A stretch of DNA of 64,000 nt, taken from NCBI RefSeq assembly GCF_000384395.1, contig NZ_ARWE01000001.1:1762894-1826893 (forward strand). The letters run 5' to 3'. Below are positions 1 through 64,000 of this stretch, one piece after another. The position numbers and the translations under genes are program-made. Numbering within the stretch: the stretch's first letter is position 1; each line of letters begins with the position of its first letter. This DNA is from Geopsychrobacter electrodiphilus DSM 16401 (GTDB taxonomy: Bacteria > Desulfobacterota > Desulfuromonadia > Desulfuromonadales > Geopsychrobacteraceae). Below the pieces are notes generated by a model, which saw only the letters and a list, made by a program, of their open reading frames with translations, made no database searches and was not told the DNA's origin.

Positions 1-1
1 C

Positions 2-244
2 GGGGAATCTTTGCTTCTGAACCTCGACCTTAAAGGGATTGCGGTCTCCTCCGGCTCTGCCTGTAGCTCGGGGACTCTCGAGCCATCACATGTTATTGCG
101 GCGCTAGGGGTTGATCCGACCCTGGCACAGTCAAGCCTCAGGTTTAGTTTCGGTTTGGAAAACACCGAGGCTGAGGTTGATTATGTTCTGGAACAACTTC
201 CGCCCATCGTTCAGCGGTTGCGCAAGATGAGCCCCCTTATTTAA
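2..244 (+). CDS. cysteine desulfurase (NifS/IscS family), C-terminal fragment
   Basis: The window opens inside this gene, so only the last 80 or so residues are present. The fragment contains SSGSACSSG, the mobile loop that carries the catalytic cysteine accepting the persulfide sulfur in class V PLP-dependent desulfurases, followed by the usual C-terminal pattern ending in an RFSFG stretch and a helix. The PLP lysine lies upstream of the window. The next gene is mnmA, which needs persulfide sulfur for tRNA thiolation, so this desulfurase is probably its sulfur donor (inference from position). IscS and NifS types cannot be separated from this fragment. Confidence 0.9.
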
Positions 245-353
245 GATAGTAATATAGCTATAAAACATATAGTTAGATACAGTTTGTTCATCTTTAACTT
301 ATATTTACGGGGAGGGCTTTTTACCAGAAAGCTCTCCCTTGATGCATGATAGG

Positions 354-1436
354 ATGTCTGTTGTGAAAAAAAGAGTAGTCGTCGCTATGAGCGGCGGTGT
401 CGATTCATCGGTTACGGCGGCCCTGCTGCAGGAGCAGGGTTATGAAGTGATCGGCATGACCATGCAGATCTGGGATTACACCAGTTTCACCGCTGAAAAC
501 GGCGAGACCTTTGGCAGCTGCTGCAGCCTCGATGATGTCTACGACGCGCGCCGGGTCGCTGAGAGTCTCGGGATCCCATTTTATGTGGTCAATTTTGAAA
601 AAGACTTCCAGCGACATGTTATTGATAATTTTTGCGATGAATACTTTGGCGGACGGACTCCCAACCCCTGTGTGCTCTGCAATCAGGTGCTTAAATTTGA
701 ACTCCTGATGCGTAAGGCCCTCGAGTTGGAGGCTGATTATCTGGCCACTGGTCATTATGCCCAAATCCTTGAGCGTGATGGCAGACCGGCTCTGGTCAAG
801 GGGATTGATGAGAGCAAGGATCAAAGTTATTTCCTGTTTACCCTGACCCCCGCGCAGATGTCCATGACCCTCTTCCCCCTGGGAGGGATGACCAAAAGCG
901 AAGTGCGGGACCATGCCGTGCGCTTCAATTTACGGGTTGCGGATAAGGCGGAAAGTCAGGATATCTGTTTTGTCCCTGATGGTGATTATGTGCGTTTTCT
1001 GGAAGAAGAACGCGGGGCCGGACATAAAAACGGCGAAATCATTCATCACAGTGGTCAAGTTTTGGGTCAGCATAACGGAATTTATCGTTATACGATCGGC
1101 CAGCGTAAAGGCCTTGGGCTTAGTTGGCCTCAGCCCCTCTATGTTGTCGGGATTGACGCTGAACATTGCCGGGTGATTGTTGGAGAGAAAGAGCTGCTGA
1201 GTCGGGCGAGTTTTAATCTGCATCGCACCCTGTGGTCTATCGCGCAACCGGTTCAGCCCATTGAGGTTGAATGCCGTATCCGCTATCGTCATCGCCCGGT
1301 TGCTGCGACAGTGACGCCGAGTGAGGGTGGCGGCGCACTCATTGAATTTCATCAGCCTCAAAAGGGAGTGACCCCCGGCCAGGCAGCGGTCTTTTACCAG
1401 GATGACCGTGTTATCGGTGGGGGCTGGATCGCGTGA
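354..1436 (+). CDS. mnmA: tRNA-specific 2-thiouridylase MnmA
   Basis: ATP-dependent enzyme that thiolates U34 of tRNAs for Lys, Glu and Gln in the cytoplasm. The P-loop SGGVDSS is near residue 13. The two conserved cysteines are visible in NPCVLCN (about residue 106) and in SQDICFV (about residue 205), and the ATP/tRNA motifs GHYAQ and DQSYFLF are present. Length is about 360 residues, normal for the family. I chose ATG at 354; in-frame TTG 339 and ATG 342 would add only a few residues and have no better ribosome site. It follows a cysteine desulfurase and overlaps mtaB by 4 bases, so these tRNA-modification genes probably form one operon. Confidence 0.96.
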
Positions 1437-2728
1437 AGCCAACCTTTGCCATAGTCACCCTGGGTTGCAAGACGAACCAGTTTGAATCTGCAGCGATGTC
1501 TGAGAAGTTGATCGTTGCGGGTTATTTGCCATGCAACTTTGAAGAGGGAGCCGATCTGGTTCTGATCAATACCTGCACTGTAACCTCGAATACTGATGCC
1601 CAGTCGCGCAATCTGATTCGTCGCGCAAAACGTTTTAATCCGCTCTCAAGGGTGGTTGTGACCGGTTGCTACGCTCAGGTCGACGCCAAGTCTCTGGCGG
1701 AGATGCCAGGGGTATCGCTTGTTCTGGGCAATCAGGAGAAAGGGGAGCTGCTGGCGTATCTGGCCCAGAGTAATGCCGAAGGGACCTTTGCGGTGGCTGC
1801 GATACGTGGTGAAAACGTCGAGGTCGCGCTTGAGGTCGCCAGCGAAGCGAAACGGAGTCGGGCTTTTTTACAGATTCAGAACGGTTGTGATGCTTTCTGC
1901 TCCTACTGCATCATCCCTTATGCACGCGGACGCAGTCGTTCCGTTGAGCCCATCGCGGTGTTAAAACAGGTCGATTCTCTGGTTGCTGCCGGTCATCAGG
2001 AGCTGGTTCTGACCGGAATCCACATCGGCCAATACGGCAAGGACCTTACTCCGCAGATCAACCTTTTGAGTCTGGTCCAACAGATTGAGCCCCGCTTGAA
2101 AGATTGTCGTCTGCGTCTCGGTTCGCTGGAGCCGACCGAATTGCCGGTGGAGCTGCGCGCCCATACCACTGGCTCAGCCAAGATTTGTCCGCATTATCAT
2201 ATTCCGCTTCAGTCAGGCTCTGATCGTGTGCTTGCGGCGATGAATCGACATTACTCCACCAGTTTTTTTGCGGAAATGCTTCATGATATCCATCAGCGTC
2301 AACCTCAGGCCGGTATTGGCATCGACCTGATCGTCGGATTCCCTGGCGAAACAGATGCCGAGTTTGACGAAACCTGTCGTTTTGTTGCTTCACTCCCGGT
2401 CAGTTATCTGCATGTTTTCCCTTACAGCCGCCGTCCTGGTACCCTGGCAGCGGGCCTTGGCGGCCAGATTCCAGGTAATATTGCGCGGTTGCGTGCTGAA
2501 CGGATGCGCCAGATAGGCGAAGATAAGCATCGGCAATTCGCACGTGAATTTGTCGGGCAAGCGCTTGAAGTGATTCCTGAAGCGGGAGACCATTCAGGTA
2601 AAATGCGCGCAGTTGCCGGGAATTATCTAAGTATTCTTTTGCCGTTCGATGAGAATCTGATCGGCCAGCGACGGCTGGCAAGGGTTTGTCGGCAAGGCAC
2701 GCAAGGACTCGAAGGGGTGATTGTTTAG
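1433..2728 (+). CDS. mtaB: tRNA t6A37 methylthiotransferase MtaB
   Basis: Radical SAM enzyme that converts t6A37 to ms2t6A37 in ANN-decoding tRNAs. The N-terminal MTTase domain has its three cluster cysteines in [15 protein letters not shown] and VTGCYAQ. The radical SAM cluster motif CDAFCSYC is near residue 152. Length of 431 residues fits MtaB/MiaB-type enzymes, and [11 protein letters not shown] at the N terminus favours MtaB over MiaB or RimO. Translation starts at GTG 1433, overlapping the mnmA stop, so the two are probably translationally coupled. Its substrate nucleoside t6A is made with TsaD, encoded at 20462-21484 in the same window. Confidence 0.93.
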
Positions 2729-2756
2729 CTCAGCTCACGGATAGGAGCATAGGACA

Positions 2757-3092
2757 CTAAGAGCCTGTGTCTTCCGATTTTTTGTGGTAAGCACAGGATT
2801 TCGGCAACCATTTGAGTTGACTGATAATTTCCGGGGTCAGCTTAATACAGTCAGACTCGATTTGTTGCCGGTTTTTATATACGCGGCACAACCGGGTATG
2901 AATATCCAGGTGACGGCAGGGGACCTCGGTCTCAATAATTCGCCCTTTGCCGTCTATCCCCTTTTCAAAACAGCAGAGTCCGCAGCGGTGACAGCGTTGC
3001 TCCCATTCGTCCAGAATCTTTTGTTCCGGGGCCAGATCAGGCGTACTCCCTGATTTTATCTTTTTGGTTTCGACATTTAGGGTTTCGGGCAT
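2757..3092 (-). CDS. YkgJ-family cysteine-cluster protein
   Basis: Small protein of 111 residues with the pattern CHRCGLCC followed by single cysteines in VPCRHLD, RLCRVY, SDCIKL and KSCAYH. This is the layout of the YkgJ (UPF0153) zinc- or iron-binding cysteine-cluster family, whose function is not established. I chose the internal ATG at 3092 (MPETLN) because the 43 residues that a longer frame would add are cysteine-poor and unlike the family. It is convergent with mtaB (28-base gap) and divergent from the GGDEF gene. Confidence 0.75.
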   Translation of the reverse strand: MPETLNVETKKIKSGSTPDLAPEQKILDEWEQRCHRCGLCCFEKGIDGKGRIIETEVPCRHLDIHTRLCRVYKNRQQIESDCIKLTPEIISQLKWLPKSCAYHKKSEDTGS

Positions 3093-3359
3093 GGAGATAC
3101 TCTGGGTTGGCCCTTGGTGTATAATCCAAGTGGCAATAATTTTTTCCTGTGCGCACAACACTTTGCCGCATCGCGTATATAGACGGCAAACACTAAGGCG
3201 AGTCAAGGTTGTTTGAAACATTCTGAGGCATAAATGCCTGGGTATAATACTCGCCTTTACAGTAAGTAGATTTCAAATTCCGGCGGTGAGACGAGCGTAT
3301 TTTACGCTAGAGCTTTAATTCCAACAGGCACCGCGAGGTGAGACAGGGCACTGAAACAC

Positions 3360-4403
3360 ATGGCAGACATTGCAACTCAGACCGAGGCGAAGAGCTTACA
3401 TGAAATAATAAAAATCTCGCGGATGGTTGTTTCGTCTCTTGATCTGGATGAAGTGCTGCAGAAGATTCTACTCTATGCGCGAGAACTGGTAGAAACACCG
3501 GCTGGCAGCATCGCTTTATTTGACGAGACAACTTCAACCATGACTCTTCACGCCGGTACAGGCCTGAGTGAGGAGTTCATGATGCGCGATTCCTGGCATG
3601 TCGAAGCCGGCGGCTTGACCCGTAAGATTCTGGATCAAAGACAACTCTTTATTGTTGACGATACGCTTGATGTCTCGTTCTTTAATAATCCCCTGGCCCT
3701 CGCCGAGGGGATCCGCTCGCTGATCGCGGTGCCGTTGTGCATACAGGATACGATCGTCGGCATCCTGTATCTGGATGATTTCAAGCCGCGAACCTTTGAT
3801 GCCTCTGCTTGTGAAAAGCTGGCAATTCTTGCGTCCTTTGCCTCCTTGAGTATTGCCAACGCGCGTCTCCATGAAAAAACCTCACGCCTCGCAAGTACCG
3901 ATGGATTGACCGGCCTGTTCAATCATCGACAGTTTAAACGGATTTTGGCGCAAGAGGTCACCCGCACCCAACGCTACAGTTCGGAGATGTCGCTGCTCAT
4001 GATCGATATCGATAACTTCAAGCACTTCAATGATCTCTATGGTCATCCCTGTGGTGACCGTGTTTTGACCAATGTTGCCAGGTTGCTGCAGGATGTTTTT
4101 CGTGAGGCGGATCATGTGTTTCGTTATGGCGGGGAAGAGTTTGTTGTCATTCTGCCTCTATCTGGTCCGAAGGACGCGGTCATTGCGGCCGAACGTGCGC
4201 GCGACACGGTGGAGTCGTTGAGTGTAGCCTGCCATGGCGTAGATCATCCGCTCGGTGTCACAGTAAGCGTCGGTGTTGCTTCTTTGCCCCATGATGCCGA
4301 CAGTGGTGACGCTCTGCTCGACGTTGCTGACAGGTTGATGTATCAGGCCAAGAATCAAGGAAAAAATCGTGTTCATACCCCACAAAGCATAAAGCTTTCC
4401 TGA
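3360..4403 (+). CDS. GAF-GGDEF diguanylate cyclase
   Basis: Predicted cytoplasmic sensor enzyme making cyclic di-GMP from two GTP. A GAF domain spans about residues 20-165 and a GGDEF domain about 180-340. The active-site loop reads GGEEF (about 257-261), which is catalytically competent in this family. An RxxD product-inhibition site (READ) sits exactly five residues before it, so feedback control by c-di-GMP is likely. There is no membrane segment or receiver domain. A short inverted repeat (AGCGTA-TTT-TACGCT, 3294-3308) lies in the leader and a TATAAT box is at 3243-3248 without a convincing -35. The sigma-54 activator starts 106 bases downstream. Confidence 0.93.
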   Translation: MADIATQTEAKSLHEIIKISRMVVSSLDLDEVLQKILLYARELVETPAGSIALFDETTSTMTLHAGTGLSEEFMMRDSWHVEAGGLTRKILDQRQLFIVDDTLDVSFFNNPLALAEGIRSLIAVPLCIQDTIVGILYLDDFKPRTFDASACEKLAILASFASLSIANARLHEKTSRLASTDGLTGLFNHRQFKRILAQEVTRTQRYSSEMSLLMIDIDNFKHFNDLYGHPCGDRVLTNVARLLQDVFREADHVFRYGGEEFVVILPLSGPKDAVIAAERARDTVESLSVACHGVDHPLGVTVSVGVASLPHDADSGDALLDVADRLMYQAKNQGKNRVHTPQSIKLS

Positions 4404-4509
4404 CGGTTCCAGCTCGATTGTTCACTTGTTAGCTGATATCGATTCGGCTATGCTCACGGGTCTGGTCTCTTTCCGAATTATCCGAATTTTATTGAATGAC
4501 AGGTTTGCC

Positions 4510-5883
4510 ATGTCCTCTGAAAAAATATTGATTGTTGATGATGAAGCCGGAATGCAACGGCTTCTGGCGCGCGTTCTGGAACGTCAGGGGTATGAGACCC
4601 TGACTGTGGGTTCCGCCAAAGAAGCTCTGCAGTTGATCGGTTCCGATATTTTTGATCTGGTTTTGACTGACATCCAGATGCCGGGTATGAATGGGCTGGA
4701 GCTGCTGCGCGAGATCAAGGCTTTTGATCCTTCGTTGCCGATTATTGTCATAACGGCCTACGGAACCGTCGAGAGTGCCGTTGAGGCCTTGCGTGCCGGG
4801 GCCTATGATTACATCACCAAACCCTTTGAAACCGATGAGATTAAATTGACCGTCGCCAAGGCCTTTGAACGCGAGCGTTTGCTGGCCGAAAATCGTTATT
4901 TGCATGAAGAGCTGGAAGAGAAATATCGTTTTTCAGGGATTGTCGGTTCTTCGCAGATTATGGCAGATGTTTTTGATATGGCTTCTTCGGTTGCCGTCAG
5001 CAACGCCAGCGTGTTGATAACCGGCGAAAGCGGCACAGGTAAAGAGTTGATTGCACGTTCGGTTCATTACAACTCCCCGCGTAAAGACAACCCTTTTATT
5101 GTTTTGAACTGTGCCGTTTACTCCGAGGGGGTTATCGAAAGTGAACTCTTCGGCCATGAAAAAGGGGCCTTTTCTGGCGCCATCGGGACCAAAAAAGGGC
5201 GTTTTGAACTCGCCGATCAGGGCACCCTTTTTATTGATGAAGTCGGGGAAATGAGCCCTTCGGCCCAGGTCAAACTGCTCCGGGTGATTCAGGAGCATGA
5301 ATTCGAACGTGTCGGTGGGGTTCGGACGATTAAAACTGATGTACGTCTGGTTGCGGCTACCAATAAGGATCTTATCGCTGAGGTTCAGGCCGGACGTTTT
5401 CGCGAAGATCTCTACTATCGGTTGAACGTGGTTCACCTGACAATGCCCCCTTTACGCGATCGACGTGAAGACATCGAGCCGCTTGTGCGTCATTTTCTGG
5501 AAAAATATAACGCTGAAACCGGGAAAAAGATTAGTGAAGTATCTCCCAAGGCGATGGCTGCCCTGGTCGCCCATGAGTGGCCAGGAAATGTCCGCGAATT
5601 GCAGAATGCCATGGAGCGCGCCGTCGTCTTGTGTCGTGGGGAGATTATTACGCCGAATGATCTCCCCCAGGAAGCCAGGGGGGGGGATGAAATCTGTTTT
5701 TCCCTGCCTCAAACCGGGAGTAACCTCACTGAAATTCTCGACGACCTTGAACGTCAGTTGATTATCCAGACTCTGCGACGTGAGGGGGCCTCTCAGACGC
5801 GTGCTGCGGAATCTTTAGGGATAGCTCGAACCACCCTGCGCTATAAAATGGAGAAATATGGCCTGATAGAACATAACGAGTGA
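4510..5883 (+). CDS. NtrC-type sigma-54-dependent response regulator
   Basis: Enhancer-binding protein of 457 residues. Receiver domain about 1-120 with acidic pair DDE, phospho-acceptor near Asp54 (TDIQMPG) and Lys in ITKPF. AAA+ domain about 140-365 with Walker A GESGTGKE (about 174-181), Walker [10 protein letters not shown] and arginine-finger region. Fis-type helix-turn-helix at the C terminus ([19 protein letters not shown]). The sigma-54 contact loop reads GAFSGA rather than the usual GAFTGA (about 219-224). I start at ATG 4510 because the receiver fold begins there; in-frame starts back to 4426 add a non-homologous tail. No histidine kinase is adjacent. A sigma-54 promoter candidate lies 98 bases past its stop. 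Confidence 0.94.
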
Positions 5884-5980
5884 CAACTTTCTGCCTGCCG
5901 TTGGCCATTTAAATGAGCTATTGTCCTTTGCAGTCAGGTGCTGGAGGGTTGTCCCCGTAGAACTCGCCCATCTGCGTTCA

Positions 5981-5996
5981 TGGTATATTCCTTGCT
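5981..5996 (+). promoter_or_regulatory. candidate sigma-54 (-24/-12) promoter
   Basis: TGGTATATTCCTTGCT matches the -24/-12 consensus (TGGCACG-N4-TTGCW) at the TGG, at the purine before the spacer and at TTGCT, with exact spacing. It lies between the sigma-54 activator and the first gene of a 13-kb run of co-oriented genes, about 55 bases before the first start codon. That is the expected geometry for the activator controlling the downstream operon. No clear enhancer repeat was recognised in 5884-5980. Confidence 0.6.
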
Positions 5997-6051
5997 GAAC
6001 CCCCTGTCTGTTTACACATCGCTCCCCATCAACTACTCCGGGATTTAATTC

Positions 6052-7092
6052 TTGTTGCCTTTTCGTTTTTTCTGCATCCTGATTTTGAGTCTGCTCTGTG
6101 CCTGTACCGACATGGACCCTGACCGACTTTATGCCCTCAAACTCGATCATGCGCCGGTTGCTGCCGACTGGAATGCTGCTTTGCCCAAGATTGTGACGGT
6201 AAAGGGAGGGCGTATAAATAAAGTCGATCCCTTGCCCCGGATCGATCAGGATACGGTACACACCTCAACCGCCAGTTGTCATCACGGGTCGAGCCTGCCA
6301 GATCCTGTGGATATAGATGTGCGTGCTTTTTATACGGATACAGATCTCTACCTGCGGCTCAGCTGGGCTGACCCTACCCGCAACGATAATATGCGCGGCT
6401 GGACCTATAATGGGACCTCCTGGCAGAGCTCCGGCGATTTTGAGGACGGCTTAGGGATCCTGTGGGATATTGAGCGGAAATATCCGGATTTCACCTGTTC
6501 TTACGCTTGTCATCTCGATGACTTTGGTGTCAGCGGTCAGAGCTTTCGAGGACATAATCGGATGAAACTATTTAAGCAGGGGCCGCAACTCGATTTATGG
6601 AACTGGAAAGCCGGGCGTACCGGGCACCTTTCCTTTGCCGATGATCGTTTTATTGATAAAGATGGCATGCATGGCGACATCCCTGGTGAAATTTTCCATC
6701 CCAATTCTTTGAAACAGGCCCGACCCTCTGAATCAGGCGAAATCTTTGGTAAAGGAGATCGCCCGATCTATGATTTTGATGGCGCTGCTGTCGAAGGGCA
6801 AAAATTGACAATTTTCTCCAGAGCCCCTGGTTATCTCACCGATCACCCGTCCGGAGACCGGGCCGATGTCGTTGCACATTCGGTGTGGCGGGATGGTCGC
6901 TGGACAGTTGTGTTGCGTCGCGCTCTCGACACCGGTTCACCCCGAGACGCTCGTTTTTCAATCGGTGAAAATGCTGCGATCAGTTTCGGTATCGCACTGA
7001 TGGATAATTCCCTGTATGAACATTACGCTTCTACAGTGTCGCAAACCCTTGTGTTGCTCCCGTCGAATGGGAAAAATACTCAGGTCAAGTGA
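6052..7092 (+). CDS. ethylbenzene-dehydrogenase-type haem-binding lipoprotein
   Basis: Secreted protein of about 346 residues with a hydrophobic N terminus ending in LLCAC, a plausible lipobox, so probably lipid-anchored outside the cytoplasm. The body (VDIDVRAFYTDTDLYLRLSWAD, then DFEDGLGILWDI and a late DLWNWKAGRTG) matches the cytochrome/EB_dh haem-binding beta-sandwich family seen in ethylbenzene dehydrogenase gamma subunits and in c-type cytochromes of metal reducers. There is a TASCHHG and a CSYACH (CX3CH, not CX2CH) motif that could attach haem covalently. The start is TTG 6052 or TTG 6055, both weak. First gene after the sigma-54 promoter candidate. Confidence 0.7.
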   Translation: MLPFRFFCILILSLLCACTDMDPDRLYALKLDHAPVAADWNAALPKIVTVKGGRINKVDPLPRIDQDTVHTSTASCHHGSSLPDPVDIDVRAFYTDTDLYLRLSWADPTRNDNMRGWTYNGTSWQSSGDFEDGLGILWDIERKYPDFTCSYACHLDDFGVSGQSFRGHNRMKLFKQGPQLDLWNWKAGRTGHLSFADDRFIDKDGMHGDIPGEIFHPNSLKQARPSESGEIFGKGDRPIYDFDGAAVEGQKLTIFSRAPGYLTDHPSGDRADVVAHSVWRDGRWTVVLRRALDTGSPRDARFSIGENAAISFGIALMDNSLYEHYASTVSQTLVLLPSNGKNTQVK

Positions 7093-7099
7093 GGATAAC

Positions 7100-7846
7100 A
7101 TGAAGATTGGGTTTAATTTTTTGGTTTTGTTGTTGTTGCTTTCTTTCGTGGGCTGTAGTGACCACACCCTTACGTCCAACGGATCGACAAATGAACTGGT
7201 CAAAGTTAAAGGGCATGTCGTCGCTCCAGTGGAAAAGGCTTCACTCTATATCTATAAAAAAGGGATGGACCTTTATGGCCCTGCTTTTGCGGTGTCTAAC
7301 GAGTCGGATCGTGAGGGGAACTTTGCCATCTCCCTCCCCGAAGGTGAATATGTGTCTGTCGTGCGCAAACGGGTCAGCGGTTCCTCTGTCGGGCCGGTCG
7401 TCGCGGGTGACAATCGGAGTGAATTCATTCCTTTGGTGGTTAAAAAAAATATGGCTGAATTAACCTTCAGCGCGCCGCTTAAAATTGGGGACAAGCGACG
7501 CCTGACGATGCAGGACGGTAAATTGAAAACCGGCTTTGTCGGGCGCATTACCGATGTTGACGGTAACCCGCTTGAGGGGCTCAGAATTCAGGTGTACGAC
7601 CATGTCCAAATGTCAGAACGTCCCAAATATGTATCAGAGAAGACCGGTCCTGATGGTCTTTATCAGATGTTATTACCGCAGGGAGGCACCTACTATATCA
7701 GCGCGCGTGACAACTTTGGTGGGCCGCCCAAGCTGGGTGATCTTTATGGACGTTATGACCAGGGGACGATCGAACCTTCAGCGGTGGTCATTCGTAAAAA
7801 TGAAATTCTAAAAGGCGTTGATATTCGGGTTACAAAGGTATGGTAA
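7100..7846 (+). CDS. carboxypeptidase-regulatory-like domain lipoprotein
   Basis: A 248-residue lipoprotein: signal peptide with lipobox SFVGCSD (cysteine about residue 18), then two beta-sandwich segments of the carboxypeptidase regulatory-like/transthyretin-like type (for example TDVDGNPLEGLRIQVYDH followed by TGPDGLYQMLLPQGGTYYI). Such domains usually stabilise or bind surface partners; no enzymatic residues were seen. ATG 7100 has a good ribosome site (GAGGAT). It starts 7 bases after the haem lipoprotein and overlaps the HEAT protein by 7 bases, so it belongs to the same operon. Confidence 0.7.
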   Translation: MKIGFNFLVLLLLLSFVGCSDHTLTSNGSTNELVKVKGHVVAPVEKASLYIYKKGMDLYGPAFAVSNESDREGNFAISLPEGEYVSVVRKRVSGSSVGPVVAGDNRSEFIPLVVKKNMAELTFSAPLKIGDKRRLTMQDGKLKTGFVGRITDVDGNPLEGLRIQVYDHVQMSERPKYVSEKTGPDGLYQMLLPQGGTYYISARDNFGGPPKLGDLYGRYDQGTIEPSAVVIRKNEILKGVDIRVTKVW

Positions 7847-8742
7847 AGCGGCTGATTCCATTTTTACTTGTGTTGTTGATCGGTTGCCAGCAGACCAGCG
7901 AACCGATCGCCCTCGACGACCTGGCGGCTTCCGCGCGTAGCGGCGACACCAAGGCCCTGGTCCAGTTGATCGATCTTCTCGGAGAACAGGGTGGCCGGAC
8001 AAACGATCGAGTTTACGCACTTTTGCTTGACCTGGGTGATGCGGCAATTCCTGCGCTTTTGCCCGAAATCTCGGGCAAGGATCGCGTTAAGCGTGAATAT
8101 GTGATTGCCGCCCTGGGTAACCTCAACGCGGCCGCGGCCGTGCCCGAGATTGCTCGTGTTCTGGCGGATCAACAGCTCGGGCGCCGTTATATCGCGGCCT
8201 GGGCCCTGGGAGAAATCGGCGGGGATGGCTCGGTTGGGCCCCTGATCAAAGCTCTTACGGATGGAGACGAAGAAGTTCGTAAATACGCGACCCGCTCGCT
8301 GATCAAACTGAACCTGCATGCGGTTGATCCTCTTATCAAGTTTTTGCAACAACCGCAAAGCCCCCAGGCAGAGGCCTGTGCGGTGAGGGCGCTGGGTGAT
8401 ATCGCCAACATTAAAGCCTTTGATGTATTAGTTTCCCACCTTAACGGGCCGAGTCGGGCCGAAGTTGTCACTGCCCTGGGTAAGCTCAAGGATCCAAGAG
8501 CCGTCGGGGCTTTGGTTTCTGTTTTGCACGATCCTGATTGGCAAATCAGAATGAATGCGGCGACCGCTTTGGGCCCCATCGGCAGCAATCTTCAGGCGCC
8601 ACAACTCGAAACCCTGCTCGACGACAATGTCAATGTTGTGCGCGAATGGGCGGCGCGCTCTTTAGAGATGATGACGGGGCGGCGCTATACCTACCGCAAT
8701 GAAGATGGTAAAAACGTCAAACCCTATAATATCTACCATTAA
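7840..8742 (+). CDS. HEAT-repeat lipoprotein
   Basis: A 300-residue protein with signal peptide and lipobox LLIGCQQ, followed by repeated helical pairs of about 31 residues (for example YVIAALGNLNAAAAVPEIAR, YIAAWALGEIGGDGSVGPLI, AEVVTALGKLKDPRAVGALV). These are HEAT/PBS-lyase-type repeats, a scaffold for protein binding. The C terminus (RRYTYRNEDGKNVKPYNIYH) is outside the repeats. It is probably a periplasmic or outer-membrane assembly partner for the neighbouring redox proteins, by context only. Confidence 0.8.
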   Translation: MVKRLIPFLLVLLIGCQQTSEPIALDDLAASARSGDTKALVQLIDLLGEQGGRTNDRVYALLLDLGDAAIPALLPEISGKDRVKREYVIAALGNLNAAAAVPEIARVLADQQLGRRYIAAWALGEIGGDGSVGPLIKALTDGDEEVRKYATRSLIKLNLHAVDPLIKFLQQPQSPQAEACAVRALGDIANIKAFDVLVSHLNGPSRAEVVTALGKLKDPRAVGALVSVLHDPDWQIRMNAATALGPIGSNLQAPQLETLLDDNVNVVREWAARSLEMMTGRRYTYRNEDGKNVKPYNIYH

Positions 8743-8756
8743 TCGGGAGATCGAAT

Positions 8757-10238
8757 TTGAAAGACCTACTTCATCTGCCGCTGCTGGGCACCTTACTCAA
8801 AAATCGCTGGTTCTGGCGTTTAAGTCGACTCTCGTTATTGGCGATCACGCTTCTGGTTATCGCAAGCGGTTGGCATCATCATCTTATACCGGGGATTGCT
8901 GCCAATGATCCCCTGATGTACACAAACTTCGCCACCTTCGGGCTCTGGGTGCTGTGGCTCATGGGGTTGGTGCTGCTGGCCCTGGTTGCCGGGCGTTTCT
9001 GGTGCGCAGTCTGTCCTTTCGGGTGGCTTAACGGCCTGTTTTCGCGTTATGGATTCAAGCGGTCGTTGCCGAACTGGCTGGGGGGGATGTTGCCGGTCAC
9101 CCTGTTATTGGTGGGGCTGCAAATTTCAGTCTACCTGCTGGCGATCCACCGTTATCCTGACTATACTGCACGCCTGTTGGCTCTGCTTATCATCGCGTTG
9201 ATATTCAGTTCGGTGGTTTTTCGCAAGCGGGCCTTCTGTCAACTTTTTTGTCCGGCGGGGGCTGTTCTTAAATGTTATGCGCGAATTGCCCCTTTTGAAT
9301 TACGGGTGCGCGATACTCAGGTCTGTGCCGACTGCAGTAGCGTACAATGTGTTTCCGAAAAAAGTTTTTGGCAGCGTTATACCCTTGGCCCTGCTGTCCT
9401 GCATTTACAGCGGCAGCGTCCTGGCTGCCCGGTTGATATCCACCCGCGTCAGATCAATGACAACAGCGATTGCACTCTGTGCATGAACTGTGTTGAGAAT
9501 TGCTGCAATGATAACCTGCGTCTCGGTTTTCGCCCCTGGCTGGCCGAGTTGGGACAGGCCTTTGTCGGGCGCGGCGAAGCCTTGCTGCTTTTGGTTCTTA
9601 CCGGGATGGTGACGGCGAACTTTAGCAAGGTGAATATTCCGCTACGTGAATGGATATTTGCCGCACCCAAACAGACAGCGCTCCTGCTTGGCTGGCAGGC
9701 GGATGGCTACTTTTTACTTGCCGCCCTCTGGATTACCCTTTTGTTGCCCTTATTGCTGGTGGTTCCCGGCTTAATTCTCTACCGGTTGCGTTTTTTGCAG
9801 ATTTCAATCGTTGACGAGGCGCGCCAACCAGTACAGAAGGTCGATAAACGCTCCTTGTTTGATGGGCTCTCTGAGCTTTTATTGCCAGCCATTCCGCTGC
9901 TGTTAGGGGCTCACCTGATTCTTGCGGTCGTCAAACTGAACGCCAAACTTGGTTACTTCAATCTGGTGCTGTCGGATTGGAGTGGAATCAAAAGTTACCT
10001 TGCGGTGAATTTGATGGGAACTCTGCCGCAACCCGGAGTGCTGATCTCCATCGACCTGCTTAAATGGGTGGTGCTGTTGCTGCTGGTCGTAAGTTATCTG
10101 CTGGCGATTTTTGCCGTGAAAAAGGTCGCCGCCACCCGGGAAGGTCGGACCTTCTATGTCTGGGGAGCGCTGATCAATATCAGCTTGCTGGCTGGACTCT
10201 ATCTGCATACGGTGATTCGATGGCTTTTTCTGCGTTAA
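8757..10238 (+). CDS. NapH/NosR-like polytopic 4Fe-4S membrane protein
   Basis: A 493-residue membrane protein with about nine predicted helices. It has the paired motifs CAVCPFGW and CQLFCPAGA typical of the NapH/NosR/CcoG family, where they lie at membrane-helix ends. A cytoplasmic ferredoxin-like part follows with CADCSSVQC and CTLCMNCVENC, enough cysteines for two 4Fe-4S clusters. The family moves electrons from the quinone pool or cytoplasm towards periplasmic enzymes. Start is TTG 8757 with CGGGAGA upstream. It is longer than NapH because of four extra C-terminal helices. The redox target is unknown; no napA or nosZ is present. Confidence 0.85.
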   Translation: MKDLLHLPLLGTLLKNRWFWRLSRLSLLAITLLVIASGWHHHLIPGIAANDPLMYTNFATFGLWVLWLMGLVLLALVAGRFWCAVCPFGWLNGLFSRYGFKRSLPNWLGGMLPVTLLLVGLQISVYLLAIHRYPDYTARLLALLIIALIFSSVVFRKRAFCQLFCPAGAVLKCYARIAPFELRVRDTQVCADCSSVQCVSEKSFWQRYTLGPAVLHLQRQRPGCPVDIHPRQINDNSDCTLCMNCVENCCNDNLRLGFRPWLAELGQAFVGRGEALLLLVLTGMVTANFSKVNIPLREWIFAAPKQTALLLGWQADGYFLLAALWITLLLPLLLVVPGLILYRLRFLQISIVDEARQPVQKVDKRSLFDGLSELLLPAIPLLLGAHLILAVVKLNAKLGYFNLVLSDWSGIKSYLAVNLMGTLPQPGVLISIDLLKWVVLLLLVVSYLLAIFAVKKVAATREGRTFYVWGALINISLLAGLYLHTVIRWLFLR

Positions 10239-10711
10239 AATACGTCTGCCTGTGTCTGGTGCTCTTACTGACATTAATGAGTTCGTCAGGCCTGGCCTGT
10301 TTTGGCCCCAAACTGTTTATTGGCGTGGCTGCCGGTCAGGAAGGAGAGATGCGTTTTTACCTGGTCTCTATTTACCTGCATGAAAAAACCGGGATAGACA
10401 GTACGCTGATTGAATTAAAATCGGGACAAACTGGGGCTGAGGCCCTTGCCGCGAAGGAGATCGATCTTGGGTTCTCGAGCCAACCCGGGGTGCAGGCGAC
10501 GCCGGTTTTACATCTGGGCGGACAGCTGTACCTTTACAGTGGCGAGCGCCCTCTGAACGATCTTCAGTTCTCGACCGTAGGTCGGACTTTGGTCAAATTG
10601 CAACAGCGTCTCGATACCGGCGGCCTCGAATCTATACGCCAGAAGATTCAGACCGGAACCCTGCCGGCTGTCGCGGTACGGGATTTTCTGTTAAAAAATG
10701 GCTGGATTTAA
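10220..10711 (+). CDS. small secreted protein, possibly solute-binding-like
   Basis: A 163-residue protein with an N-terminal signal sequence ending around SSSGLACF. After it come KLFIGVAAGQEGE and a stretch GAEALAAKEIDLGF, which resembles the first lobe of periplasmic binding proteins of the OpuAC/PhnD type, but it is too short to be a complete two-lobed protein. I start at ATG 10220, overlapping the membrane ferredoxin gene by 19 bases. No ABC permease is nearby. Function is unknown; the binding-protein resemblance is tentative. Confidence 0.6.
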   Translation: MAFSALKYVCLCLVLLLTLMSSSGLACFGPKLFIGVAAGQEGEMRFYLVSIYLHEKTGIDSTLIELKSGQTGAEALAAKEIDLGFSSQPGVQATPVLHLGGQLYLYSGERPLNDLQFSTVGRTLVKLQQRLDTGGLESIRQKIQTGTLPAVAVRDFLLKNGWI

Positions 10712-11537
10712 GCGGAGGCTGCTGGTGCGCAACTCCCTCATTAGCGTTGTGGCTCTGTTGGTCTTGTGGGGCTGCACAACACCGCAGATCTCACGAATCC
10801 CGCAGCTGCAGGTCGGTACCGACCAACATCCGTTCGAAATTAGCGGAGTCTTGTCCGCAGACTTGCGTCTCAGTGGGGTTATCCGGCTGACCGGGGACTT
10901 ATTGATACCAGCCGGCCGTTCACTCTGGATCGCTCCAGGAAGTTCTGTGCTGGTGGTCGGCAATGACAGCAGCAAGATTGACCCTGAGTTCCTCGACAAA
11001 GGAACCGAAATTCTCGTCAAGGGGAGTCTGATTGTCGCAGGGGAGGGGTCGGCTCCAGTGCGCTTCGCCCTCGATCCTGCGACTCCTGCTGGTGAAAATT
11101 GGAGTGGTATCGAGCTGATTGGGGCGCAAACTACCCAGTTTAGCCATGTTGATATCTTTGCCGCAGAAACCGGTATTCTCAGTATCGACAGCTCGCCGCG
11201 CCTTGAACAGGTGAATATTCTTGGCGCGCGTAACGGACTGCTGCTCCAGGGTGGAGGCGTGATGGATTTTCATGGCGGACGTATCAGCGGTGGTGATGCC
11301 GGTCTCCTTTGTTTCGACAGGGCATCTCTGGCGTTAAACCAGGTCCAGATCGTCGATAACCTTGAAGAGGGCATGTATCTGGCCCCGGGCTGTTCGGTCA
11401 AGGCGCAGGATGTTGCAGTTGAGCGGAATGATCTGGGCCTGGTCGCGCTGGCCTCAACCCGTGCGCAGCTCACGTTGAGTCTGCACTCTAATCGTATCGA
11501 TTTTAAACCCCTCCCTGTCGGGGTCATCAGCAAATGA
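10698..11537 (+). CDS. parallel beta-helix lipoprotein
   Basis: A 279-residue protein with a lipobox LLVLWGCTT. The body has the short repeating strands of a right-handed parallel beta-helix (SLIVAGEGSAPVRFAL, ILSIDSSPRLEQVNILGARNG, MDFHGGRISGGDAGLL). It overlaps the gene before by 14 bases and the gene after by 4 bases. The next gene encodes a second beta-helix, so the two probably act as a pair. Related folds include NosD, which helps assemble a periplasmic copper site, but no metal ligands specific to NosD are recognisable. Confidence 0.7.
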   Translation: MAGFKRRLLVRNSLISVVALLVLWGCTTPQISRIPQLQVGTDQHPFEISGVLSADLRLSGVIRLTGDLLIPAGRSLWIAPGSSVLVVGNDSSKIDPEFLDKGTEILVKGSLIVAGEGSAPVRFALDPATPAGENWSGIELIGAQTTQFSHVDIFAAETGILSIDSSPRLEQVNILGARNGLLLQGGGVMDFHGGRISGGDAGLLCFDRASLALNQVQIVDNLEEGMYLAPGCSVKAQDVAVERNDLGLVALASTRAQLTLSLHSNRIDFKPLPVGVISK

Positions 11538-12604
11538 AGATATTTCTGCTTCTTGTATTGCTGGCCCTTCCATCACTGGCCACTGCGCTGGAATACCATG
11601 GAGAAAACACCCTTTATGTGGATACCCAGTGGCAGGGGGAGGTGCTGATTGACGGAATCCTGACGGTTGCCACGGGAGCGACACTCGAGATCCGTCCCGG
11701 AACCCATGTGCGCTTTGTGCGCAGGGACACCAACGGAGATGGTATCGGCGAGAGTGAACTCTTTGCTCAGGGTCGATTTATAGCGCGGGGCACAGCCGCG
11801 GAACCGGTGGTTTTTACCTCAGCCGAGTCGAATCCCGCCCCCGGTGACTGGGGGGCCCTGAATATGATGATGAATGAAGAAGGCGAGAATCTTCTCGAGC
11901 ACTGTCTTGTCGAATACGCTTATCGGGGATTTCACGCCCATTTTTCAAATGCGCATTTGCGGGCTTCGACCTTTCGGCACAATCAGCGGGGCGCTCAGTT
12001 TCAGGAGTCGACCGTCACTATTGAAGACTGCACTTTCCGCGATAATTTTAACGGTCTGCAATTTCGTGACTCGAAGGTTTCACTTAAAAACAGCAGTGTC
12101 GTCTCCAACCATTGGGGTGTCCGCGCTGTTTTTGTCACCCTTTTGATGTCGCATTGCCAGATCGAAGGGAATCTGACCAATGGCGTCAGTCTGCGCGATA
12201 GCAGTTTGACCCTGAGCAATAATCAGATCACAAATAATCGCCGCGGGATCTACCTTCAGCGCAGTAGCGGAACTCTGCGGGGTAACCGGATCGAAGATAA
12301 TCGCGAACATGGCATCTATCTTGAAGATTCAATCGCTGATGTCCAGTTTAACTTGATCAGCGGGAATGGCAGGTCAGGATTGAAAGTTCTCGATTCAGGC
12401 GGCAGCGTCGAGAATAACCGAATCGAAAACAATGGTGAGTTTGCGTTCTTTAACGCCGGCACTGACGACTTTTCTGTCGGCGCCAACTGGTATGGACTCC
12501 GCAACGCAACGCCTTCTCTGGTCGACGGACTCAGCCGGCCTGGAGCTGGGCGCCTTCTGCTGGCACCGTCACTCAGTCAACAACCCGAGGCTGGAACCTT
12601 TTGA
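11534..12604 (+). CDS. secreted right-handed parallel beta-helix protein (NosD-like fold)
   Basis: A 356-residue protein with a cleavable signal peptide (LLVLLALPSLATA) and no lipobox. A segment rich in VLIDGILTVATGATLEIRPG is typical of the cap of NosD/pectate-lyase-like proteins. Then come about ten beta-helix coils with the recurring pattern N-x-I-x-x-N-x-x-G-I/V-x-L (NNQITNNRRGIYLQ, GNRIEDNREHGIYLE). It starts in a 4-base ATGA overlap with the lipoprotein upstream. The fold suggests a scaffold for a periplasmic metalloprotein or polysaccharide binding; the substrate is not deducible. Confidence 0.78.
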   Translation: MKIFLLLVLLALPSLATALEYHGENTLYVDTQWQGEVLIDGILTVATGATLEIRPGTHVRFVRRDTNGDGIGESELFAQGRFIARGTAAEPVVFTSAESNPAPGDWGALNMMMNEEGENLLEHCLVEYAYRGFHAHFSNAHLRASTFRHNQRGAQFQESTVTIEDCTFRDNFNGLQFRDSKVSLKNSSVVSNHWGVRAVFVTLLMSHCQIEGNLTNGVSLRDSSLTLSNNQITNNRRGIYLQRSSGTLRGNRIEDNREHGIYLEDSIADVQFNLISGNGRSGLKVLDSGGSVENNRIENNGEFAFFNAGTDDFSVGANWYGLRNATPSLVDGLSRPGAGRLLLAPSLSQQPEAGTF

Positions 12605-13509
12605 AATCTTTAATTCAACTACTGCACCTGTTGACTCTCCTTGTGCCCCTGTTTCTGTTGATGGGCTGTCAGCCCGAAGGCACCCGTCAGAAGATGCGCA
12701 TCGGCTATATGAACTGCAACAGTGAAAAAGAGACCCTGCAACGATTTCGCCCGTTGACGCGTTATCTGTCACAGAAACTTGGTATCGACTTTGAGGCTGT
12801 TCCTGTCGACACTCAGGATTTTCCCCAGCGGTTTGCCGCTGGAGAGTTCGAATTTACCCATACCAACTCCTTGCTCTATTTAATCCTGCACAAGGAGAGT
12901 GGGTTGAAACTCCTGGCCACCGAAAAGCGGGGACGTTACGGCAGTTCGACCTCCGGGTCCATTATTTCGCGTAAAGGGAGTGGCATCAAAACCCTCGAAG
13001 ATATTAAGGGTAAACGCATGGTGTTTGGACCCCAGCTGGCTCCCAGCGGGTTTCTCGCCCAGTACGATATTATGCTGCGCAACCATATCGATCCAGAAAC
13101 CGATCTGGCCTACTATGCGATCCCTGCCGGTGCATTCAAGCACGAGAAGGTGATCTACGGTGTCTATTTTGGCCAGTTCGATGTGGGGGCCGCACCGTCC
13201 CTCGATCTTGAACTGATGATCGCCGACGGCAAGATAGCGGCCAGCGATTTTAATATCATCGCCGAGAGCCCGATTATCCCTTATTGCACCTTCGGCGCCC
13301 GGAAGGACCTTGATCCTGCGCTGGTTGAAAAATTTCGTCAGACACTCGTCAGTTTGAGCACCGACGAAACCGTGAACTATGAGGGTGAAAAACTCAAAGT
13401 TCTTGCCTCTGCGTGGGTCAGTGGCTATGAAACCCTTCAAGACTCTGATTACGACCAGCTGCGGGCGATGGCCAAGCGTGCCAACATGCCCCCTTATCAG
13501 GAGTTTTGA
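12601..13509 (+). CDS. PhnD-like phosphonate/phosphite-type binding lipoprotein
   Basis: A 302-residue lipoprotein (lipobox LLMGCQP) with the periplasmic-binding fold of the PhnD/PtxB group: RIGYMNCNSEKETLQRFRPLTRYLSQKLG, then FAAGEFEFTHTNSLLYL and IKGKRMVFGPQLAPSGFLAQY, where PhnD proteins have the SGYL-type ligand loop. Starts at TTG 12601 in a TTGA overlap. No ABC ATPase or permease gene is adjacent, so it may act as a sensor or delivery protein rather than an importer component. Its ligand could be an oxyanion, which is an inference from the family. Confidence 0.75.
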   Translation: MKSLIQLLHLLTLLVPLFLLMGCQPEGTRQKMRIGYMNCNSEKETLQRFRPLTRYLSQKLGIDFEAVPVDTQDFPQRFAAGEFEFTHTNSLLYLILHKESGLKLLATEKRGRYGSSTSGSIISRKGSGIKTLEDIKGKRMVFGPQLAPSGFLAQYDIMLRNHIDPETDLAYYAIPAGAFKHEKVIYGVYFGQFDVGAAPSLDLELMIADGKIAASDFNIIAESPIIPYCTFGARKDLDPALVEKFRQTLVSLSTDETVNYEGEKLKVLASAWVSGYETLQDSDYDQLRAMAKRANMPPYQEF

Positions 13510-14048
13510 TGGCAGGCCGTGACCGCTTCGATATCCTGACCTCTTCCTGTCTGCTGATTTGTGTTCTGGCCCTCGGTTTTCTTCTGGCTAACGGGCAACG
13601 CCAGAATTCTTCAGCAGCAGCTCTGGATAAAGCGCTTTCACGGCAGGTGGCTTACCAGGCGCGGGTCGATTTTCTGCGTAAGCTTTATCAACCGGTTGAA
13701 GACCTTCGTGCGGCGGGGCAGGTTTCATCGGCACTGCTTAAACTTGATGAACTGGCTCGAGCCTATCCACAGGAAGCCCACGGTGAAATTTTGTACGCCG
13801 AAATTTTGCTTGAGCGCGGGGCGACCAAGGAAGCCATTGACCACTATGTGCGTGCGGTCCGCCTGAATGGCGACTATGTCGACAAAGGCAGTCCTTTAAA
13901 CAGGCGTCAGGCTATTCAGCGACTGGTTGATGCTCAGCTGCCGGTGTTTACTGAAAAGGCCCGCCAGAATCCACAAGGTCTTGGGCTACAGCATACCCTG
14001 ACCGGACTTTATTATCTGCAGAGTCGGCTTGCTGGAGGCTGTGAGTAA
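13509..14048 (+). CDS. TPR-containing membrane-anchored protein
   Basis: A 179-residue protein with one N-terminal membrane helix (SCLLICVLALGFLLANG) and then paired helices of tetratricopeptide type (ALLKLDELARAYPQEAHGEILYAEILLERGATKEAIDHYVRAVRLNG). No catalytic motif. ATG 13509 overlaps the stop of the PhnD-like gene by one base. Likely an adaptor in a periplasmic complex formed by products of this operon, by context only. Confidence 0.65.
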   Translation: MAGRDRFDILTSSCLLICVLALGFLLANGQRQNSSAAALDKALSRQVAYQARVDFLRKLYQPVEDLRAAGQVSSALLKLDELARAYPQEAHGEILYAEILLERGATKEAIDHYVRAVRLNGDYVDKGSPLNRRQAIQRLVDAQLPVFTEKARQNPQGLGLQHTLTGLYYLQSRLAGGCE

Positions 14049-14050
14049 TT

Positions 14051-15115
14051 TTGAACCTGCTTGAGCGTCAGAATCTGATCGTTATTGTCTCCGGACTGAG
14101 CCTGGGAATCCTTGGCGTATTGCTGGTGGTCTGGGGAAACCCCCAGAATTCCGGGATTTGTGTCTCCTGCTTTCTGGAAAATTCGGCCGGGGCACTCGGG
14201 CTGCACGATAACCCGCGCATGCAATACCTGCGGCCGGAATTGATCGGTTTTGTGCTTGGAGCGGTTGCCGCCGCTTTTCTCGGCCGCGAATTTAAATCAC
14301 GCGGCGGGAGCGCTCCCTTGCCACGCCTGGTGGCCGGAATTTTTCTGATCGTCGGCTGTGCCGTTTTTATCGGTTGTCCCATCAAGATGTTTCTTCGCTT
14401 TGTGGCCGGGGATTTAACCACCTTAAGCGGTATCGCCGGTCTGATCGCTGGCGTCTGGCTCGGGCTTAAGGGCTTGGCCGCGGGTGTCCATTTCGGCGGG
14501 AGCAAACAACAGCCGGGAGGTGCCGGAATCTGGGTCCCCCTTGTCTTTGTCCTCCTGCTTGCCTATGTTCTCTGGCCGCCCGGGTTCCTGTTGCATTCGA
14601 CCCGGGGGAGTGCTGCGCAGTCAGCCCCGGTCCTGGTCGCACTGGCTGTCGGCCTGTTTTTGGGTGCTCTGGCCCAACGGAGCAGGTTCTGTGTGACTGG
14701 TTCGATTCGCGATAGTCTGTTGATGGGATATCGAACGCCACTGCTGCTGGGTTTGGTGGCTTTCCTGCTTAGCGGTTTTATTGCCAGTGTTGCTACCGGC
14801 CAATTTCATCCCGGATTTTATGGCCAACCGGGCGCGCACCTGGATATGCTCTGGAGCTTTCTGGGGATGTTACTGGTCGGTCTGATTTCGGCTCTGCTCG
14901 GTGGTTGTCCCTTTCGACAATTAATCAAGTCGGGAGAGGGGGATGCCGATGCAGGTCTGGTCGTGATCGGGATGTTCATCGGCGGCGGGCTGGTGCAATC
15001 CTGGCAGATTGCCGCCACGACCGCCGGAGTCAGTCTTTACGGCAAGGTGGCGGTGATGGTGGGTCTTATTTTTGTACTGATTAATATGCTTCTTTATCGC
15101 GAGCGTGTCGTCTGA
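14051..15115 (+). CDS. yedE: YedE-family putative selenium/sulfur-compound transporter
   Basis: A 354-residue polytopic inner-membrane protein with about ten helices. It has the duplicated sulphur-transport signature with conserved cysteines: GICVSCFLEN, GCPIKMFLRFVAGDL, RSRFCVTGSIRD and LGGCPFRQLI. This pattern is that of YedE/YeeE (DUF395), and the long form here matches the YedE subgroup proposed by comparative genomics to take up selenium. It starts at TTG 14051, 2 bases after the TPR gene, and is directly followed by the PqqD/radical SAM genes. Whether it moves selenium, thiosulfate or another sulfur species is not settled by the sequence. Confidence 0.82.
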   Translation: MNLLERQNLIVIVSGLSLGILGVLLVVWGNPQNSGICVSCFLENSAGALGLHDNPRMQYLRPELIGFVLGAVAAAFLGREFKSRGGSAPLPRLVAGIFLIVGCAVFIGCPIKMFLRFVAGDLTTLSGIAGLIAGVWLGLKGLAAGVHFGGSKQQPGGAGIWVPLVFVLLLAYVLWPPGFLLHSTRGSAAQSAPVLVALAVGLFLGALAQRSRFCVTGSIRDSLLMGYRTPLLLGLVAFLLSGFIASVATGQFHPGFYGQPGAHLDMLWSFLGMLLVGLISALLGGCPFRQLIKSGEGDADAGLVVIGMFIGGGLVQSWQIAATTAGVSLYGKVAVMVGLIFVLINMLLYRERVV

Positions 15116-15147
15116 CGTTGGCAGCAACCGTTGAAAGGATCCAATTT

Positions 15148-15462
15148 GTGAGCAGATTACAGCGAAACCCGGAGATTGTCTGGCGGGTTGAAAAGCGCCG
15201 GCAGCAGGCGGTCATTGAGCGACTTGGTGCCGGGGAAGAGATCGATAATGAAGGTACAGTTATTCTGTTGATCTCCGGGATGATGCACCAGCTGAACCTC
15301 CTCGGCGGGATGATCTGGTCCCTTTGTGACGGCACGCGTGGTGTCGACCAGATTGTTGCTGAATTATTGAAAGAGTTTGATGTTGATACGAAAACTTTGA
15401 AAATCGATGTCGATGAGTTTGTTGCTGATCTCCTTGAAAGGGGCTGGCTCAGTTATGACTAA
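15148..15462 (+). CDS. PqqD-family peptide chaperone (GeoRSP type)
   Basis: A PqqD-like protein of about 104 residues. PqqD domains bind a precursor peptide and present it to a radical SAM/SPASM maturase. The signature is the stretch NEGTVILLISGMMHQLNLLGGMIWSLCDGTRGVDQIVAELLKEFDVD, which is the usual 'N-x-x-G-x-x-I-W-x-L-x-D-G' PqqD pattern. I prefer GTG 15148, which has AAAGGAT upstream, to TTG 15118, which has no ribosome site. It overlaps the radical SAM gene by 8 bases, indicating translational coupling. Confidence 0.87.
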   Translation: MSRLQRNPEIVWRVEKRRQQAVIERLGAGEEIDNEGTVILLISGMMHQLNLLGGMIWSLCDGTRGVDQIVAELLKEFDVDTKTLKIDVDEFVADLLERGWLSYD

Positions 15463-16459
15463 TCCACTCACGGAACAATTTTCAGCACCGCTGACCTTTA
15501 ACTGGACACTCTCTTACCGCTGTAATTTTACCTGCAGACACTGCTACAGTCGGGAAGAGGAGTGTGATGAGCTCAGCATCGCGGAGCTGAAGCAGATCGT
15601 CGATCGTCTCGCCCAGCATCAGGTCCCCTTTATCAACTTCGGTGGTGGCGAACCCTTGATGCGTCCGGATATTTTCGAAATCAGTGAATATGCTCGCAAA
15701 CAAGGGCTGAATGTTTCCATGAACAGCAACGGCTGGCTGCTTGATCAGCCCGCCGCTGAAAAGATTAAAGCCGCCGGCTTTCGCAGTGTCGGGATCAGCA
15801 TCGACAGTGCAGACGCCGCTCTGCATGACGACTTCCGCAATCAACCCGGGTCATTTGTCAAAGCTGTGAATGCACTCGATGCTCTCGCCCAGGCAGGTGT
15901 GCGGAGTACCATGAGTTCGGTGATTTCAAAGATCAATCATTTGAAGTTCCGCGATCTGTTAGACCTGGCGCGACAGCATAAGGTGACGCAAGTTTATCTG
16001 CATAATTTCAAATGCAGCGGCCGAGGATTCAAAAATCGGGAAGATCTTGATCTTAGTCCTCTGGAGTGGAAAGCATTTTATCTCGAAGCACTGAGGGTCA
16101 AGGATGAGACCAAGGATCTGCTGATCTCCTTTGATGACCCGGTGATTGCGTCCCTGCCAGGATATGCTGAAAATTCCTTGGTTAAAGGGAGCAGCTGCGG
16201 GAAGCTTTCGTTGAACCTGCGTCCCAATGGCGATATCACCCCCTGTGGCTTTATCCCATTAGTGGTAGGCAATATTCTGCGCGATGATTTCGAGGAGATA
16301 TGGTACAATTCGCCCATTCTCAACAAGATGCGCAACAAGGAAGCCAAGGGGAAATGTCAGGGTTGCGGTGCCTATGAAGACTGTCTCGGGGGCTGTACAG
16401 CGCGCGCCTTCGCGACCACGGGAGACCTGAGTGAACCAGATCCTCATTGCTGGAAATAG
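15455..16459 (+). CDS. radical SAM/SPASM peptide maturase (GeoRSP type)
   Basis: A 334-residue radical SAM enzyme. The SAM cluster motif is CNFTCRHC near residue 24 and the SAM-binding GGGEPL follows. The C-terminal SPASM domain has CGKLSLNLRPNGDITPC, then CQGCGAYEDCLGGC (CX2CX5CX3C) and a last cysteine in DPHCWK, enough for two auxiliary 4Fe-4S clusters. Enzymes of this build, next to a PqqD gene and a SPASM-only gene, form the GeoRSP system named from Geobacter genomes. Its probable substrate is the 18-residue peptide encoded 67 bases downstream. The ATG at 15455 overlaps the PqqD gene. Confidence 0.9.
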   Translation: MTNPLTEQFSAPLTFNWTLSYRCNFTCRHCYSREEECDELSIAELKQIVDRLAQHQVPFINFGGGEPLMRPDIFEISEYARKQGLNVSMNSNGWLLDQPAAEKIKAAGFRSVGISIDSADAALHDDFRNQPGSFVKAVNALDALAQAGVRSTMSSVISKINHLKFRDLLDLARQHKVTQVYLHNFKCSGRGFKNREDLDLSPLEWKAFYLEALRVKDETKDLLISFDDPVIASLPGYAENSLVKGSSCGKLSLNLRPNGDITPCGFIPLVVGNILRDDFEEIWYNSPILNKMRNKEAKGKCQGCGAYEDCLGGCTARAFATTGDLSEPDPHCWK

Positions 16460-16474
16460 AAGCGTTTAGACAGT

Positions 16475-16498
16475 TCAGTTGAAAATATTTTCAACTGA
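16475..16498. promoter_or_regulatory. 24-base perfect palindrome before the peptide gene
   Basis: Twelve bases (TCAGTTGAAAAT) are followed at once by their exact reverse complement, giving a 24-base dyad with no spacer. It begins 16 bases after the radical SAM stop and ends 28 bases before the peptide start. It is AT-rich and lacks a T tail, so it is not a standard terminator. It could be a repressor operator or an RNA hairpin that protects or processes the peptide message. Confidence 0.7.
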
Positions 16499-16526
16499 TA
16501 AACCCAAAACCATGTGGGAGGTTGCC

Positions 16527-16583
16527 ATGAAGAAGTACATGAAGCCCCGTATTGTTGGTTCATCCAACGTCCATCCTTGCTGA
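16527..16583 (+). CDS. 18-residue candidate RiPP precursor peptide
   Basis: A tiny gene between the radical SAM enzyme and its SPASM partner: MKKYMKPRIVGSSNVHPC, then TGA. A near-ideal ribosome site GGGAGG (16516-16521) stands five bases before the ATG. The peptide is basic at the N terminus and ends in His-Pro-Cys, a likely modification site. It is followed directly by a strong hairpin with a T run, as expected for a peptide made in excess of its enzymes. An alternative in-frame ATG at 16512 would add MWEVA. If the TGA were read as selenocysteine the frame would continue to TAG at 16641-16643 (38 residues, with Cys-Sec-Trp-Trp), but this lacks proof. Precursor status is inferred from position and ribosome site. 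Confidence 0.72.
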   Translation: MKKYMKPRIVGSSNVHPC

Positions 16584-16593
16584 TGGTGGGGAA

Positions 16594-16623
16594 GGGGAGC
16601 AGCTTGCTGCTCCCCTTTTTTTT
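16594..16623 (+). terminator. strong intra-operon hairpin with T8 tail
   Basis: GGGGAGCAG (16594-16602), loop CTTG, CTGCTCCCC (16607-16615), then eight T. A-T pairs extend the stem by two. This is a classic intrinsic terminator 10 bases after the peptide stop codon. Because the downstream genes follow with their own strong ribosome site, it probably acts as an attenuator, giving high peptide and low SPASM/desulfurase transcript. Its closeness to the TGA also invites comparison with a SECIS element, though the loop lacks the usual early G. Confidence 0.85.
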
Positions 16624-16649
16624 ACAACTTTTGCAGGAGGTAGGGTTGT

Positions 16650-17591
16650 ATGTCCCTGGATCTGCTTGATGCGCCCTTGAGAATCACCTGGGACCTCTGT
16701 CCTGTGGATCAGAAACCGCTCTCGGGCCGGGACGCATTGCAGGTTGCAGATCGGCTGCTGGAAGCTGGGATTTTTTACCTGCTGTTGGATGAGCGCCCGC
16801 TGCTTCATCCCGATCTGCCGGAGATTCTGCGCCGGATGACAGCCGAAGGTTGTCAGGTCAGCCTTGTGCTCGGGGATTCCGCCGCCGAATGGGAAGCGCT
16901 TCTCGCCCTGAAAGGCAACTTCACCCTCTTTGTCGATGCCGGCTGCTGGCTGTCCAGAGAGAATGGCCTGTCGCGGCTGGAAGAGGTCTTTGCATGTTTG
17001 GCTGCCAAAGGACTGAAAGCTGCTCTTTTATGGGTCCCCGAAGCGGGCCATCTGCCTTTTCTTTACCCGCTGTTTGAGCTCTGCGCGCGCCACCAGATAA
17101 CCCGTTTTAAGTTGCCAAACCACAAGATCGGTGTTAATCCTGATCCCTCTAAAACGGCCAGAATTTTGCAGTCTGCTGATCTGTGCGTCCTGGAGCAGAT
17201 GCTGTTGGAGCACCCCCTGGCGACCGCAAATATCTCTCTTGAAGTTCATGACCTCTTTCTCTGGGAACTGCTGTTTCCGAATGGTGGCGGCGAGAGGAGC
17301 GAATATGGAGGCTGTCAAGCCGGGAACAGTCTTGGCCATGTCAGTGGAAACGGTGATCTCTGGCCCTGTTCTTCATGGCCACAAGCCTTAGGGAGTCTTC
17401 TGCAACAGGATTTGATGGTGCTCTGGGATTCTCCCCTGCGCTTTCAGGTGCGTGCCGAAGTCGACGCTGAACCCTCTGATTGTAAGGGGTGTCGCGATTA
17501 CACAATCTGTTTTGGCGGATGCCGCGGTTTGGCTCGCAGTTGCCGTAAAAACGGAGATCGTCGTGACCTGCTGTGTATCGGGCCGCGTTGA
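16650..17591 (+). CDS. SPASM-domain protein lacking the radical SAM cluster (GeoRSP partner)
   Basis: A 313-residue protein built like a radical SAM/SPASM enzyme (LRITWDLCPVDQKPLSGRDALQVADRLLEAG) but without the CX3CX2C motif: only one cysteine is left where three should be, so it cannot cleave SAM. The SPASM part is intact, with CQAG...GDLWPC and CKGCRDYTICFGGC plus further cysteines. It is probably a partner subunit of the active enzyme at 15455-16459. AGGAGG stands ten bases before ATG 16650. A degenerate radical SAM homologue beside an active one is the expected GeoRSP arrangement. Confidence 0.85.
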   Translation: MSLDLLDAPLRITWDLCPVDQKPLSGRDALQVADRLLEAGIFYLLLDERPLLHPDLPEILRRMTAEGCQVSLVLGDSAAEWEALLALKGNFTLFVDAGCWLSRENGLSRLEEVFACLAAKGLKAALLWVPEAGHLPFLYPLFELCARHQITRFKLPNHKIGVNPDPSKTARILQSADLCVLEQMLLEHPLATANISLEVHDLFLWELLFPNGGGERSEYGGCQAGNSLGHVSGNGDLWPCSSWPQALGSLLQQDLMVLWDSPLRFQVRAEVDAEPSDCKGCRDYTICFGGCRGLARSCRKNGDRRDLLCIGPR

Positions 17592-17593
17592 AA

Positions 17594-18766
17594 ATGAGTT
17601 ATTCTGAAGACATGTCAGCCCCTATTTATCTGGATAACGCGGCAACCAGCCATCCCAAACCCGAGAGCGTCTATCAAGCGACCTTCGACGCGCTCCGCGG
17701 TGGGGGGAATGCTGGTCGTGGCGCACATAGGGCCAGCTTGAGCGCGGATCGTTTGATCTTCTCCGCCCGCGAAGCTCTGGCTGCCTTCTTTGGCATCGCT
17801 GATTCAAGCCGTCTGATCTTTACCCCGAATGCCACGACTGCGATTAATACCGCGCTGTTTGGTCTGTTGAAACCGGGTGAGCGGGTCGTTACCAGCTGCA
17901 TGGAACATAATGCGGTGAGTCGCCCTCTGCGGCGCCTTGCTGATCTGGGGGTTGAGGTTGTCAAGGTCGGGGCCGACCAATCCGGACGGGTCGATCAACA
18001 GCGCCTGCGTCACGCCTGTCTCGAGTCGCCGACCCGCATGCTGGTCCTCAATCATTGTTCGAATGTTAATGGTCAATTGCAGGATATTGAGGGCCTTGGA
18101 GGTTTTTGCCGTGAAAGAAATATTCTGTTTCTGCTTGATGGCTCACAGAGTGCCGGTTCTTTCCCCCTTGATATTGAAGCGGAAAAAATAGATTTATATG
18201 CGGCTCCGGGACATAAAAATTTATTAGGCCCGGCAGGGACGGGTCTGCTTTATGTGCGTCCCGGTTTGCAGGTTGAACCCTTGACTTACGGCGGCACCGG
18301 GGCTAACAGCCATTCTGACCAGCAGCCTGAAATGATGCCGGAACGGTTTGAGAGCGGTACCCAGAATATGGTGGGGATTGCCGGATGGCTGGCGGCGGTT
18401 GAATATCTGCAAAAACAGAATCCCGCCGAATTAAGAATCGGGCTCGAACGCCATTTACGGCAGATTATTTGCGGCTTGCAGGAGATCGAGGGCGTGCGGG
18501 TTTATGCAGCCGACTCCCTTGCCCATCAGGGCGATGCTGTTTCCTTTACGGTTGAGCATATCGATCCCGCTCAAATCGGTTTTCGTCTGGATCAGGATTT
18601 TGGTATCTGCGTGCGCGTTGGTTTGCATTGCGCGCCTGAGGCCCATCGCACATTGGGAACCTACCCTCAAGGGACAGTTCGAGTGAGCCCGGGCATTTTT
18701 ACAACGGATGATGAGATTCAAAAACTGCTTTCTGCCGTTCAAATAATTTGTCTGAACAAGGGTTGA
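17594..18766 (+). CDS. cysteine desulfurase/selenocysteine lyase-like PLP enzyme
   Basis: A 390-residue class V aminotransferase-fold enzyme. IYLDNAATSHPKP opens the domain, the PLP lysine is in APGHKNLLGPAGTG, and the catalytic cysteine is in RVGLHCAPEAHRTLGT. This 'HCAP' form belongs to the desulfurase subfamily that has been linked by comparative genomics to selenium-dependent hydroxylases, distinct from IscS. It starts 2 bases after the SPASM gene; ATG 17612 is an alternative. With YedE upstream it supports a sulfur- or selenium-handling role for the operon, though substrate specificity cannot be read from sequence. Confidence 0.82.
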   Translation: MSYSEDMSAPIYLDNAATSHPKPESVYQATFDALRGGGNAGRGAHRASLSADRLIFSAREALAAFFGIADSSRLIFTPNATTAINTALFGLLKPGERVVTSCMEHNAVSRPLRRLADLGVEVVKVGADQSGRVDQQRLRHACLESPTRMLVLNHCSNVNGQLQDIEGLGGFCRERNILFLLDGSQSAGSFPLDIEAEKIDLYAAPGHKNLLGPAGTGLLYVRPGLQVEPLTYGGTGANSHSDQQPEMMPERFESGTQNMVGIAGWLAAVEYLQKQNPAELRIGLERHLRQIICGLQEIEGVRVYAADSLAHQGDAVSFTVEHIDPAQIGFRLDQDFGICVRVGLHCAPEAHRTLGTYPQGTVRVSPGIFTTDDEIQKLLSAVQIICLNKG

Positions 18767-18809
18767 GCCTGAATTTGCACTTCATTCATGGATTAAAGGA
18801 GACGTCACA

Positions 18810-19079
18810 ATGCGTATCACCCAAACTTTATTTACAGTTCTGCTGGTCAGTTTGCTGATCGCCTGCTCATTGCCTCCCGATAAGCCGGTCACACGTAAGG
18901 AACTCGCCCAATCCAACATCTATCGGAACTACAAAATTGAAGAATCTCCCGAGGAGGTGTTGAACGCTCTCAACATGGAGGGGGAGGTGGTTTTGCGTGG
19001 TGAATATATGAACCGTCCCGTCTATATCAAGGTTCTTGCTACTGCGGATGGTCTTGAAATTTCCTCATATGATCGTTGA
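18810..19079 (+). CDS. small lipoprotein of unknown function
   Basis: An 89-residue protein with a clear signal peptide and lipobox SLLIACSL, followed by a short charged domain (KELAQSNIYRNYKIEESPEEVLNALNMEGEVVLRGEYMNRPVYIKV). AAAGGAGA stands upstream of ATG 18810. I do not recognise the family. It lies 43 bases after the desulfurase-like gene and may be the last gene of the long operon, or a separate unit. Confidence 0.6.
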   Translation: MRITQTLFTVLLVSLLIACSLPPDKPVTRKELAQSNIYRNYKIEESPEEVLNALNMEGEVVLRGEYMNRPVYIKVLATADGLEISSYDR

Positions 19080-19140
19080 TTTTTATAATGTAATGTCCAG
19101 CGTTTGATAACGAGGGCTTATTGATAAGGTGGTTGCCACG

Positions 19141-20454
19141 ATGAAAACATATGTTCTGGATACCAATGTTCTGCTGCATGATCCTCAGGCCATTTTTCGA
19201 TTTGAAGATAACAATGTCATCCTGCCGCTAACCGTGGTTGAGGAGATCGATCGGTTTAAGAAGGAGCAGAGTGAAACCGGGCGTAATGCCCGGCAAATAT
19301 CGCGTATTATTGATGGCTTTCGCGGCCAGGGGAAACTCCTCGACGGTGTGCTTCTGCCCGGTGGCGGCCTGTTCAAAATAGCTATCTATCGTGAAGAAGC
19401 GATGAAACGTCTGCCGCCCGAACTCCAGGTCGATCAGGGAGACAACCGGATCCTCGCCGTCGCCCAGGAACTGGTCGAAGCCGGCAATACCGATATTTTC
19501 TTTATCACCAAAGATATTAATCTGCGGATCAAAGCGGATACCATCGGCCTGCGTGCCGAAGACTACGAATCCGATAAGGTTGCTATTGACGATCTTTATT
19601 CCGGGACCTCCGAGTTGCTGGTCAGCTCGGATGAGGTTGATCAATTCTACAAATCCGGGGAACTCGCCCTTGGGGGCGAATATTTATCCAACCAGGGGAT
19701 AACCCTGATTGATGCCGGGAATCCATCCCATTCGGCGATCGGCCGCTACGATGCGATCCAGCAAAAGCTTCGGCCTCTGCTGAGGCCCCCCAAGGATGGT
19801 ATCTGGGGAATTCATCCTCGCAATCGCGAACAGCAGTTTGCGCTTGATCTGTTGCTCAATGACGATATCCGGGTGGTTTCACTGGTCGGTAAGGCCGGGA
19901 CAGGTAAAACACTCCTGGCGATCGCGGCGGGCCTGCTCAAGACGGCTGATGAGTCGGTCTACAGCCGCCTGCTGGTGTCGCGTCCAGTCTTCCCCATGGG
20001 GCGTGATCTGGGGTTTTTGCCGGGCGATCTTGAGGAGAAACTGGCGCCCTGGATGCAACCGATTTTCGATAACGTTGAGCTTCTTCTTTCCAGTGTTGAA
20101 GAGGGGGGAAAACGCAAACGGGGCTATCGTGAACTGATCGATCTTGGTTTGATGGAGATCGAGCCTTTGACCTATATTCGCGGCCGTTCTATTCCCCATC
20201 AGTATCTCATTGTCGATGAAGCGCAAAACCTGACGCCGCACGAGATTAAAACAATTATTACCCGCGCCGGGGAGGGGACCAAGGTCGTCCTGACCGGCGA
20301 TCCCTATCAGATCGATAATCCCTACATCGATTCTTCAAGTAACGGTTTAAGTTACGCCGTCGAACGACTCAAAGGACAAGACATCGCCGGTCATATGACC
20401 CTGACAAAAGGGGAGCGTTCCGCCCTGGCCGAACTGGCCGCGAATCTGCTTTGA
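19141..20454 (+). CDS. PIN-PhoH family ATPase
   Basis: A 437-residue fusion. The N-terminal PIN nuclease domain has acidic residues in VLDTNVLLHD and EEIDRFK. The C-terminal PhoH ATPase domain has Walker A GKAGTGKT (about residue 255) and Walker B LIVDEAQNLTPHEIKTI, and ends with LTGDPYQIDNPYID. This is the PhoH2-like architecture thought to act on RNA as nuclease/helicase. I start at ATG 19141, 12 bases inside a longer GTG frame, because MKTYVLDTN is the usual beginning. It is followed after 7 bases by tsaD. Confidence 0.93.
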   Translation: MKTYVLDTNVLLHDPQAIFRFEDNNVILPLTVVEEIDRFKKEQSETGRNARQISRIIDGFRGQGKLLDGVLLPGGGLFKIAIYREEAMKRLPPELQVDQGDNRILAVAQELVEAGNTDIFFITKDINLRIKADTIGLRAEDYESDKVAIDDLYSGTSELLVSSDEVDQFYKSGELALGGEYLSNQGITLIDAGNPSHSAIGRYDAIQQKLRPLLRPPKDGIWGIHPRNREQQFALDLLLNDDIRVVSLVGKAGTGKTLLAIAAGLLKTADESVYSRLLVSRPVFPMGRDLGFLPGDLEEKLAPWMQPIFDNVELLLSSVEEGGKRKRGYRELIDLGLMEIEPLTYIRGRSIPHQYLIVDEAQNLTPHEIKTIITRAGEGTKVVLTGDPYQIDNPYIDSSSNGLSYAVERLKGQDIAGHMTLTKGERSALAELAANLL

Positions 20455-20461
20455 ACTTCTC

Positions 20462-21484
20462 ATGTTAGTTTTAGCAATCGAAACCTCGTGCGATGAGACC
20501 GCGGTTGCCGTCGTGCGTGATGGCCGTGAAATTCTGGCGAATCTGATTGTCTCCCAGATTGATATCCACGCCCGTTTTGGGGGTGTTGTCCCCGAACTTG
20601 CCTCCCGCCAACATCTGCAGGCGATCTGTCCTCTGGTGGATGCCGCGTTAGCAGAGGCCGGCACCAGCCTGGAGCAGATAGAAGGGATCGCGGTGACCCG
20701 CGGACCCGGTCTCATCGGGGCACTGCTGGTTGGGGTCGCCTATGCCAAGGCGATCGCTTTTGCGCGGCAGATTCCACTGGTCGGGGTGCACCATATTGAG
20801 GGGCACATCCTCGCCGTACAACTGGAGAAACTGGTTGAGTTTCCCTATCTGGCCCTGGCGGTATCGGGCGGGCACAGTCATCTGTTCCGCGTCGAGGGCA
20901 TTGGCCAATATCAGCTGCTCGGGCGAACCATTGACGACGCCGCTGGCGAGGCTTTTGACAAGGTTGCTAAAATGCTCGGGCTGCCTTACCCGGGCGGACC
21001 GGTCATCGACCGACTGGCTAAAGTCGGGGATGCTTCCTGTGTTCGTTTCCCTCGGCCGATGCTTAAAAAACCTAATTTAGATTTCAGCTTCAGCGGGATG
21101 AAGACCGCCGTTTTGACCTATATCGAGTCGCTTAATACTCAAATCAGTGAGCAACAGACGGCGGATATCGCGGCTGCTTTCCAGGAGGCGGCTGTTGATG
21201 TTCTGGTGCAGAAAACCATGCGCGCGGCGCGACAGGAAGGGCTGTCACGAATAGTGGTTGCTGGCGGCGTGGCCTGTAACTCCGGTCTGCGAAGCGAATT
21301 CAGCGCTGCGTGCCGCAAGGAATGTATTGACGTTTATTTCCCTTCACCGCTACTCTGCAGTGACAATGCTGCCATGTTAGCTGTTGCTGGAGACGCCTAC
21401 CTTGAACGAGGTTACCGTAGCGCATCCGACCTGAATGCTGTTTCGAACTGGCCGCTGCCTGAAGCGGCGCTCCATTTTATTTAA
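20462..21484 (+). CDS. tsaD: tRNA threonylcarbamoyladenosine transferase TsaD
   Basis: Transfers the threonylcarbamoyl group to A37 of ANN-decoding tRNAs, with TsaB and TsaE (not in this window). The family signature is complete: ETSCDETAVAVV at the N terminus, metal-binding HHIEGH near residue 112, SGGHSHL, and DDAAGEAFDKVAKMLGLPYPGG. Length of 340 residues is normal. Its product nucleoside is the substrate of MtaB, encoded at 1433-2728. Start ATG 20462 follows the PhoH gene by 7 bases. Confidence 0.97.
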   Translation: MLVLAIETSCDETAVAVVRDGREILANLIVSQIDIHARFGGVVPELASRQHLQAICPLVDAALAEAGTSLEQIEGIAVTRGPGLIGALLVGVAYAKAIAFARQIPLVGVHHIEGHILAVQLEKLVEFPYLALAVSGGHSHLFRVEGIGQYQLLGRTIDDAAGEAFDKVAKMLGLPYPGGPVIDRLAKVGDASCVRFPRPMLKKPNLDFSFSGMKTAVLTYIESLNTQISEQQTADIAAAFQEAAVDVLVQKTMRAARQEGLSRIVVAGGVACNSGLRSEFSAACRKECIDVYFPSPLLCSDNAAMLAVAGDAYLERGYRSASDLNAVSNWPLPEAALHFI

Positions 21485-21508
21485 GATTTAATTGTCGGAG
21501 GGTTCGTC

Positions 21509-21985
21509 ATGTGGCGGCGTTGGTCTTTCTTTAGGCAATTCAAGCTCAATCTGATTCGCCTTCTGCGCCTGCAGGATTCGCCGCATCGTATCGCCCGAGG
21601 TCTGGCCCTTGGACTTTTTTTAGGGATGACGCCCACCTTCGGCGTGCAGATGTTGTTAGCGCTGTTTGCGGCGATCCTGCTGCGTGAGAACAAGCTGTCC
21701 GCGGTGGTCGGTGTCTGGGTCACCAATCCGGTTACGGCGCCGTTTATTTACGGTCTCGAATATGAAACCGGGCGAATTCTGCTCGGGCTTCCTCATCCTG
21801 CACTGGGGATGGAGTTTAACTATCAGTTTTTACAGAAGTTTGGCTGGCAGGTCATTACCCCCCTCTGCCTTGGAAGTCTTCTTTTCGGCCTTGCTTCGGC
21901 CTTCATTGGTTATGGCATTGTTATAAAATTTATTCCGGTAATGCGGAAATGGCGAATTAAACGCTGGCCTCGCGGCCGCAGATAG
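21509..21985 (+). CDS. DUF2062 membrane protein
   Basis: A 158-residue protein with two or three membrane helices. The DUF2062 pattern is clear: SPHRIARGLALGLFLGMTPTFGVQML near residue 27, then NKLSAVVGVWVTNPVTAPFIYGLEYETGRILLG. The function of this domain is not known. ATG 21509 has GGAGG upstream. It sits between tsaD and rsmA with short gaps, so probably the same transcript. Confidence 0.85.
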   Translation: MWRRWSFFRQFKLNLIRLLRLQDSPHRIARGLALGLFLGMTPTFGVQMLLALFAAILLRENKLSAVVGVWVTNPVTAPFIYGLEYETGRILLGLPHPALGMEFNYQFLQKFGWQVITPLCLGSLLFGLASAFIGYGIVIKFIPVMRKWRIKRWPRGRR

Positions 21986-22000
21986 ATTGCAACAAACCCT

Positions 22001-22798
22001 ATGGAATACCGGACAAAAAAACGTTTCGGCCAACATTTTCTGAATGATCAATCTGTGATCGATCAGATTCTGCAGGCTGCAAATATCTGCAAGACTGATC
22101 GTTGTGTTGAAATAGGACCAGGCCTGGGTGTGTTGACCGAGTATCTGCTTGACGCTGCGGCCCAGGTTGACGTTTTTGAAATTGATCGCGACCTGATTGC
22201 GCGCCTCCAGCAACGCCAGGACCCACGCCTGATCGTTCATGCTGGCGATATTCTGAAGGCCAATCTTGCTACGCTCCTGACTGCTCCTCCCTATACCCTG
22301 GTCGCCAATCTGCCTTACAATATTTCGAGTCAGGTCGTTTTCCTGCTGATTGAAAATCGACACCTCTTTTCACGCATGGTCCTGATGTTTCAAAAAGAGG
22401 TCGGAGACCGCCTGTGCGCCCAACCTGGCTGTAAAGACTATGGAATCCTCTCCGTCCTTTGCCAGCTCTGGTTCGATGTTGAACCGGTCGTTGAAGTTAG
22501 CCCCGAGTCTTTTTCTCCTCCTCCTAAGGTTGATTCTCTGGTTTTGCTTTTTTCGCCCCTCGGTGCGCCTCGGGTTGATCCAATCGAGTTCGGTTTCTTT
22601 ACCAAGGTCGTCAAGGCCGCGTTCACGCAAAGACGCAAACAGCTTCGCAACAGCATGATGGCGGGGAACTTCACGCGCGAAGAGGTCGATGCCGGCCTGT
22701 CCGCCGCCGAGATTCTGCCGTCACGTCGAGGTGAAAGCCTTGATCTATCTGATTTCTCGCGTCTCACCAGGGCACTTTATGCGCTCCGCTTTCCTTAA
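22001..22798 (+). CDS. rsmA: 16S rRNA dimethyladenosine transferase RsmA (KsgA)
   Basis: Dimethylates two adjacent adenosines near the 3' end of 16S rRNA during small-subunit assembly. Motifs: KKRFGQHFLNDQSVIDQIL at the N terminus, SAM site VEIGPGLGVLTEYLL, and the catalytic NLPYNISSQVVF (NLPY). Length of 265 residues is normal. ATG 22001 starts 16 bases after the DUF2062 gene. The small-RNA region 22908-23137 follows. Confidence 0.97.
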   Translation: MEYRTKKRFGQHFLNDQSVIDQILQAANICKTDRCVEIGPGLGVLTEYLLDAAAQVDVFEIDRDLIARLQQRQDPRLIVHAGDILKANLATLLTAPPYTLVANLPYNISSQVVFLLIENRHLFSRMVLMFQKEVGDRLCAQPGCKDYGILSVLCQLWFDVEPVVEVSPESFSPPPKVDSLVLLFSPLGAPRVDPIEFGFFTKVVKAAFTQRRKQLRNSMMAGNFTREEVDAGLSAAEILPSRRGESLDLSDFSRLTRALYALRFP

Positions 22799-22907
22799 GG
22801 GCTCCCCCCTTGTTTATCCTGGCCGGTCAGGTCAATACTGGAGACTTGGAGGGCAGTGTTTTGAGGTTTAACCCGGGGAGGCCGTGAGTCAGGTGAAAAG
22901 AATAGCC

Positions 22908-22937
22908 TCGACAGCTCTTTTAAGCCTGTGGTATAGG
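22908..22937 (+). promoter_or_regulatory. sigma-70-type promoter of the small RNA
   Basis: TCGACA (22908-22913) and TATAGG (22932-22937) are separated by 18 bases. The first differs from TTGACA at one position. Transcription would begin near 22944, 110 bases after the rsmA stop region and well before panB, matching a free-standing small RNA that ends at the terminator near 23135. Confidence 0.55.
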
Positions 22938-22943
22938 GTTAGA

Positions 22944-23135
22944 CGTTTTTTCAGAGGAGAGCAGTCTTCTCGTGCGTGGGGGGCCCGGGACTCGTACCGG
23001 AGCCATGATCACCCCACGCGACACAAGCATATACTGCCTGGATCCACGGTGACCGGGACGGAAAGCAATAGCACTCACAGTTTGAGAGGCACCCTCGCGA
23101 CCTGTGTATGCCTTCCGTCAATGGAAGGTTTTTTT
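22944..23135 (+). ncRNA. ssrS: probable 6S RNA
   Basis: A non-coding stretch of about 190 bases with its own promoter and terminator, which is the size of 6S RNA, the RNA polymerase-binding regulator of stationary phase. Segments resemble proteobacterial 6S RNA as I remember it: CCGGAGCCATGAT on the 5' side of the central bubble, and GACGGAAAGC on the 3' side of the apical part. GCGTGGGG (22973-22980) can pair with CCCCACGC (23012-23019). I could not fold it fully, so the family call needs a covariance search. An untranslated leader of panB is the alternative. Confidence 0.5.
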
Positions 23136-23137
23136 GT
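23111..23137 (+). terminator. intrinsic terminator before panB
   Basis: CCTTCC (23111-23116), loop GTCAAT, GGAAGG (23123-23128), then seven T and further T-rich sequence. It ends the small RNA and leaves 22 bases before the panB start, so panB must be transcribed by read-through or from a promoter inside this stretch. Confidence 0.8.
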
Positions 23138-23158
23138 TTTTAGATAAGGTGATCTGTT

Positions 23159-23962
23159 GTGAAACCAAAAAAAACGATTCTCGACATTGCATTAATGAAG
23201 CAGTCAGGTGAGAAAATCAGCATATTGACCGCCTACGATTACCCCTTCGCCCAGTTGATGGATCAAGCGGGCATCGATGTGATTCTGGTCGGTGATTCCG
23301 TCGCTACGGTATTTTCAGGGCATGAAAATACCTTGCCGGTGACTATGGATGAAATGATCTATCACACCCGGCCCGTGGTACGCGCTGCAAAACATGCGCT
23401 GGTCGTTGCGGATATGCCTTTCATGTCCTATCAGATCGATCTGGCTGATGCTCGCCGCAACGCCGGCCGCCTGATCAAGGAAGCTGGGGCTCAGGCGGTT
23501 AAACTGGAAGGCGGCCAGAATATTGCCGCCACCATCGCCGCGATTACCGAAATAGATATCCCGGTTATGGCGCACATTGGACTGACGCCGCAATCCATAC
23601 ATCGTATGGGCGGGTTCAAGGTTCAGGGACGCCAGGATGCCCAGGCGGCGCAGCTTATGGCGGATGCCAAAGCGGTTGAGGCCGCTGGCGCTTTTGCCGT
23701 TGTGCTTGAAGGGATTCCGGCACATCTGGCTGCCCAGGTCACGGCGGCCTTGAGTATCCCGACCATCGGTATCGGTGCCGGCGCCGGCTGCGATGGTCAG
23801 GTGCTGGTTATTCACGATATCCTCGGTTTGTGTGACAAATATTCACCCAAGTTTGTCAAGCGCTTCGCCGATGTCCAGCAAATCATCAGCGACGGTATCG
23901 GCGAGTACATCAGCGAAGTCAAAAGCGGAGCCTTTCCGACTGCAGAACACAGCTTCAAGTAA
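23159..23962 (+). CDS. panB: 3-methyl-2-oxobutanoate hydroxymethyltransferase PanB
   Basis: First committed step of pantothenate synthesis: transfers a hydroxymethyl group from methylene-THF to 2-oxoisovalerate giving ketopantoate. Motifs: [25 protein letters not shown] with magnesium-binding Asp, [19 protein letters not shown], and [10 protein letters not shown]-type ending ([18 protein letters not shown]). Length 267 is normal. Starts at GTG 23159 just after AAGGTGAT. Paired with panC 11 bases downstream. Confidence 0.96.
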
Positions 23963-23973
23963 GGGTTCCGGGT

Positions 23974-24819
23974 ATGATTATCATAAATTCTGTCTCCGAA
24001 ATGCAGCGCTGGAGCCAGGAGCAGAAAGCTGCAGGTAAAACCATCGCCTTTGTTCCGACCATGGGGTTTCTGCATGCCGGCCATCATTCACTCCTGGTCG
24101 AAGGACGTAATCGAGGAGATCTTCTGGTCTTGTCGATTTTTGTCAACCCGGCGCAGTTTGGCGTCGGTGAAGATCTTGATGTCTATCCGCGTGATCTTTG
24201 CGCCGACACCCAACTGGCGGCCGAAGCCGGGGTGAATGTGATCTTCGCGCCGACAGTTGCGTCGATGTACCCTCGGGGATATACCACCTGGGTCGATGTC
24301 GAAGGGATCACTGATATTCTCTGCGGAGCCAGTCGCCCCGGCCACTTTCGCGGCGTGACGACGGTGGTCAGCAAGCTGTTCAACATCATCCAGCCCGATG
24401 TCGCCCTTTTCGGGTGCAAGGATTTTCAACAGTTGGCCGTGATTCGACGCATGGTGCTTGATCTGAACATGCTGGTCGAGATTATCGGCATGCCGATTGT
24501 GCGCGAGGCAGACGGTCTGGCCCTGAGTTCTCGCAACAGCTACCTTTCTCCGGAGGAGCGACGTCAGGCCCTTTCCTTGTCAGCCTCACTTGCCCTTGCG
24601 CGCCGGCTCGCCGCTGAAGGGCTGCGTGACAGCGCGGCAATTATCGCGCGCGTGCGAGATCTGATCAGCATGAACCCTGCGACCCGCATCGATTATCTCC
24701 AGATCTGTCATCAATTCAGTCTGCAGGTTCAAGCGCAGATCGATGCTGATTCCGTGTTACTGCTCGCGGTTTTTATCGGGAAAACGCGTCTGATCGACAA
24801 CAGCTTGCTGCTCGGTTGA
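23974..24819 (+). CDS. panC: pantothenate synthetase PanC
   Basis: Condenses pantoate and beta-alanine using ATP. The nucleotide motif reads FVPTMGFLHAGHHSLL (the usual PTMGALHxGH with Phe for Ala), followed by SIFVNPAQFGVGEDLDVYPRD, GHFRGVTTVVSKLFNI, DVALFGCKDFQQL and the KMSKS-like LALSSRNSYLS. Length 281 is normal. Forms a panBC operon. In GCKDFQQL the second position differs from the usual FGEKDxQQ (Cys-Lys for Glu-Lys), a minor oddity. Confidence 0.95.
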   Translation: MIIINSVSEMQRWSQEQKAAGKTIAFVPTMGFLHAGHHSLLVEGRNRGDLLVLSIFVNPAQFGVGEDLDVYPRDLCADTQLAAEAGVNVIFAPTVASMYPRGYTTWVDVEGITDILCGASRPGHFRGVTTVVSKLFNIIQPDVALFGCKDFQQLAVIRRMVLDLNMLVEIIGMPIVREADGLALSSRNSYLSPEERRQALSLSASLALARRLAAEGLRDSAAIIARVRDLISMNPATRIDYLQICHQFSLQVQAQIDADSVLLLAVFIGKTRLIDNSLLLG

Positions 24820-24957
24820 CTCCGAAACTGAGTGACGGCGTAACCTGATGCCAAAATCAAATGATTACGGAGACGGGGTTGTGATTGCTCTGTGCTGGAT
24901 ACTTTCGGAAATTGTCGCGCTGACAACCTCAGACCCTGAAGCTTAAGGCTGATCTCT

Positions 24958-26223
24958 ATGGCTATGATTTATACCGCACAGTATCTGGTCTGCAACAGCA
25001 GTCAGACCCTTGAAGCCGGAGCCTTGCTTGAAGATCGAGGGCGGATTATTGAGGTCGGCGCTTTTTCGCTGCTAAAAAAAGCCCATCCTTCTGCAACGGT
25101 AATTGACTACGGAGACCGGGTCATTCTCCCGGCCTTTATTAACGCTCACACCCACCTGGAGCTGAGTCATTATCCTGAGTCCGCCAGGGCCGCAGGGGTC
25201 AGCACAGAACCCTGTGATTTCGTCGACTGGGTACTCCGCCTGATCTCGGTTAAACGCAGCCTCCCGCCAAATGCCATGACCGCTGCCATTGAAACCGGGC
25301 TGCGCTTATCTCTTGCGGCGGGGACTGGGGCCGTTGGCGATATCCTTTCGTGGTACGAAGGGCGTTCGGCCTATCTCCAGTCGCCAATGTCCGGTCGTAT
25401 CTATCTGGAATCCCTCGGACAGGATCTGTATGTCACCCGGCAACAATTCAAAAAGCTGAGCAGCGTACTGAAAGAGAAGCGGGTCGGGAAGCTTGAGCTC
25501 GGTGTCAGTCCGCATAGCCCCTATACGATTCGACCCGAGTATATGCGTCAGCTTTTTCAAGTTTGTCGCGCGGAGTCATTAGGTTGTTCCACCCATATCG
25601 CTGAATCTGGCGCTGAGGTCGATTTTCTGGCTGATGGCACTGGCGCAATTGTCGATAGTCTCTACCCCGCAGTCAACTGGCACCAGTATGCTCCCAGGGC
25701 TCGGCAGATAAGTCCTGTGGGGTTTATCGCAGAGCAGGGTGGCCTGTTTAAAAACCAGTTATTGGTTCACGGTGTGCAATTAAAAGCCGATGAGATCGCG
25801 GCTATTGCCGAGGCCCATGCGAGTTTAGTGCTCTGCCCGCGCTCAAATGCGCATCTTCAAGTCGGGGTCGCACCGGCAGCAAAACTGAAACAGGCGGGGG
25901 TTCGGCTCGCCCTGGGGACCGACAGCCTCGCCAGCAATCAGAGCCTTTCCCTGTGGGATGAGCTGGCCTTTGCGGCTGAGGTCTATGCTGATGCCTTTGA
26001 TGCAGCGGAGCTCTTTGCCCTTGCCACGACGGGCGGCGCCTCTGCGCTTGGTCTGACGGATCAACTTGGGGCACTGAACCCCGGTTTGTGCTGCAGCTTT
26101 CAGGTTGTTCAACCTCAGGTTGGGATCCGTGGGTCAAAGGTTCTGGAGTCTCTTGTTTGTGCGGGAAATGGGCAACAGGTTTATGCCCTGGTGCTTGATG
26201 GCAAGGTTGTCAAGCTGAGCTGA
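24958..26223 (+). CDS. amidohydrolase, possibly aminofutalosine deaminase-like
   Basis: A 421-residue metal-dependent hydrolase of the cytosine-deaminase/chlorohydrolase group. Metal ligands are visible: FINAHTHLELS (HxH), STHIAESGAEV, HGVQL and LGTDSLASN (final Asp). The composite domain ends with a beta strand segment (VYALVLDGKVVKLS). HTHLELS is typical of aminofutalosine deaminases of the futalosine menaquinone pathway, which would suit an anaerobic respirer, but other deaminases share it. ATG 24958 is used; ATG 24964 is equally possible. It stands alone between panC and the RseC-like gene. Confidence 0.75.
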   Translation: MAMIYTAQYLVCNSSQTLEAGALLEDRGRIIEVGAFSLLKKAHPSATVIDYGDRVILPAFINAHTHLELSHYPESARAAGVSTEPCDFVDWVLRLISVKRSLPPNAMTAAIETGLRLSLAAGTGAVGDILSWYEGRSAYLQSPMSGRIYLESLGQDLYVTRQQFKKLSSVLKEKRVGKLELGVSPHSPYTIRPEYMRQLFQVCRAESLGCSTHIAESGAEVDFLADGTGAIVDSLYPAVNWHQYAPRARQISPVGFIAEQGGLFKNQLLVHGVQLKADEIAAIAEAHASLVLCPRSNAHLQVGVAPAAKLKQAGVRLALGTDSLASNQSLSLWDELAFAAEVYADAFDAAELFALATTGGASALGLTDQLGALNPGLCCSFQVVQPQVGIRGSKVLESLVCAGNGQQVYALVLDGKVVKLS

Positions 26224-26262
26224 TCTCTCTATACTCGGGATCTAATTAGAACAACGCGGGAG

Positions 26263-26751
26263 ATGCAGTCGGTGATAGTTGAATTTGGAACCATCGTTGA
26301 GCTTAAAGGTCGTCAGATTGCTTCGGTCCTCTGCCAGAAACAGAGCGCCTGCAAGCACTGTCCTTCTTCCGGGGCCTGTCAGGTCGGTGATGACGGCAAG
26401 GCGATGCTGGTTGAAGCCTATAATCAGATCGGGGCTGAAGTCGGGGATACGGTCAGGGTTGAGACCAGCACCAAACATTTTCTGCAATCCTCCTTTGTCC
26501 TTTACATCCTGCCGGTCATCGGGTTACTAATCGGCGCTGTTGCCGGAGAGTTGATTGCCGAGCATACTCAGGTCGGTGTTGATCCAAAGCTGCTGTCGGC
26601 CTTGATCGGGGTCGCTTTTCTTGTCGGTACCTTCCTTTGCATCCGGGTCGGTACCCGCGCCCTCAAACGTGAAGTGTTTATGCCGCGGATTACCGGGCTT
26701 CAAGCTGAACCAGACACCCAAGCCAAAGAACTGTTGAAAAATGGGTATTAA
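26263..26751 (+). CDS. RseC/MucC-family membrane protein
   Basis: A 162-residue protein with the cysteine cluster [16 protein letters not shown] near the N terminus, a short beta domain, and two membrane helices ([21 protein letters not shown] and [17 protein letters not shown]). This is the SoxR-reducing-system/RseC layout; in other bacteria such proteins accompany Rnf or sigma-E systems. No rnf genes are adjacent. It overlaps smpB by 11 bases. Confidence 0.85.
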
Positions 26752-27196
26752 AATTATCGCCAGTAATAAAAAGGCTTATCACGACTACTTCATCGAAGAG
26801 ACCTACGAAGCCGGTCTGGTGCTGCAGGGGACCGAGGTCAAGTCACTGCGCCTTGGACATGTCAATATCAAGGAGGCCTTCTGCCGCATTCGCAATGGTG
26901 AGGTCTTCATTGATAACATGACGATCAACATCTATGAGCAGGGTAACCGTGAAAACCATGAGCCGACCCGTCGGCGCAAATTACTGCTGCACCATATCGA
27001 GATCGACAAACTGATCCGCCTCACCGAGCAGAAAGGACTGACCCTGCTGCCGACCAAAATCTATTTTAAGGACAGCCTGGTCAAACTGGAGATCGGCGTG
27101 GGCCGCGGTAAAAAACTGCATGACAAACGCGAGACCCTTAAAAGCAAAGAGGCCAATCGTGAGATGGCGCGCGCCATAAAAAGCGCAACATATTAG
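26741..27196 (+). CDS. smpB: SsrA-binding protein SmpB
   Basis: Binds tmRNA and delivers it to stalled ribosomes. [29 protein letters not shown] is diagnostic, followed by [16 protein letters not shown] and a basic C-terminal tail. Length 151 is normal. Its RNA partner ssrA starts 93 bases downstream, a common pairing. Start ATG 26741 lies inside the end of the RseC-like gene. Confidence 0.97.
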
Positions 27197-27247
27197 TTTA
27201 AACATTACTTGAGTTATCTCTTCGTAACATGTTATAATTAAAACACT

Positions 27248-27275
27248 TTGAAGAACAACCTCGATACTGGATAAT
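27248..27275 (+). promoter_or_regulatory. candidate ssrA promoter
   Basis: TTGAAG (27248-27253) and GATAAT (27270-27275) are 16 bases apart and place the start near 27282, close to the mature 5' end at 27290. A second possible promoter is TTGAGT (27209-27214) with TATAAT (27233-27238) at 18-base spacing. Either could serve; both are near consensus. Confidence 0.5.
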
Positions 27276-27289
27276 CTGACATTTTTAAT

Positions 27290-27641
27290 GGGGGTGCCAA
27301 GGTTTCGACGGGGGTTGGAAGCGAAGGTGGCATGCCGGAGTGGGCTGGCTCCGAAACAAAGCCCATACTAACAAACGCCGACACTGACGTTCGTTACGCA
27401 CTAGCAGCTTAATGCTGCTACGTCTTTTCAATCATTGCCTGTGTGGCTGACGAGACGTTAATTTAGCAGGCTAGCTCTGGTGAAGGTCTGTGGCATCGGA
27501 GCGAAATCAAAGCAGAATCGCTTGGCGAATATCCTGTCTGTGGGAGCTTCGCTACGGTTAAACTCAAATCATAGACTACGCATGTAGAAGCCTCTCGTAG
27601 AAGGCTTTCGGACGCGGGTTCGATTCCCGCCACCTCCACCA
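27290..27641 (+). ncRNA. ssrA: transfer-messenger RNA (tmRNA)
   Basis: Single-piece tmRNA of 352 bases. The 5' end GGGGGTG pairs with CACCTCC at the 3' end (one G-U), leaving A-CCA encoded. The T-arm GGTTCGATTCC and the 5' TTTCGACGGGG segment are the standard tmRNA landmarks. The reading frame at 27377-27412 ends in TAA and encodes ADTDVRYALAA, a typical tag with the LAA degron; I take GCC 27377 as the resume codon but AAC just before it cannot be excluded. Its 3' end is duplicated at 59182-59199. Confidence 0.97.
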
Positions 27642-27643
27642 TT
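27626..27643. repeat. left attachment-site repeat (3' end of ssrA)
   Basis: CCCGCCACCTCCACCATT. The same 18 bases occur at 59182-59199 with a single change (C to T at position 5). The last 13 are identical. 3' ends of tmRNA genes are common integration targets for tyrosine recombinases, so this is the probable left end of the island. Confidence 0.7.
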
Positions 27644-27650
27644 AAACATT

Positions 27651-27688
27651 AAGAGGTCTCCTGTCTAATTGATTTGAGGCCTCTTTTT
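27651..27688 (+). terminator. ssrA terminator
   Basis: AAGAGGTCTC (27651-27660) pairs with GAGGCCTCTT (27676-27685) with one G-U, followed by T-rich sequence. It ends ssrA transcription, and lies inside the inferred island. Confidence 0.8.
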
Positions 27689-28083
27689 GTGTCTATGGGT
27701 CTAATCCCTATAAGCCATTTCAGCGCTTTGCCACCACAAAGGCAAAAGGCAGGACATTTGAAATGACTCAAGTCTACTATTGCTGCAAGATCAATCAGGC
27801 TCTGAAAGCCAAATTATTGGCGAATGCAAGAACTCTCTGTCTTCTCTGCGCGAGTAAAACTGAACACTTGCAGTTTTATCGGAGGGGTTGCTGGACACGG
27901 ATATTTGACTTTCAGAGGAGTTGTATTCGCGATATTAGGAGATCAACTGCAATTAACTCTATTTGGATCGACAAGTGTGACAGGGCATGATCCCTGTACT
28001 TGACGATCAGGGCCAACTCCCGGAACTGTTAAAATTTAAGGGTCACACGGCAAAGTTGGGGTGGTTCCTTTTGTACTAAAAGA
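27689..28083. other. intergenic, no gene recognised
   Basis: About 395 bases between ssrA and the end of the IclR gene. A 75-codon open frame at 27763-27990 has an unlikely composition (many Cys, Arg, Ile) and no ribosome site. This is where an integrase gene would normally sit in an ssrA island; I saw no integrase motif in any frame. Confidence 0.5.
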
Positions 28084-28944
28084 TTAAATTTGAGCCAACT
28101 TTTCCTCAATATTTCGCGCAGTATGAAGCAGACGCGGGCCGATATCATCTTCAAGCATATGTTGACGCAACTGAAAAGCAGGTCCAGAACAGGTAAGCGA
28201 AAGCATTCCGGGGCCGGCAACTGGTCCAATGGCTATAGCTACAGCATTAATGTCTTGTCGCCAATCCCCAACAGAAAAACAAAAACCCCAATGCTCATAA
28301 TCCTTAAGGGCCCTTTCAATCCCAGCCTCGATTTTGGGCCATTCTAATTCATTTTGCCGATGAATATGATCCATCAGATAATTTCTCTCCTCTTCTGGAA
28401 GACCACAAAGCAGGGCCCGACCTAATGAACTTGTAGCAAGAGGCACTCGTGAACCGACCTGAAGATTCTGAGTAAAAGTGACGTTTGGATCTTTGCAGGC
28501 CTCCAGGAAAACCATGCTCAAACGGTCACGGACTGCCAAATAAACGGCAGAGTGAGTTTGGTCTGCCAGCTCAAGCATATAGGGTCGGGCAACTTGTATG
28601 ATATTCATGTTATTGAGATAGGAGTGACCAAAGGACAAGACTCCTCCTGCCAATTGGTATTTACCTGTTTCTTTTGATTGTTTGAGATAACCCAATCGGG
28701 TCAATGTGTAGGCCAAGCGGAACACAGTAGCCTTCGGTAGCCCGGTAAGTCTTGCAAGGTCCTGTTTTCCCAATACTCGCACTTCGGGGGTAAAGCAGCG
28801 TAATATTTCAAAACCGCGGGCTAAAGCACTAACAAAAAGGCGATCCTTTTCGCCATTCACGTCTGAATCGTTGCCGATTTGCAGATCGCTGAGCGATTGA
28901 TCCACAGTACCTACCATTATTTTATTTTTTTGTTGATTGTCCAT
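28084..28944 (-). CDS. IclR-family transcriptional regulator
   Basis: A 286-residue regulator. The winged helix-turn-helix covers about residues 35-95 (SALARGFEILRCF, LGKQDLARLTGLPKATVFRLAYTLTRLGYL), and the IclR ligand-binding domain follows, with the usual PLATSSLGRALL and INAVAIAIGPVAG segments. I start at ATG 28944 (MDNQQK), preceded by TAGGACA; a longer frame to 29019 exists. It is the only regulator in the island and stands at the far end of the minus-strand genes. Two matching palindromes at 38628 and 38821 are likely targets. Confidence 0.92.
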   Translation of the reverse strand: MDNQQKNKIMVGTVDQSLSDLQIGNDSDVNGEKDRLFVSALARGFEILRCFTPEVRVLGKQDLARLTGLPKATVFRLAYTLTRLGYLKQSKETGKYQLAGGVLSFGHSYLNNMNIIQVARPYMLELADQTHSAVYLAVRDRLSMVFLEACKDPNVTFTQNLQVGSRVPLATSSLGRALLCGLPEEERNYLMDHIHRQNELEWPKIEAGIERALKDYEHWGFCFSVGDWRQDINAVAIAIGPVAGPGMLSLTCSGPAFQLRQHMLEDDIGPRLLHTARNIEEKLAQI

Positions 28945-29067
28945 TATTGATGTCCTAGATGACCAGTTATTCCAAAATTTCGTAAAGTTTAATTTTGAAT
29001 CTTGGATAGATAGTATCAAAATAACCTATCCCTCGAGAGTTAACCTTTTATAAATTTTCGACTGCAG

Positions 29068-31203
29068 CTAAACGAAGTATTCGTCATCATTTGCTTTTTC
29101 AAGCAAAAGTTCTGGTGGTTCAAAGCGGTCGCCATATTTTTTAGCAAGCTCTTTCGAACGTGCGACAAATTTTTTAATGCCGTAGGTATTAATATACTGA
29201 AGCGGGCCGCCAGTATGGGCTGGAAAACCGAGCCCTAATATAGCACCGACATTACATTCCGCAACTGTGTACATCACACCTTCCTCGAGACATTTGACTG
29301 CTTCTATTGCCTGCCTGAAGAGGAGTCTATCCTGAATTTCGTCGGCTCCGATTTGGACCTCCGACTGGGTGAACAGCTCATATAGCTTAGGCCAAAACTG
29401 GTTACTACCGTTTTCAGAATTACCGCAGTTCCCTCGGTTATGTGCATTGTCTATGCACTCATGTTTTCCTGTCACAGCCCTGAGTACACGTTCGCTGGCC
29501 GTTTCAATCCATCTGCTAGACTCGATATCATTCAATGTCAACTTTGCCGCATTTATCTTTGCCGACAACTTCGGGCCTCTTTCATTCAGAATTTCCAGGG
29601 GCCCAACCGGCATTCCAGCATGTATCGCCTGGCTATCAATTTCAAGTGGAACAACGCCGTCTAAAAGTAAAGCACAGCCCTCATCGATAAAAGTATCTAA
29701 AACTCGAGAGATATAGAAATCTCGGCCGTCATTCACAACGATTGGGGTTTTTTTTATCTGCTGGACAAAGTCGAATGCACGGGCCAGGGTTTCATCACTG
29801 GTCTTTTGGTCACGGATTACTTCAACCAGTGGCATATTGTCGGCAGGAGAGATGAAATGCAGATCAACAAACCTTGTGGCGTCTTTTGATGTTTCAGCCA
29901 GGCCTGTGATTGGCGGCATTGAAGAAGTTGACGCAAAGATTCCCCTCTCGTCCCAAAAAACTTCTGTCTCCTGTGTAACTCGGGCTTTTAACTCCGAATC
30001 TTCAAAGACTGCTTCGATAAGAAGTTCACATCCGTGTAAATCCGTAACCTCAGCCGTCGCTGTGATTTTGGACAGGAGGCCCGTCTTTTTCGCTTCGGTG
30101 GTTAGACCTTTGGCAAGTTGGTTGTCGAGCAGGCTTATCGAGTAACGCTTACCTTTTTTGGCATTTTCAAGGCAGGTGTCTTTGAGAACGACTTCAACAC
30201 CGACCTTGGCGGCGGCATAAGCAATGCTTGAACCTGTCGCGCCGGCACCGAGAATTCCGATTTTTTTTACTTTGAATTTTTCAAAGCCCTGTGGTCGACT
30301 CGTTCCAGATTTAATCATTTTGGTCTGGAAAAAATTGGTGATCAGATTTTGGGCCACTGGGGAAGCCAGCAGTTCCAGAAAATTTCTTGATTCTATGCGC
30401 AGTGCTGACTCGAAATCAACCTGTGCGGCTTCAGTAGCAGTCGTCAGAATCGTTTCCGGGGCAGGGTAGAAGCCGCCGGATTTCTTTTGCAAGCGGGATG
30501 AAGTCATGGCTATCAGATATTGAATATTTGACTGCGTAGGGTCCCCACCAGGGATCAGAAAACCTTTTTCGTCCCAAGGCTGCTGAGCCTCCGGGTTCGC
30601 TTTAATCCAGGCTTTGGCTTTGGCTATCAGGTTATTGCGATCTTCGGCCAGATCGTCAACTAAGCCAGCGGCAAGGGCCTTCTCCGGGGGAAGTATGGTC
30701 CCTTCCAATAAAAAAGGGAGGGCCTTTGCAAAGCCGAGAAGTCGGGTCAGGCGAACCACGCCGCCACCGCCGGGGAGTAGCCCGAGAGTGACCTCGGGTA
30801 GCCCGATCAGGCTTTGAGGATTTTTCATGACGATGCGGTGATGGGTGCATAGACAGATTTCATACCCCCCTCCCAGTGCAGCACCATTGATAGCGGCTAC
30901 GACAGGTTTACCCATGGCTTCCAGGCGCCGTAGCCGGGTCTTCATGGCCATCGAACGTGCGAAGCGTTCTTCTGCCTGCGCTGGAGTGTAAGCTAACATC
31001 CCTTTGAGATCACCACCGGCAAAGAAGGTTTCTTTGCCAGAGGTCAAAATAACCCCGATAAAATCGTCCTGTTCCAGAGCGTCTATGGTTTCTTTTAAAT
31101 AAACGTGAAAGGCATCACTCATGGTATTTACCGGTTGACCAGGCATATCCATTGTTATAGTTACGATTTTGTCACAGTCTTTTTCGTAGCGAAATCCATT
31201 CAT
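29068..31203 (-). CDS. bifunctional enoyl-CoA hydratase/3-hydroxyacyl-CoA dehydrogenase (FadJ/FadB-like)
   Basis: A 711-residue fusion for two steps of beta-oxidation. Hydratase half at the N terminus with oxyanion-hole segments FFAGGDLKGM and INGAALGGGYEICLCTHHRI. NAD-binding half begins near residue 313 with GILGAGATGSSIAYAAAKVG, then EAVFEDSELKARV and a substrate-binding domain with KTPIVVNDGRDFYISRVLDTF. Size and order match FadJ-type alpha subunits. It lies 20 bases from the enoyl-CoA hydratase gene upstream, in the same minus-strand cluster. Confidence 0.92.
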   Translation of the reverse strand: MNGFRYEKDCDKIVTITMDMPGQPVNTMSDAFHVYLKETIDALEQDDFIGVILTSGKETFFAGGDLKGMLAYTPAQAEERFARSMAMKTRLRRLEAMGKPVVAAINGAALGGGYEICLCTHHRIVMKNPQSLIGLPEVTLGLLPGGGGVVRLTRLLGFAKALPFLLEGTILPPEKALAAGLVDDLAEDRNNLIAKAKAWIKANPEAQQPWDEKGFLIPGGDPTQSNIQYLIAMTSSRLQKKSGGFYPAPETILTTATEAAQVDFESALRIESRNFLELLASPVAQNLITNFFQTKMIKSGTSRPQGFEKFKVKKIGILGAGATGSSIAYAAAKVGVEVVLKDTCLENAKKGKRYSISLLDNQLAKGLTTEAKKTGLLSKITATAEVTDLHGCELLIEAVFEDSELKARVTQETEVFWDERGIFASTSSMPPITGLAETSKDATRFVDLHFISPADNMPLVEVIRDQKTSDETLARAFDFVQQIKKTPIVVNDGRDFYISRVLDTFIDEGCALLLDGVVPLEIDSQAIHAGMPVGPLEILNERGPKLSAKINAAKLTLNDIESSRWIETASERVLRAVTGKHECIDNAHNRGNCGNSENGSNQFWPKLYELFTQSEVQIGADEIQDRLLFRQAIEAVKCLEEGVMYTVAECNVGAILGLGFPAHTGGPLQYINTYGIKKFVARSKELAKKYGDRFEPPELLLEKANDDEYFV

Positions 31204-31223
31204 TTATCTAACCTATTGCGTTA

Positions 31224-32005
31224 TTAAAAGGATGAAAAGTCTGGTTTGCGGCGTTGCGCGAATGCGTCAAACGCTTCAGTTGCTTCGGCAGACCCCGTAC
31301 GTTCCCTGAAGTGCCGGGTTTCGACTTTTATGGTTTCAGAGATCAAGGTTTCGTTCGTGCGTTTCAATAAAGATTTAGTCAGGCGTACGGCAGCAGGGGG
31401 TTGCTCTGCCAGTTGGCGGGCTTTCTCGATCGCCGTACTCAGAACCTCTTTGTTTATACAAACAGAAGTGACAATACCGACCTCACGAGCCATCGATGCG
31501 TCAAAGAAATCCCCCAGGAGCAATAACTCTGAAGCTCGTTGATGCCCCATGAGTTGGGGTAAAATAAAGCTTGAACCGAATTCAGGGCAGAGGCCGAGGT
31601 TGACGAATGGCAACCTAAACTTGGCGTCTTGCCCGGCATAAACCAAATCGCAGTGCAAAAGCATGGTCGTGCCAATGCCGATGGCATAACCATTAACCGC
31701 TGCGATCACTGGTTTTGTCGTCTGCCTAAGCGCAGGGAAAAAAACTCTGCCGCGTATGACTGTTTGGATGCCCGCGGTTTCTTGAAATCTGCAATATCAT
31801 TTCCGGTGGTAAAGTCCTTGTCACCGCCGGTCAGCAAAACCACTCTGACTGCATCATCCTTTTCGGCCTGCGTGAATATTTCACCAAGCGCCTTGTACAT
31901 TGCACTCGTCAGGGCATTTCTCTTTTGGGGTCGGTTGAACTGTATCCGAAGGACGGCGTGTGAAAGTTCGGTCTGGATACATTCATTGCTGTTGCTGAAT
32001 GGCAT
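31224..32005 (-). pseudogene. enoyl-CoA hydratase/isomerase split by a frameshift
   Basis: Two minus-strand frames together make one crotonase of about 260 residues. The first (from ATG 32005, with GAGGAA upstream) has RPQKRNALTSAMYKALGEIF and GNDIADF, and breaks at SYAAEFFSLR. The second continues PALRQTTKPVIAAVNGYAIG. The break is at a run of seven T on the coding strand (31738-31744); adding one T, or a -1 slip at T-TTT-TTT, restores the frame. It may be a real decayed gene, a base-calling error in a homopolymer, or programmed slippage. A GTG at 31709 could restart the second part but would give a hydratase lacking half its CoA site. Confidence 0.8.
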
Positions 32006-32048
32006 AATGTATTTCCTCAAGTGATATCCTTCTTTTTACAACCAGCGG

Positions 32049-33605
32049 CTAATCCCAATTATCGATCTTCATCGTCCCATTGTGCTCCAGATTTTGTTGC
32101 ATTTTATAAACTCTGAAGAGCATGTGCGGTTCGTGTGCGGCGCCTTTAGCCAGGCATTCTCGGGTGGATTGGTCAAGGTAGTCCTGAATAATCGGCCGAT
32201 AATCAGGGTGGACACATTTATCTATGATTACCTGGGCTCGGTCACGCGGACAAAGTCCCCGTAGATCAGCGAGTCCCTGTTCTGTGACAAGCACATCCAT
32301 GTCGTGCTCGGTCTGATCGACGTGGGTAACTTTCGGGACGACACAGCTAATCCCGGTCTGGTCAGATTTCGTTGGTCGCGTGGAGGGGGAGTGCATAATC
32401 GACAGGTAGGCATTTCGACTAAAATCTCCCGCCCCGCCGATTCCGTTAATAATCTTTGATCCGTTCACCAGGCTGGAGTTGACGTGGGCGTAAATATCAA
32501 ATTCCACGGGAGTGTTCATTGCAATGATCCCTAATCGGCGCACCAGTTCTGGATGGTTGCTGATCTGGGCGGGGCGCAAAATGATCTTTTTGGCATATTC
32601 CAACCAGTTTGCGTAAAAACGCTTTACACCATCATTAGAGAGGGCGAAAGAGGCTCCAGAAGCAAACTGCAGCTTGCCGGAATCAAATAAATCGAGAGTC
32701 GTGTCCTGCATGACTTCAGTCCAGACTTGCAGGTTATCGAAGGGACCGTTGACGAGGCCTCCGAGAACTGCGTTGGCGATCGTTCCAACCCCTGACTGTA
32801 ACGGGAGCAGGTTGGCAGGGAGACGACCTTTTTTAACCTCGTGCTGGAAGAAATCGATAATGTGCTGAGCAATCAGTATTTCTTGACCATTCGGAGGCGG
32901 AAGCGGTCGCCCCATTCCCATTTCTTTAGACTCGACAATCGCTACGATTTTATTTGGATCACAGAACAGAGAGGTTGTGCCTATACGATCGTCAACCTGA
33001 GTAATAAGATATGGTTTTTTAAATGGCGGCAACTCGGGCATGACGATGTCGTGCATCCCTTCAAAAGATGGGATGGCAGTATTGATTTCAATAATGATCT
33101 TCTCCGCAAGTTGAATAGCCTCGGGGCATATCCCCACAGCACCGGTCAACACGATCCGACCGTCCTCGGTTATATCGCTGGCTTCGATCAGAGCCAGATC
33201 AATCTTTCCCCCATTATCCGCGGTTTGAAACCCGTAACTGAGATCCTGGGCAAACATGGAAATATGTTTATCGGCCATGCGGATCTTGCCGGCATTTATT
33301 TCCCTCCGGCAGACATCTGAGGCCTGATAAGGACTACGCCGGTCTGTCATGTCGAGGGCCGACCAACGGTCTTCGACATCCCGACCGATCGATGCTCCGG
33401 TCAGCACGTTGAAGCGCAGTTTTCCTTGAAGCTGATTTAATTCCACATGGTCGGCCAGGGCCAACGGAACCGCTTTGGGGTGGCCGCTGGCAAATCCAGA
33501 GAACGCCAGATACATCCCATCCTTGAACAGTGGGATGGTCTCTTTCGCGGTCAATATCTTTGAATGTAAATCTACGTTCCTGATTCGCTTTCGCAGTTCC
33601 GACAT
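32049..33605 (-). CDS. acetyl-CoA hydrolase/CoA-transferase (Cat1/AarC family)
   Basis: A 518-residue single-chain CoA-transferase. Family features: FSGFASGHPKAVPLALADH near the N terminus, the LQSGVGTIANAVLGGL segment preceding the catalytic Glu region, and INGIGGAGDFSRNAYLSI. Such enzymes move CoA between succinyl- or acetyl-CoA and another carboxylate without ATP, so this could activate the imported acid. ATG 33605 has AAGGGA upstream; a longer frame to 33644 is less likely. Confidence 0.9.
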   Translation of the reverse strand: MSELRKRIRNVDLHSKILTAKETIPLFKDGMYLAFSGFASGHPKAVPLALADHVELNQLQGKLRFNVLTGASIGRDVEDRWSALDMTDRRSPYQASDVCRREINAGKIRMADKHISMFAQDLSYGFQTADNGGKIDLALIEASDITEDGRIVLTGAVGICPEAIQLAEKIIIEINTAIPSFEGMHDIVMPELPPFKKPYLITQVDDRIGTTSLFCDPNKIVAIVESKEMGMGRPLPPPNGQEILIAQHIIDFFQHEVKKGRLPANLLPLQSGVGTIANAVLGGLVNGPFDNLQVWTEVMQDTTLDLFDSGKLQFASGASFALSNDGVKRFYANWLEYAKKIILRPAQISNHPELVRRLGIIAMNTPVEFDIYAHVNSSLVNGSKIINGIGGAGDFSRNAYLSIMHSPSTRPTKSDQTGISCVVPKVTHVDQTEHDMDVLVTEQGLADLRGLCPRDRAQVIIDKCVHPDYRPIIQDYLDQSTRECLAKGAAHEPHMLFRVYKMQQNLEHNGTMKIDNWD

Positions 33606-33693
33606 AACAATTTCCCTTTTTATTACTTTGCTGGCGGTTTTCACCTGCCCACGGGTTTGAAAAATTTAGAAAATATTCAATAAAATCAAAGGG

Positions 33694-34494
33694 TCAACAT
33701 GACATCAGAACCGGAACCGTCATATGTTTGAGTAAATATTTTACAACTGGCCCCATATCTAAAGAGACCCAGGATCGATGTATTTTGGCACCCACGATTA
33801 CCAGATCGCTCCCACCGTCGGTCACCTGGTTGAGGATAATTTCACCAACAGAAAGATCTCCCTTGGGAACCTGCTCAATTCTGGCGTTGATAGCATGCCG
33901 TGCCAGGTGAATGCGGAGTTGTTCATTTCCTTTGCGAAATTGCTCTGGAAGATCGATCGCAAGGAGGGTCACCTGTTCTGCTTTTTCAAGAAACGGCATG
34001 CCATCATGCAGGGCTCGGGTCGTGTTCGGACCCTCCATCCAGGTCGCCAGGATCCGCTTACCGACGGTGGTGGCAGTCCCTGCGTAGGGGACCATCAATA
34101 CGGGTCGTCCTGCCCGAGTGAGCAATTGCTCTAAAAAGTCAGCAGGGAAACTGCTGTCCCGCCAATCCTGTCGGGCCTGTCCCACAATGACCAGGTCGGA
34201 GTAGTGCGCATATTGACTGGTTATTTCAACAGTGCCCGCGCCGGAAGACACCAGGTCGACAGAGATCCACTTGCCGCAAAGGCCGGCCTGTGAAATTTTC
34301 TGCTCGAAAAGCTCTTGACGTTCATCCAGAGTCAGCACCGGAGACCCGTCGGGAGGGGTAAAATGGGTATGAGTTTCGATATGCAACCCAGTCACATGGG
34401 CTTGGTGCTCTTGAGCAATATTGATTGCCATATCCAACCGCGTCTTGCATGGCCGGTTCGTATCAATGATGAGCAAAATATCTTTCAGTGCCAT
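33694..34494 (-). CDS. universal stress protein, two UspA domains
   Basis: Two tandem UspA-like domains in about 266 residues: first MALKDILLIIDTNRPCKTRLDMAI with VIVGQARQD, second with TKRILATW-like start (VGKRILATWMEGPNTTRALHDG) and VIVGAKIHRSWVSLDMGPVVKYLLKHMTVPVLM. The second keeps a G-x2-G-x9-GS/V-like phosphate loop only loosely. ATG 34494 has AAGGAG upstream. An in-frame ATG at 34581 also has a fine site (AAAGGAGAT) and would add 29 residues that do not look like UspA. Found with transport and CoA genes; a role in stress tolerance is presumed. Confidence 0.85.
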   Translation of the reverse strand: MALKDILLIIDTNRPCKTRLDMAINIAQEHQAHVTGLHIETHTHFTPPDGSPVLTLDERQELFEQKISQAGLCGKWISVDLVSSGAGTVEITSQYAHYSDLVIVGQARQDWRDSSFPADFLEQLLTRAGRPVLMVPYAGTATTVGKRILATWMEGPNTTRALHDGMPFLEKAEQVTLLAIDLPEQFRKGNEQLRIHLARHAINARIEQVPKGDLSVGEIILNQVTDGGSDLVIVGAKIHRSWVSLDMGPVVKYLLKHMTVPVLMSC

Positions 34495-34704
34495 ATCAAC
34501 TCCTTCGACCTGAACGGTCGTTGTCTCCAGGAAACGGTCTGACAATAAAAGCCCGGCTGCAAAGCCAGCAGTTTGGCCCATATTTCATCTCCTTTTTGCC
34601 CCATAGCTACGGCTATGAGGGTGCAAAAGAGCTAAAATCTGTTCGCAAACTTCTGGTTTTTCGCTTCGGCCTCGATTCTCGGATAGCCTCCCAGCGAGGG
34701 TTCG

Positions 34705-35691
34705 CTATTGATAGAGTGTTGCCAATCTCTTCATCGCCTGATGCGCCTCATTTTCAAGACGTTTTACAATGTCGGCGAGGGGCTCGACCCGGTCGGCAAA
34801 GGAAACAGCCTGTCCTACCGACAAGGCTCCGGTGGAAGTATCGCCGGTTTCGTAAGTTTTTCGCCCGATCGCCCCAGAGATGTGAGGCATCAACAGCTCG
34901 AGATTGCCCCCATGGATACGCTCAATTTCCTGAACTTTATCCGTTGTTTCGTTGCGTAATGCGCGCATGGTGTTGCGCAGCGACCCCAAAATCAGGGTAG
35001 TGTGGGTTTCATCCGCAGCAAGGAGGCGTTGCTTAAAATTGATATGAGCCCAGATCTCTTCCGCAACGAGAAAACGCGTCCCCATAATAATTCCATCGGC
35101 ACCCATTGCCAGGGCGGCAACCAGATGAGCGCCAGTCCCCATGCCTCCACCGATTATCAATGGGATACTGATGTCACGTGCCGCCACGACGGCCTGAACG
35201 ATCGTTCCCACCATATCCATCCCGGGGTGTCCGCCGCATTCGGCGCCGACAACCTCAACGGCATCAACACCAAGAGCTTGTGCCTTACGCGCATACTTGA
35301 CTGCCGGAACCTTGTGAATAACTTTGATCCCTGCCGCGTGCAGGCGAGGCAGATATGCCTCAGGACTTCGGCCAGAGGTTTCGACAAATCTGACCCCTTC
35401 GTCGATAATCAGATCAAAAACTTGTTCGGTTTTTTCGACATCTATCAGCTTAGGCAACATCGACACGTTCACCCCGAACGGTCTCCCGGCGGTCAGGGTT
35501 TTGCAACGGCGGATCGCGACACGCAGATCTGCGAGATCTGGATAGGTTGCAGAAGCAAGAAAAGTCATCATGCCCTCATGGGCGACCGCACTCACGAAAT
35601 CGGCGGTAGATAAATTTTGCATGCAGCCAACAACAATCGGCAGACGCGTACCGAAAAGCCGGGTGATTCTCGTATTGAAGGGGCCATTCAT
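34705..35691 (-). CDS. nitronate monooxygenase-family FMN enzyme
   Basis: A 328-residue TIM-barrel flavoprotein. NMO-family pieces: TRLFGTRLPIVVGCMQNLS, FGVNVSMLP, DAVEVVGAECGGHPG and the FMN phosphate site PLIIGGGMGTGAHLVAALAMGADGIIMGTRFL. Members include nitronate monooxygenases, FabK-type enoyl reductases and uncharacterised flavoproteins that accompany CoA-pathway genes. In this cluster an enoyl-CoA or dienoyl-CoA reductase role is as plausible as nitronate oxidation. ATG 35691 has AAAGGC before it. Confidence 0.85.
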   Translation of the reverse strand: MNGPFNTRITRLFGTRLPIVVGCMQNLSTADFVSAVAHEGMMTFLASATYPDLADLRVAIRRCKTLTAGRPFGVNVSMLPKLIDVEKTEQVFDLIIDEGVRFVETSGRSPEAYLPRLHAAGIKVIHKVPAVKYARKAQALGVDAVEVVGAECGGHPGMDMVGTIVQAVVAARDISIPLIIGGGMGTGAHLVAALAMGADGIIMGTRFLVAEEIWAHINFKQRLLAADETHTTLILGSLRNTMRALRNETTDKVQEIERIHGGNLELLMPHISGAIGRKTYETGDTSTGALSVGQAVSFADRVEPLADIVKRLENEAHQAMKRLATLYQ

Positions 35692-35800
35692 GTGTTGCCT
35701 TTCGTACCGCTAATGACTAACGCTTTGTTACCTGATTCAGAAATATCTTCACCTCTGTCTTGCATGATTCAATTTCCGATAAAATCTGTCCCCCTGGAGG

Positions 35801-37003
35801 TTAAACACGTTCGATGACAACAGCCATTCCCTGGCCAACCCCAATGCAGAGGCTTACGACCGCATAACGTCCCTGACGACGGTGAAGTTCACGTGCCGCA
35901 GTCAGGGCAAGACGCGCGCCTGACGCTCCCAAGGGGTGACCGATAGCAATGGCTCCACCGTTCGGGTTGACTCTCTTGTCGTAGAAATCAATCTCAAGCA
36001 GCTTCAGGCAGCTGAGCAATTGGCTGGAGAAGGCTTCGTTAATTTCAATAATATCCATATCGGCCAAGGTCAGATTTGCCCGTTGCAGGGCCTTGCGAAC
36101 GGCTTCAACGGGACCGACCCCCATGATCCGTGGTTCCACCCCGGCGGCAGCACCAGAGAGAATTCGGACCAACGGTTTAACGCCAACCCGATCACCAACC
36201 TCCCTGCTGCCAACCAGCAGCGCCGCGGCACCATCGTTGATTCCCGAAGCATTCCCTGCAGTGACCACGCCCCCTTCAAAAAGAGGTTTAAGCCTGGACA
36301 AGGAAGCAAAGTCGCTGGAAGGTCGCGGATGCTCATCCTCGTCAATAAGCAGGGGAGGGGTCTTGCGCCCGGTCGATACAGAGATCGGCAGGATCTCATC
36401 CTTGTAGAAGCCATCGGCTTTGGCTGCAGCGTATCTGCTTTGCGAGACTGCAGCGAACCGATCTATTTCCTCGCGGCTGATGCCGAATTCAGCGGCCACG
36501 TTGTCTCCGGTCTCGGGCATGCTGTGAGATCCAAATGCCGAAGTTATTTTAGGATTAGGAAAACGGCTGCCGATAGTCGTGTCAAAGATCTGTGCATCAC
36601 GACTAAAGGGGGTACTTGCTTTATTCTGTACAAACGGCGCCCGGGACATACTTTCCACTCCGCCGCAGACAAACAACTCTCCTTCACCACATGTGATCGC
36701 TCGAGACGCATCGAGAATCGCAGCCAGACCACTTGCACAGAGTCGGTTGACTGTCTGCCCTGGCACAGTGACCGGAAGCCCGGCCAGAAGCGCGGCAAAA
36801 CGTGCAACATTGCGGCTGTCCTCTCCGGCCTGGTTTGTGGATCCGAGAATCACGTCCTCGATCTGTGCTGCTTTAAAGGGTGAACGCTCGACGAGGGCGC
36901 GAATGACTTCAGCAACCATGTCATCTGGGCGAATAGTGGCCAGGGCTCCCGCATGACGTCCGAATGCCGTGCGCAAACCATCGTAAATATATGCATTTAA
37001 CAT
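35801..37003 (-). CDS. acetyl-CoA acyltransferase (3-oxoadipyl-CoA thiolase-like)
   Basis: A 400-residue thiolase. Nucleophile in NRLCASGLAAILDASRAI (about residue 90), base and second cysteine in GGAIAIGHPLGASGARL and SLCIGVGQGMAVVIERV, and NEAFSSQ. The opening RTAFGRHAGALATIRPDDMVAEVIRALVER and GSTNQAGEDSRNVARFAALLAG are typical of the PcaF/PaaJ branch that cleaves 3-oxoadipyl-CoA, though broader substrates are known. A second thiolase of the same type is at 55077-56279. Confidence 0.93.
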   Translation of the reverse strand: MLNAYIYDGLRTAFGRHAGALATIRPDDMVAEVIRALVERSPFKAAQIEDVILGSTNQAGEDSRNVARFAALLAGLPVTVPGQTVNRLCASGLAAILDASRAITCGEGELFVCGGVESMSRAPFVQNKASTPFSRDAQIFDTTIGSRFPNPKITSAFGSHSMPETGDNVAAEFGISREEIDRFAAVSQSRYAAAKADGFYKDEILPISVSTGRKTPPLLIDEDEHPRPSSDFASLSRLKPLFEGGVVTAGNASGINDGAAALLVGSREVGDRVGVKPLVRILSGAAAGVEPRIMGVGPVEAVRKALQRANLTLADMDIIEINEAFSSQLLSCLKLLEIDFYDKRVNPNGGAIAIGHPLGASGARLALTAARELHRRQGRYAVVSLCIGVGQGMAVVIERV

Positions 37004-37012
37004 GTTAGCTAT

Positions 37013-38548
37013 CTATTCCTTTTCCTGGTTTTCAACTGTTAACAGGGAGACGCCTAAGTTCGCTCTTCGTTTCAGCCAGGGGCTTGGACGATAACGCGGA
37101 TCTCCGTAAAAGGTCGACATTTCATTGAGGATTGTCAGGATGCGTAATGGGCCTAGAGTATCTCCCCAGGAGAGGGGACCTTGCGGGTAGCCAAGCCCAA
37201 GCGTCACCGCCAGATCGATATCCCCGGGAGAGGCAATCTGTTGCTGCGCAATATCGCAACTTATATTAACAATCAGAGCAACAACTCTCTGAGCAACAAA
37301 TCCTGCGCTGTCATTAATAACAGTCACTGCTGTGCCGTCACTTGCAAACAGGCCATGCGCTGCGTCGCGCATGGCCTGTGAAGTGAGTGGGGTTGTCATC
37401 AGGGTGCGATGTTTTTTAAGACTGAAAAGCGTATCCAGGGCCAGGGTACGGCTTGCATCAAGGTTTTCTTCAAGGGTGGCAGTTGTGGCGTCTTTGCCCA
37501 GAGGTGTGACGATGCACAGGGACTCCTTCGATGGTATGTCGTCAGTATCCAGAACTGCACCAAGCGAGACAACCAGTTCAGTAACTATCCTGTTCATTTC
37601 CTGAATGCTATTGCTGATCCAGACTTTCGCTGGACGTGCGGTTGGAACGAAATTTTTGACCGCTTCGGGAGTATTTTCTTCATAACAATAGAAGCCTTTT
37701 CCGGACTTACGCCCAAGCAGGCCAGCGGCCAGTCTCTGCCGGGTTACTGTCGAGGGGCGGAAGCGTGGTTCCTGGTAGTACTGATTGTAGATTGACTCAA
37801 TAACCGGGTGAGAGACATCCAGCCCTACTAAATCAAGCAGTTGGAAAGGGCCCATACGGAATCCGGCAGCCTCACACAGTATTTTGTCAATTTTAGAAAA
37901 TTCGGTGATCCCCTCGTCGAGAATGCGCAGCGCTTCAGTACCGAAGCCACGGCCAGCATGATTGACTATGAACCCTGGTGTATCTTTGGCTTGCACTGGT
38001 GTATGGCCTATGCGCATGGCCAGTTTGGTCAAAGCCAAACTGACCCAGTCTTCAGTCATGATGCCTTTGATGACCTCAACGATTTTCATCAGCGGAACCG
38101 GGCTGAAAAAATGAAAGCCTCCGATCCGTCCAGGCAGTCGGCAGCCAGCTGCGATTGAGGTGACTGAGAGTGACGAAGTGTTGGTCGCCAGCAGACAATT
38201 ATCTGAGACGATATCTTCCAGCGTCAGCATCAATTGATGTTTGACCTCCAAATTTTCAAAGATGGCCTCTACAACCAGATGGCAGGGGCTTAATTCCTCC
38301 ATACAGCCGAGCACATGAAGTTTATTGAGAGATTCAGTGGCAGCGAGATCACTGATCTTGCCTTTTTCTACCAGACGATTGAGCACTTTCTGGATGGCTG
38401 TTCTGGCCTGCTCGGCGCCATTTTCACGAGTATCGTAGAGAAGGACCTTCACTCCCGCCTGGGCGGCAATCTGGGCGATACCCTGTCCCATGAGGCCGGT
38501 GCCGACGATACCGAGGGTAAGATCTGTCCGTGTGCAATCCAATGTCAT
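37013..38548 (-). CDS. 3-hydroxyacyl-CoA dehydrogenase (PaaH/PaaC type)
   Basis: A 511-residue NAD-dependent dehydrogenase with the nucleotide motif GIVGTGLMGQGIAQIAAQAG, the catalytic GGFHFFSPVPLMKIVEVI (His-Glu pair) and two C-terminal 3HCDH domains (DTPGFIVNHAGRGFGTEALRIL and a second one with NDSAGFVAQRVVALIVN). The two-copy form matches 3-hydroxyadipyl-CoA dehydrogenases of phenylacetate pathways. ATG 38548 has GAGGAAA upstream. First gene of the minus-strand operon, reading away from the operator region. Confidence 0.92.
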   Translation of the reverse strand: MTLDCTRTDLTLGIVGTGLMGQGIAQIAAQAGVKVLLYDTRENGAEQARTAIQKVLNRLVEKGKISDLAATESLNKLHVLGCMEELSPCHLVVEAIFENLEVKHQLMLTLEDIVSDNCLLATNTSSLSVTSIAAGCRLPGRIGGFHFFSPVPLMKIVEVIKGIMTEDWVSLALTKLAMRIGHTPVQAKDTPGFIVNHAGRGFGTEALRILDEGITEFSKIDKILCEAAGFRMGPFQLLDLVGLDVSHPVIESIYNQYYQEPRFRPSTVTRQRLAAGLLGRKSGKGFYCYEENTPEAVKNFVPTARPAKVWISNSIQEMNRIVTELVVSLGAVLDTDDIPSKESLCIVTPLGKDATTATLEENLDASRTLALDTLFSLKKHRTLMTTPLTSQAMRDAAHGLFASDGTAVTVINDSAGFVAQRVVALIVNISCDIAQQQIASPGDIDLAVTLGLGYPQGPLSWGDTLGPLRILTILNEMSTFYGDPRYRPSPWLKRRANLGVSLLTVENQEKE

Positions 38549-38627
38549 GGGTTGTTTCCTCTCATGTAATTTGAAATGTTTATTTGCATATAACGAGGTT
38601 TTTTTGATAGCACTAAATTTAATTTAT

Positions 38628-38645
38628 GGTCCGCATGGCGGTTCC
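38628..38645. promoter_or_regulatory. IclR-type operator candidate 1
   Basis: GGTCCGC-ATG-GCGGTTCC, an imperfect dyad about 80 bases upstream of the minus-strand dehydrogenase start. It shares GGTCCGC-N3-GCGG with candidate 2. CCGC-N3-GCGG dyads are known targets of IclR-family proteins. Confidence 0.5.
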
Positions 38646-38820
38646 TGGGGACCAAAAATAAGTTATATTGTTTTTATCTGAATGTAAATAGTTTTTATGG
38701 TCAGAACATGCAATGAAAGTATATTACTTTATAACATCCCAATTTCGAATGTCTTTTGAGGTCTATATGCCTATAAATATTAATAAAGACGAGCTTGAGA
38801 TTTTTGTTTTAAATATTCTA

Positions 38821-38838
38821 GGTCCGCCTAGCGGACTA
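38821..38838. promoter_or_regulatory. IclR-type operator candidate 2
   Basis: GTCCGC-CTA-GCGGAC is a perfect 6+6 dyad with a 3-base spacer in otherwise AT-rich DNA. It lies between the divergent operons, 193 bases from candidate 1. The pair probably binds the IclR regulator encoded at 28084-28944. Confidence 0.58.
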
Positions 38839-39209
38839 TGATTATCAAATAACCACGTTTTACTTGTTGACACAGGAAAATTAATTTAATAGGGTCAGGT
38901 ACCGAGATGGGTAGGTTATGTCTGCGTGGAAACTTTTGAAAAATATGTGAGTGGTGATCGACATAAGGGTAAATATTTGCCAGACGCTTTGGGGGTACCT
39001 GTTAGTCAAAGCCACAATAATTGACGATTGACGATTATGTAACTCTTTTAAATTATAAACAGTTGATATTTATCAAGAGATTAAATTTTTTTGGTTCATG
39101 AAATAGAAGTATGTAAGTAAAAAAGGCTGATGCAACTAACGCGCTCATATCAAATAAAAAATCAAATTTAATTAGGCACGACATTATCTTTTTACATGGA
39201 GAATTTGCA

Positions 39210-40361
39210 ATGATCAGAGACCAGGAAACTTTAAACGTTCTAGTTGAAACTATTTCGCGCTATGTGAAAGAACGGCTAATCCCCAATGAAGAGATTCTTG
39301 AACTAAACGATGCTGTTCCGGAAGATATTGTGCAAGAGATGAAAGATCTTGGCATGTTCGGTATGACAATCCCTGAAGAATATGACGGATTGGGGCTCAC
39401 AATAGAAGAAGAAGTCACGGTGGCGATGGCGATAGGAAAAACCTCCCCGGCTTTTCGATCTTTGATCGGAACCAATAACGGGATTGGTTCTCTGGGAATC
39501 GTTATTGATGGTACCGAGGAGCAAAAACGTTATTATCTTCCCAAATTAGCCACCGGAGAATTGATCGGCGCCTTTGCGCTGACCGAACCCGATGCTGGGT
39601 CCGATGCTGGAAGTCTGCGCACCACGGCGAAGCGTGATGGGGACCACTACATCATCAATGGCACCAAACGATTTATCACAAATGCACCTGAAGCAGGCAT
39701 TTTCACCGTTATGGCACGGACCGACCCGCTTATCAAAGGGGCTGCCGGAATATCCGCTTTCATTGTCGCGGCGGATACTCCCGGACTTTCTTTAGGTAAA
39801 GTAGACAGGAAAATGGGGCAAAAAGGCGCTCACACCTGCGACGTGATTTTTGAAAATTGTCGAATCCCCGTGTCAAACCTCATCGGTGGGCGGGAAGGGG
39901 TTGGTTTTAAGACCGCCATGAAGGTCCTGGATAAGGGGCGTCTGCATATTGCCGCAGTCGCCACTGCCGCCGCCGAACGGATGCTCGAAGATGCCTTGAA
40001 TTATGCCCTGGAACGCAAACAATTTGGTCAGCCGATTGCCAGCTTCCAATTAATTCAGGCCATGTTAGCGGACAGTAAAATGGAGATATATGCGGCCCGT
40101 TGCATGATTATGGACGCTGCGAGACGCCGCGATCTGGGTGAAGATATTGGTACGGAGGCGTCCTGCTGTAAATTGTTCGCGACCGAAATGTGTGGTCGCG
40201 TGGCCGATCGGGCAGTCCAGATTCTTGGTGGATCAGGCTATGTCAGCGACTACCCGATTGAAAGATTTTATCGTGACGTCAGACTGTTCAGGATTTACGA
40301 AGGCACCAGTCAAATACAGCAATTGGTGATTGCACGCAACATGATTCGTTCCCGTAGCTAA
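39210..40361 (+). CDS. acyl-CoA dehydrogenase
   Basis: FAD enzyme of 383 residues introducing the alpha-beta double bond. Signatures: FALTEPDAGSDAGSLRTTA, FGQPIASFQLIQAMLAD, QILGGSGYVSDYPIERFYRDVR and the catalytic Glu in IYEGTSQIQQ. Length and sequence fit short/medium-chain or branched-chain dehydrogenases. ATG 39210 has GGAG upstream. First gene of the plus-strand operon with the Liv transporter. No ETF genes are in the window. Confidence 0.95.
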   Translation: MIRDQETLNVLVETISRYVKERLIPNEEILELNDAVPEDIVQEMKDLGMFGMTIPEEYDGLGLTIEEEVTVAMAIGKTSPAFRSLIGTNNGIGSLGIVIDGTEEQKRYYLPKLATGELIGAFALTEPDAGSDAGSLRTTAKRDGDHYIINGTKRFITNAPEAGIFTVMARTDPLIKGAAGISAFIVAADTPGLSLGKVDRKMGQKGAHTCDVIFENCRIPVSNLIGGREGVGFKTAMKVLDKGRLHIAAVATAAAERMLEDALNYALERKQFGQPIASFQLIQAMLADSKMEIYAARCMIMDAARRRDLGEDIGTEASCCKLFATEMCGRVADRAVQILGGSGYVSDYPIERFYRDVRLFRIYEGTSQIQQLVIARNMIRSRS

Positions 40362-40445
40362 TTCATGTCAAATACATGAAATTAAAGCAAAAAACCTCGG
40401 CCACAAAGCCGAATAAAATGGGGACATCACCCCAAGGAGGATAAA

Positions 40446-41615
40446 ATGAAAAATGGATTTCATGCTCTATTATTGGTGGCAATTTGTCTCATGCTGAGCG
40501 CCACTCAGGCCAAAGCCCAGGAGTTTCTGGTTGGCTCAGACGTTCCTCTCAGTGGCAAACTTGCCCGTGTTGGCAATGGTATGCATGAGGGGATCATGGT
40601 CGCGGCGGAAATGTTCAACAAAAAACACCCTGACCATAAAATCAAGGTAATCACTATCGATAATGAATCATCCCCCGCTAAGGCTCTGGCTGCGGTAGAA
40701 AAATTGGCGTCAGAGGGTGTAATTGCGTTCACTGGTGGTTATGGTTCCAATATCATCGGTCCTGCTTCCGATGCTGCCAATAAGGCTGGTCTGGTTTACA
40801 TTACCTCCGGTGGCGTTAGTGATTCCTTGACTCAACGAGGCTATAAAACCTTTTTCCGCATCAACAATACGGCCGGGTATGCCAAAGCGATGGTAGGTCT
40901 GTTTACGGAGATGGGAATCAAGTCATTATCGGTTATCTATTCCACCAAAGAAGCGACCGAAGGGCTCGCTCATGATGTAGAAACTGCCATGGCAGCGAAA
41001 GGGGTCAAGGTGACGATGCATGCCTTTGATCCTTCAATTACCGATTTCAAACCGGTCATCAATAAAATCAGGCTGCAAGACAAATCAGAGGCCATCGCTA
41101 TGGTCGGCTACGAAAACGATTATGTGAATATCATTCGGGCGGCCAAGGTCATGAAACCAAAGACGGTTAAGGCAATGGTCGGGGTCTGGTCGCTGGCGAC
41201 TTCAAAAATGGCTTCTGAGTTCCCTGACCTTATGCCTAATGTCTGCGGTACCGCCCTTTTGCCTTATCCTGCCGAATTCACGACCCCCGACGGCAAACTC
41301 TTTGCCGAAACCTACAGTCGACTGTTCAAAAAGGAACCGGACTATCTTGGCCAATTTGGTTATGTTCAATCCCAGTTGCTGTTTGAGGCCATCCTGAGAG
41401 CTTACAATAAGGGAACCCTGTATAAGGGGGGTCTTGAAAAGGAGCTACGGGCAACCGACAAAGAAACCCTTATCGGTCGAGTTGTCTTCGATGAAAATGG
41501 CGATAATCCAAACTTCAATCATCGCATGGGCCAGCATCAGAATGGCAAGGTTGTGATCGTCTGGCCTAAAAGTGCTGCCAATGGAAAACTGAATTTCCCT
41601 GCTACTCCTTGGTAA
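40446..41615 (+). CDS. LivK-type ABC substrate-binding protein
   Basis: A 389-residue periplasmic binding protein with a signal peptide ending in ATQAKAQ. The leucine-binding-protein fold is shown by FLVGSDVPLSGKLARVGNGMHEGIMVAAEMFN and ITGG-type motif FTGGYGSNIIGPASDAANKAG. Many family members bind aromatic or dicarboxylic acids rather than amino acids, which fits this cluster. AAGGAGG stands just before ATG 40446. A long hairpin follows its stop. Confidence 0.92.
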   Translation: MKNGFHALLLVAICLMLSATQAKAQEFLVGSDVPLSGKLARVGNGMHEGIMVAAEMFNKKHPDHKIKVITIDNESSPAKALAAVEKLASEGVIAFTGGYGSNIIGPASDAANKAGLVYITSGGVSDSLTQRGYKTFFRINNTAGYAKAMVGLFTEMGIKSLSVIYSTKEATEGLAHDVETAMAAKGVKVTMHAFDPSITDFKPVINKIRLQDKSEAIAMVGYENDYVNIIRAAKVMKPKTVKAMVGVWSLATSKMASEFPDLMPNVCGTALLPYPAEFTTPDGKLFAETYSRLFKKEPDYLGQFGYVQSQLLFEAILRAYNKGTLYKGGLEKELRATDKETLIGRVVFDENGDNPNFNHRMGQHQNGKVVIVWPKSAANGKLNFPATPW

Positions 41616-41621
41616 AACGAC

Positions 41622-41658
41622 TGCCATGAGGCTCTGGCTCCCTTAGAGCCTCATGGCA
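41622..41658 (+). other. intercistronic 14-bp hairpin after the binding-protein gene
   Basis: TGCCATGAGGCTCT (41622-41635) pairs perfectly with AGAGCCTCATGGCA (41645-41658) around a 9-base loop. There is no T tail. It probably protects the upstream message, raising binding-protein level relative to permeases. Confidence 0.75.
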
Positions 41659-41689
41659 CAGGTACGAATGACAAAGGTACGGTGAGAAC

Positions 41690-42562
41690 ATGCTAGACCT
41701 GATCTTACAATCAATTTACTCCGGACTTCTTTCTGGTGGCTCCTATGCCCTTATCGGCCTTGGGTTGGCGCTGGTCTTCGGCACCATGAAGGTCATCAAC
41801 CTTGCGCATGGTGAACTAGTCCTCCTTGCCGCATACATTGCATACACTGTAGAAACCAGATTTGGATTGAATCCTTTACTCTCAATCCCGATCGCCCTGG
41901 TGCTTGTATGTCTGACTTCGGTCATCGTCTATTTTTTGCTCAGTCGCATCCGCAAAAACCGAGAGCTCAATTCCTTAATCCTTACCTTCGGTATCGGTAT
42001 CATGCTGACAAACCTGGTTCTGGCCATCTGGTCGGCAGATATTCACAGCACCGGGTTTAGCTGGTTTCAAGAGCCCGTAGTCTTTGGACCTTTTTACGCC
42101 ATGCACAGCGAACTGGTTTTTTTTGGAGTCAGTCTGGTGCTCGTGGTGATGCTCTGGTGGTGGCTTAATCGCAGCTGGTATGGGCGCGCACTTCGCGCTG
42201 TTTCCTCCAATCGGAATGCAGCCATGCTGATGGGGATCAATCCACAGCGGATCGAAGTGGTCTCCTTTATCGTCGCAGGGATTCTCGCAACTTTTGCCGG
42301 CGAAGCTATTTATTGCAGCAGTGTTATACAGCCAGCTCTAGGGCAATATTTGACCGTTAAGGCTTTCATAATTACGGTCCTTGCTGGTGTTGGCTCAATC
42401 CCGGGGGTCCTGCTAGGGGCGCTCTTACTTGGGGTTGCAGAATCGTTAACCGTTACCCTTTACAGTTCGGCGCTGCAGGAGCTCTCTGGAATGGTGTTGT
42501 TTCTCGTCGTTCTGTTTATTCTGCCTAACGGACTGTTTGGCGCTTCAAGGAGACGTGGATGA
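41690..42562 (+). CDS. LivH-type ABC permease
   Basis: A 290-residue inner-membrane permease with about eight helices. LivH signature GLALVFGTMKVINLAHGELVLLAAY near the N terminus, NRNAAMLMGINPQRIEVVSFIVAGILATFAGEAIY for the coupling region, and GSIPGVLLGALLLGVAESL near the end. Overlaps livM by 4 bases. Confidence 0.93.
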   Translation: MLDLILQSIYSGLLSGGSYALIGLGLALVFGTMKVINLAHGELVLLAAYIAYTVETRFGLNPLLSIPIALVLVCLTSVIVYFLLSRIRKNRELNSLILTFGIGIMLTNLVLAIWSADIHSTGFSWFQEPVVFGPFYAMHSELVFFGVSLVLVVMLWWWLNRSWYGRALRAVSSNRNAAMLMGINPQRIEVVSFIVAGILATFAGEAIYCSSVIQPALGQYLTVKAFIITVLAGVGSIPGVLLGALLLGVAESLTVTLYSSALQELSGMVLFLVVLFILPNGLFGASRRRG

Positions 42563-43530
42563 CCCCCCGGACGGTAATTCCTGCACTGATAGTGGGCTAT
42601 CTGGTGGTCCCGCTGTTATTGAGTAACAATTTGTACATAATGAACTTGTTGGTCGCAGCACTTACCATTGCCGGGATAGCACTGGCCTGGGCGTTGCTGG
42701 GGAATTTGGGGGGGATGGTGAGCTTTGGCCATGCCGCATTTTTTGGCGTGGGAGCATACGTCTCAGCCCTTCTCACCCTTAATTTCCAGATGCCCGTGTT
42801 CCCGGCCATGCTGCTCGGCGGTGTTGGTGCCATGGTGGCATCAACGCTGGTTTTGCCTGCATTGCGCCTGAGTGGACCGTATTTTGCTCTAGCGATCCTT
42901 GCCTATGCCCATATATTTCGCATCCTGGCCACCGAATTCAGAGGTATTACCAATGGATCGGCGGGGCTGTCGAGCATACCGCAGTTTCCCCTGGTCTTCG
43001 GTTATGATTTCGGCAGCGTACAGGGCGGGTATCTGGTGATCATAACCATCATCCTGATATTTACCTGGATTTACCATCTCATCCGAAAGAGCTATTACGG
43101 GATGGCCTTGCGCGCTATGCACGAAAGCGAAGATGCCACTCGTGTAGTTGGGGTTAACAGCACCCGACTTAAGGCCATGATGCTCTTCGTTTCTGCGTTT
43201 ATGACGGGTACGATCGGTGCCTTCAACGCCCACTTTATCAATTTTTTGGAGCCAGACTATGCCTTTCATGGTGACTGGTCCATGCTCCCGATTGTGGCAG
43301 CTATTTTTGGAGGATACAGAACCCTGCCAGGCCCGCTGGTTGGGGCCCTCGTTGTCTATTTGATGGACCAATTAGTATTTAAAGACCTCCTTCCGCATGG
43401 CCATCAGATCGTCCTTGGCGGACTGCTTGGAGCCATGGTCCTGTTCAGCCCGGATGGTTTGATGCCCTTTGTTAATAAAAAATTGATCTCTAAACTCGGT
43501 TTTAAACGGAAATGCCATGCTAAAACTTAA
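42559..43530 (+). CDS. LivM-type ABC permease
   Basis: A 323-residue polytopic permease. LivM features: ALAWALLGNLGGMVSFGHAAFFGVGAY, FALAILAYAHIFRILATEFRGITNGSAGLSSIP, and the coupling helix GMALRAMHESEDATRVVGVNSTRLKAMMLFVSAF. Overlaps livG by 14 bases, so the permease and ATPase are translationally coupled. Confidence 0.93.
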   Translation: MTPRTVIPALIVGYLVVPLLLSNNLYIMNLLVAALTIAGIALAWALLGNLGGMVSFGHAAFFGVGAYVSALLTLNFQMPVFPAMLLGGVGAMVASTLVLPALRLSGPYFALAILAYAHIFRILATEFRGITNGSAGLSSIPQFPLVFGYDFGSVQGGYLVIITIILIFTWIYHLIRKSYYGMALRAMHESEDATRVVGVNSTRLKAMMLFVSAFMTGTIGAFNAHFINFLEPDYAFHGDWSMLPIVAAIFGGYRTLPGPLVGALVVYLMDQLVFKDLLPHGHQIVLGGLLGAMVLFSPDGLMPFVNKKLISKLGFKRKCHAKT

Positions 43531-44230
43531 TCACCTGACAATGCGTTTCGGTGGCCTGACAGCACTGAAAGATGTTTCGTTACATATCGGGCAGAATGAA
43601 ATTGTCGGACTCGTTGGCCCTAATGGTGCGGGGAAAACTACACTTTTTAATGTGATTTCAGGACTGGCCAAGCCGAGCAGCGGCCAGGTGATTTTCGATT
43701 CGAAAAATGTTTTGAAATCGCCCCTTTATGCGAAAGCAAGAATGGGGATAGGGCGGACCTTTCAAATCCCGCAGCCGATGCATGAATTGACTGTCAGGGA
43801 AAATTTGATCGTGGCTCAGCGATTCGGTACCGGCAGGGTCAATCTTGAGAAGATCAATGAGATTCTTGATTTTCTCAATCTTTCGGCCAAGGCGGAGGTT
43901 GATGCCGCATCAGAACTGTCGTTGACGGAACTCAAGGCCCTGGAAGTGGGCAAAGCCATGGCCACAAATCCTAAAATACTTCTGCTCGACGAGGTTTTGG
44001 CGGGGCTTGAAACACACGGGAAACGCGAGTTTTTAAAAACTCTGCAAAAACTGCATGATAAATACCAGATCAGTATTTTTATGATTGAGCATGACATTGA
44101 AACTGTTTCCAATTTTAGCCAACGTATTTGTGTGCTGAATTTCGGTCAGATTATCGCTGATGGGCCCCCCAGTGAGGTTTTCAACGATCCTACAGTTATT
44201 GAATGTTATACGGGGGGGGATCATGCTTAA
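43517..44230 (+). CDS. LivG-type ABC ATPase
   Basis: A 237-residue ATPase with Walker A GPNGAGKTT, Q-loop in FQIPQPM, Walker B ILLLDEVLAGL and switch His in IEHDIE. The signature region reads SELSLTELKALEVGKAMA instead of LSGGQ; variants of this kind are common in LivG-like proteins, so activity is not in doubt. Overlaps livF by 8 bases. Confidence 0.93.
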   Translation: MLKLNHLTMRFGGLTALKDVSLHIGQNEIVGLVGPNGAGKTTLFNVISGLAKPSSGQVIFDSKNVLKSPLYAKARMGIGRTFQIPQPMHELTVRENLIVAQRFGTGRVNLEKINEILDFLNLSAKAEVDAASELSLTELKALEVGKAMATNPKILLLDEVLAGLETHGKREFLKTLQKLHDKYQISIFMIEHDIETVSNFSQRICVLNFGQIIADGPPSEVFNDPTVIECYTGGDHA

Positions 44231-44924
44231 AGTTACCAATTTACGTGCCGGTTATGGTGCGATAAACATTCTGTGGGATCTTTCTCTGGTTGTGACCGAA
44301 GGTAAATTAACCACAATCCTCGGCCCCAACGGTGCAGGAAAGACGACACTGCTGCGAGCGATTATGGGGCTTCTCCCGATAACTCAGGGTGAGATCATGC
44401 TCGGAGAACAATCCTTGCTGGGCATTAAAACCTGGGATATGGCAAAACACGGGATAGTCATGATCCCTGAGGGGCGGATGATTTTCAAGGAGATGAGTGT
44501 TGAAGAAAATCTGATAATAGGCGCCTTCCCGAAAGATCAAAGATTAAAGAGCAAGGAGAACCTGAAGCGTGTTTATGCAATGTTTCCCCGATTGCAGGAA
44601 AGGCGAACCCAACTTGCAGGTTCCTTATCCGGTGGTGAAGCCCAGATGGTGGCCATCGGCCGCGGTCTCATGGCCGAACCAAAGACCATCATTATGGATG
44701 AACCGACTCTCGGGCTGGCCCCAGTAATAGTTAAGGAGATCGCGTCAATCATAAAGCTGCTTAAAAATGAGGGTCGAACTATCGTTTTGGTTGAACAAAA
44801 CACTCACATGGCGGTGAGCCTGTCTGACCATGTGTACTTGATGCAGACCGGCAAAATTCTGATGTCTGAAAAGGCGGAAAATGTCGACCTGGACAAGTTG
44901 CATGATCTTTATTTTGGAAAGTGA
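44223..44924 (+). CDS. LivF-type ABC ATPase
   Basis: A 233-residue ATPase, second of the pair. Walker A GPNGAGKTT, signature LSGGEAQMVAIGRGLM, Walker B TIIMDEPTLGLAP and His in LVEQNTH. I start at ATG 44223, where MLKVTNLRAGYG begins as in other LivF; upstream in-frame codons lie inside livG. Completes a full importer with 40446-44230. Confidence 0.94.
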   Translation: MLKVTNLRAGYGAINILWDLSLVVTEGKLTTILGPNGAGKTTLLRAIMGLLPITQGEIMLGEQSLLGIKTWDMAKHGIVMIPEGRMIFKEMSVEENLIIGAFPKDQRLKSKENLKRVYAMFPRLQERRTQLAGSLSGGEAQMVAIGRGLMAEPKTIIMDEPTLGLAPVIVKEIASIIKLLKNEGRTIVLVEQNTHMAVSLSDHVYLMQTGKILMSEKAENVDLDKLHDLYFGK

Positions 44925-44927
44925 GGC

Positions 44928-45377
44928 ATGTTGATGCAGAAACATCTTGGGGAACAGATGGATCATAGTTTGATTGAAAGCGGCTATTTCAACCATCTGG
45001 ATTTTCGGATGGTTGAATGGGAACCAGGCCTCGCTGTTCTGGAAATAGAAATCGGCCCCCAGCATCTGAACCGCGCCAAGACTCTCCACGGCGGCGTCCT
45101 AACCGCGATGATAGATACCGTCTGTGGCTTTTCAGGTTGTCATTGTTCCGTTCCTGGGTACATGCGCAAGGCGGTGACTCTTTCTCTGACCACCAGCTTC
45201 ACGGGGCAGGTCTCATCCGGGATCATCCGCGCTGTGGGCCGCAAGCGCACCAGGGGTAGAAAAATCTTTGTATCCAGTGCTGAAGTGTTCAACGCTGCCG
45301 ATGAAATTATCGCAATTGGTGAAGCAACCTATCGTTATCGAAGCGGTAGTGAGGATTCAAGTGGTCAACCTGTATGA
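44928..45377 (+). CDS. PaaI-like hotdog-fold thioesterase
   Basis: A 149-residue single hotdog domain. NRAKTLHGGVLTAMIDTVCGFSG contains the HGG motif and catalytic Asp of PaaI/4HBT-type acyl-CoA thioesterases. These clear stalled CoA intermediates in aromatic and dicarboxylate pathways. It begins 3 bases after livF. ATG 44928 or 44934 are both possible. Confidence 0.87.
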   Translation: MLMQKHLGEQMDHSLIESGYFNHLDFRMVEWEPGLAVLEIEIGPQHLNRAKTLHGGVLTAMIDTVCGFSGCHCSVPGYMRKAVTLSLTTSFTGQVSSGIIRAVGRKRTRGRKIFVSSAEVFNAADEIIAIGEATYRYRSGSEDSSGQPV

Positions 45378-45461
45378 CTTTTAACCTGACACCTGGAATA
45401 GGTCAACGGGTTGTATCAGGGAGTTTAATCCGTGCTAAGAGAAAATTTTCGGAGGGAAAGA

Positions 45462-47126
45462 ATGCAACAAAGCAGCAACCTGCGTCATGGTGGACGCATT
45501 GTCATCGAGCAGCTCAAGATTCACGGGTGCGAGCGTGTTTTTCTGGTCCCGGGTGAGAGTTTCCTGGCCGTCCTCGATGGACTTGTCGATGTCCCCCAGA
45601 TTGAAACTGTTGTGTGCCGGCAAGAAGGTGGTGCGGCTATTATGGCCGAGGCTTATGGCAAATTAACGGGCAAACCAGGGATCTGCATGGTCACACGTGG
45701 CCCGGGTGCAACAAATGCTTCAGCTGGCGTTCACATTGCGCAACAGGACAGCACCCCTATGATTCTGATCATAGGCCAGGTCAGTCGGCAGATGATCGAT
45801 CGCGAAGCCTTTCAAGAGGTCGATTTCCGCAAGATGTTCGAGCCGCTGGCAAAATGGGTCGGTCAGATTGATCAGGTTGAAAGAATCCCTGAATACCTCA
45901 GCCATGCTTATCATATTGCTACTTCCGGACGCCCCGGGCCGGTTGTTTTGGCCTTGCCGGAGGATGTTCAGTCGTCTTTGGCCGAAGTCGAGGACGGCAA
46001 AACGTACGTCAATGTCGAAGCCCGTACCGCCCCGGAAGATGTCGCAGCATTTCGAAGCATGCTCGCCGCCGCGGCGAAACCACTTGTGATCGTTGGCGGA
46101 AGTCCCTGGACCAGGACCACCACGGACAACCTCATTCGCTTTGCCGAACGCAACAAGGTCGCAATCGCGACTTCGTTTCGCTGTCAGGACTATATCCCCA
46201 ACACGCATCCCAATTACGTCGGCGATGTCGGTATCGGTATCGACCCAAAGCTGGCGGAAATGGTGAGCGAATCTGATCTGATCGCCCTGATCGGCTCGCG
46301 CATGGGAGAGATAACGAGCAGTGGTTACACATTGCTCAAAAGCCCCTGTCCCGAGCAAAAATTAATCCACGTTTATCCGTCTCCGGACGAACTGGGGCGG
46401 GTTTATCGCCCTGATCTGGCGATCAATGCCTCACAACCCTCATTTATTGCCGCACTCGCAAAGATGGAACCGATCAGCAATATTGATAACAGTGCGCGTA
46501 TCGCCACGGAGCACGCCAATTATATAAATTTTTCAACTCCGCTGGACACCCCTGGCGACGTTAAAATGGCCCAGGTGATCAATCAGCTTTGTGACGCGCT
46601 CCCGGAAGAGGCCATCATCACCAATGGCGCAGGGAACTACGCCGCTTTTTTACATCGCTTTTATCAATACCGCAGTTATCGAACCCAGCTTGCACCGACT
46701 TCCGGGTCAATGGGCTATGGGCTGCCGGCCGCTATTTCCGCAAAACTTCAGTATCCAGAAAGGGATGTTGTCTGTGTGGCAGGCGATGGTTGTTTCATGA
46801 TGCATGGTCAGGAGTTTGCGACTGCCGTCCAGTATGGGGCCAACATTATCACTCTCATCGTAAACAACGGTATGTTCGGCACTATTCGCATGCACCAAGA
46901 GCGCAATTACCCGACCCGAATCAGCGGCACGAACTTACGAAACCCCGATTTTGCAGCCTATGCGAGAGCCTTTGGAGGATATGGGGAAACCGTGACCCGA
47001 ACCGAGGATTTCCTCGGTGCTTTTGAGCGGGCCCGCAACTCCAGGCAACCAGCGATCATAGAACTTAAAGTCGATCCAGAGGCCCTGACCCCACTCAGAA
47101 CACTGAGCCAGGTTCGGGCCGGTTGA
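45462..47126 (+). CDS. thiamine diphosphate-dependent enzyme (acetolactate synthase-like)
   Basis: A 554-residue ThDP enzyme with all three domains. The catalytic Glu is in VVCRQEGGAAIMAEAYGKLTG, followed by GPGATNA, and the ThDP/Mg site is GDGCFMMHGQEFATAVQYG ending in NNGMFG. Relatives include acetolactate synthase, oxalyl-CoA decarboxylase, 2-hydroxyacyl-CoA lyase and benzoylformate decarboxylase; specificity cannot be assigned. No small regulatory subunit is present, arguing against biosynthetic acetolactate synthase. ATG 45462 has GGAGGGAAAG before it. An in-frame start at 45432 is weaker. Confidence 0.87.
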   Translation: MQQSSNLRHGGRIVIEQLKIHGCERVFLVPGESFLAVLDGLVDVPQIETVVCRQEGGAAIMAEAYGKLTGKPGICMVTRGPGATNASAGVHIAQQDSTPMILIIGQVSRQMIDREAFQEVDFRKMFEPLAKWVGQIDQVERIPEYLSHAYHIATSGRPGPVVLALPEDVQSSLAEVEDGKTYVNVEARTAPEDVAAFRSMLAAAAKPLVIVGGSPWTRTTTDNLIRFAERNKVAIATSFRCQDYIPNTHPNYVGDVGIGIDPKLAEMVSESDLIALIGSRMGEITSSGYTLLKSPCPEQKLIHVYPSPDELGRVYRPDLAINASQPSFIAALAKMEPISNIDNSARIATEHANYINFSTPLDTPGDVKMAQVINQLCDALPEEAIITNGAGNYAAFLHRFYQYRSYRTQLAPTSGSMGYGLPAAISAKLQYPERDVVCVAGDGCFMMHGQEFATAVQYGANIITLIVNNGMFGTIRMHQERNYPTRISGTNLRNPDFAAYARAFGGYGETVTRTEDFLGAFERARNSRQPAIIELKVDPEALTPLRTLSQVRAG

Positions 47127-47234
47127 GGTTTATCACAGCAGGGATGATTGTACTCTGAAGTATTTTCGGTCCTGGCGCGCTGGCAACAGGGCCGGGTAGT
47201 GTCAAGACAGGTGTCCTTTCAGTCCGTTATACAG

Positions 47235-47276
47235 CTGAGCGGAAAAGGTTTTCTTCCGGGGATCTTTTCCGCTCAG
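47235..47276 (+). repeat. 13-bp perfect inverted repeat in a 325-base gap
   Basis: CTGAGCGGAAAAG (47235-47247) and CTTTTCCGCTCAG (47264-47276) flank a 16-base spacer. No T tail follows, so it could be a message-end hairpin or operator. The rest of 47127-47451 holds no recognisable gene. Confidence 0.65.
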
Positions 47277-47451
47277 GGTCGAATCGAATGGCTTTGATCT
47301 GTTTCCCCTTTTGTGTTTGCCGGGTTTAACGACATGGATTCTGCTGTCGTGTCCGCTCATAAACTTCTTTTCGCTCGTTCAACTTCATTACCCCTCGCCC
47401 ATACGTCGAGAAGGGAAGTGGGGTTAAGGGTATAAAACAGGAGAGACGTCT

Positions 47452-47805
47452 TTGAAAAAGAATCGGTCAGAAAATGTGGATTTAAATCTCGCCGAAACAA
47501 TCCTTGTGACCGGCTATGCCCCCTCGCCGCAAGGAACAGCGATGAATTCGATTTACAAGTATGTTGGAGTTATCCTTGAGATTGACCCGCAGACCGATCG
47601 GATTATCAATGCCGAATTTACCTTTGTCACCTCTCTGGCTCGTGATTTTATTGCCAGGGTGATTCAGGGGTATCACCTTAAAGATGGGGTGGAAGGGCTC
47701 TGTCAGAAGATCCGAACCCGGTACCTGGCGCCATCAACCGAAGCAGTTAACGCCTGCGTCAAGGTAGCTGTTCAACGCTATTTCGACATGAAGCAGGTAC
47801 GCTAG
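47452..47805 (+). CDS. DUF3870-domain protein
   Basis: A 117-residue protein with the DUF3870 pattern: TILVTGYAPSPQGTAMNSIYKYVGVILEIDPQTDRIINAEFTFVTSLARDFIARVIQGY and RTRYLAPSTEAVNACVKVAVQRYFD. The function of this family is unknown; it is often near organic-acid transport and catabolic genes. TTG 47452 has AGGAGAG upstream. Confidence 0.75.
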   Translation: MKKNRSENVDLNLAETILVTGYAPSPQGTAMNSIYKYVGVILEIDPQTDRIINAEFTFVTSLARDFIARVIQGYHLKDGVEGLCQKIRTRYLAPSTEAVNACVKVAVQRYFDMKQVR

Positions 47806-47963
47806 TTTGCTCTTGATTGTCTTGAGGGATTATTTACCCCTTGGTATGGGACTGGATGGACTTGGCTAATCTCCTGAACCAGGAGAGCTATTGCTGCAGA
47901 ACCAAACAGCAGTCGTCTCACTTTAAGACTTCATCAGCTGACCACCTTAAACGGGAGTTGATC

Positions 47964-48701
47964 GTGGATAATGTCATAAAATTGCTGAAGGCGCATCGTT
48001 CCATCCGGGAATATTTAAATCGACCGGTAAGCCAGAAATTGCTTGAGTCCCTTATTGAAGCCGGACAGTGTGCAGCTACCTCCAGTTTTATTCAGGCATG
48101 TACTGTCATTCAGGTAAGCAATCAGGAAACAAGGCAGAAGCTTTGCGAATACTCAGCCGGGCAGGTCTATGTTGCCAATGCGCCGGTATTCCTGGTTTTT
48201 TGTGTCGATATGAATCGCCATCGGTTGTCTTGTGATATGCACGATGCCCCGATGCTGTCTGGATATACTGAGCAGTTTTTAACTGCCGCTCTGGATTGTG
48301 CCCTGTTTGCCCAAAACGTACTTGTTGGCGCTGAAGCGATGGGGCTCGGTGGCTGCTATATTGGTGCCATCAGAAACCATATCGCCGAGGTTGACAAGTT
48401 GCTGGGTCTACCCGAGTTGGTTTGTCCTGTTTTTGGCCTCTGCCTTGGCTATCCGGCACAAAATCCTGAGATCAAACCGCGCTTGCCCCTGTCGGTTGTA
48501 TTTAAACAGGAGAGCTATGATGACAGTTCTGATGCCGCCCTCATCAGGGATTATGACCAGACGATTCGTGAATATTACCGAACCCGCTCCGGTAGTAACA
48601 AAGACGACTCCTGGAGTGTGCGGATATCATCCATGTTGGCAAAGGAAGCGCGCCCGCACATGCTCCCATACCTCAAATCTAAGGGTTATCTGCTCAAGTA
48701 G
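47964..48701 (+). CDS. NfsA-like nitroreductase-family flavoprotein
   Basis: A 245-residue FMN-dependent oxidoreductase: LLKAHRSIREYLNRPVSQKLLESLIEAGQCAATSS and GLGGCYIGAIRNH, LGLCLGYPAQNPEIKPRLP, DYDQTIREYYRTR are typical of the NfsA/Frp group. I prefer GTG 47964, which has GGGAG upstream, over a longer frame from 47841 whose extra 41 residues are unlike the family. The natural substrate is unknown; quinone or enoate reduction is possible. Confidence 0.83.
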   Translation: MDNVIKLLKAHRSIREYLNRPVSQKLLESLIEAGQCAATSSFIQACTVIQVSNQETRQKLCEYSAGQVYVANAPVFLVFCVDMNRHRLSCDMHDAPMLSGYTEQFLTAALDCALFAQNVLVGAEAMGLGGCYIGAIRNHIAEVDKLLGLPELVCPVFGLCLGYPAQNPEIKPRLPLSVVFKQESYDDSSDAALIRDYDQTIREYYRTRSGSNKDDSWSVRISSMLAKEARPHMLPYLKSKGYLLK

Positions 48702-48829
48702 TGGTATTTGACCGGGAACCCTTTATCCGGGGTTGGTCTTACAAGTAGTCGGCCGATTTATTCTGGAACCACTAGTGTGGGTCAGGATGGCTACGTTTAA
48801 ATAACTAACCTGTGAGGGCGAATATCTTT

Positions 48830-49225
48830 ATGGAAACTGAAACTATTGTATTTGACCATGTTCACCTGCTTAGCGAAAATCCGTCTGCGGCGGCGGAATG
48901 GTATGTCGATATGCTGGACGGCAAAATTACCGCCAATATCGAGGTCGGCGGTGCCCCCCAAGTGACAGTTGACTTTATTGGTGCCAAAATTATCATTCGT
49001 GGCCAACGCAGTGGCGAAGAGGCTGTCCATAAAAAGGCCCTGTATTGGGGTACTGACCATTTTGGTTTCAGGGTAACAGGCGATTTAGACCGGTTCTGTC
49101 AGGTGCTTAAACAAAAAGGGGCAATGTTTACCCTGGAACCAGTCGATTTTGGCCCGAAGGTACGGATCGCCTTCATCCAAGCACCGGACGGGGTTAGTAT
49201 CGAGCTGCTGAAAAGAAAAATTTAG
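48830..49225 (+). CDS. VOC-superfamily (glyoxalase-like) protein
   Basis: A 131-residue protein with paired beta-alpha-beta units (FDHVHLLSENPSAAAEWYVDMLDG... and ...VRIAFIQAPDGVSIELLKRK). The metal-ligand positions His (DHVHLL), His (TDHFGFRV) and Glu (SIELL) are present, as in glyoxalase I, methylmalonyl-CoA epimerase and ring-cleavage enzymes. ATG 48830 is chosen. Substrate is not assignable. Confidence 0.8.
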   Translation: METETIVFDHVHLLSENPSAAAEWYVDMLDGKITANIEVGGAPQVTVDFIGAKIIIRGQRSGEEAVHKKALYWGTDHFGFRVTGDLDRFCQVLKQKGAMFTLEPVDFGPKVRIAFIQAPDGVSIELLKRKI

Positions 49226-49778
49226 CCTCAAAAGTTCACTGCTGTTGCCGACGCGCGCTCACCAGAAATGGGTACCAATATGCGGCCCTCGAAGACACAG
49301 AAATGAGTTAGAATTCTCGGATTATTGGCTTTAATAAAGTGAAAATCAAACTCGGTTTTTTATTGTCAGGTAATTCGTTTGCTTGCATAAATTAGCCTGT
49401 TTTATTTTGTTTAACAGTATGTTGCGGATAAGAACTGCAATTTATCGACTGTAGCGGAAAAGTGAATTTAGGCGAATTCCGATAAAGCTATTGACATAAA
49501 TATAACGTAGATATATTGTCAAATTTCGAGATTTAGTTTTTTCTGGCTTATGTTTTTGACTCCCCTGTCAAAAATCTCCAGCCGGGAAATACGACTAATA
49601 TCATCGGAAATACAACGGCATCCGTGAAAACGGATCGCACGTTTGTACTTTCGGTGATTTTTTTTTGCCCTAAATCAAATCAGGTCCAAATTGTTTTGGT
49701 TTGAAGTTGTGGAATCGCCACATTTTCAACACAGGGCCTCTGTGTACATAAACTATTCAAACAGTAAGGAGATTAACA
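49226..49778 (+). promoter_or_regulatory. 553-base AT-rich region with a sigma-70 promoter candidate
   Basis: TTGACA (49491-49496) and TATTGT (49514-49519) with a 17-base spacer lie 260 bases before the TAXI gene. Half sites GCGGA occur at about 49424 and 49454. No gene or terminator was recognised in the rest. It is likely the control region of the TRAP operon. Confidence 0.5.
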
Positions 49779-50765
49779 ATGAAGAGAACTGCATTATTTC
49801 CCATGGTTTTAGCCCTGATGTTGTCCTTATCTATCTGCCTCACACCTTCCAGCAGCTTTGCTGCGGACAAGGGTAAGATCGATACCTCAATGATCACCTT
49901 CGGAGCCGCGACCGTTGGTGGCTTCTGGTATGTTTTGGCAGGAGCCTACGGCGATGCTATTCACAAGTACAACAAGACCGTGGTCAACGTCATTCAAGGT
50001 GGCTCCATCGCAAATATTAAGGGGCTTGAGCAGGGTGTGTTCCAGATGGGCTTTAGTAACGGCCAGACCGTTCCCGAGGCTCTGGAGGGTAAGGCGGCCT
50101 TTGCGGGTAAGCCGGTAACGACTTTCGATACGATCGCAGGTCTCTACTCCAACGTCTTCTTCATCGCCGTCAGTGGTGATTCAGATATTAAGACCATCAA
50201 GGATCTCAAGGGTAAGAGCGTCAGTCCTGGCATCAAAGGCTACAGTGGAGAACTGGCATTTCAGTCGATCCTTAAGGCCAATGGGCTCTCTTATGACGAC
50301 CTCAGCAACGTGCAGTATGTTGGTACCGCTGATGGTGCCAGTCTGTTGCGCGACGGTCATATTGATGCGCTCCTCGGTATGCTCAACCAGCCTAACTCCT
50401 CTCTTCAGGAACTCGATACCACCTTGCGTAGCGGCATCCGCTTGATCCCCCTCGATCTCGCGACCGTTCGTGCCCTGCAATCGCAAAATAAGGGCTATGC
50501 CAACTTCACCATCAAGGGTGGCACCTATAAATCCGAACAACGGGATACTCCAACGGTTGCCGCTGTGACTCAAGTGTTGGTTCTCAAGGATTTGCCAGAA
50601 CAGTTTGTCTATGATGTCACCAAAGTTCTGATCGAAAATGAAAAGACCTGGCGCCAGCTATCCAAGACCATGAAGGACTTTGACGGCAAAATGGCCCTCT
50701 CTTCTGCAATTGGCCCTATGCATCCTGGTGCCGTTAAATACTACAAGGAAGCTGGCCTTCTGTAA
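49779..50765 (+). CDS. TAXI-type TRAP transporter solute-binding protein
   Basis: A 328-residue secreted binding protein; signal peptide ends in SSSFAA. MITFGAATVGGFWYVLAGAYGDAI and SNGQTVPEALEGKAAF, followed by SPGIKGYSGELAFQSILKANGL, match the TAXI family that serves fused TRAP permeases. TAXI proteins usually bind small carboxylates or amino acids. AAGGAG is upstream of ATG 49779. Confidence 0.92.
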   Translation: MKRTALFPMVLALMLSLSICLTPSSSFAADKGKIDTSMITFGAATVGGFWYVLAGAYGDAIHKYNKTVVNVIQGGSIANIKGLEQGVFQMGFSNGQTVPEALEGKAAFAGKPVTTFDTIAGLYSNVFFIAVSGDSDIKTIKDLKGKSVSPGIKGYSGELAFQSILKANGLSYDDLSNVQYVGTADGASLLRDGHIDALLGMLNQPNSSLQELDTTLRSGIRLIPLDLATVRALQSQNKGYANFTIKGGTYKSEQRDTPTVAAVTQVLVLKDLPEQFVYDVTKVLIENEKTWRQLSKTMKDFDGKMALSSAIGPMHPGAVKYYKEAGLL

Positions 50766-50788
50766 GTTAAGAATCAACTGCCAGTTGC

Positions 50789-50823
50789 CCGACGGGGTGA
50801 CTCCCAAAATTTCACCCCGTCGG
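50789..50823 (+). other. intercistronic 12-bp hairpin after the TAXI gene
   Basis: CCGACGGGGTGA (50789-50800) pairs perfectly with TCACCCCGTCGG (50812-50823). It sits between binding protein and permease, just like the hairpin after the LivK-type gene. Confidence 0.75.
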
Positions 50824-50846
50824 ACGTATCACAAAGGATAGGACTA

Positions 50847-52787
50847 ATGAGTCAAATCATAGAGCAGGCACTCGGTGGGGATCTCTTTTTAGGTAAGATC
50901 AGAAAATTGCGGCCAGCGTACAATCGGGTCGTTACAATGGTCGGCATCAGCATGACCATGTTTCAGCTCTATACGGCCTTATTTGGATCCTATACGGCGC
51001 TCTTGCAACGGGCCTGCCATCTATCCTTTGCGCTTTTGATTACCTTTATGCTCTATCAGCCTACGCGCAAAAGTCAGGACTCGGTGCCCTGGTACGATTG
51101 GCTGATCCTGGCCCTGACCTCAGCGGCTTATGGGTACCTGTGCTTCAATGGTCAGGAAATTTCTTACCACATGTCCTTTGTTACCCCGTTGACCAGTATC
51201 GAGTTGCTGGTTGGGGTCGTTGCCGGATTACTGTTGATTGAGGCGACCCGGCGTACCGTGGGTAATTCCTTAGCGCTCGTGCTGGTCTTCTCTTTAGCGT
51301 ATATCTTCTTCGGGGAGCACCTCCCCGGGTTAATGCAACATCGGGGTTTTAACCTGACGTGGATCGTTGATCAGTTATTTTATGGAACTGATGGGGTCTT
51401 CGGCATTCCTCTCGGAGTTGCTTCGACCTTTATTTTCCTCTTCATTCTGTTTGGTAAGCTGCTCGAAGCCTCTAAGGGCGGTGAATTCTTTATTGATATT
51501 GCCGTTGCTGGAATGGGCCGGTTTCGCGGCGGTCCCGCGAAAACTGCAATTTTAGGCAGTGCCCTGCTTGGCACCATCTCCGGAAGCGCAGTTGCCAATG
51601 TTTCAACCACTGGTGCCTTCACCATTCCGCTGATGAAACGAACCGGCTATAAACCCGAATTCGCTGGGGCAGTAGAGGCTGTTGCTTCCTCTGGTGGGCA
51701 GATCATGCCCCCGATTATGGGAGCGACCGCCTTCGTGATTGCCACCTACGTCGGCATACCCTACGGTGAACTGGCCTTTAAGGCGATCATTCCAGCGTTG
51801 CTGTATTTTCTCTGTCTTGGTTTTCAGGTCGACTTTCGTGCCCAACGCAACGGGCTTAAAGGCCTTCCTGCAGAGGAGATCCCCAAATTTTGGGCAGTCT
51901 TCAAAAAAGGGTATCTGTTCATCATTCCTCTGGCCGCAATCGTGATCATGCTGGTCCTCGGATACTCTCCCATGCGAGCAGGACTCTATGCTATCGGAGC
52001 AGTGATTCTTGTCTGTATGCCGCAAAGTCGTACCCGGTTCTCATTGCGAACGGTGCTCAATACTTTTGACCAGGCCGCTCGTGGAATCATCGAAACTTCG
52101 ATCGCTTGCGCTGCTGCGGGCATGGTGATTGGCGTTATCTCGCTATCAGGATTGGGTCTGCGTTTCAGTAGTATGATTATCGATTTTGCCGGCGGTAGTT
52201 TGCTGTTGACGCTGATATTCACCATGGTCGTCTCCTTAATCCTTGGCATGGGGCTTCCTACCGTGGCCGCTTACATTATCCAGGTGGCTCTGACCGTTCC
52301 GGCGCTTATCAATATGGGCGTTGAGCCGGTGGCTGCTCACATGTTTATCTTCTATTTCGCGATCATCTCCGCGATCACCCCACCCGTGGCCCTGGCGGCT
52401 TTTGCTGCTGCGGGAATCGCCGGCTCGAATCCCATGCGCACCGGTGTCATTGCCATGCGTCTCGGGATTGCAGCATTCGTCATTCCCTACGTATTTGTCT
52501 ATGGCCCGGCATTGCTGTTGGTCGGCAGCGTACCGAAGATCTGCCTTGCCGTGATCACTGCCTGCCTGGGTATATACAGCATGGCGGCAGCGGCGGAAGG
52601 CTGGCTGCTTCGTGACTGTTATTGGTATGAGCGCCTCTTACTGGTGGTTGTATCTCTGGTGCTTGTTGTCCCGGGGTTTGTGACTGACATCATTGGCGTC
52701 ATCGGAATTCTCTTGGTGTTCGCTCTGCAGAAATTTACCCGCAAAGAGATTGTCCTTGGGCAGGACCAGCCAGAGGCGGCTGTTTGA
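50847..52787 (+). CDS. TRAP transporter fused permease (DctQM)
   Basis: A 646-residue membrane protein. Small-subunit-like helices at the N terminus are fused to the large DctM-like part: LGTISGSAVANVSTTGAFTIPLMKRTGYKPEFAGAVEAVASSGGQIMPPIMGATAF and LGMGLPTVAAYIIQVALTVPALI, then AIISAITPPVALAAFAAAGIAG. It is the partner of the TAXI protein, and uses an ion gradient rather than ATP. Confidence 0.94.
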   Translation: MSQIIEQALGGDLFLGKIRKLRPAYNRVVTMVGISMTMFQLYTALFGSYTALLQRACHLSFALLITFMLYQPTRKSQDSVPWYDWLILALTSAAYGYLCFNGQEISYHMSFVTPLTSIELLVGVVAGLLLIEATRRTVGNSLALVLVFSLAYIFFGEHLPGLMQHRGFNLTWIVDQLFYGTDGVFGIPLGVASTFIFLFILFGKLLEASKGGEFFIDIAVAGMGRFRGGPAKTAILGSALLGTISGSAVANVSTTGAFTIPLMKRTGYKPEFAGAVEAVASSGGQIMPPIMGATAFVIATYVGIPYGELAFKAIIPALLYFLCLGFQVDFRAQRNGLKGLPAEEIPKFWAVFKKGYLFIIPLAAIVIMLVLGYSPMRAGLYAIGAVILVCMPQSRTRFSLRTVLNTFDQAARGIIETSIACAAAGMVIGVISLSGLGLRFSSMIIDFAGGSLLLTLIFTMVVSLILGMGLPTVAAYIIQVALTVPALINMGVEPVAAHMFIFYFAIISAITPPVALAAFAAAGIAGSNPMRTGVIAMRLGIAAFVIPYVFVYGPALLLVGSVPKICLAVITACLGIYSMAAAAEGWLLRDCYWYERLLLVVVSLVLVVPGFVTDIIGVIGILLVFALQKFTRKEIVLGQDQPEAAV

Positions 52788-52819
52788 CGACAACCTGAAC
52801 AATTTTGACGGAGTGGGAT

Positions 52820-53539
52820 ATGCACGATAATTATGTATTAGTTACCGGTGGCTCTCAAAATATCGGTGCAGCCATCTGTCGGCGCCTGCATGCCGATGGG
52901 TTAAAGGTCATTGTACTGGACATTGTGGAACCGACCCACGATCTAAGTACGGAATTTTGCCAGGTTGATTTATCTGACGCGCAAGCAACCAAAGCAGTTC
53001 TCGCACAGCTGACCGATAAGTACGAAATAACCCGTTTGGTTAACAACGTGGGGATCGTCAGGCCAGCACTTGTTGAAGACACCAAGTTAGAAGATTTTGA
53101 GTTGCTTATGAACTTGAATACCCGTTCAGCTCTGATCTGTACTCAGGCATTGTTGCCAACTATGCGACGCAAAAAGTTTGGTCGGATTGTTTCCAATGCC
53201 AGTCGGGTCGTTTTGGGTAAAGAGTTACGAACCTGCTACAGCGGCAGCAAGGGCGCATTGATTTCTATGAGTCGCACCTGGGCCCTGGAGCTTGCCAAAG
53301 ACGGAATTACGGTCAATGGCGTTGCTCCCGGGCCGATTGCAACCAATGCTTTTTGGGCCAATAACCCACCGGATTCAAAACAGGCCAAAGCTATCCTCAG
53401 AGGGATTCCGCTTCAACGCATGGGGACTCCAGAAGATGTTGCTAACGGCGTAGCTTTTTTTATCGATGAGCGAAGCTCCTTTGTGACCGGACAATTTTTG
53501 TACGTTTGTGGCGGGGTAACGGTCGGCCTTTCTGCCTAG
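52820..53539 (+). CDS. SDR-family oxidoreductase
   Basis: A 239-residue short-chain dehydrogenase. Cofactor site VTGGSQNIGAAICRRL, NNVGIV, and active site Tyr-x3-Lys in CYSGSKGALISMS, with a preceding Ser in SNASRVVLG. C terminus VTGQFLYVCGGVTVGL is typical of FabG-like enzymes. Likely a 3-hydroxyacyl-CoA or alcohol dehydrogenase of the pathway. ATG 52820 has GGAGTGGG upstream. Confidence 0.9.
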   Translation: MHDNYVLVTGGSQNIGAAICRRLHADGLKVIVLDIVEPTHDLSTEFCQVDLSDAQATKAVLAQLTDKYEITRLVNNVGIVRPALVEDTKLEDFELLMNLNTRSALICTQALLPTMRRKKFGRIVSNASRVVLGKELRTCYSGSKGALISMSRTWALELAKDGITVNGVAPGPIATNAFWANNPPDSKQAKAILRGIPLQRMGTPEDVANGVAFFIDERSSFVTGQFLYVCGGVTVGLSA

Positions 53540-53601
53540 TTATTTCTGAAATCCCTAATACCTTATTTTATCTTTGTAACTACGAAGGAGTTCCCCCTGC
53601 A

Positions 53602-54312
53602 ATGATGGATAAAATCCAACAGAGCCTTGCGGCTGCTGTGACAGATATTTTTGACGGAGCATCGGTGATGATCGGTGGCTTCGGTGAAGCGGGCAGCCCG
53701 ATCGAACTTATTCATGCCCTGATTGACCAGGGGGCTCGAGATTTAACCGTTATCAGTAATAACGCAGGTAATGGCCATGTCGGCCTTGCGGCGTTGATTC
53801 AGGCAGGGCGAGTGAAAAAAATGATTTGTTCATATCCCCGTTCGTCAAACTCAACAGTTTTTGCCGATCTGTATAAAGCCGGGAAGATAGAGCTTGAGCT
53901 CGTGCCGCAAGGCACCCTGGCGGCACGCATGCAACTGGGAGGTTCTGGCATCCCGGCGTTTTACACCCCTACGGGTGTTGGTACACCTCTGGCCGAAGGA
54001 CGGGAGACCCGTATCTTTAATGGTAAAGAATATCTTCTGGAAGAGGGGATGTTAGCCGATTTTGCGCTGGTACGTTGTCATTGTGCTGATGCTATGGGAA
54101 ACCTGACCTACCATATGGCGGCCCGTAATTTCGGGCCGGTGATGTGTATGGCGGCTGAGACAACCATAGTTCAAGCCCTGTCAGTTGTTCCTGTGGGCGC
54201 CTTAGACCCAGAGAAGGTCGTCACTCCAGGCATTTTCGTTGATCGAGTCATCGAAGTCAGTAATGCAGCCCATGAAAGTGAACTTGTTTCTAACGGAGTG
54301 ACCTACCCATGA
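53602..54312 (+). CDS. 3-oxoacid CoA-transferase subunit A
   Basis: A 236-residue alpha subunit: GASVMIGGFGEAGSPIELIHALIDQGARDLTVISNN (GxGG region), LVPQGTLAARMQLGGSGIPAFYTPTGVGT, and KEYLLEEGMLADFALVRCHCADAMGNL. ATG 53602 follows GAAGGAG. Pairs with subunit B, which begins in an ATGA overlap. Confidence 0.93.
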   Translation: MMDKIQQSLAAAVTDIFDGASVMIGGFGEAGSPIELIHALIDQGARDLTVISNNAGNGHVGLAALIQAGRVKKMICSYPRSSNSTVFADLYKAGKIELELVPQGTLAARMQLGGSGIPAFYTPTGVGTPLAEGRETRIFNGKEYLLEEGMLADFALVRCHCADAMGNLTYHMAARNFGPVMCMAAETTIVQALSVVPVGALDPEKVVTPGIFVDRVIEVSNAAHESELVSNGVTYP

Positions 54313-55004
54313 GCACGAGGACTAAAGCAGTTATCGGTTTATCACGGAAACAAATGGCCTGGCGCGCCGCACAGGATGTCATCGATTGTTCCTATGTAAA
54401 TCTGGGGATTGGAATTCCTGAACAGATTGCCAATTACGTTCCAGAGGGGCGAACAGTCATTTACCATACCGAAAACGGGATTCTTGGATTCGGACCTTCG
54501 CCTGAGAAAGGGCAGGAAGATCCTGAATTGATTAATGCCGGGAAAAAGCCCGTAACTTTGCTTCCTGGTGCCAGTTTTTTCCATCAGGCCGATAGCTTTG
54601 CCATGATGCGTGGCGGCCACATCGATATGTGTTTCCTCGGGGCTTTACAGGTCTCTTATCAGGGAGACCTGGCCAACTGGTCGACGGGCGAACCTGGGGC
54701 GATTCCAGCAGTCGGTGGTGCCATGGACTTGGTAGCGGGGGTAAAACGGGTGTTGGTCTTAACCGATCATATGACCCGTGACGGCAGACCTAAGCTGGTG
54801 AGCACCTGTACTTACCCATTAACGTGCAAGCAGCTTGTAGAGCGAGTCTACACCAACTATGGCGTTTTCGACATCGCACCCGAAGGCTTTATCGTCCGTG
54901 AAATCGCGCCAGGGGTTACGACCGGACTGCTTGAAAAGTGCACTGCTGCTCCGCTCTTGTTTCCTGATGATTTAATACTCATGGAACCTCCTGAGCAGAT
55001 GTAA
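54309..55004 (+). CDS. 3-oxoacid CoA-transferase subunit B
   Basis: A 231-residue beta subunit with the catalytic Glu in YHTENGILGFGP, plus NLGIGIPEQIANYVPEG and GGAMDLVAGVKRVLVLTDH. The pair is of the PcaIJ/AtoDA type that moves CoA from succinyl- or acetyl-CoA to a 3-oxoacid or 3-oxoadipate. Lies directly upstream of a thiolase of the matching branch. Confidence 0.93.
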   Translation: MSTRTKAVIGLSRKQMAWRAAQDVIDCSYVNLGIGIPEQIANYVPEGRTVIYHTENGILGFGPSPEKGQEDPELINAGKKPVTLLPGASFFHQADSFAMMRGGHIDMCFLGALQVSYQGDLANWSTGEPGAIPAVGGAMDLVAGVKRVLVLTDHMTRDGRPKLVSTCTYPLTCKQLVERVYTNYGVFDIAPEGFIVREIAPGVTTGLLEKCTAAPLLFPDDLILMEPPEQM

Positions 55005-55076
55005 CGCTTATTCAGTTTAATCCCGCAAGGGTGATCCCGTAGATCGCTGACCTTTTTTTCCCTCAGGATTGGAGCA

Positions 55077-56279
55077 ATGATGCCAACAAAAGAAGTGTGG
55101 ATAATCGAAGCATTAAGGACGCCGGTCGGCAAGCATGGCGGTGGATTGGCAGGAGTGCGTCCTGACGATCTCGCGGCCGGGGTATTAAAAACCTTGGTCG
55201 AACGCAGCGGTATCCCGGCTAGCGAGATCGAAGATGTTTATCTGGGGTGCGTCAACCAGGCCGGTGAGGATAACCGTAATGTGGCGCGCATGAGTTTGCT
55301 TTTGGCGGGGCTGCCAGAAAACGTAGGTGGCTGCACCCTGAACCGCCTTTGTGGTTCAGGGTTGGAAGCTGTGGCTGCGGCGACGCGCGCTATTCTTGCT
55401 GGCGAAGGCCATGTCTATATTGGCGGTGGAGTCGAATCAATGAGTCGCTCCCCCTGGATCATCGGCAAGTCAGAGAAGGGTTTTCACATCGGCAATCAAA
55501 CCCTCTATGACACGACTCTCGGCTGGCGATTTGTAAACCCGCAACTGGAGGCGCTGGGGCATACCGAAGCGATGGGTATCACCGCAGAAAATCTGGCTGA
55601 GATGTATTCCATCACCAGAGAAAAACAGGACCTGTTTGCGCTCGAGAGTCAGCGCAAGGCCATGCATGCCATGGAACGGGGTGTTTTCAGCGATGAATTG
55701 GTCCCTGTTCAGACCAAAAAAGCGCTTATTGCATGTGATGAAGGCCCTCGGCCCGAGACGACCCTGGAAAAACTCAACTCCCTCAAACCAGCATTCAAAA
55801 AGGGTGGCACTGTAACCGCCGGAAATTCCAGCATGCTTAACGATGGAGCTGCGGCTTTGATGCTGGTTTCCAGTGAATATGGGCGGGCTCACGGCCTCAA
55901 GCCGCTGGCTAAAATAAAAGGAACGGCGATTGCCGGAGTGCCTCCCAGAATTATGGGGATCGGCCCGGTTCCTGCCACTGACAAATTGTTGCGACGGCTT
56001 GGCTTGCAGCTGCCTGATCTTAACCTGATAGAACTCAATGAGGCTTTTGCTGCTCAGTCTCTGGCGGTTCTTAGTGAATGGAACCTGGATTACCAGGATC
56101 CTCGACTTAACCCTAATGGTGGTGCGATTGCCTTAGGGCATCCTTTGGGCTGTTCCGGCGCCAAGCTATTAACTACATTGGTGCATGAAATGAAGAGGAA
56201 CGAGAACGTCAATCTAGGTCTGGTCTCTATGTGTATCGGCGTAGGGCAAGGCATTTCCATGGTCGTTGAGCGGGTCTGA
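55077..56279 (+). CDS. acetyl-CoA acyltransferase (3-oxoadipyl-CoA thiolase-like)
   Basis: A 400-residue thiolase very like the one at 35801-37003. Nucleophile in [40 protein letters not shown] and [39 protein letters not shown] is typical of PcaF/PaaJ. With the CoA-transferase it could finish a 3-oxoadipate-type sequence. ATG 55077 or 55080. Confidence 0.93.
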
Positions 56280-56397
56280 TCTCCGGGGTTGAAAATAACC
56301 TGTTCTGCCCTGAGGGCACCTGAAGCTCGTGCGGATGTTGACTCAGCTCGTACCCGTGCCCGACGCGATGGTGATAGCTACCGGTTAAACAGAAGTA

Positions 56398-57696
56398 TTG
56401 CCTCCTATTGATGCGAAAGAAGCTAGCTTGAAATATAGACGGATCTCGGCGGGATTGCTGCTGTTCTTTTCTGTACTGGCGAGCCTTGTTGGCAATTTTG
56501 CCCCATTTGCCAGTACTCTCGCGGGAAGCCTTCAGCTGGTGGCGGCTGTTTTGTTGTGGCCGGACGTTCCTTTATCATTACGCTGGCAAGGTTTTTGCCT
56601 TGCGTTACTTGGTCTGACAGGTTTGTTTTGGTTCTCGGGGGATATCAGCCTCCTTGCCGCTGCCAGTCGCAATCAGGCGATGATCGCAATGTTGGCGGCC
56701 GTGGGCATTTTACGTCTGGTGGCGCACCCCGCTTCAAACAAGCCCCTGCCGGTTGGGCGTAGAGCCGTGTGGCAAACCCTCTTCGGCATCCATTGGCTGG
56801 GCGCTTTTATCAATATCTCAGCGATGGTTATATTTGGTGACCGACTCGTTTCAGAAAATCGCAGCCTCAGTCCTCTACAGGGACTGGTCCTGACCCGCGG
56901 ATTCGCCTTAGCGGCACTTTGGTCACCTTTTTTTGTAGCGATAGGGGTCGCTCTGGGTAACGCTCCGGGAGCTCATTACATCCCTCTTTTATTGTGGGGG
57001 CTGCCCTTAAGTCAGGGTCTGTTACTGACCTTTGTTGCCTGGCAGGTTCATCACCATCCTGAAGAGTTGGATCGCTTTGTCGGTTATCCCTTTAACCTGC
57101 AAGCTATTCTGAGCCCTCTGGTGTTGACGGCTTTGGTTATTGTCGGACATCTCTTATTGGCGAGCATTTCCATAATCGCCCTGATTACCTTTTTTGCCCC
57201 CATTTACACCCTATTAGTTAATTTCAAAAAAAAACCAGTTGCTATCCTGGCCAGGTATGTCAGTGAGGATCTTCCCCGGATGGGATCTGAAGTCAGTTTA
57301 TTTGTGGCTGCAGGGATTTTGGGCGGCGGGATTGTCTCCTTAGTCGCTCAACAGGAGCTGGTCATTCCCTGGGGAGGGCAGGGCGCTTTGCTTGCGTCTG
57401 GCGGATTAGGCATCATAATCCTGATCTCCAGCATCGGAATTCATCCCGTCGTTGGGATCACCATGGTCGGATCTGTACTCGCTTCGGCAGGTTTAAGCCC
57501 TGACCTGTTGGCCATGAGCTTTGTCATGGGTTGGGGGTTGGGAGTCCTTATCAACCCAATTTCGGGTATTCATCTATTGTTATCCGGACGCTATGGATTC
57601 CCGGTTCGTCAGGTGTGGTATTTGAATGCTGGTTACGTCTTTAGTGCATTTCTTGCCTGTTGTGCCTGGTTATTTCTTTTTCAAGCATTTTCCTGA
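56398..57696 (+). CDS. polytopic membrane protein, unknown carrier
   Basis: A 432-residue protein with about eleven helices. The final third (GILGGGIVSLVAQQELVIPWGG, ISSIGIHPVVGITMVGSVLASAGLSPDLLAMSFVMGWGLGVLINPISGIHLLLSGRYGFP) recalls ion-transporter-superfamily carriers with re-entrant loops, but I cannot name the family. Start is either TTG 56398 or TTG 56428. Placed after the thiolase, it could import or export the pathway acid. Confidence 0.65.
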   Translation: MPPIDAKEASLKYRRISAGLLLFFSVLASLVGNFAPFASTLAGSLQLVAAVLLWPDVPLSLRWQGFCLALLGLTGLFWFSGDISLLAAASRNQAMIAMLAAVGILRLVAHPASNKPLPVGRRAVWQTLFGIHWLGAFINISAMVIFGDRLVSENRSLSPLQGLVLTRGFALAALWSPFFVAIGVALGNAPGAHYIPLLLWGLPLSQGLLLTFVAWQVHHHPEELDRFVGYPFNLQAILSPLVLTALVIVGHLLLASISIIALITFFAPIYTLLVNFKKKPVAILARYVSEDLPRMGSEVSLFVAAGILGGGIVSLVAQQELVIPWGGQGALLASGGLGIIILISSIGIHPVVGITMVGSVLASAGLSPDLLAMSFVMGWGLGVLINPISGIHLLLSGRYGFPVRQVWYLNAGYVFSAFLACCAWLFLFQAFS

Positions 57697-57953
57697 TTTT
57701 AATAGTTACGATGATTATGAAGAAGAACTGTAATGGTTTGAGCCAGCCCCGTTCTATGAAATAAGTTTTCTGAAGATGAATCCGCACCAGACCGGACTCG
57801 CATTCATCTTGTACCATCTGTTCCTTTGAAATAGTTGTGATACCTGGGGGTCTTCTTCTTGACGATAACCCAACCTCGGGGCTATGCAGTCTGAGAGCTT
57901 ACCTTGGTCATCGTAAGCTTCTCCGTCAATGACAATACAGGAAAATTAAGTAT

Positions 57954-59156
57954 ATGAGCCATATCGAGCCCCGGCAGATGATTAGCAGTCCCACCAAATT
58001 GTTGACCTTCGAATTCGTTGGTTTGTGCCTGGTCGTCTGTCTTGCCTTCTGCAATGTTGCCGTTTTTTACAATCTTTTCAATTATTTGCAAACGCTAGGT
58101 ATCCGAGGAGAGCTCTGCGGACTGATCGTTGGTGTTTACTCCCTTACTGCCATGCTTCTTTTTCTGGTGGTGAGCCCATTCCTGAGCGTCGTGAACGCGC
58201 CGCGAACCATGCTTCTCGGGATTATGGTTCTGATACTCTCCGGTTTCAGTTATTTTTTCGTTGATTCGTTCTGGGGACTTCTGAGCCTTAGAATCTTCAA
58301 TGGGTTGGGCCAGTTTCTATTGACCGCCGGAACCATGTCTCTTTTTGTTTCTGTTATTCCTCTGGAGAAGAGCGGACAGGCTTTCAGCTTTTATTCGATA
58401 GCGATTCTATTGCCCTATGGCGTTGTCCCGACATTAATGGACGCACTCGGCGCCTACATCCCGACCCCACCATACGGGTATGCCCTGGCGACGATTTCGT
58501 TTATCCCCGCCGCATGGCTCATTCTGAAAATTCGGAAACGAACACGGTGCGTCAGAGATTTAAAGACTTCCCCCAAACGACCCTCATGGCAAGACATCAG
58601 GACTAACTTGACACAGTTACCCGTGGCACTCTTGCTGATTATGAATCTGAGTTACTTTGTCCTCTGGGGAAGCCTCTTTTTTCTGTTTAAAGGGTTTGCT
58701 GCCCAGCAGGGGTTAGCCAATGTCGGCAGTTTTTTCGCTGTAATGACTGGGTTGATGATCATCATTCGGCTTCTGGCTGGTCGTCTCTTCGATATCCTTG
58801 ACAAGTCACGGTTAATGATAATTTCTTTCGCCCTCATCGGCATGGGGAACTTCGCTCTGGATCATCTCCCCGGAAACTGGGCCATTCCTCTGGTGGCACT
58901 TTTGTTTGGTTTGGGAATGGGGGCTGGTTACCCGGCGGTCAATGGCCTGATGTTCGAAGTCTCCGCACCACGTTTTCGTGCCCTGAATGCCAATCTTATG
59001 CTCTTCACTGTGCATGGAGGTTTTTTCTTCGGGCCAGCAATCGGAGGGGCACTTGTGGCTCGGCAGGGTTACCACGGTTATTTCTTATTCAGTATTGGGC
59101 TGGCTCTCACCACTGCAGTCCTCAGCACCTTGCTGATCCGCTCCCGAAGGCTCTAA
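57954..59156 (+). CDS. MFS transporter
   Basis: A 400-residue major-facilitator protein with about twelve helices, N-terminal half GELCGLIVGVYSLTAMLLFLVVSPF and central loop IRKRTRCVRDLKTSPKRPS, then RLLAGRLFDILDKSRLMIISF (a GRxxD-like loop 8 motif). Last gene before the right attachment repeat. AGGAAAA precedes ATG 57954. Substrate unknown. Confidence 0.88.
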   Translation: MSHIEPRQMISSPTKLLTFEFVGLCLVVCLAFCNVAVFYNLFNYLQTLGIRGELCGLIVGVYSLTAMLLFLVVSPFLSVVNAPRTMLLGIMVLILSGFSYFFVDSFWGLLSLRIFNGLGQFLLTAGTMSLFVSVIPLEKSGQAFSFYSIAILLPYGVVPTLMDALGAYIPTPPYGYALATISFIPAAWLILKIRKRTRCVRDLKTSPKRPSWQDIRTNLTQLPVALLLIMNLSYFVLWGSLFFLFKGFAAQQGLANVGSFFAVMTGLMIIIRLLAGRLFDILDKSRLMIISFALIGMGNFALDHLPGNWAIPLVALLFGLGMGAGYPAVNGLMFEVSAPRFRALNANLMLFTVHGGFFFGPAIGGALVARQGYHGYFLFSIGLALTTAVLSTLLIRSRRL

Positions 59157-59181
59157 AATTTAGAGCTTTGTGACCGGAAAG

Positions 59182-59199
59182 CCCGTCACCTCCACCATT
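59182..59199. repeat. right attachment-site repeat (copy of ssrA 3' end)
   Basis: CCCGTCACCTCCACCATT, 17 of 18 identical to the tmRNA 3' end at 27626-27643. Upstream bases (GAGCTTTGTGACCGGAAAG) are only loosely like the tmRNA T-arm, so this is a fragment and not a second gene. Confidence 0.7.
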
Positions 59200-59201
59200 T
59201 T

Positions 59202-59234
59202 AAAAGGGTCGCCTAAATAAACGGCCCTTTTAAT
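59202..59234 (+). terminator. intrinsic terminator at the island's right edge
   Basis: AAAAGGG-TC (59202-59210) pairs with GG-CCCTTTT (59223-59231) with one wobble, followed by AATTTT. It starts 3 bases after the repeat. If the island was inserted as proposed, this may be the original ssrA terminator. Confidence 0.7.
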
Positions 59235-59377
59235 TTTCAGCTTTCCAACCAATAGACTAAATCTTTACACAATCATTATCCGCTCATTACCCCGCCATTA
59301 TGAATGTCAGGTATGATACAGCCAGATGCACGCACCGATCCGCCATCCAAATGGCCGGATCTGCTAGAATGGAGGAT

Positions 59378-59980
59378 ATGATGAAAACTCTGATAATCAC
59401 TCTGCTCAGTCTACCCCTGGTTCTGATCGGCTTTCACCTGGCGCAGGGGCAGGGGATGGGGCAGAAGACAGATGACATGACAATGTCACAGCCAATGACG
59501 TCGGACACTATGACGAAGGATAAAACCATGAGCCCGAAACACCAGTATATGGTTCCAACCGATGCTGAACTCCGCAGCCGGCTGACCCCGCTGCAGTATA
59601 AGGTGACCCGGGAAAACGGGACCGAGAAACCGTTCTCCAATACCTACTGGAACAATCACGAGGCCGGCATTTACGTCGATGTGATCTCGGGCGCGCCGCT
59701 GTTCAGTTCGACCGACAAGTATGAATCGGGCACCGGCTGGCCGAGCTTCACCAAGCCGCTCGATCCCGCACAGGTCGTCGAAAAGACAGATAAGAGCTTC
59801 TTCTCGGTGCGTACCGAGCTGCGCAGCAAGCTGGCCGATGCGCACCTGGGGCATGTCTTCGATGACGGCCCCGCACCCGGCGGCTTGCGTTACTGCATGA
59901 ACTCGGCAGCCCTGCGTTTCATCCCGGTCGCCGATCTCGAAAAAGAGGGCTACGGCGAATACCTGAAGTTGTTCAAGTAA
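59378..59980 (+). CDS. msrB: secreted methionine-R-sulfoxide reductase MsrB
   Basis: A 200-residue protein. Signal peptide ([24 protein letters not shown]), a Met-rich linker ([25 protein letters not shown]), then the MsrB domain: [44 protein letters not shown] with catalytic Cys in RYCMNS. The zinc-binding CxxC pairs of classical MsrB are absent. Export means it repairs envelope proteins. GGAGG precedes ATG 59378. Confidence 0.93.
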
Positions 59981-60030
59981 TTGCTGCCGCTCCTGATGGA
60001 TGTCGTTAGCAGCATATGGGTGGAGGTCTT

Positions 60031-60621
60031 ATGAACTACAAGCTGATTCTTGTGCTGGGGGCGATCCTGATCTCCAGTGCCGCAAGCGCTTCGGCCGCTA
60101 AAACCGTACTGGCGGGGGGCTGCTTCTGGTGCATGGAGGCAGATTTTGAAAAGCTGCCCGGAGTCACCGATGTGGTCTCCGGCTTTACCGGCGGAACCTT
60201 GAAAGATCCGACCTATAACGGCGATCATGAGGGTCACTATGAGTCGGTAGAAATCACCTATGATCCAAGCAAGCTGAGCTATCAGCAGTTACTCGATTAT
60301 TACTGGCTGCAAATTGACCCCTTTGATGATGGCGGCCAGTTTTGTGACCGGGGGCACACATATTTAAGCGCTATCTTTGTCGCCAATGAAGAGGAACAGA
60401 AAATCGCGGTGGCCTCCAAGGCGCGGATTGCCGCAGAGTTTCCGGGAAAAGAAGTCGTGACGCCCATCCTGAAGGCCTCAACCTTTTATCCCATCAAGGG
60501 GGATGAAAGTTACCATCAGGATTATTATAAAAAGAACCCTATCCGCTACAACATCTATCGCTGGAATTGCGGACGCGATCAACGCCTGAAGGCAATCTGG
60601 GGTGACAAGGCCAGTCATTAG
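60031..60621 (+). CDS. msrA: secreted methionine-S-sulfoxide reductase MsrA
   Basis: A 196-residue protein with signal peptide (LILVLGAILISSAASASA) and MsrA core: VLAGGCFWCMEADFEKLPGVTDVVSGFTGG with catalytic Cys in GCFWC, YNGDHEGHYESVEITYDP and SYHQDYYKKNP. Second of an exported MsrB-MsrA pair, 50 bases apart. The strong terminator at 60689-60727 ends the unit. Start ATG 60031 has TGGAGG upstream. Confidence 0.94.
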   Translation: MNYKLILVLGAILISSAASASAAKTVLAGGCFWCMEADFEKLPGVTDVVSGFTGGTLKDPTYNGDHEGHYESVEITYDPSKLSYQQLLDYYWLQIDPFDDGGQFCDRGHTYLSAIFVANEEEQKIAVASKARIAAEFPGKEVVTPILKASTFYPIKGDESYHQDYYKKNPIRYNIYRWNCGRDQRLKAIWGDKASH

Positions 60622-60688
60622 CCTGGACAGCCCCTCATCGACTGGCGGCCTCAAGTTCGATGGCTTTGGGGGCGGTGTGGCACAAAAT

Positions 60689-60727
60689 AACAACGCGCCC
60701 TGAGGCATGGTCTCAGGGCGCGTTGTT
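60689..60727. terminator. bidirectional terminator between msrA and the Cache gene
   Basis: A perfect 16-bp stem (AACAACGCGCCCTGAG, 60689-60704, with its complement at 60712-60727) around a 7-base loop, T-rich on one side and A-rich on the other. It separates convergent transcripts. Confidence 0.9.
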
Positions 60728-60800
60728 TTAGAATCAGGTGAAGTCTGTGCTGTCTTTGTCCCGCGACTCACAGGGGAGGGCGGTCAAAGCTGGCGAGGAC

Positions 60801-61283
60801 TCAATATAGCATCCCGCCGACATAGACGCCGGCTCCGACGAAAAGATCCGTGCCCGGCACCCGATAAATATAAGACAATTTCTTGGACGGGGTCGTTTTC
60901 CCCGGCTTGGGCCACATATATTCGACCCAGCCATGGCCGACGTTGCGCGCCAGGTTGACAAACTGCACGAACATCGCCTTGTCGGTCGGATCAGTCAGCA
61001 ACAGCACATGCTTCATCTTGGTCAGCTCCGGCTCAAACGGGTGAGCCAGCATTTTTCCATCCAGGTTCATCAGAAAGACATAAGAGTCTTTCCAGACAAA
61101 AGGTCCCTTGGGATTTCCAATCGCCTTGATGGCGGCATCTACTCCCTGGGTCGTGATCATGGCCGCAGCCTCCCGGCACTTGATCACACACTCTTCCTTG
61201 GTCGCTGCTTCATCTGCAGCCCACAGGGTGGCAGCAGACAGAATCATCATCAGACCGAACGCAATAATAACTAACTTCTTCAT
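60801..61283 (-). CDS. secreted single-Cache-domain protein
   Basis: A 160-residue protein with signal peptide (LVIIAFGLMMILSAATLWAA) and one Cache/sCache-type domain (GPFVWKDSYVFLMNLDGKMLAHPFEPELTKMKHVLLLTDPTDKAMFVQFVNLARNVGHGWVEYMWPKPGK). Such domains normally form the sensing part of chemoreceptors; here it is free in the periplasm, with no transmitter. It stands next to the acetate carrier, so small organic-acid binding is a reasonable guess. Confidence 0.85.
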   Translation of the reverse strand: MKKLVIIAFGLMMILSAATLWAADEAATKEECVIKCREAAAMITTQGVDAAIKAIGNPKGPFVWKDSYVFLMNLDGKMLAHPFEPELTKMKHVLLLTDPTDKAMFVQFVNLARNVGHGWVEYMWPKPGKTTPSKKLSYIYRVPGTDLFVGAGVYVGGMLY

Positions 61284-61332
61284 ATCGTCCTCCGCTTAAA
61301 TTTGGATTTATTCCGCAAAAATCAAAACTCGA

Positions 61333-61902
61333 TTAAAACTTGATCCAGGGTTTCCCGACGGGCAAAACATTCCTTTGAAAGACCTGGGCGTAAATGGTGT
61401 GCGCCATCATGTAGAGCGCCGAGACCCCGCAGAGCATCAGTTCATAGCCAGCGACCTTGATCATTTCAGGATAACCGAAATGCCCCAGATCCAGCAGGAT
61501 AAACCCGATCAACAGCAGGGTAAAGGTGATCGCCATGGCACCATGAATGCGCATCGCCGGAATCCACATGATCGCGGTATAGATGGTCCAGCCGACCAGA
61601 AACCAGCCGAGATCCCTGGTGCTGGAATGATAGATGTTGAAGTTGTTGAGCATGAAAATAACCCCCAACGAAATCCAGAATGCGCCGTAAGAGACAAAGG
61701 CACTGTAGCCGAAGTTGTTCCCGCACTTGAATTCCTGATAGCCGGCGATCATCTGCGCCAGGCCACCATAGATAAAAGCCAGAGCAACAATCGGACCGGC
61801 ATCGCACCAGCCGACATTATGGAACTGCAGCAGCAGAGTTGTGATCCCAAAACCTGCCAGGCCGACAACTCCGGGGTTGCCCATGGGTGTTTCATTTGCC
61901 AT
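61333..61902 (-). CDS. GPR1/FUN34/YaaH (SatP)-type acetate carrier
   Basis: A 189-residue inner-membrane protein with six helices. NPGVVGLAGFGITTLLLQFHNVG corresponds to the NPAPLGL family motif, here altered to NPGVVGL, and GGLAQMIAGYQEFKCGNNFGYSAFVSYGAFWISLG is diagnostic. It takes up acetate or succinate by proton symport. Its start region lies before the 700-base gap to the DUF2726 gene. Confidence 0.93.
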   Translation of the reverse strand: MANETPMGNPGVVGLAGFGITTLLLQFHNVGWCDAGPIVALAFIYGGLAQMIAGYQEFKCGNNFGYSAFVSYGAFWISLGVIFMLNNFNIYHSSTRDLGWFLVGWTIYTAIMWIPAMRIHGAMAITFTLLLIGFILLDLGHFGYPEMIKVAGYELMLCGVSALYMMAHTIYAQVFQRNVLPVGKPWIKF

Positions 61903-62613
61903 TGTTTAATTTCCTTCCTGTTGTTTATTTAATGGAAACGCGTAATTTTCCTCACCAAGAGCCTGATTTAAAAACTCAAAGCTGAGAAAACGAAAAAACC
62001 GACATATGTCCACCTCAGGGGAGAACCTGTCCCCGAGCAGGGCCATGTGCGGTCAGCAAACTAGGGTTATAAATTTTATAAAGGAACCACTGTTATATGG
62101 GGTTGGTGAAGGGTTCACCTTCGGTTTCAACCAGTGAACTATGGTTCTAAACCATCGTTACCGGTTTTGAAAATCTACACTTTAATCCCATATATGTCAA
62201 AAATTATTTTATAGCCCAATCGGCACAAACAGATTTTTGTCCGGGAACCTGTTTAATTCTTGGGTTTGAAGTAAAAACTCGGCTGTCTTGTTCAGGATTT
62301 GGCGCGTTTGCAGGTTCATAACCATGGCGAGAGGGAGAGGATTTGCTGCAAACTTGGGTAAGCAGTGAAATTTGCCATCAGCTCATGGAGAGTTTGCCAG
62401 TTTTTGAGGGTAGCCCGAATGGGGAGGGTACAGTGTTTAAACGGCAGGAACTCGGTGTGTACATCGGCGATTAAATATCCTATATTGCGAGAATTGTTTA
62501 ATATTTGGGGAGGACGGTATGGTTTGCAGAAGAGGGGATAGCGTTAAAAATTGATGGCCGTCTGTGTCGGTGTGTGCCGAGCTGACGGTTTTTTTATTTT
62601 GAGGAGGATTGTT
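61903..62613. promoter_or_regulatory. 711-base intergenic region with short palindromes
   Basis: Contains GGTGAA-GGG-TTCACC (62105-62119) and ATGGTT-CTA-AACCAT (62141-62155), both 6+6 dyads with 3-base spacers, and a GC-rich hairpin (CTCAGGGGA...TCCCCGAG) near 62018. These may control the acetate carrier or the Cache protein. No gene was found; frames here are short and lack ribosome sites. Confidence 0.45.
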
Positions 62614-63369
62614 TTGAACACGTTATTAATTGTAGCTGTTGTCTTAATCGTTCTTGGTTTTCTTGCTGTATTTTTACAGAAACAAACATCCGCTTCTCCA
62701 TCAGCGCTGACATTTAAAAGTCGAGGTGAGCTTTTTACACCCGCCGAACGCTCTTTTCTCGGAGTTTTGCAGCAAGCCGTTGGAGATGAGTTTTCCATCT
62801 TCGGCAAGGTTCGTCTCGGTGATTTGATCAAGCCGAGCAGTGGCTTAAACCCAAGCCAACGACTATCTACCTTGAACAAAATCAACCTCAAGCATATCGA
62901 TTTTCTGATTTGCCGCGCCGACAATTTGGCTTTTGTGGCCGCAGTAGAACTTGATGATAAATCTCACCGGCGCAAGGATAGAAGTGAGCGGGACGTTTTT
63001 GTTGATCAGGCATTAAGCTCAGCCGAAATCCCGATTGTTCGGTTCGCGGCCCAAAAGAGCTACGAGTTGACCGACGTTAAACAGAGAATTGCTGCCGTAA
63101 CAAATAGTACATTGGCTGAGTCTTCGGTTACGCCGCCCACCGAGGAGTTCTCTCTTGGCAATCAAATACAACCAGGAGTCGAACAAAGTGTGAATGATTT
63201 TCACATGCAGCCTGATGAGGTGAGTCAATCTCCTGCCGTGCTAACCTGTCCTGCATGTCAGTCTGTAATGGTAAAGCGCCAGGCAAAAAAAGGTGCAAAC
63301 GCAGGGAATTGGTTCTGGGCCTGTTCGACATTCCCTAAATGTCGCAAAGTGATTGCGATTGAAAGTTGA
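62614..63369 (+). CDS. DUF2726/topoisomerase-type zinc-finger membrane protein
   Basis: A 251-residue protein with one N-terminal membrane helix (TLLIVAVVLIVLGFLAVFL), a DUF2726 domain (LFTPAERSFLGVLQQAVGDEFSIFGKVRLGDLI then HIDFLICRADNLAFVAAVELDDKSH) and a C-terminal four-cysteine finger (CPACQSVMVKR...WFWACSTFPKCRKVI), as in topoisomerase C-terminal fingers. DUF2726 resembles restriction-like nuclease folds (D...E-x-D). TTG 62614 has GAGGAGG upstream. Cellular role unknown; may concern DNA. Confidence 0.82.
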   Translation: MNTLLIVAVVLIVLGFLAVFLQKQTSASPSALTFKSRGELFTPAERSFLGVLQQAVGDEFSIFGKVRLGDLIKPSSGLNPSQRLSTLNKINLKHIDFLICRADNLAFVAAVELDDKSHRRKDRSERDVFVDQALSSAEIPIVRFAAQKSYELTDVKQRIAAVTNSTLAESSVTPPTEEFSLGNQIQPGVEQSVNDFHMQPDEVSQSPAVLTCPACQSVMVKRQAKKGANAGNWFWACSTFPKCRKVIAIES

Positions 63370-63675
63370 TTATTTAAATTTGGATTGAGGAGGGTAGGGT
63401 GATCGATGGCACTGAGAACCGGTTGGACACGACAACTGTCAGATATAAATCTGTTTTCTTTTCCCAATATATCCGGAAAAAATATCTAGAGAGATGGTTC
63501 GGCTACTCGGGTCAGTTGTGACTTTTTGTGTCACAAGTAGATGTTAGTAATTTAGGCATAAAAAACACAAAATGTTGTGTGCTCCAAAGTTCGACCAGTA
63601 TAAGTTGTGTGCGCAATCGTATTTTGCTAGATTGAGCAGTCAAAAATATCTGTTCTCAAACAAGGGAATAATTAT
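63370..63675. other. 306-base intergenic region with short repeats
   Basis: Holds a direct repeat GTTGTGTGC at 63574-63582 and 63604-63612 and an inverted pair TTGTGAC...GTCACAA near 63518-63538. No gene was seen. These might be operators for the desulfurase gene that follows. Confidence 0.45.
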
Positions 63676-64000
63676 TTGTCTATAAAGAAATTCCATGAAA
63701 TTTACCTTGATAATAATGCAACAACCCGCTCCCTGCCTGAGGTGCAAGATTCAGTTATGGGGGTTCTTGGACAATCCTTTGGCAACCCTTCTAGCGCTCA
63801 CTCCCTCGGAGGACGGGTCCGGAAAAAAATCTCTTTAGCCAGAGATTATGTCGCATTATTGATTGGGGCCCCCCCTTCCCAACTTATCTTTACTAGCGGT
63901 GGAACCGAAGCAAACAATTTGGTGCTTTCTTCTGTAACTAGAGGAGTGGCCAAACAAGCAAGGATAATAACAAGCCAGGTTGAGCACTCCTCTGTTTTGG
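63676..64000 (+). CDS. cysteine desulfurase, N-terminal part (runs off the window)
   Basis: The first 108 residues of a NifS/IscS-type enzyme. It starts at TTG 63676 with AAGGGAA upstream. Motifs seen: IYLDNNATTRSLPEV, SFGNPSSAHSLGGRVRKKI, and LIFTSGGTEANNLVL (PLP-phosphate loop), ending at VEHSSVL. The catalytic cysteine is beyond the window. It follows a DUF2726 gene and could belong to an iron-sulfur, tRNA-thiolation or DNA-phosphorothioation (dndA) locus; this cannot be told here. Confidence 0.9.
   Translation, partial: MSIKKFHEIYLDNNATTRSLPEVQDSVMGVLGQSFGNPSSAHSLGGRVRKKISLARDYVALLIGAPPSQLIFTSGGTEANNLVLSSVTRGVAKQARIITSQVEHSSVL

Follow-up and report, generated by a model that had tools for sequence, protein, structure and literature searches.

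The radical SAM/SPASM (rSAM/SPASM) cassette named GeoRSP contains, in Geopsychrobacter electrodiphilus DSM 16401, an 18-residue peptide gene (MKKYMKPRIVGSSNVHPC) whose product is, from its sequence conservation and its distribution, very probably the GeoRSP substrate. The short gene is real, and the comparisons argue with good confidence for a dispersed RiPP family with a YxxP leader, whose members would be matured by one GeoRSP enzyme set.

The peptide gene and the GeoRSP cassette

An initial annotation had placed an 18-residue gene between the maturase and its SPASM partner, with GGGAGG five bases upstream and a terminator-like hairpin downstream, and had named a PqqD protein, an rSAM/SPASM enzyme and a SPASM protein as neighbours. 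The frame and both signals were located in the window (the whole stretch of 64,000 nucleotides that was analysed), and the neighbours were confirmed by family profiles and a check for the CxxxCxxC motif (Table 1). Two alternative in-frame starts lie upstream of the peptide ATG, an ATG at 16512 (23 aa) and a TTG at 16479 (34 aa); no GGAGG-like site was seen before either on inspection by eye, and the frames of relatives start at the ATG of MKK. The arms of the hairpin are 100% complementary, and the hairpin was also present in the RNA fold; it was absent from the output of a consensus terminator scan, which listed 10 other sites (5.2 expected). The palindrome upstream of the peptide gene is a putative operator or weak hairpin. 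No NCBIfam model matched the 34-aa ORF containing the peptide, no Pfam model matched this ORF or two relatives, and a solved-structure search with the peptide of a relative gave no match.

Table 1. Features of the GeoRSP region in the window. Locus counts are from tblastn at E <= 1e-6 over 63 named loci.
Feature	Position	Strand	Evidence and remarks
Second beta-helix-like protein	10698..11537	+	putative assignment; in 43/63 loci
Parallel beta-helix repeat protein	11534..12604	+	TIGR03804; in 48/63 loci
PhnD-like binding protein	12601..13509	+	PF12974; in 50/63 loci
TPR-containing protein	13506..14048	+	TPR_16, below its cut-off; in 49/63 loci
YedE family putative selenium transporter	14051..15115	+	TIGR04112, 397 bits (cut-off 200); in 54/63 loci
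PqqD-like RiPP recognition protein	15118..15462	+	TIGR04302, 95.2 bits (cut-off 100); PF05402
GeoRSP radical SAM/SPASM enzyme	15455..16459	+	TIGR04303, 456.2 bits (cut-off 400); CxxxCxxC present
Perfect 12+12-bp palindrome	16475..16498	.	TCAGTTGAAAAT/ATTTTCAACTGA; in the gap from the rSAM stop to the ribosome site of the peptide
Ribosome-binding site GGGAGG	16516..16521	+	5-nt spacer to peptide ATG
18-aa peptide gene	16527..16583	+	ATG start, TGA stop
Perfect hairpin, 12-bp arms, terminator-like	16592..16617, T-run to 16623	+	between peptide and SPASM gene
GeoRSP SPASM partner	16650..17591	+	rSAM/SPASM fold, without CxxxCxxC
PLP-dependent cysteine desulfurase family protein	17594..18766	+	TIGR01977; in 31/63 loci; start taken as ATG 17594 (listed ORF starts at GTG 17573)

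The three families that make up GeoRSP in NCBIfam (TIGR04302, TIGR04303 and TIGR04304) lie side by side here, with only the rSAM enzyme passing its cut-off and the PqqD-like and SPASM proteins falling below theirs. Next-best models for the rSAM/SPASM enzyme were heme b synthase AhbD (204 bits), MftC (TIGR03962, 199 bits) and NirJ (195 bits), and CxxxCxxC was kept in 17/17 rSAM/SPASM proteins. The PqqD-like protein had TIGR04302 as its best match (E 2.7e-27), yet under the cut-off, and its nearest solved structure was TbiB1 (5v1u, E 5.4e-5). For the SPASM partner, TIGR04304 was the best match at 82.1 bits against a cut-off of 300 (E 3.6e-23). CxxxCxxC was absent from 29/29 SPASM partners, in which seven C-terminal cysteines were invariant, and for most of its length the structural model (mean pLDDT 91.7) matched SuiB, PqqE, anSME and SkfB (TM by query 0.59-0.69, rmsd 4.6-7.2). 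As modelled, the SPASM partner is a pseudo-enzyme that has the rSAM/SPASM fold and lacks the catalytic cysteine triad. Its gene was found in 54/63 named loci, one of these (L208) being a cross-match inside the rSAM gene.

The genes from 10698 to 15115 (beta-helix, PhnD-like, TPR and YedE) accompany GeoRSP and are rearranged yet present in Geobacter-type genomes. YedE is reportedly mentioned in a selenoproteome review. A ResB-like (cytochrome c biogenesis) protein was observed within the GeoRSP neighbourhood of Geobacter sp. AOG1 (L218:6364-7287). A dedicated protease or exporter was not identified.

Conservation and distribution of the peptide

Thirty order-level loci were fetched (L001 and L009-L037); in 24 of them, the window's own included, the peptide lay between the rSAM gene and the gene of its SPASM partner. 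The cassette copy was absent from the other six (L015, L016, L017, L024, L033 and L035), in all of which the peptide was found elsewhere in the same genome. A check proposed with the initial annotation, for a conserved short frame with synonymous drift in relatives, gave pS of 0.74 and pN of 0.12 (pN/pS 0.16) over 97 distinct 54-nt peptide genes drawn from 104 copies of 18 or more codons. The frame was kept while synonymous sites drifted, so neither the lack of a short frame in relatives nor its free breakage was observed. By this substitution pattern, the peptide is under protein-level selection. A ribosome-site-like (SD-like) tetramer preceded 108/109 copies, and a terminator-like hairpin with a T-run stood 3' of 102/108 copies against an expectation of 4.6 for simple shuffles. 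This frequency suggests a transcript that usually terminates behind the peptide.

Across these 97 genes, Y4, K6, P7, S12, H16, P17 and C18 were invariant, in part by construction because the search pattern demanded Y/[KRQN]P/HPC; G11, S12, V15 and V/I9 were not demanded. The most variable residue was at position 5 (M, L, Q, S, I and V among others). With few exceptions the copies followed the pattern [YF]-x-x-P-[KR]-[VI]-[VIA]-G-x-x-x-[VI]-H-P-C. The Tyr at position 4 is replaced by Phe in L286, L288 and L290 and by Asn in one copy of L073. In remoter forms, such as MKKIRFAAPKVVGSSTVHPC, the constant part shrinks to [YF]xxP[KR][VI] plus [VI]HPC. The C-terminal His-Pro-Cys, described at first as invariant-looking, proved to be kept as far as Nitrospirae and Deferrisomatales bins, a constancy partly imposed by the search. 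The motif was present in 41/64 loci of named genomes, including a Nitrospirae bin (L203), where the count is that of the listing minus two nonsense matches and contig ends truncate several of the loci. The total of 109 copies is an undercount, as intact variants in L123, L129 and L134 fall outside the pattern and L073 holds the extra Asn4 copy. Decayed copies, with parts changed or lost, were observed in L142, L146 and L147 and left out of the counts, as if some genomes were losing extra peptide copies. Larger proteins with the peptide fused to their C-terminus were also looked for, and this reading was rejected; the long frames that end in VHPC seem to be fortuitous open stretches 5' of the peptide's own ATG.

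The stop codons bear on a different reading, in which selenocysteine is inserted at the UGA that follows Cys18, with the hairpin as a SECIS element, to give a longer Cys-Sec selenopeptide. The genome probably uses selenium, as it has a selD match (L265) with an in-frame TGA that is consistent with a selenoprotein SelD; the putative selenium transporter YedE adjoins the cassette, and the hairpin does lie downstream of the peptide UGA. However, directly after the same Cys codon 59 of the 109 copies end in TGA, 43 in TAA and 7 in TAG, and the frame past the stop was not conserved in cassette copies compared by eye; the conserved in-frame UGA with coding sequence beyond it that marks a selenoprotein was thus not found. 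Read-through was rejected on the mixed stop codons, and its probability is taken to be negligible.

When genomes of the order were searched at the protein level with the peptide, 60/136 gave a total of 147 matches (E <= 10), with 1-6 per matching genome. Three genomes with marginal matches only (G004, G038 and G113, E 0.05-0.97) were dropped, and 57 remained. The TIGR04303 rSAM was present in 51/136 genomes at E <= 1e-70, the window's own included, and the peptide was found in 51/51 rSAM-positive vs 6/85 rSAM-negative genomes; the genomes surveyed are mostly draft bins. The six rSAM-negative carriers (G017, G020, G046, G070, G081 and G128) were 70-91% complete. The rSAM gene is split in G046 and cut by a contig end in G017, in each case beside the peptide, and G128 and G020 gave only weak rSAM matches (149 and 112 bits, cut-off 400).

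In a sample of 395 genomes of the phylum, searched for the peptide with a blended query, the rSAM was present in 27, the peptide in 29 and both in 26, so that the peptide was found in 26/27 rSAM-positive vs 3/368 rSAM-negative genomes. The rSAM occurred without a peptide match in G327, and the peptide without the rSAM in G350, G396 and G508, at a laxer threshold as well. Five peptide-bearing genomes gave no GeoRSP rSAM at E 1e-30, namely G396 (96% complete), G508 (98%), and G350, G070 and G081 (70-81%). A peptide match was obtained in 16/17 named genomes reached from the loci. Environmental isolates that carry the system include Geothermobacter hydrogeniphilus (L189) and Geomobilimonas luticola (L210). 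By these searches the peptide occurs with the GeoRSP rSAM and rarely without it. A conserved small ORF tied to a maturase, as looked for in a RiPP precursor, was thus found, and frame conservation together with the co-occurrence supports the original suggestion that the peptide is the likely substrate.

Dispersed copies and their neighbours

The peptide gene lies in the cassette as first described and is not private to it, since unlinked copies are found elsewhere, often 3' of genes for multihaem or probably exported proteins. The genome of the window has three copies, one in the cassette and two unlinked at C1:552591 and C1:855208. Without modification, their peptides have monoisotopic masses of 2074.064 for the cassette copy and 2032.042 and 2016.040 for the unlinked ones. 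The copy at C1:855208 lies 29 nt 3' of a 1436-aa ORF with 23 CxxCH motifs; that at C1:552591 lies between two TPR-protein genes on the opposite strand, one of the two having been scanned. By script, 85/109 copies were classed as unlinked, of which one (L038) is truly a cassette copy next to a split rSAM gene; it was excluded from the genome tally and is counted as non-haem among the 69 same-strand neighbours below. Unlinked copies were chosen from the 147 matches, most but not all of which were fetched, and the proportion of 24 cassette to 85 unlinked copies is not a natural ratio because copies were fetched by choice.

An upstream ORF was present in the fetched stretch for 80/85 unlinked copies, in the same orientation as the copy for 69 and in the opposite orientation for 11; the remaining 5 had none. 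At least 3 CxxCH motifs were found in 41/69 same-strand upstream ORFs and at least 10 in 36/69, compared with 4/313 and 3/313 control ORFs, respectively, taken from 400 kb of DNA of only five of the genomes; Fisher P was about 1e-31 and 1e-27 with related loci treated as independent. The other same-strand ORFs comprised 4 with 1-2 CxxCH, 14 in one BLAST cluster, of which the single scanned member is an FG-GAP/UnbV_ASPIC propeller protein, and 10 others. Neighbours were called with a simple ORF script, and a cytochrome truncated by the end of a contig or stretch may be counted among these others. The 41 multihaem-linked copies came from 32/45 genomes and 11/12 families, with a median gap of 58 nt (range 14-299). 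Among the nearest downstream ORFs, only 3/82 had at least 3 CxxCH; the copies thus lie preferentially 3' of the cytochrome gene.

In Geobacter-type genomes, 8/19 copies stood behind a same-strand ORF with at least 3 CxxCH, counts that are cut because these stretches reach only about 1.5 kb upstream. All eight of these multihaem ORFs end in W-N-x-K-[ST]-x-W (L236, L239, L240, L241, L249, L251, L252 and L259). In remoter lineages, the upstream proteins were non-haem and adhesin-like or propeller-like. Three of them, of 944-1234 aa and encoded 5' of the peptide (L280:4149-7373, L281:4131-7832 and L273:1179-4010), had Big_1, Invasin_D3 and C-terminal Biotin_lipoyl matches, and a fourth was propeller-like. 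The partner is therefore not strictly a cytochrome. Judged by CxxCH content, multihaem cytochromes appear to be the main upstream class near the lineage of the window, and the shared rule would be that the peptide gene comes last, after the gene of a large protein that is probably exported.

The placement of the copies, together with their synonymous drift, decides against two readings in which no precursor is made. If the ORF were a regulatory attenuator, consisting of a leader peptide and a terminator, the hairpins and T-runs behind nearly all copies would be accounted for, as would the position of that in the cassette ahead of the SPASM gene. The unlinked copies, however, have no constant same-strand downstream gene (the commonest downstream clusters comprise 10-11 of the neighbours), the amino-acid sequence is conserved rather than the DNA, and the peptide tracks the rSAM; this reading was rejected as very improbable. 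If the ORF were carried by chance on a mobile or REP-like dispersed repeat, the presence of 1-6 copies per matching genome, most with a terminal hairpin, would be accounted for. Against this reading stand the excess of synonymous over nonsynonymous change, the variation of the hairpin sequences between cassette copies, among which the comparison was made, and the preference of the copies for the 3' side of multihaem and propeller genes, and it too was rejected, with next to no probability left to it.

Proposed maturation and role

The initial annotation saw little room for a separate leader in 18 residues; a minimal YxxPx[V/I] leader motif is nevertheless recognisable at residues 4-9. As given in PMC13381572 and PMC12710340, YxxP, in full [Y/W]xxPx[L/V/I/F/A], is the leader motif of lasso-type/PqqD-like recognition proteins. 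Y4-x-x-P7-x-[V/I]9 of the peptide fits YxxPx[LVIFA] and is probably its minimal leader, given the motif match and the TbiB1-like PqqD protein, with exceptions at position 4 in L073, L286, L288 and L290. The peptide would then divide into the leader MKKYMKPRIVG and the core SSNVHPC, with VHPC at the C-terminus. Lasso-type systems, with YxxP leaders and B1/RRE proteins, share with GeoRSP this leader motif and a protein like TbiB1, itself a lasso recognition protein. They differ in that an rSAM here takes the place of the lasso cyclase; no asparagine-synthetase-like lasso cyclase was present among the neighbours scanned (nine in one scan and eight in another).

The PQQ (PqqA/PqqD/PqqE) and mycofactocin (MftA/MftB/MftC) systems likewise combine a PqqD-like protein, an rSAM/SPASM enzyme and a very short conserved precursor. 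Their precursor cores are Glu-Tyr or Val-Tyr, whereas GeoRSP has a VHPC core, several dispersed copies, an extra rSAM-like pseudo-enzyme and exported-protein neighbours. In SbtA/SbtM, an rSAM/SPASM maturase acts on Cys or Sec of a small peptide to form a thio(seleno)oxazole. The pairing of such a maturase with a small peptide is common to both systems and the GeoRSP maturase matches the SbtM profile weakly (84 bits), but the GeoRSP peptide has no Sec, and no SbtM above the TIGR04082 cut-off was found in the genome of the window (best 102.7 vs 350 bits). That this RiPP system works like PqqD/rSAM systems is well supported, with the NCBIfam cut-off passed by the rSAM only.

In the proposed mechanism, the peptide gene would encode the precursor of a very small RiPP. 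The PqqD-like protein would bind the YxxPx[V/I] leader within the first 11 residues, and the rSAM/SPASM enzyme would modify the C-terminal core, most likely at or near Cys18, a site proposed by analogy with PqqE and MftC, which act on residues within their short substrates. The SPASM pseudo-enzyme would partner the rSAM enzyme as a scaffold or electron-relay subunit. Sulfur or selenium may come from the neighbouring YedE transporter and, in one clade, from the desulfurase. The exact chemistry can be proposed with low confidence. One maturase set would serve several near-identical dispersed precursors, many of them encoded last, after the gene for a large protein that is probably exported and is in most cases a multihaem cytochrome c. 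Their position behind surface-protein genes suggests that the product is synthesised together with cell-surface proteins and probably works alongside them. A role in extracellular electron transfer is most plausible in Desulfuromonadales- and Geobacter-type genomes, and the chances that the product acts together with cytochromes are put at about even.

Two other accounts of the product were considered. In one, the peptide, once modified by GeoRSP, would serve as the scaffold of a small diffusible cofactor of the PQQ or mycofactocin kind, and the cytochrome link would reflect shared regulation only. The next-best models of the maturase (AhbD, MftC and NirJ) fit this account, as does the nearly identical core across copies, which a single product would have. 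Cofactor RiPP systems (PQQ, mycofactocin) have a single precursor, however, unlike the several copies behind surface-protein genes found here, and no releasing protease or dehydrogenase was present among the nine window neighbours scanned; this account is considered rather less likely than not. In the other, which is considered somewhat less probable still, the GeoRSP-modified VHPC peptide would be incorporated stoichiometrically into extracellular assemblies of multihaem cytochromes, with a haem- or metal-ligating, capping or cross-linking function, which would explain why copies stand behind so many cytochrome genes.

The GeoRSP enzyme set has been named, and a search of the open-licence literature with that name and the family accessions found no paper on the system and no published substrate, most subscription papers lying outside that literature, and GeoRSP is not mentioned in the available portion of PMC4289311. 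The peptide provides an exact candidate substrate with a testable leader and core, and adds a genomic role. To our knowledge, the layout, in which one maturase is accompanied by 1-6 near-identical precursors, many of them behind surface-protein genes, is unusual for a RiPP, and it suggests a hitherto unstudied peptide product associated with the bacterial surface. Extracellular electron transfer has been studied mainly at the level of cytochromes; if the product acts with multihaem cytochromes, a modified-peptide component would be added to this process, and if it is a stoichiometric part of their assemblies, a RiPP would be a structural or redox component of bacterial electron-transfer machinery.
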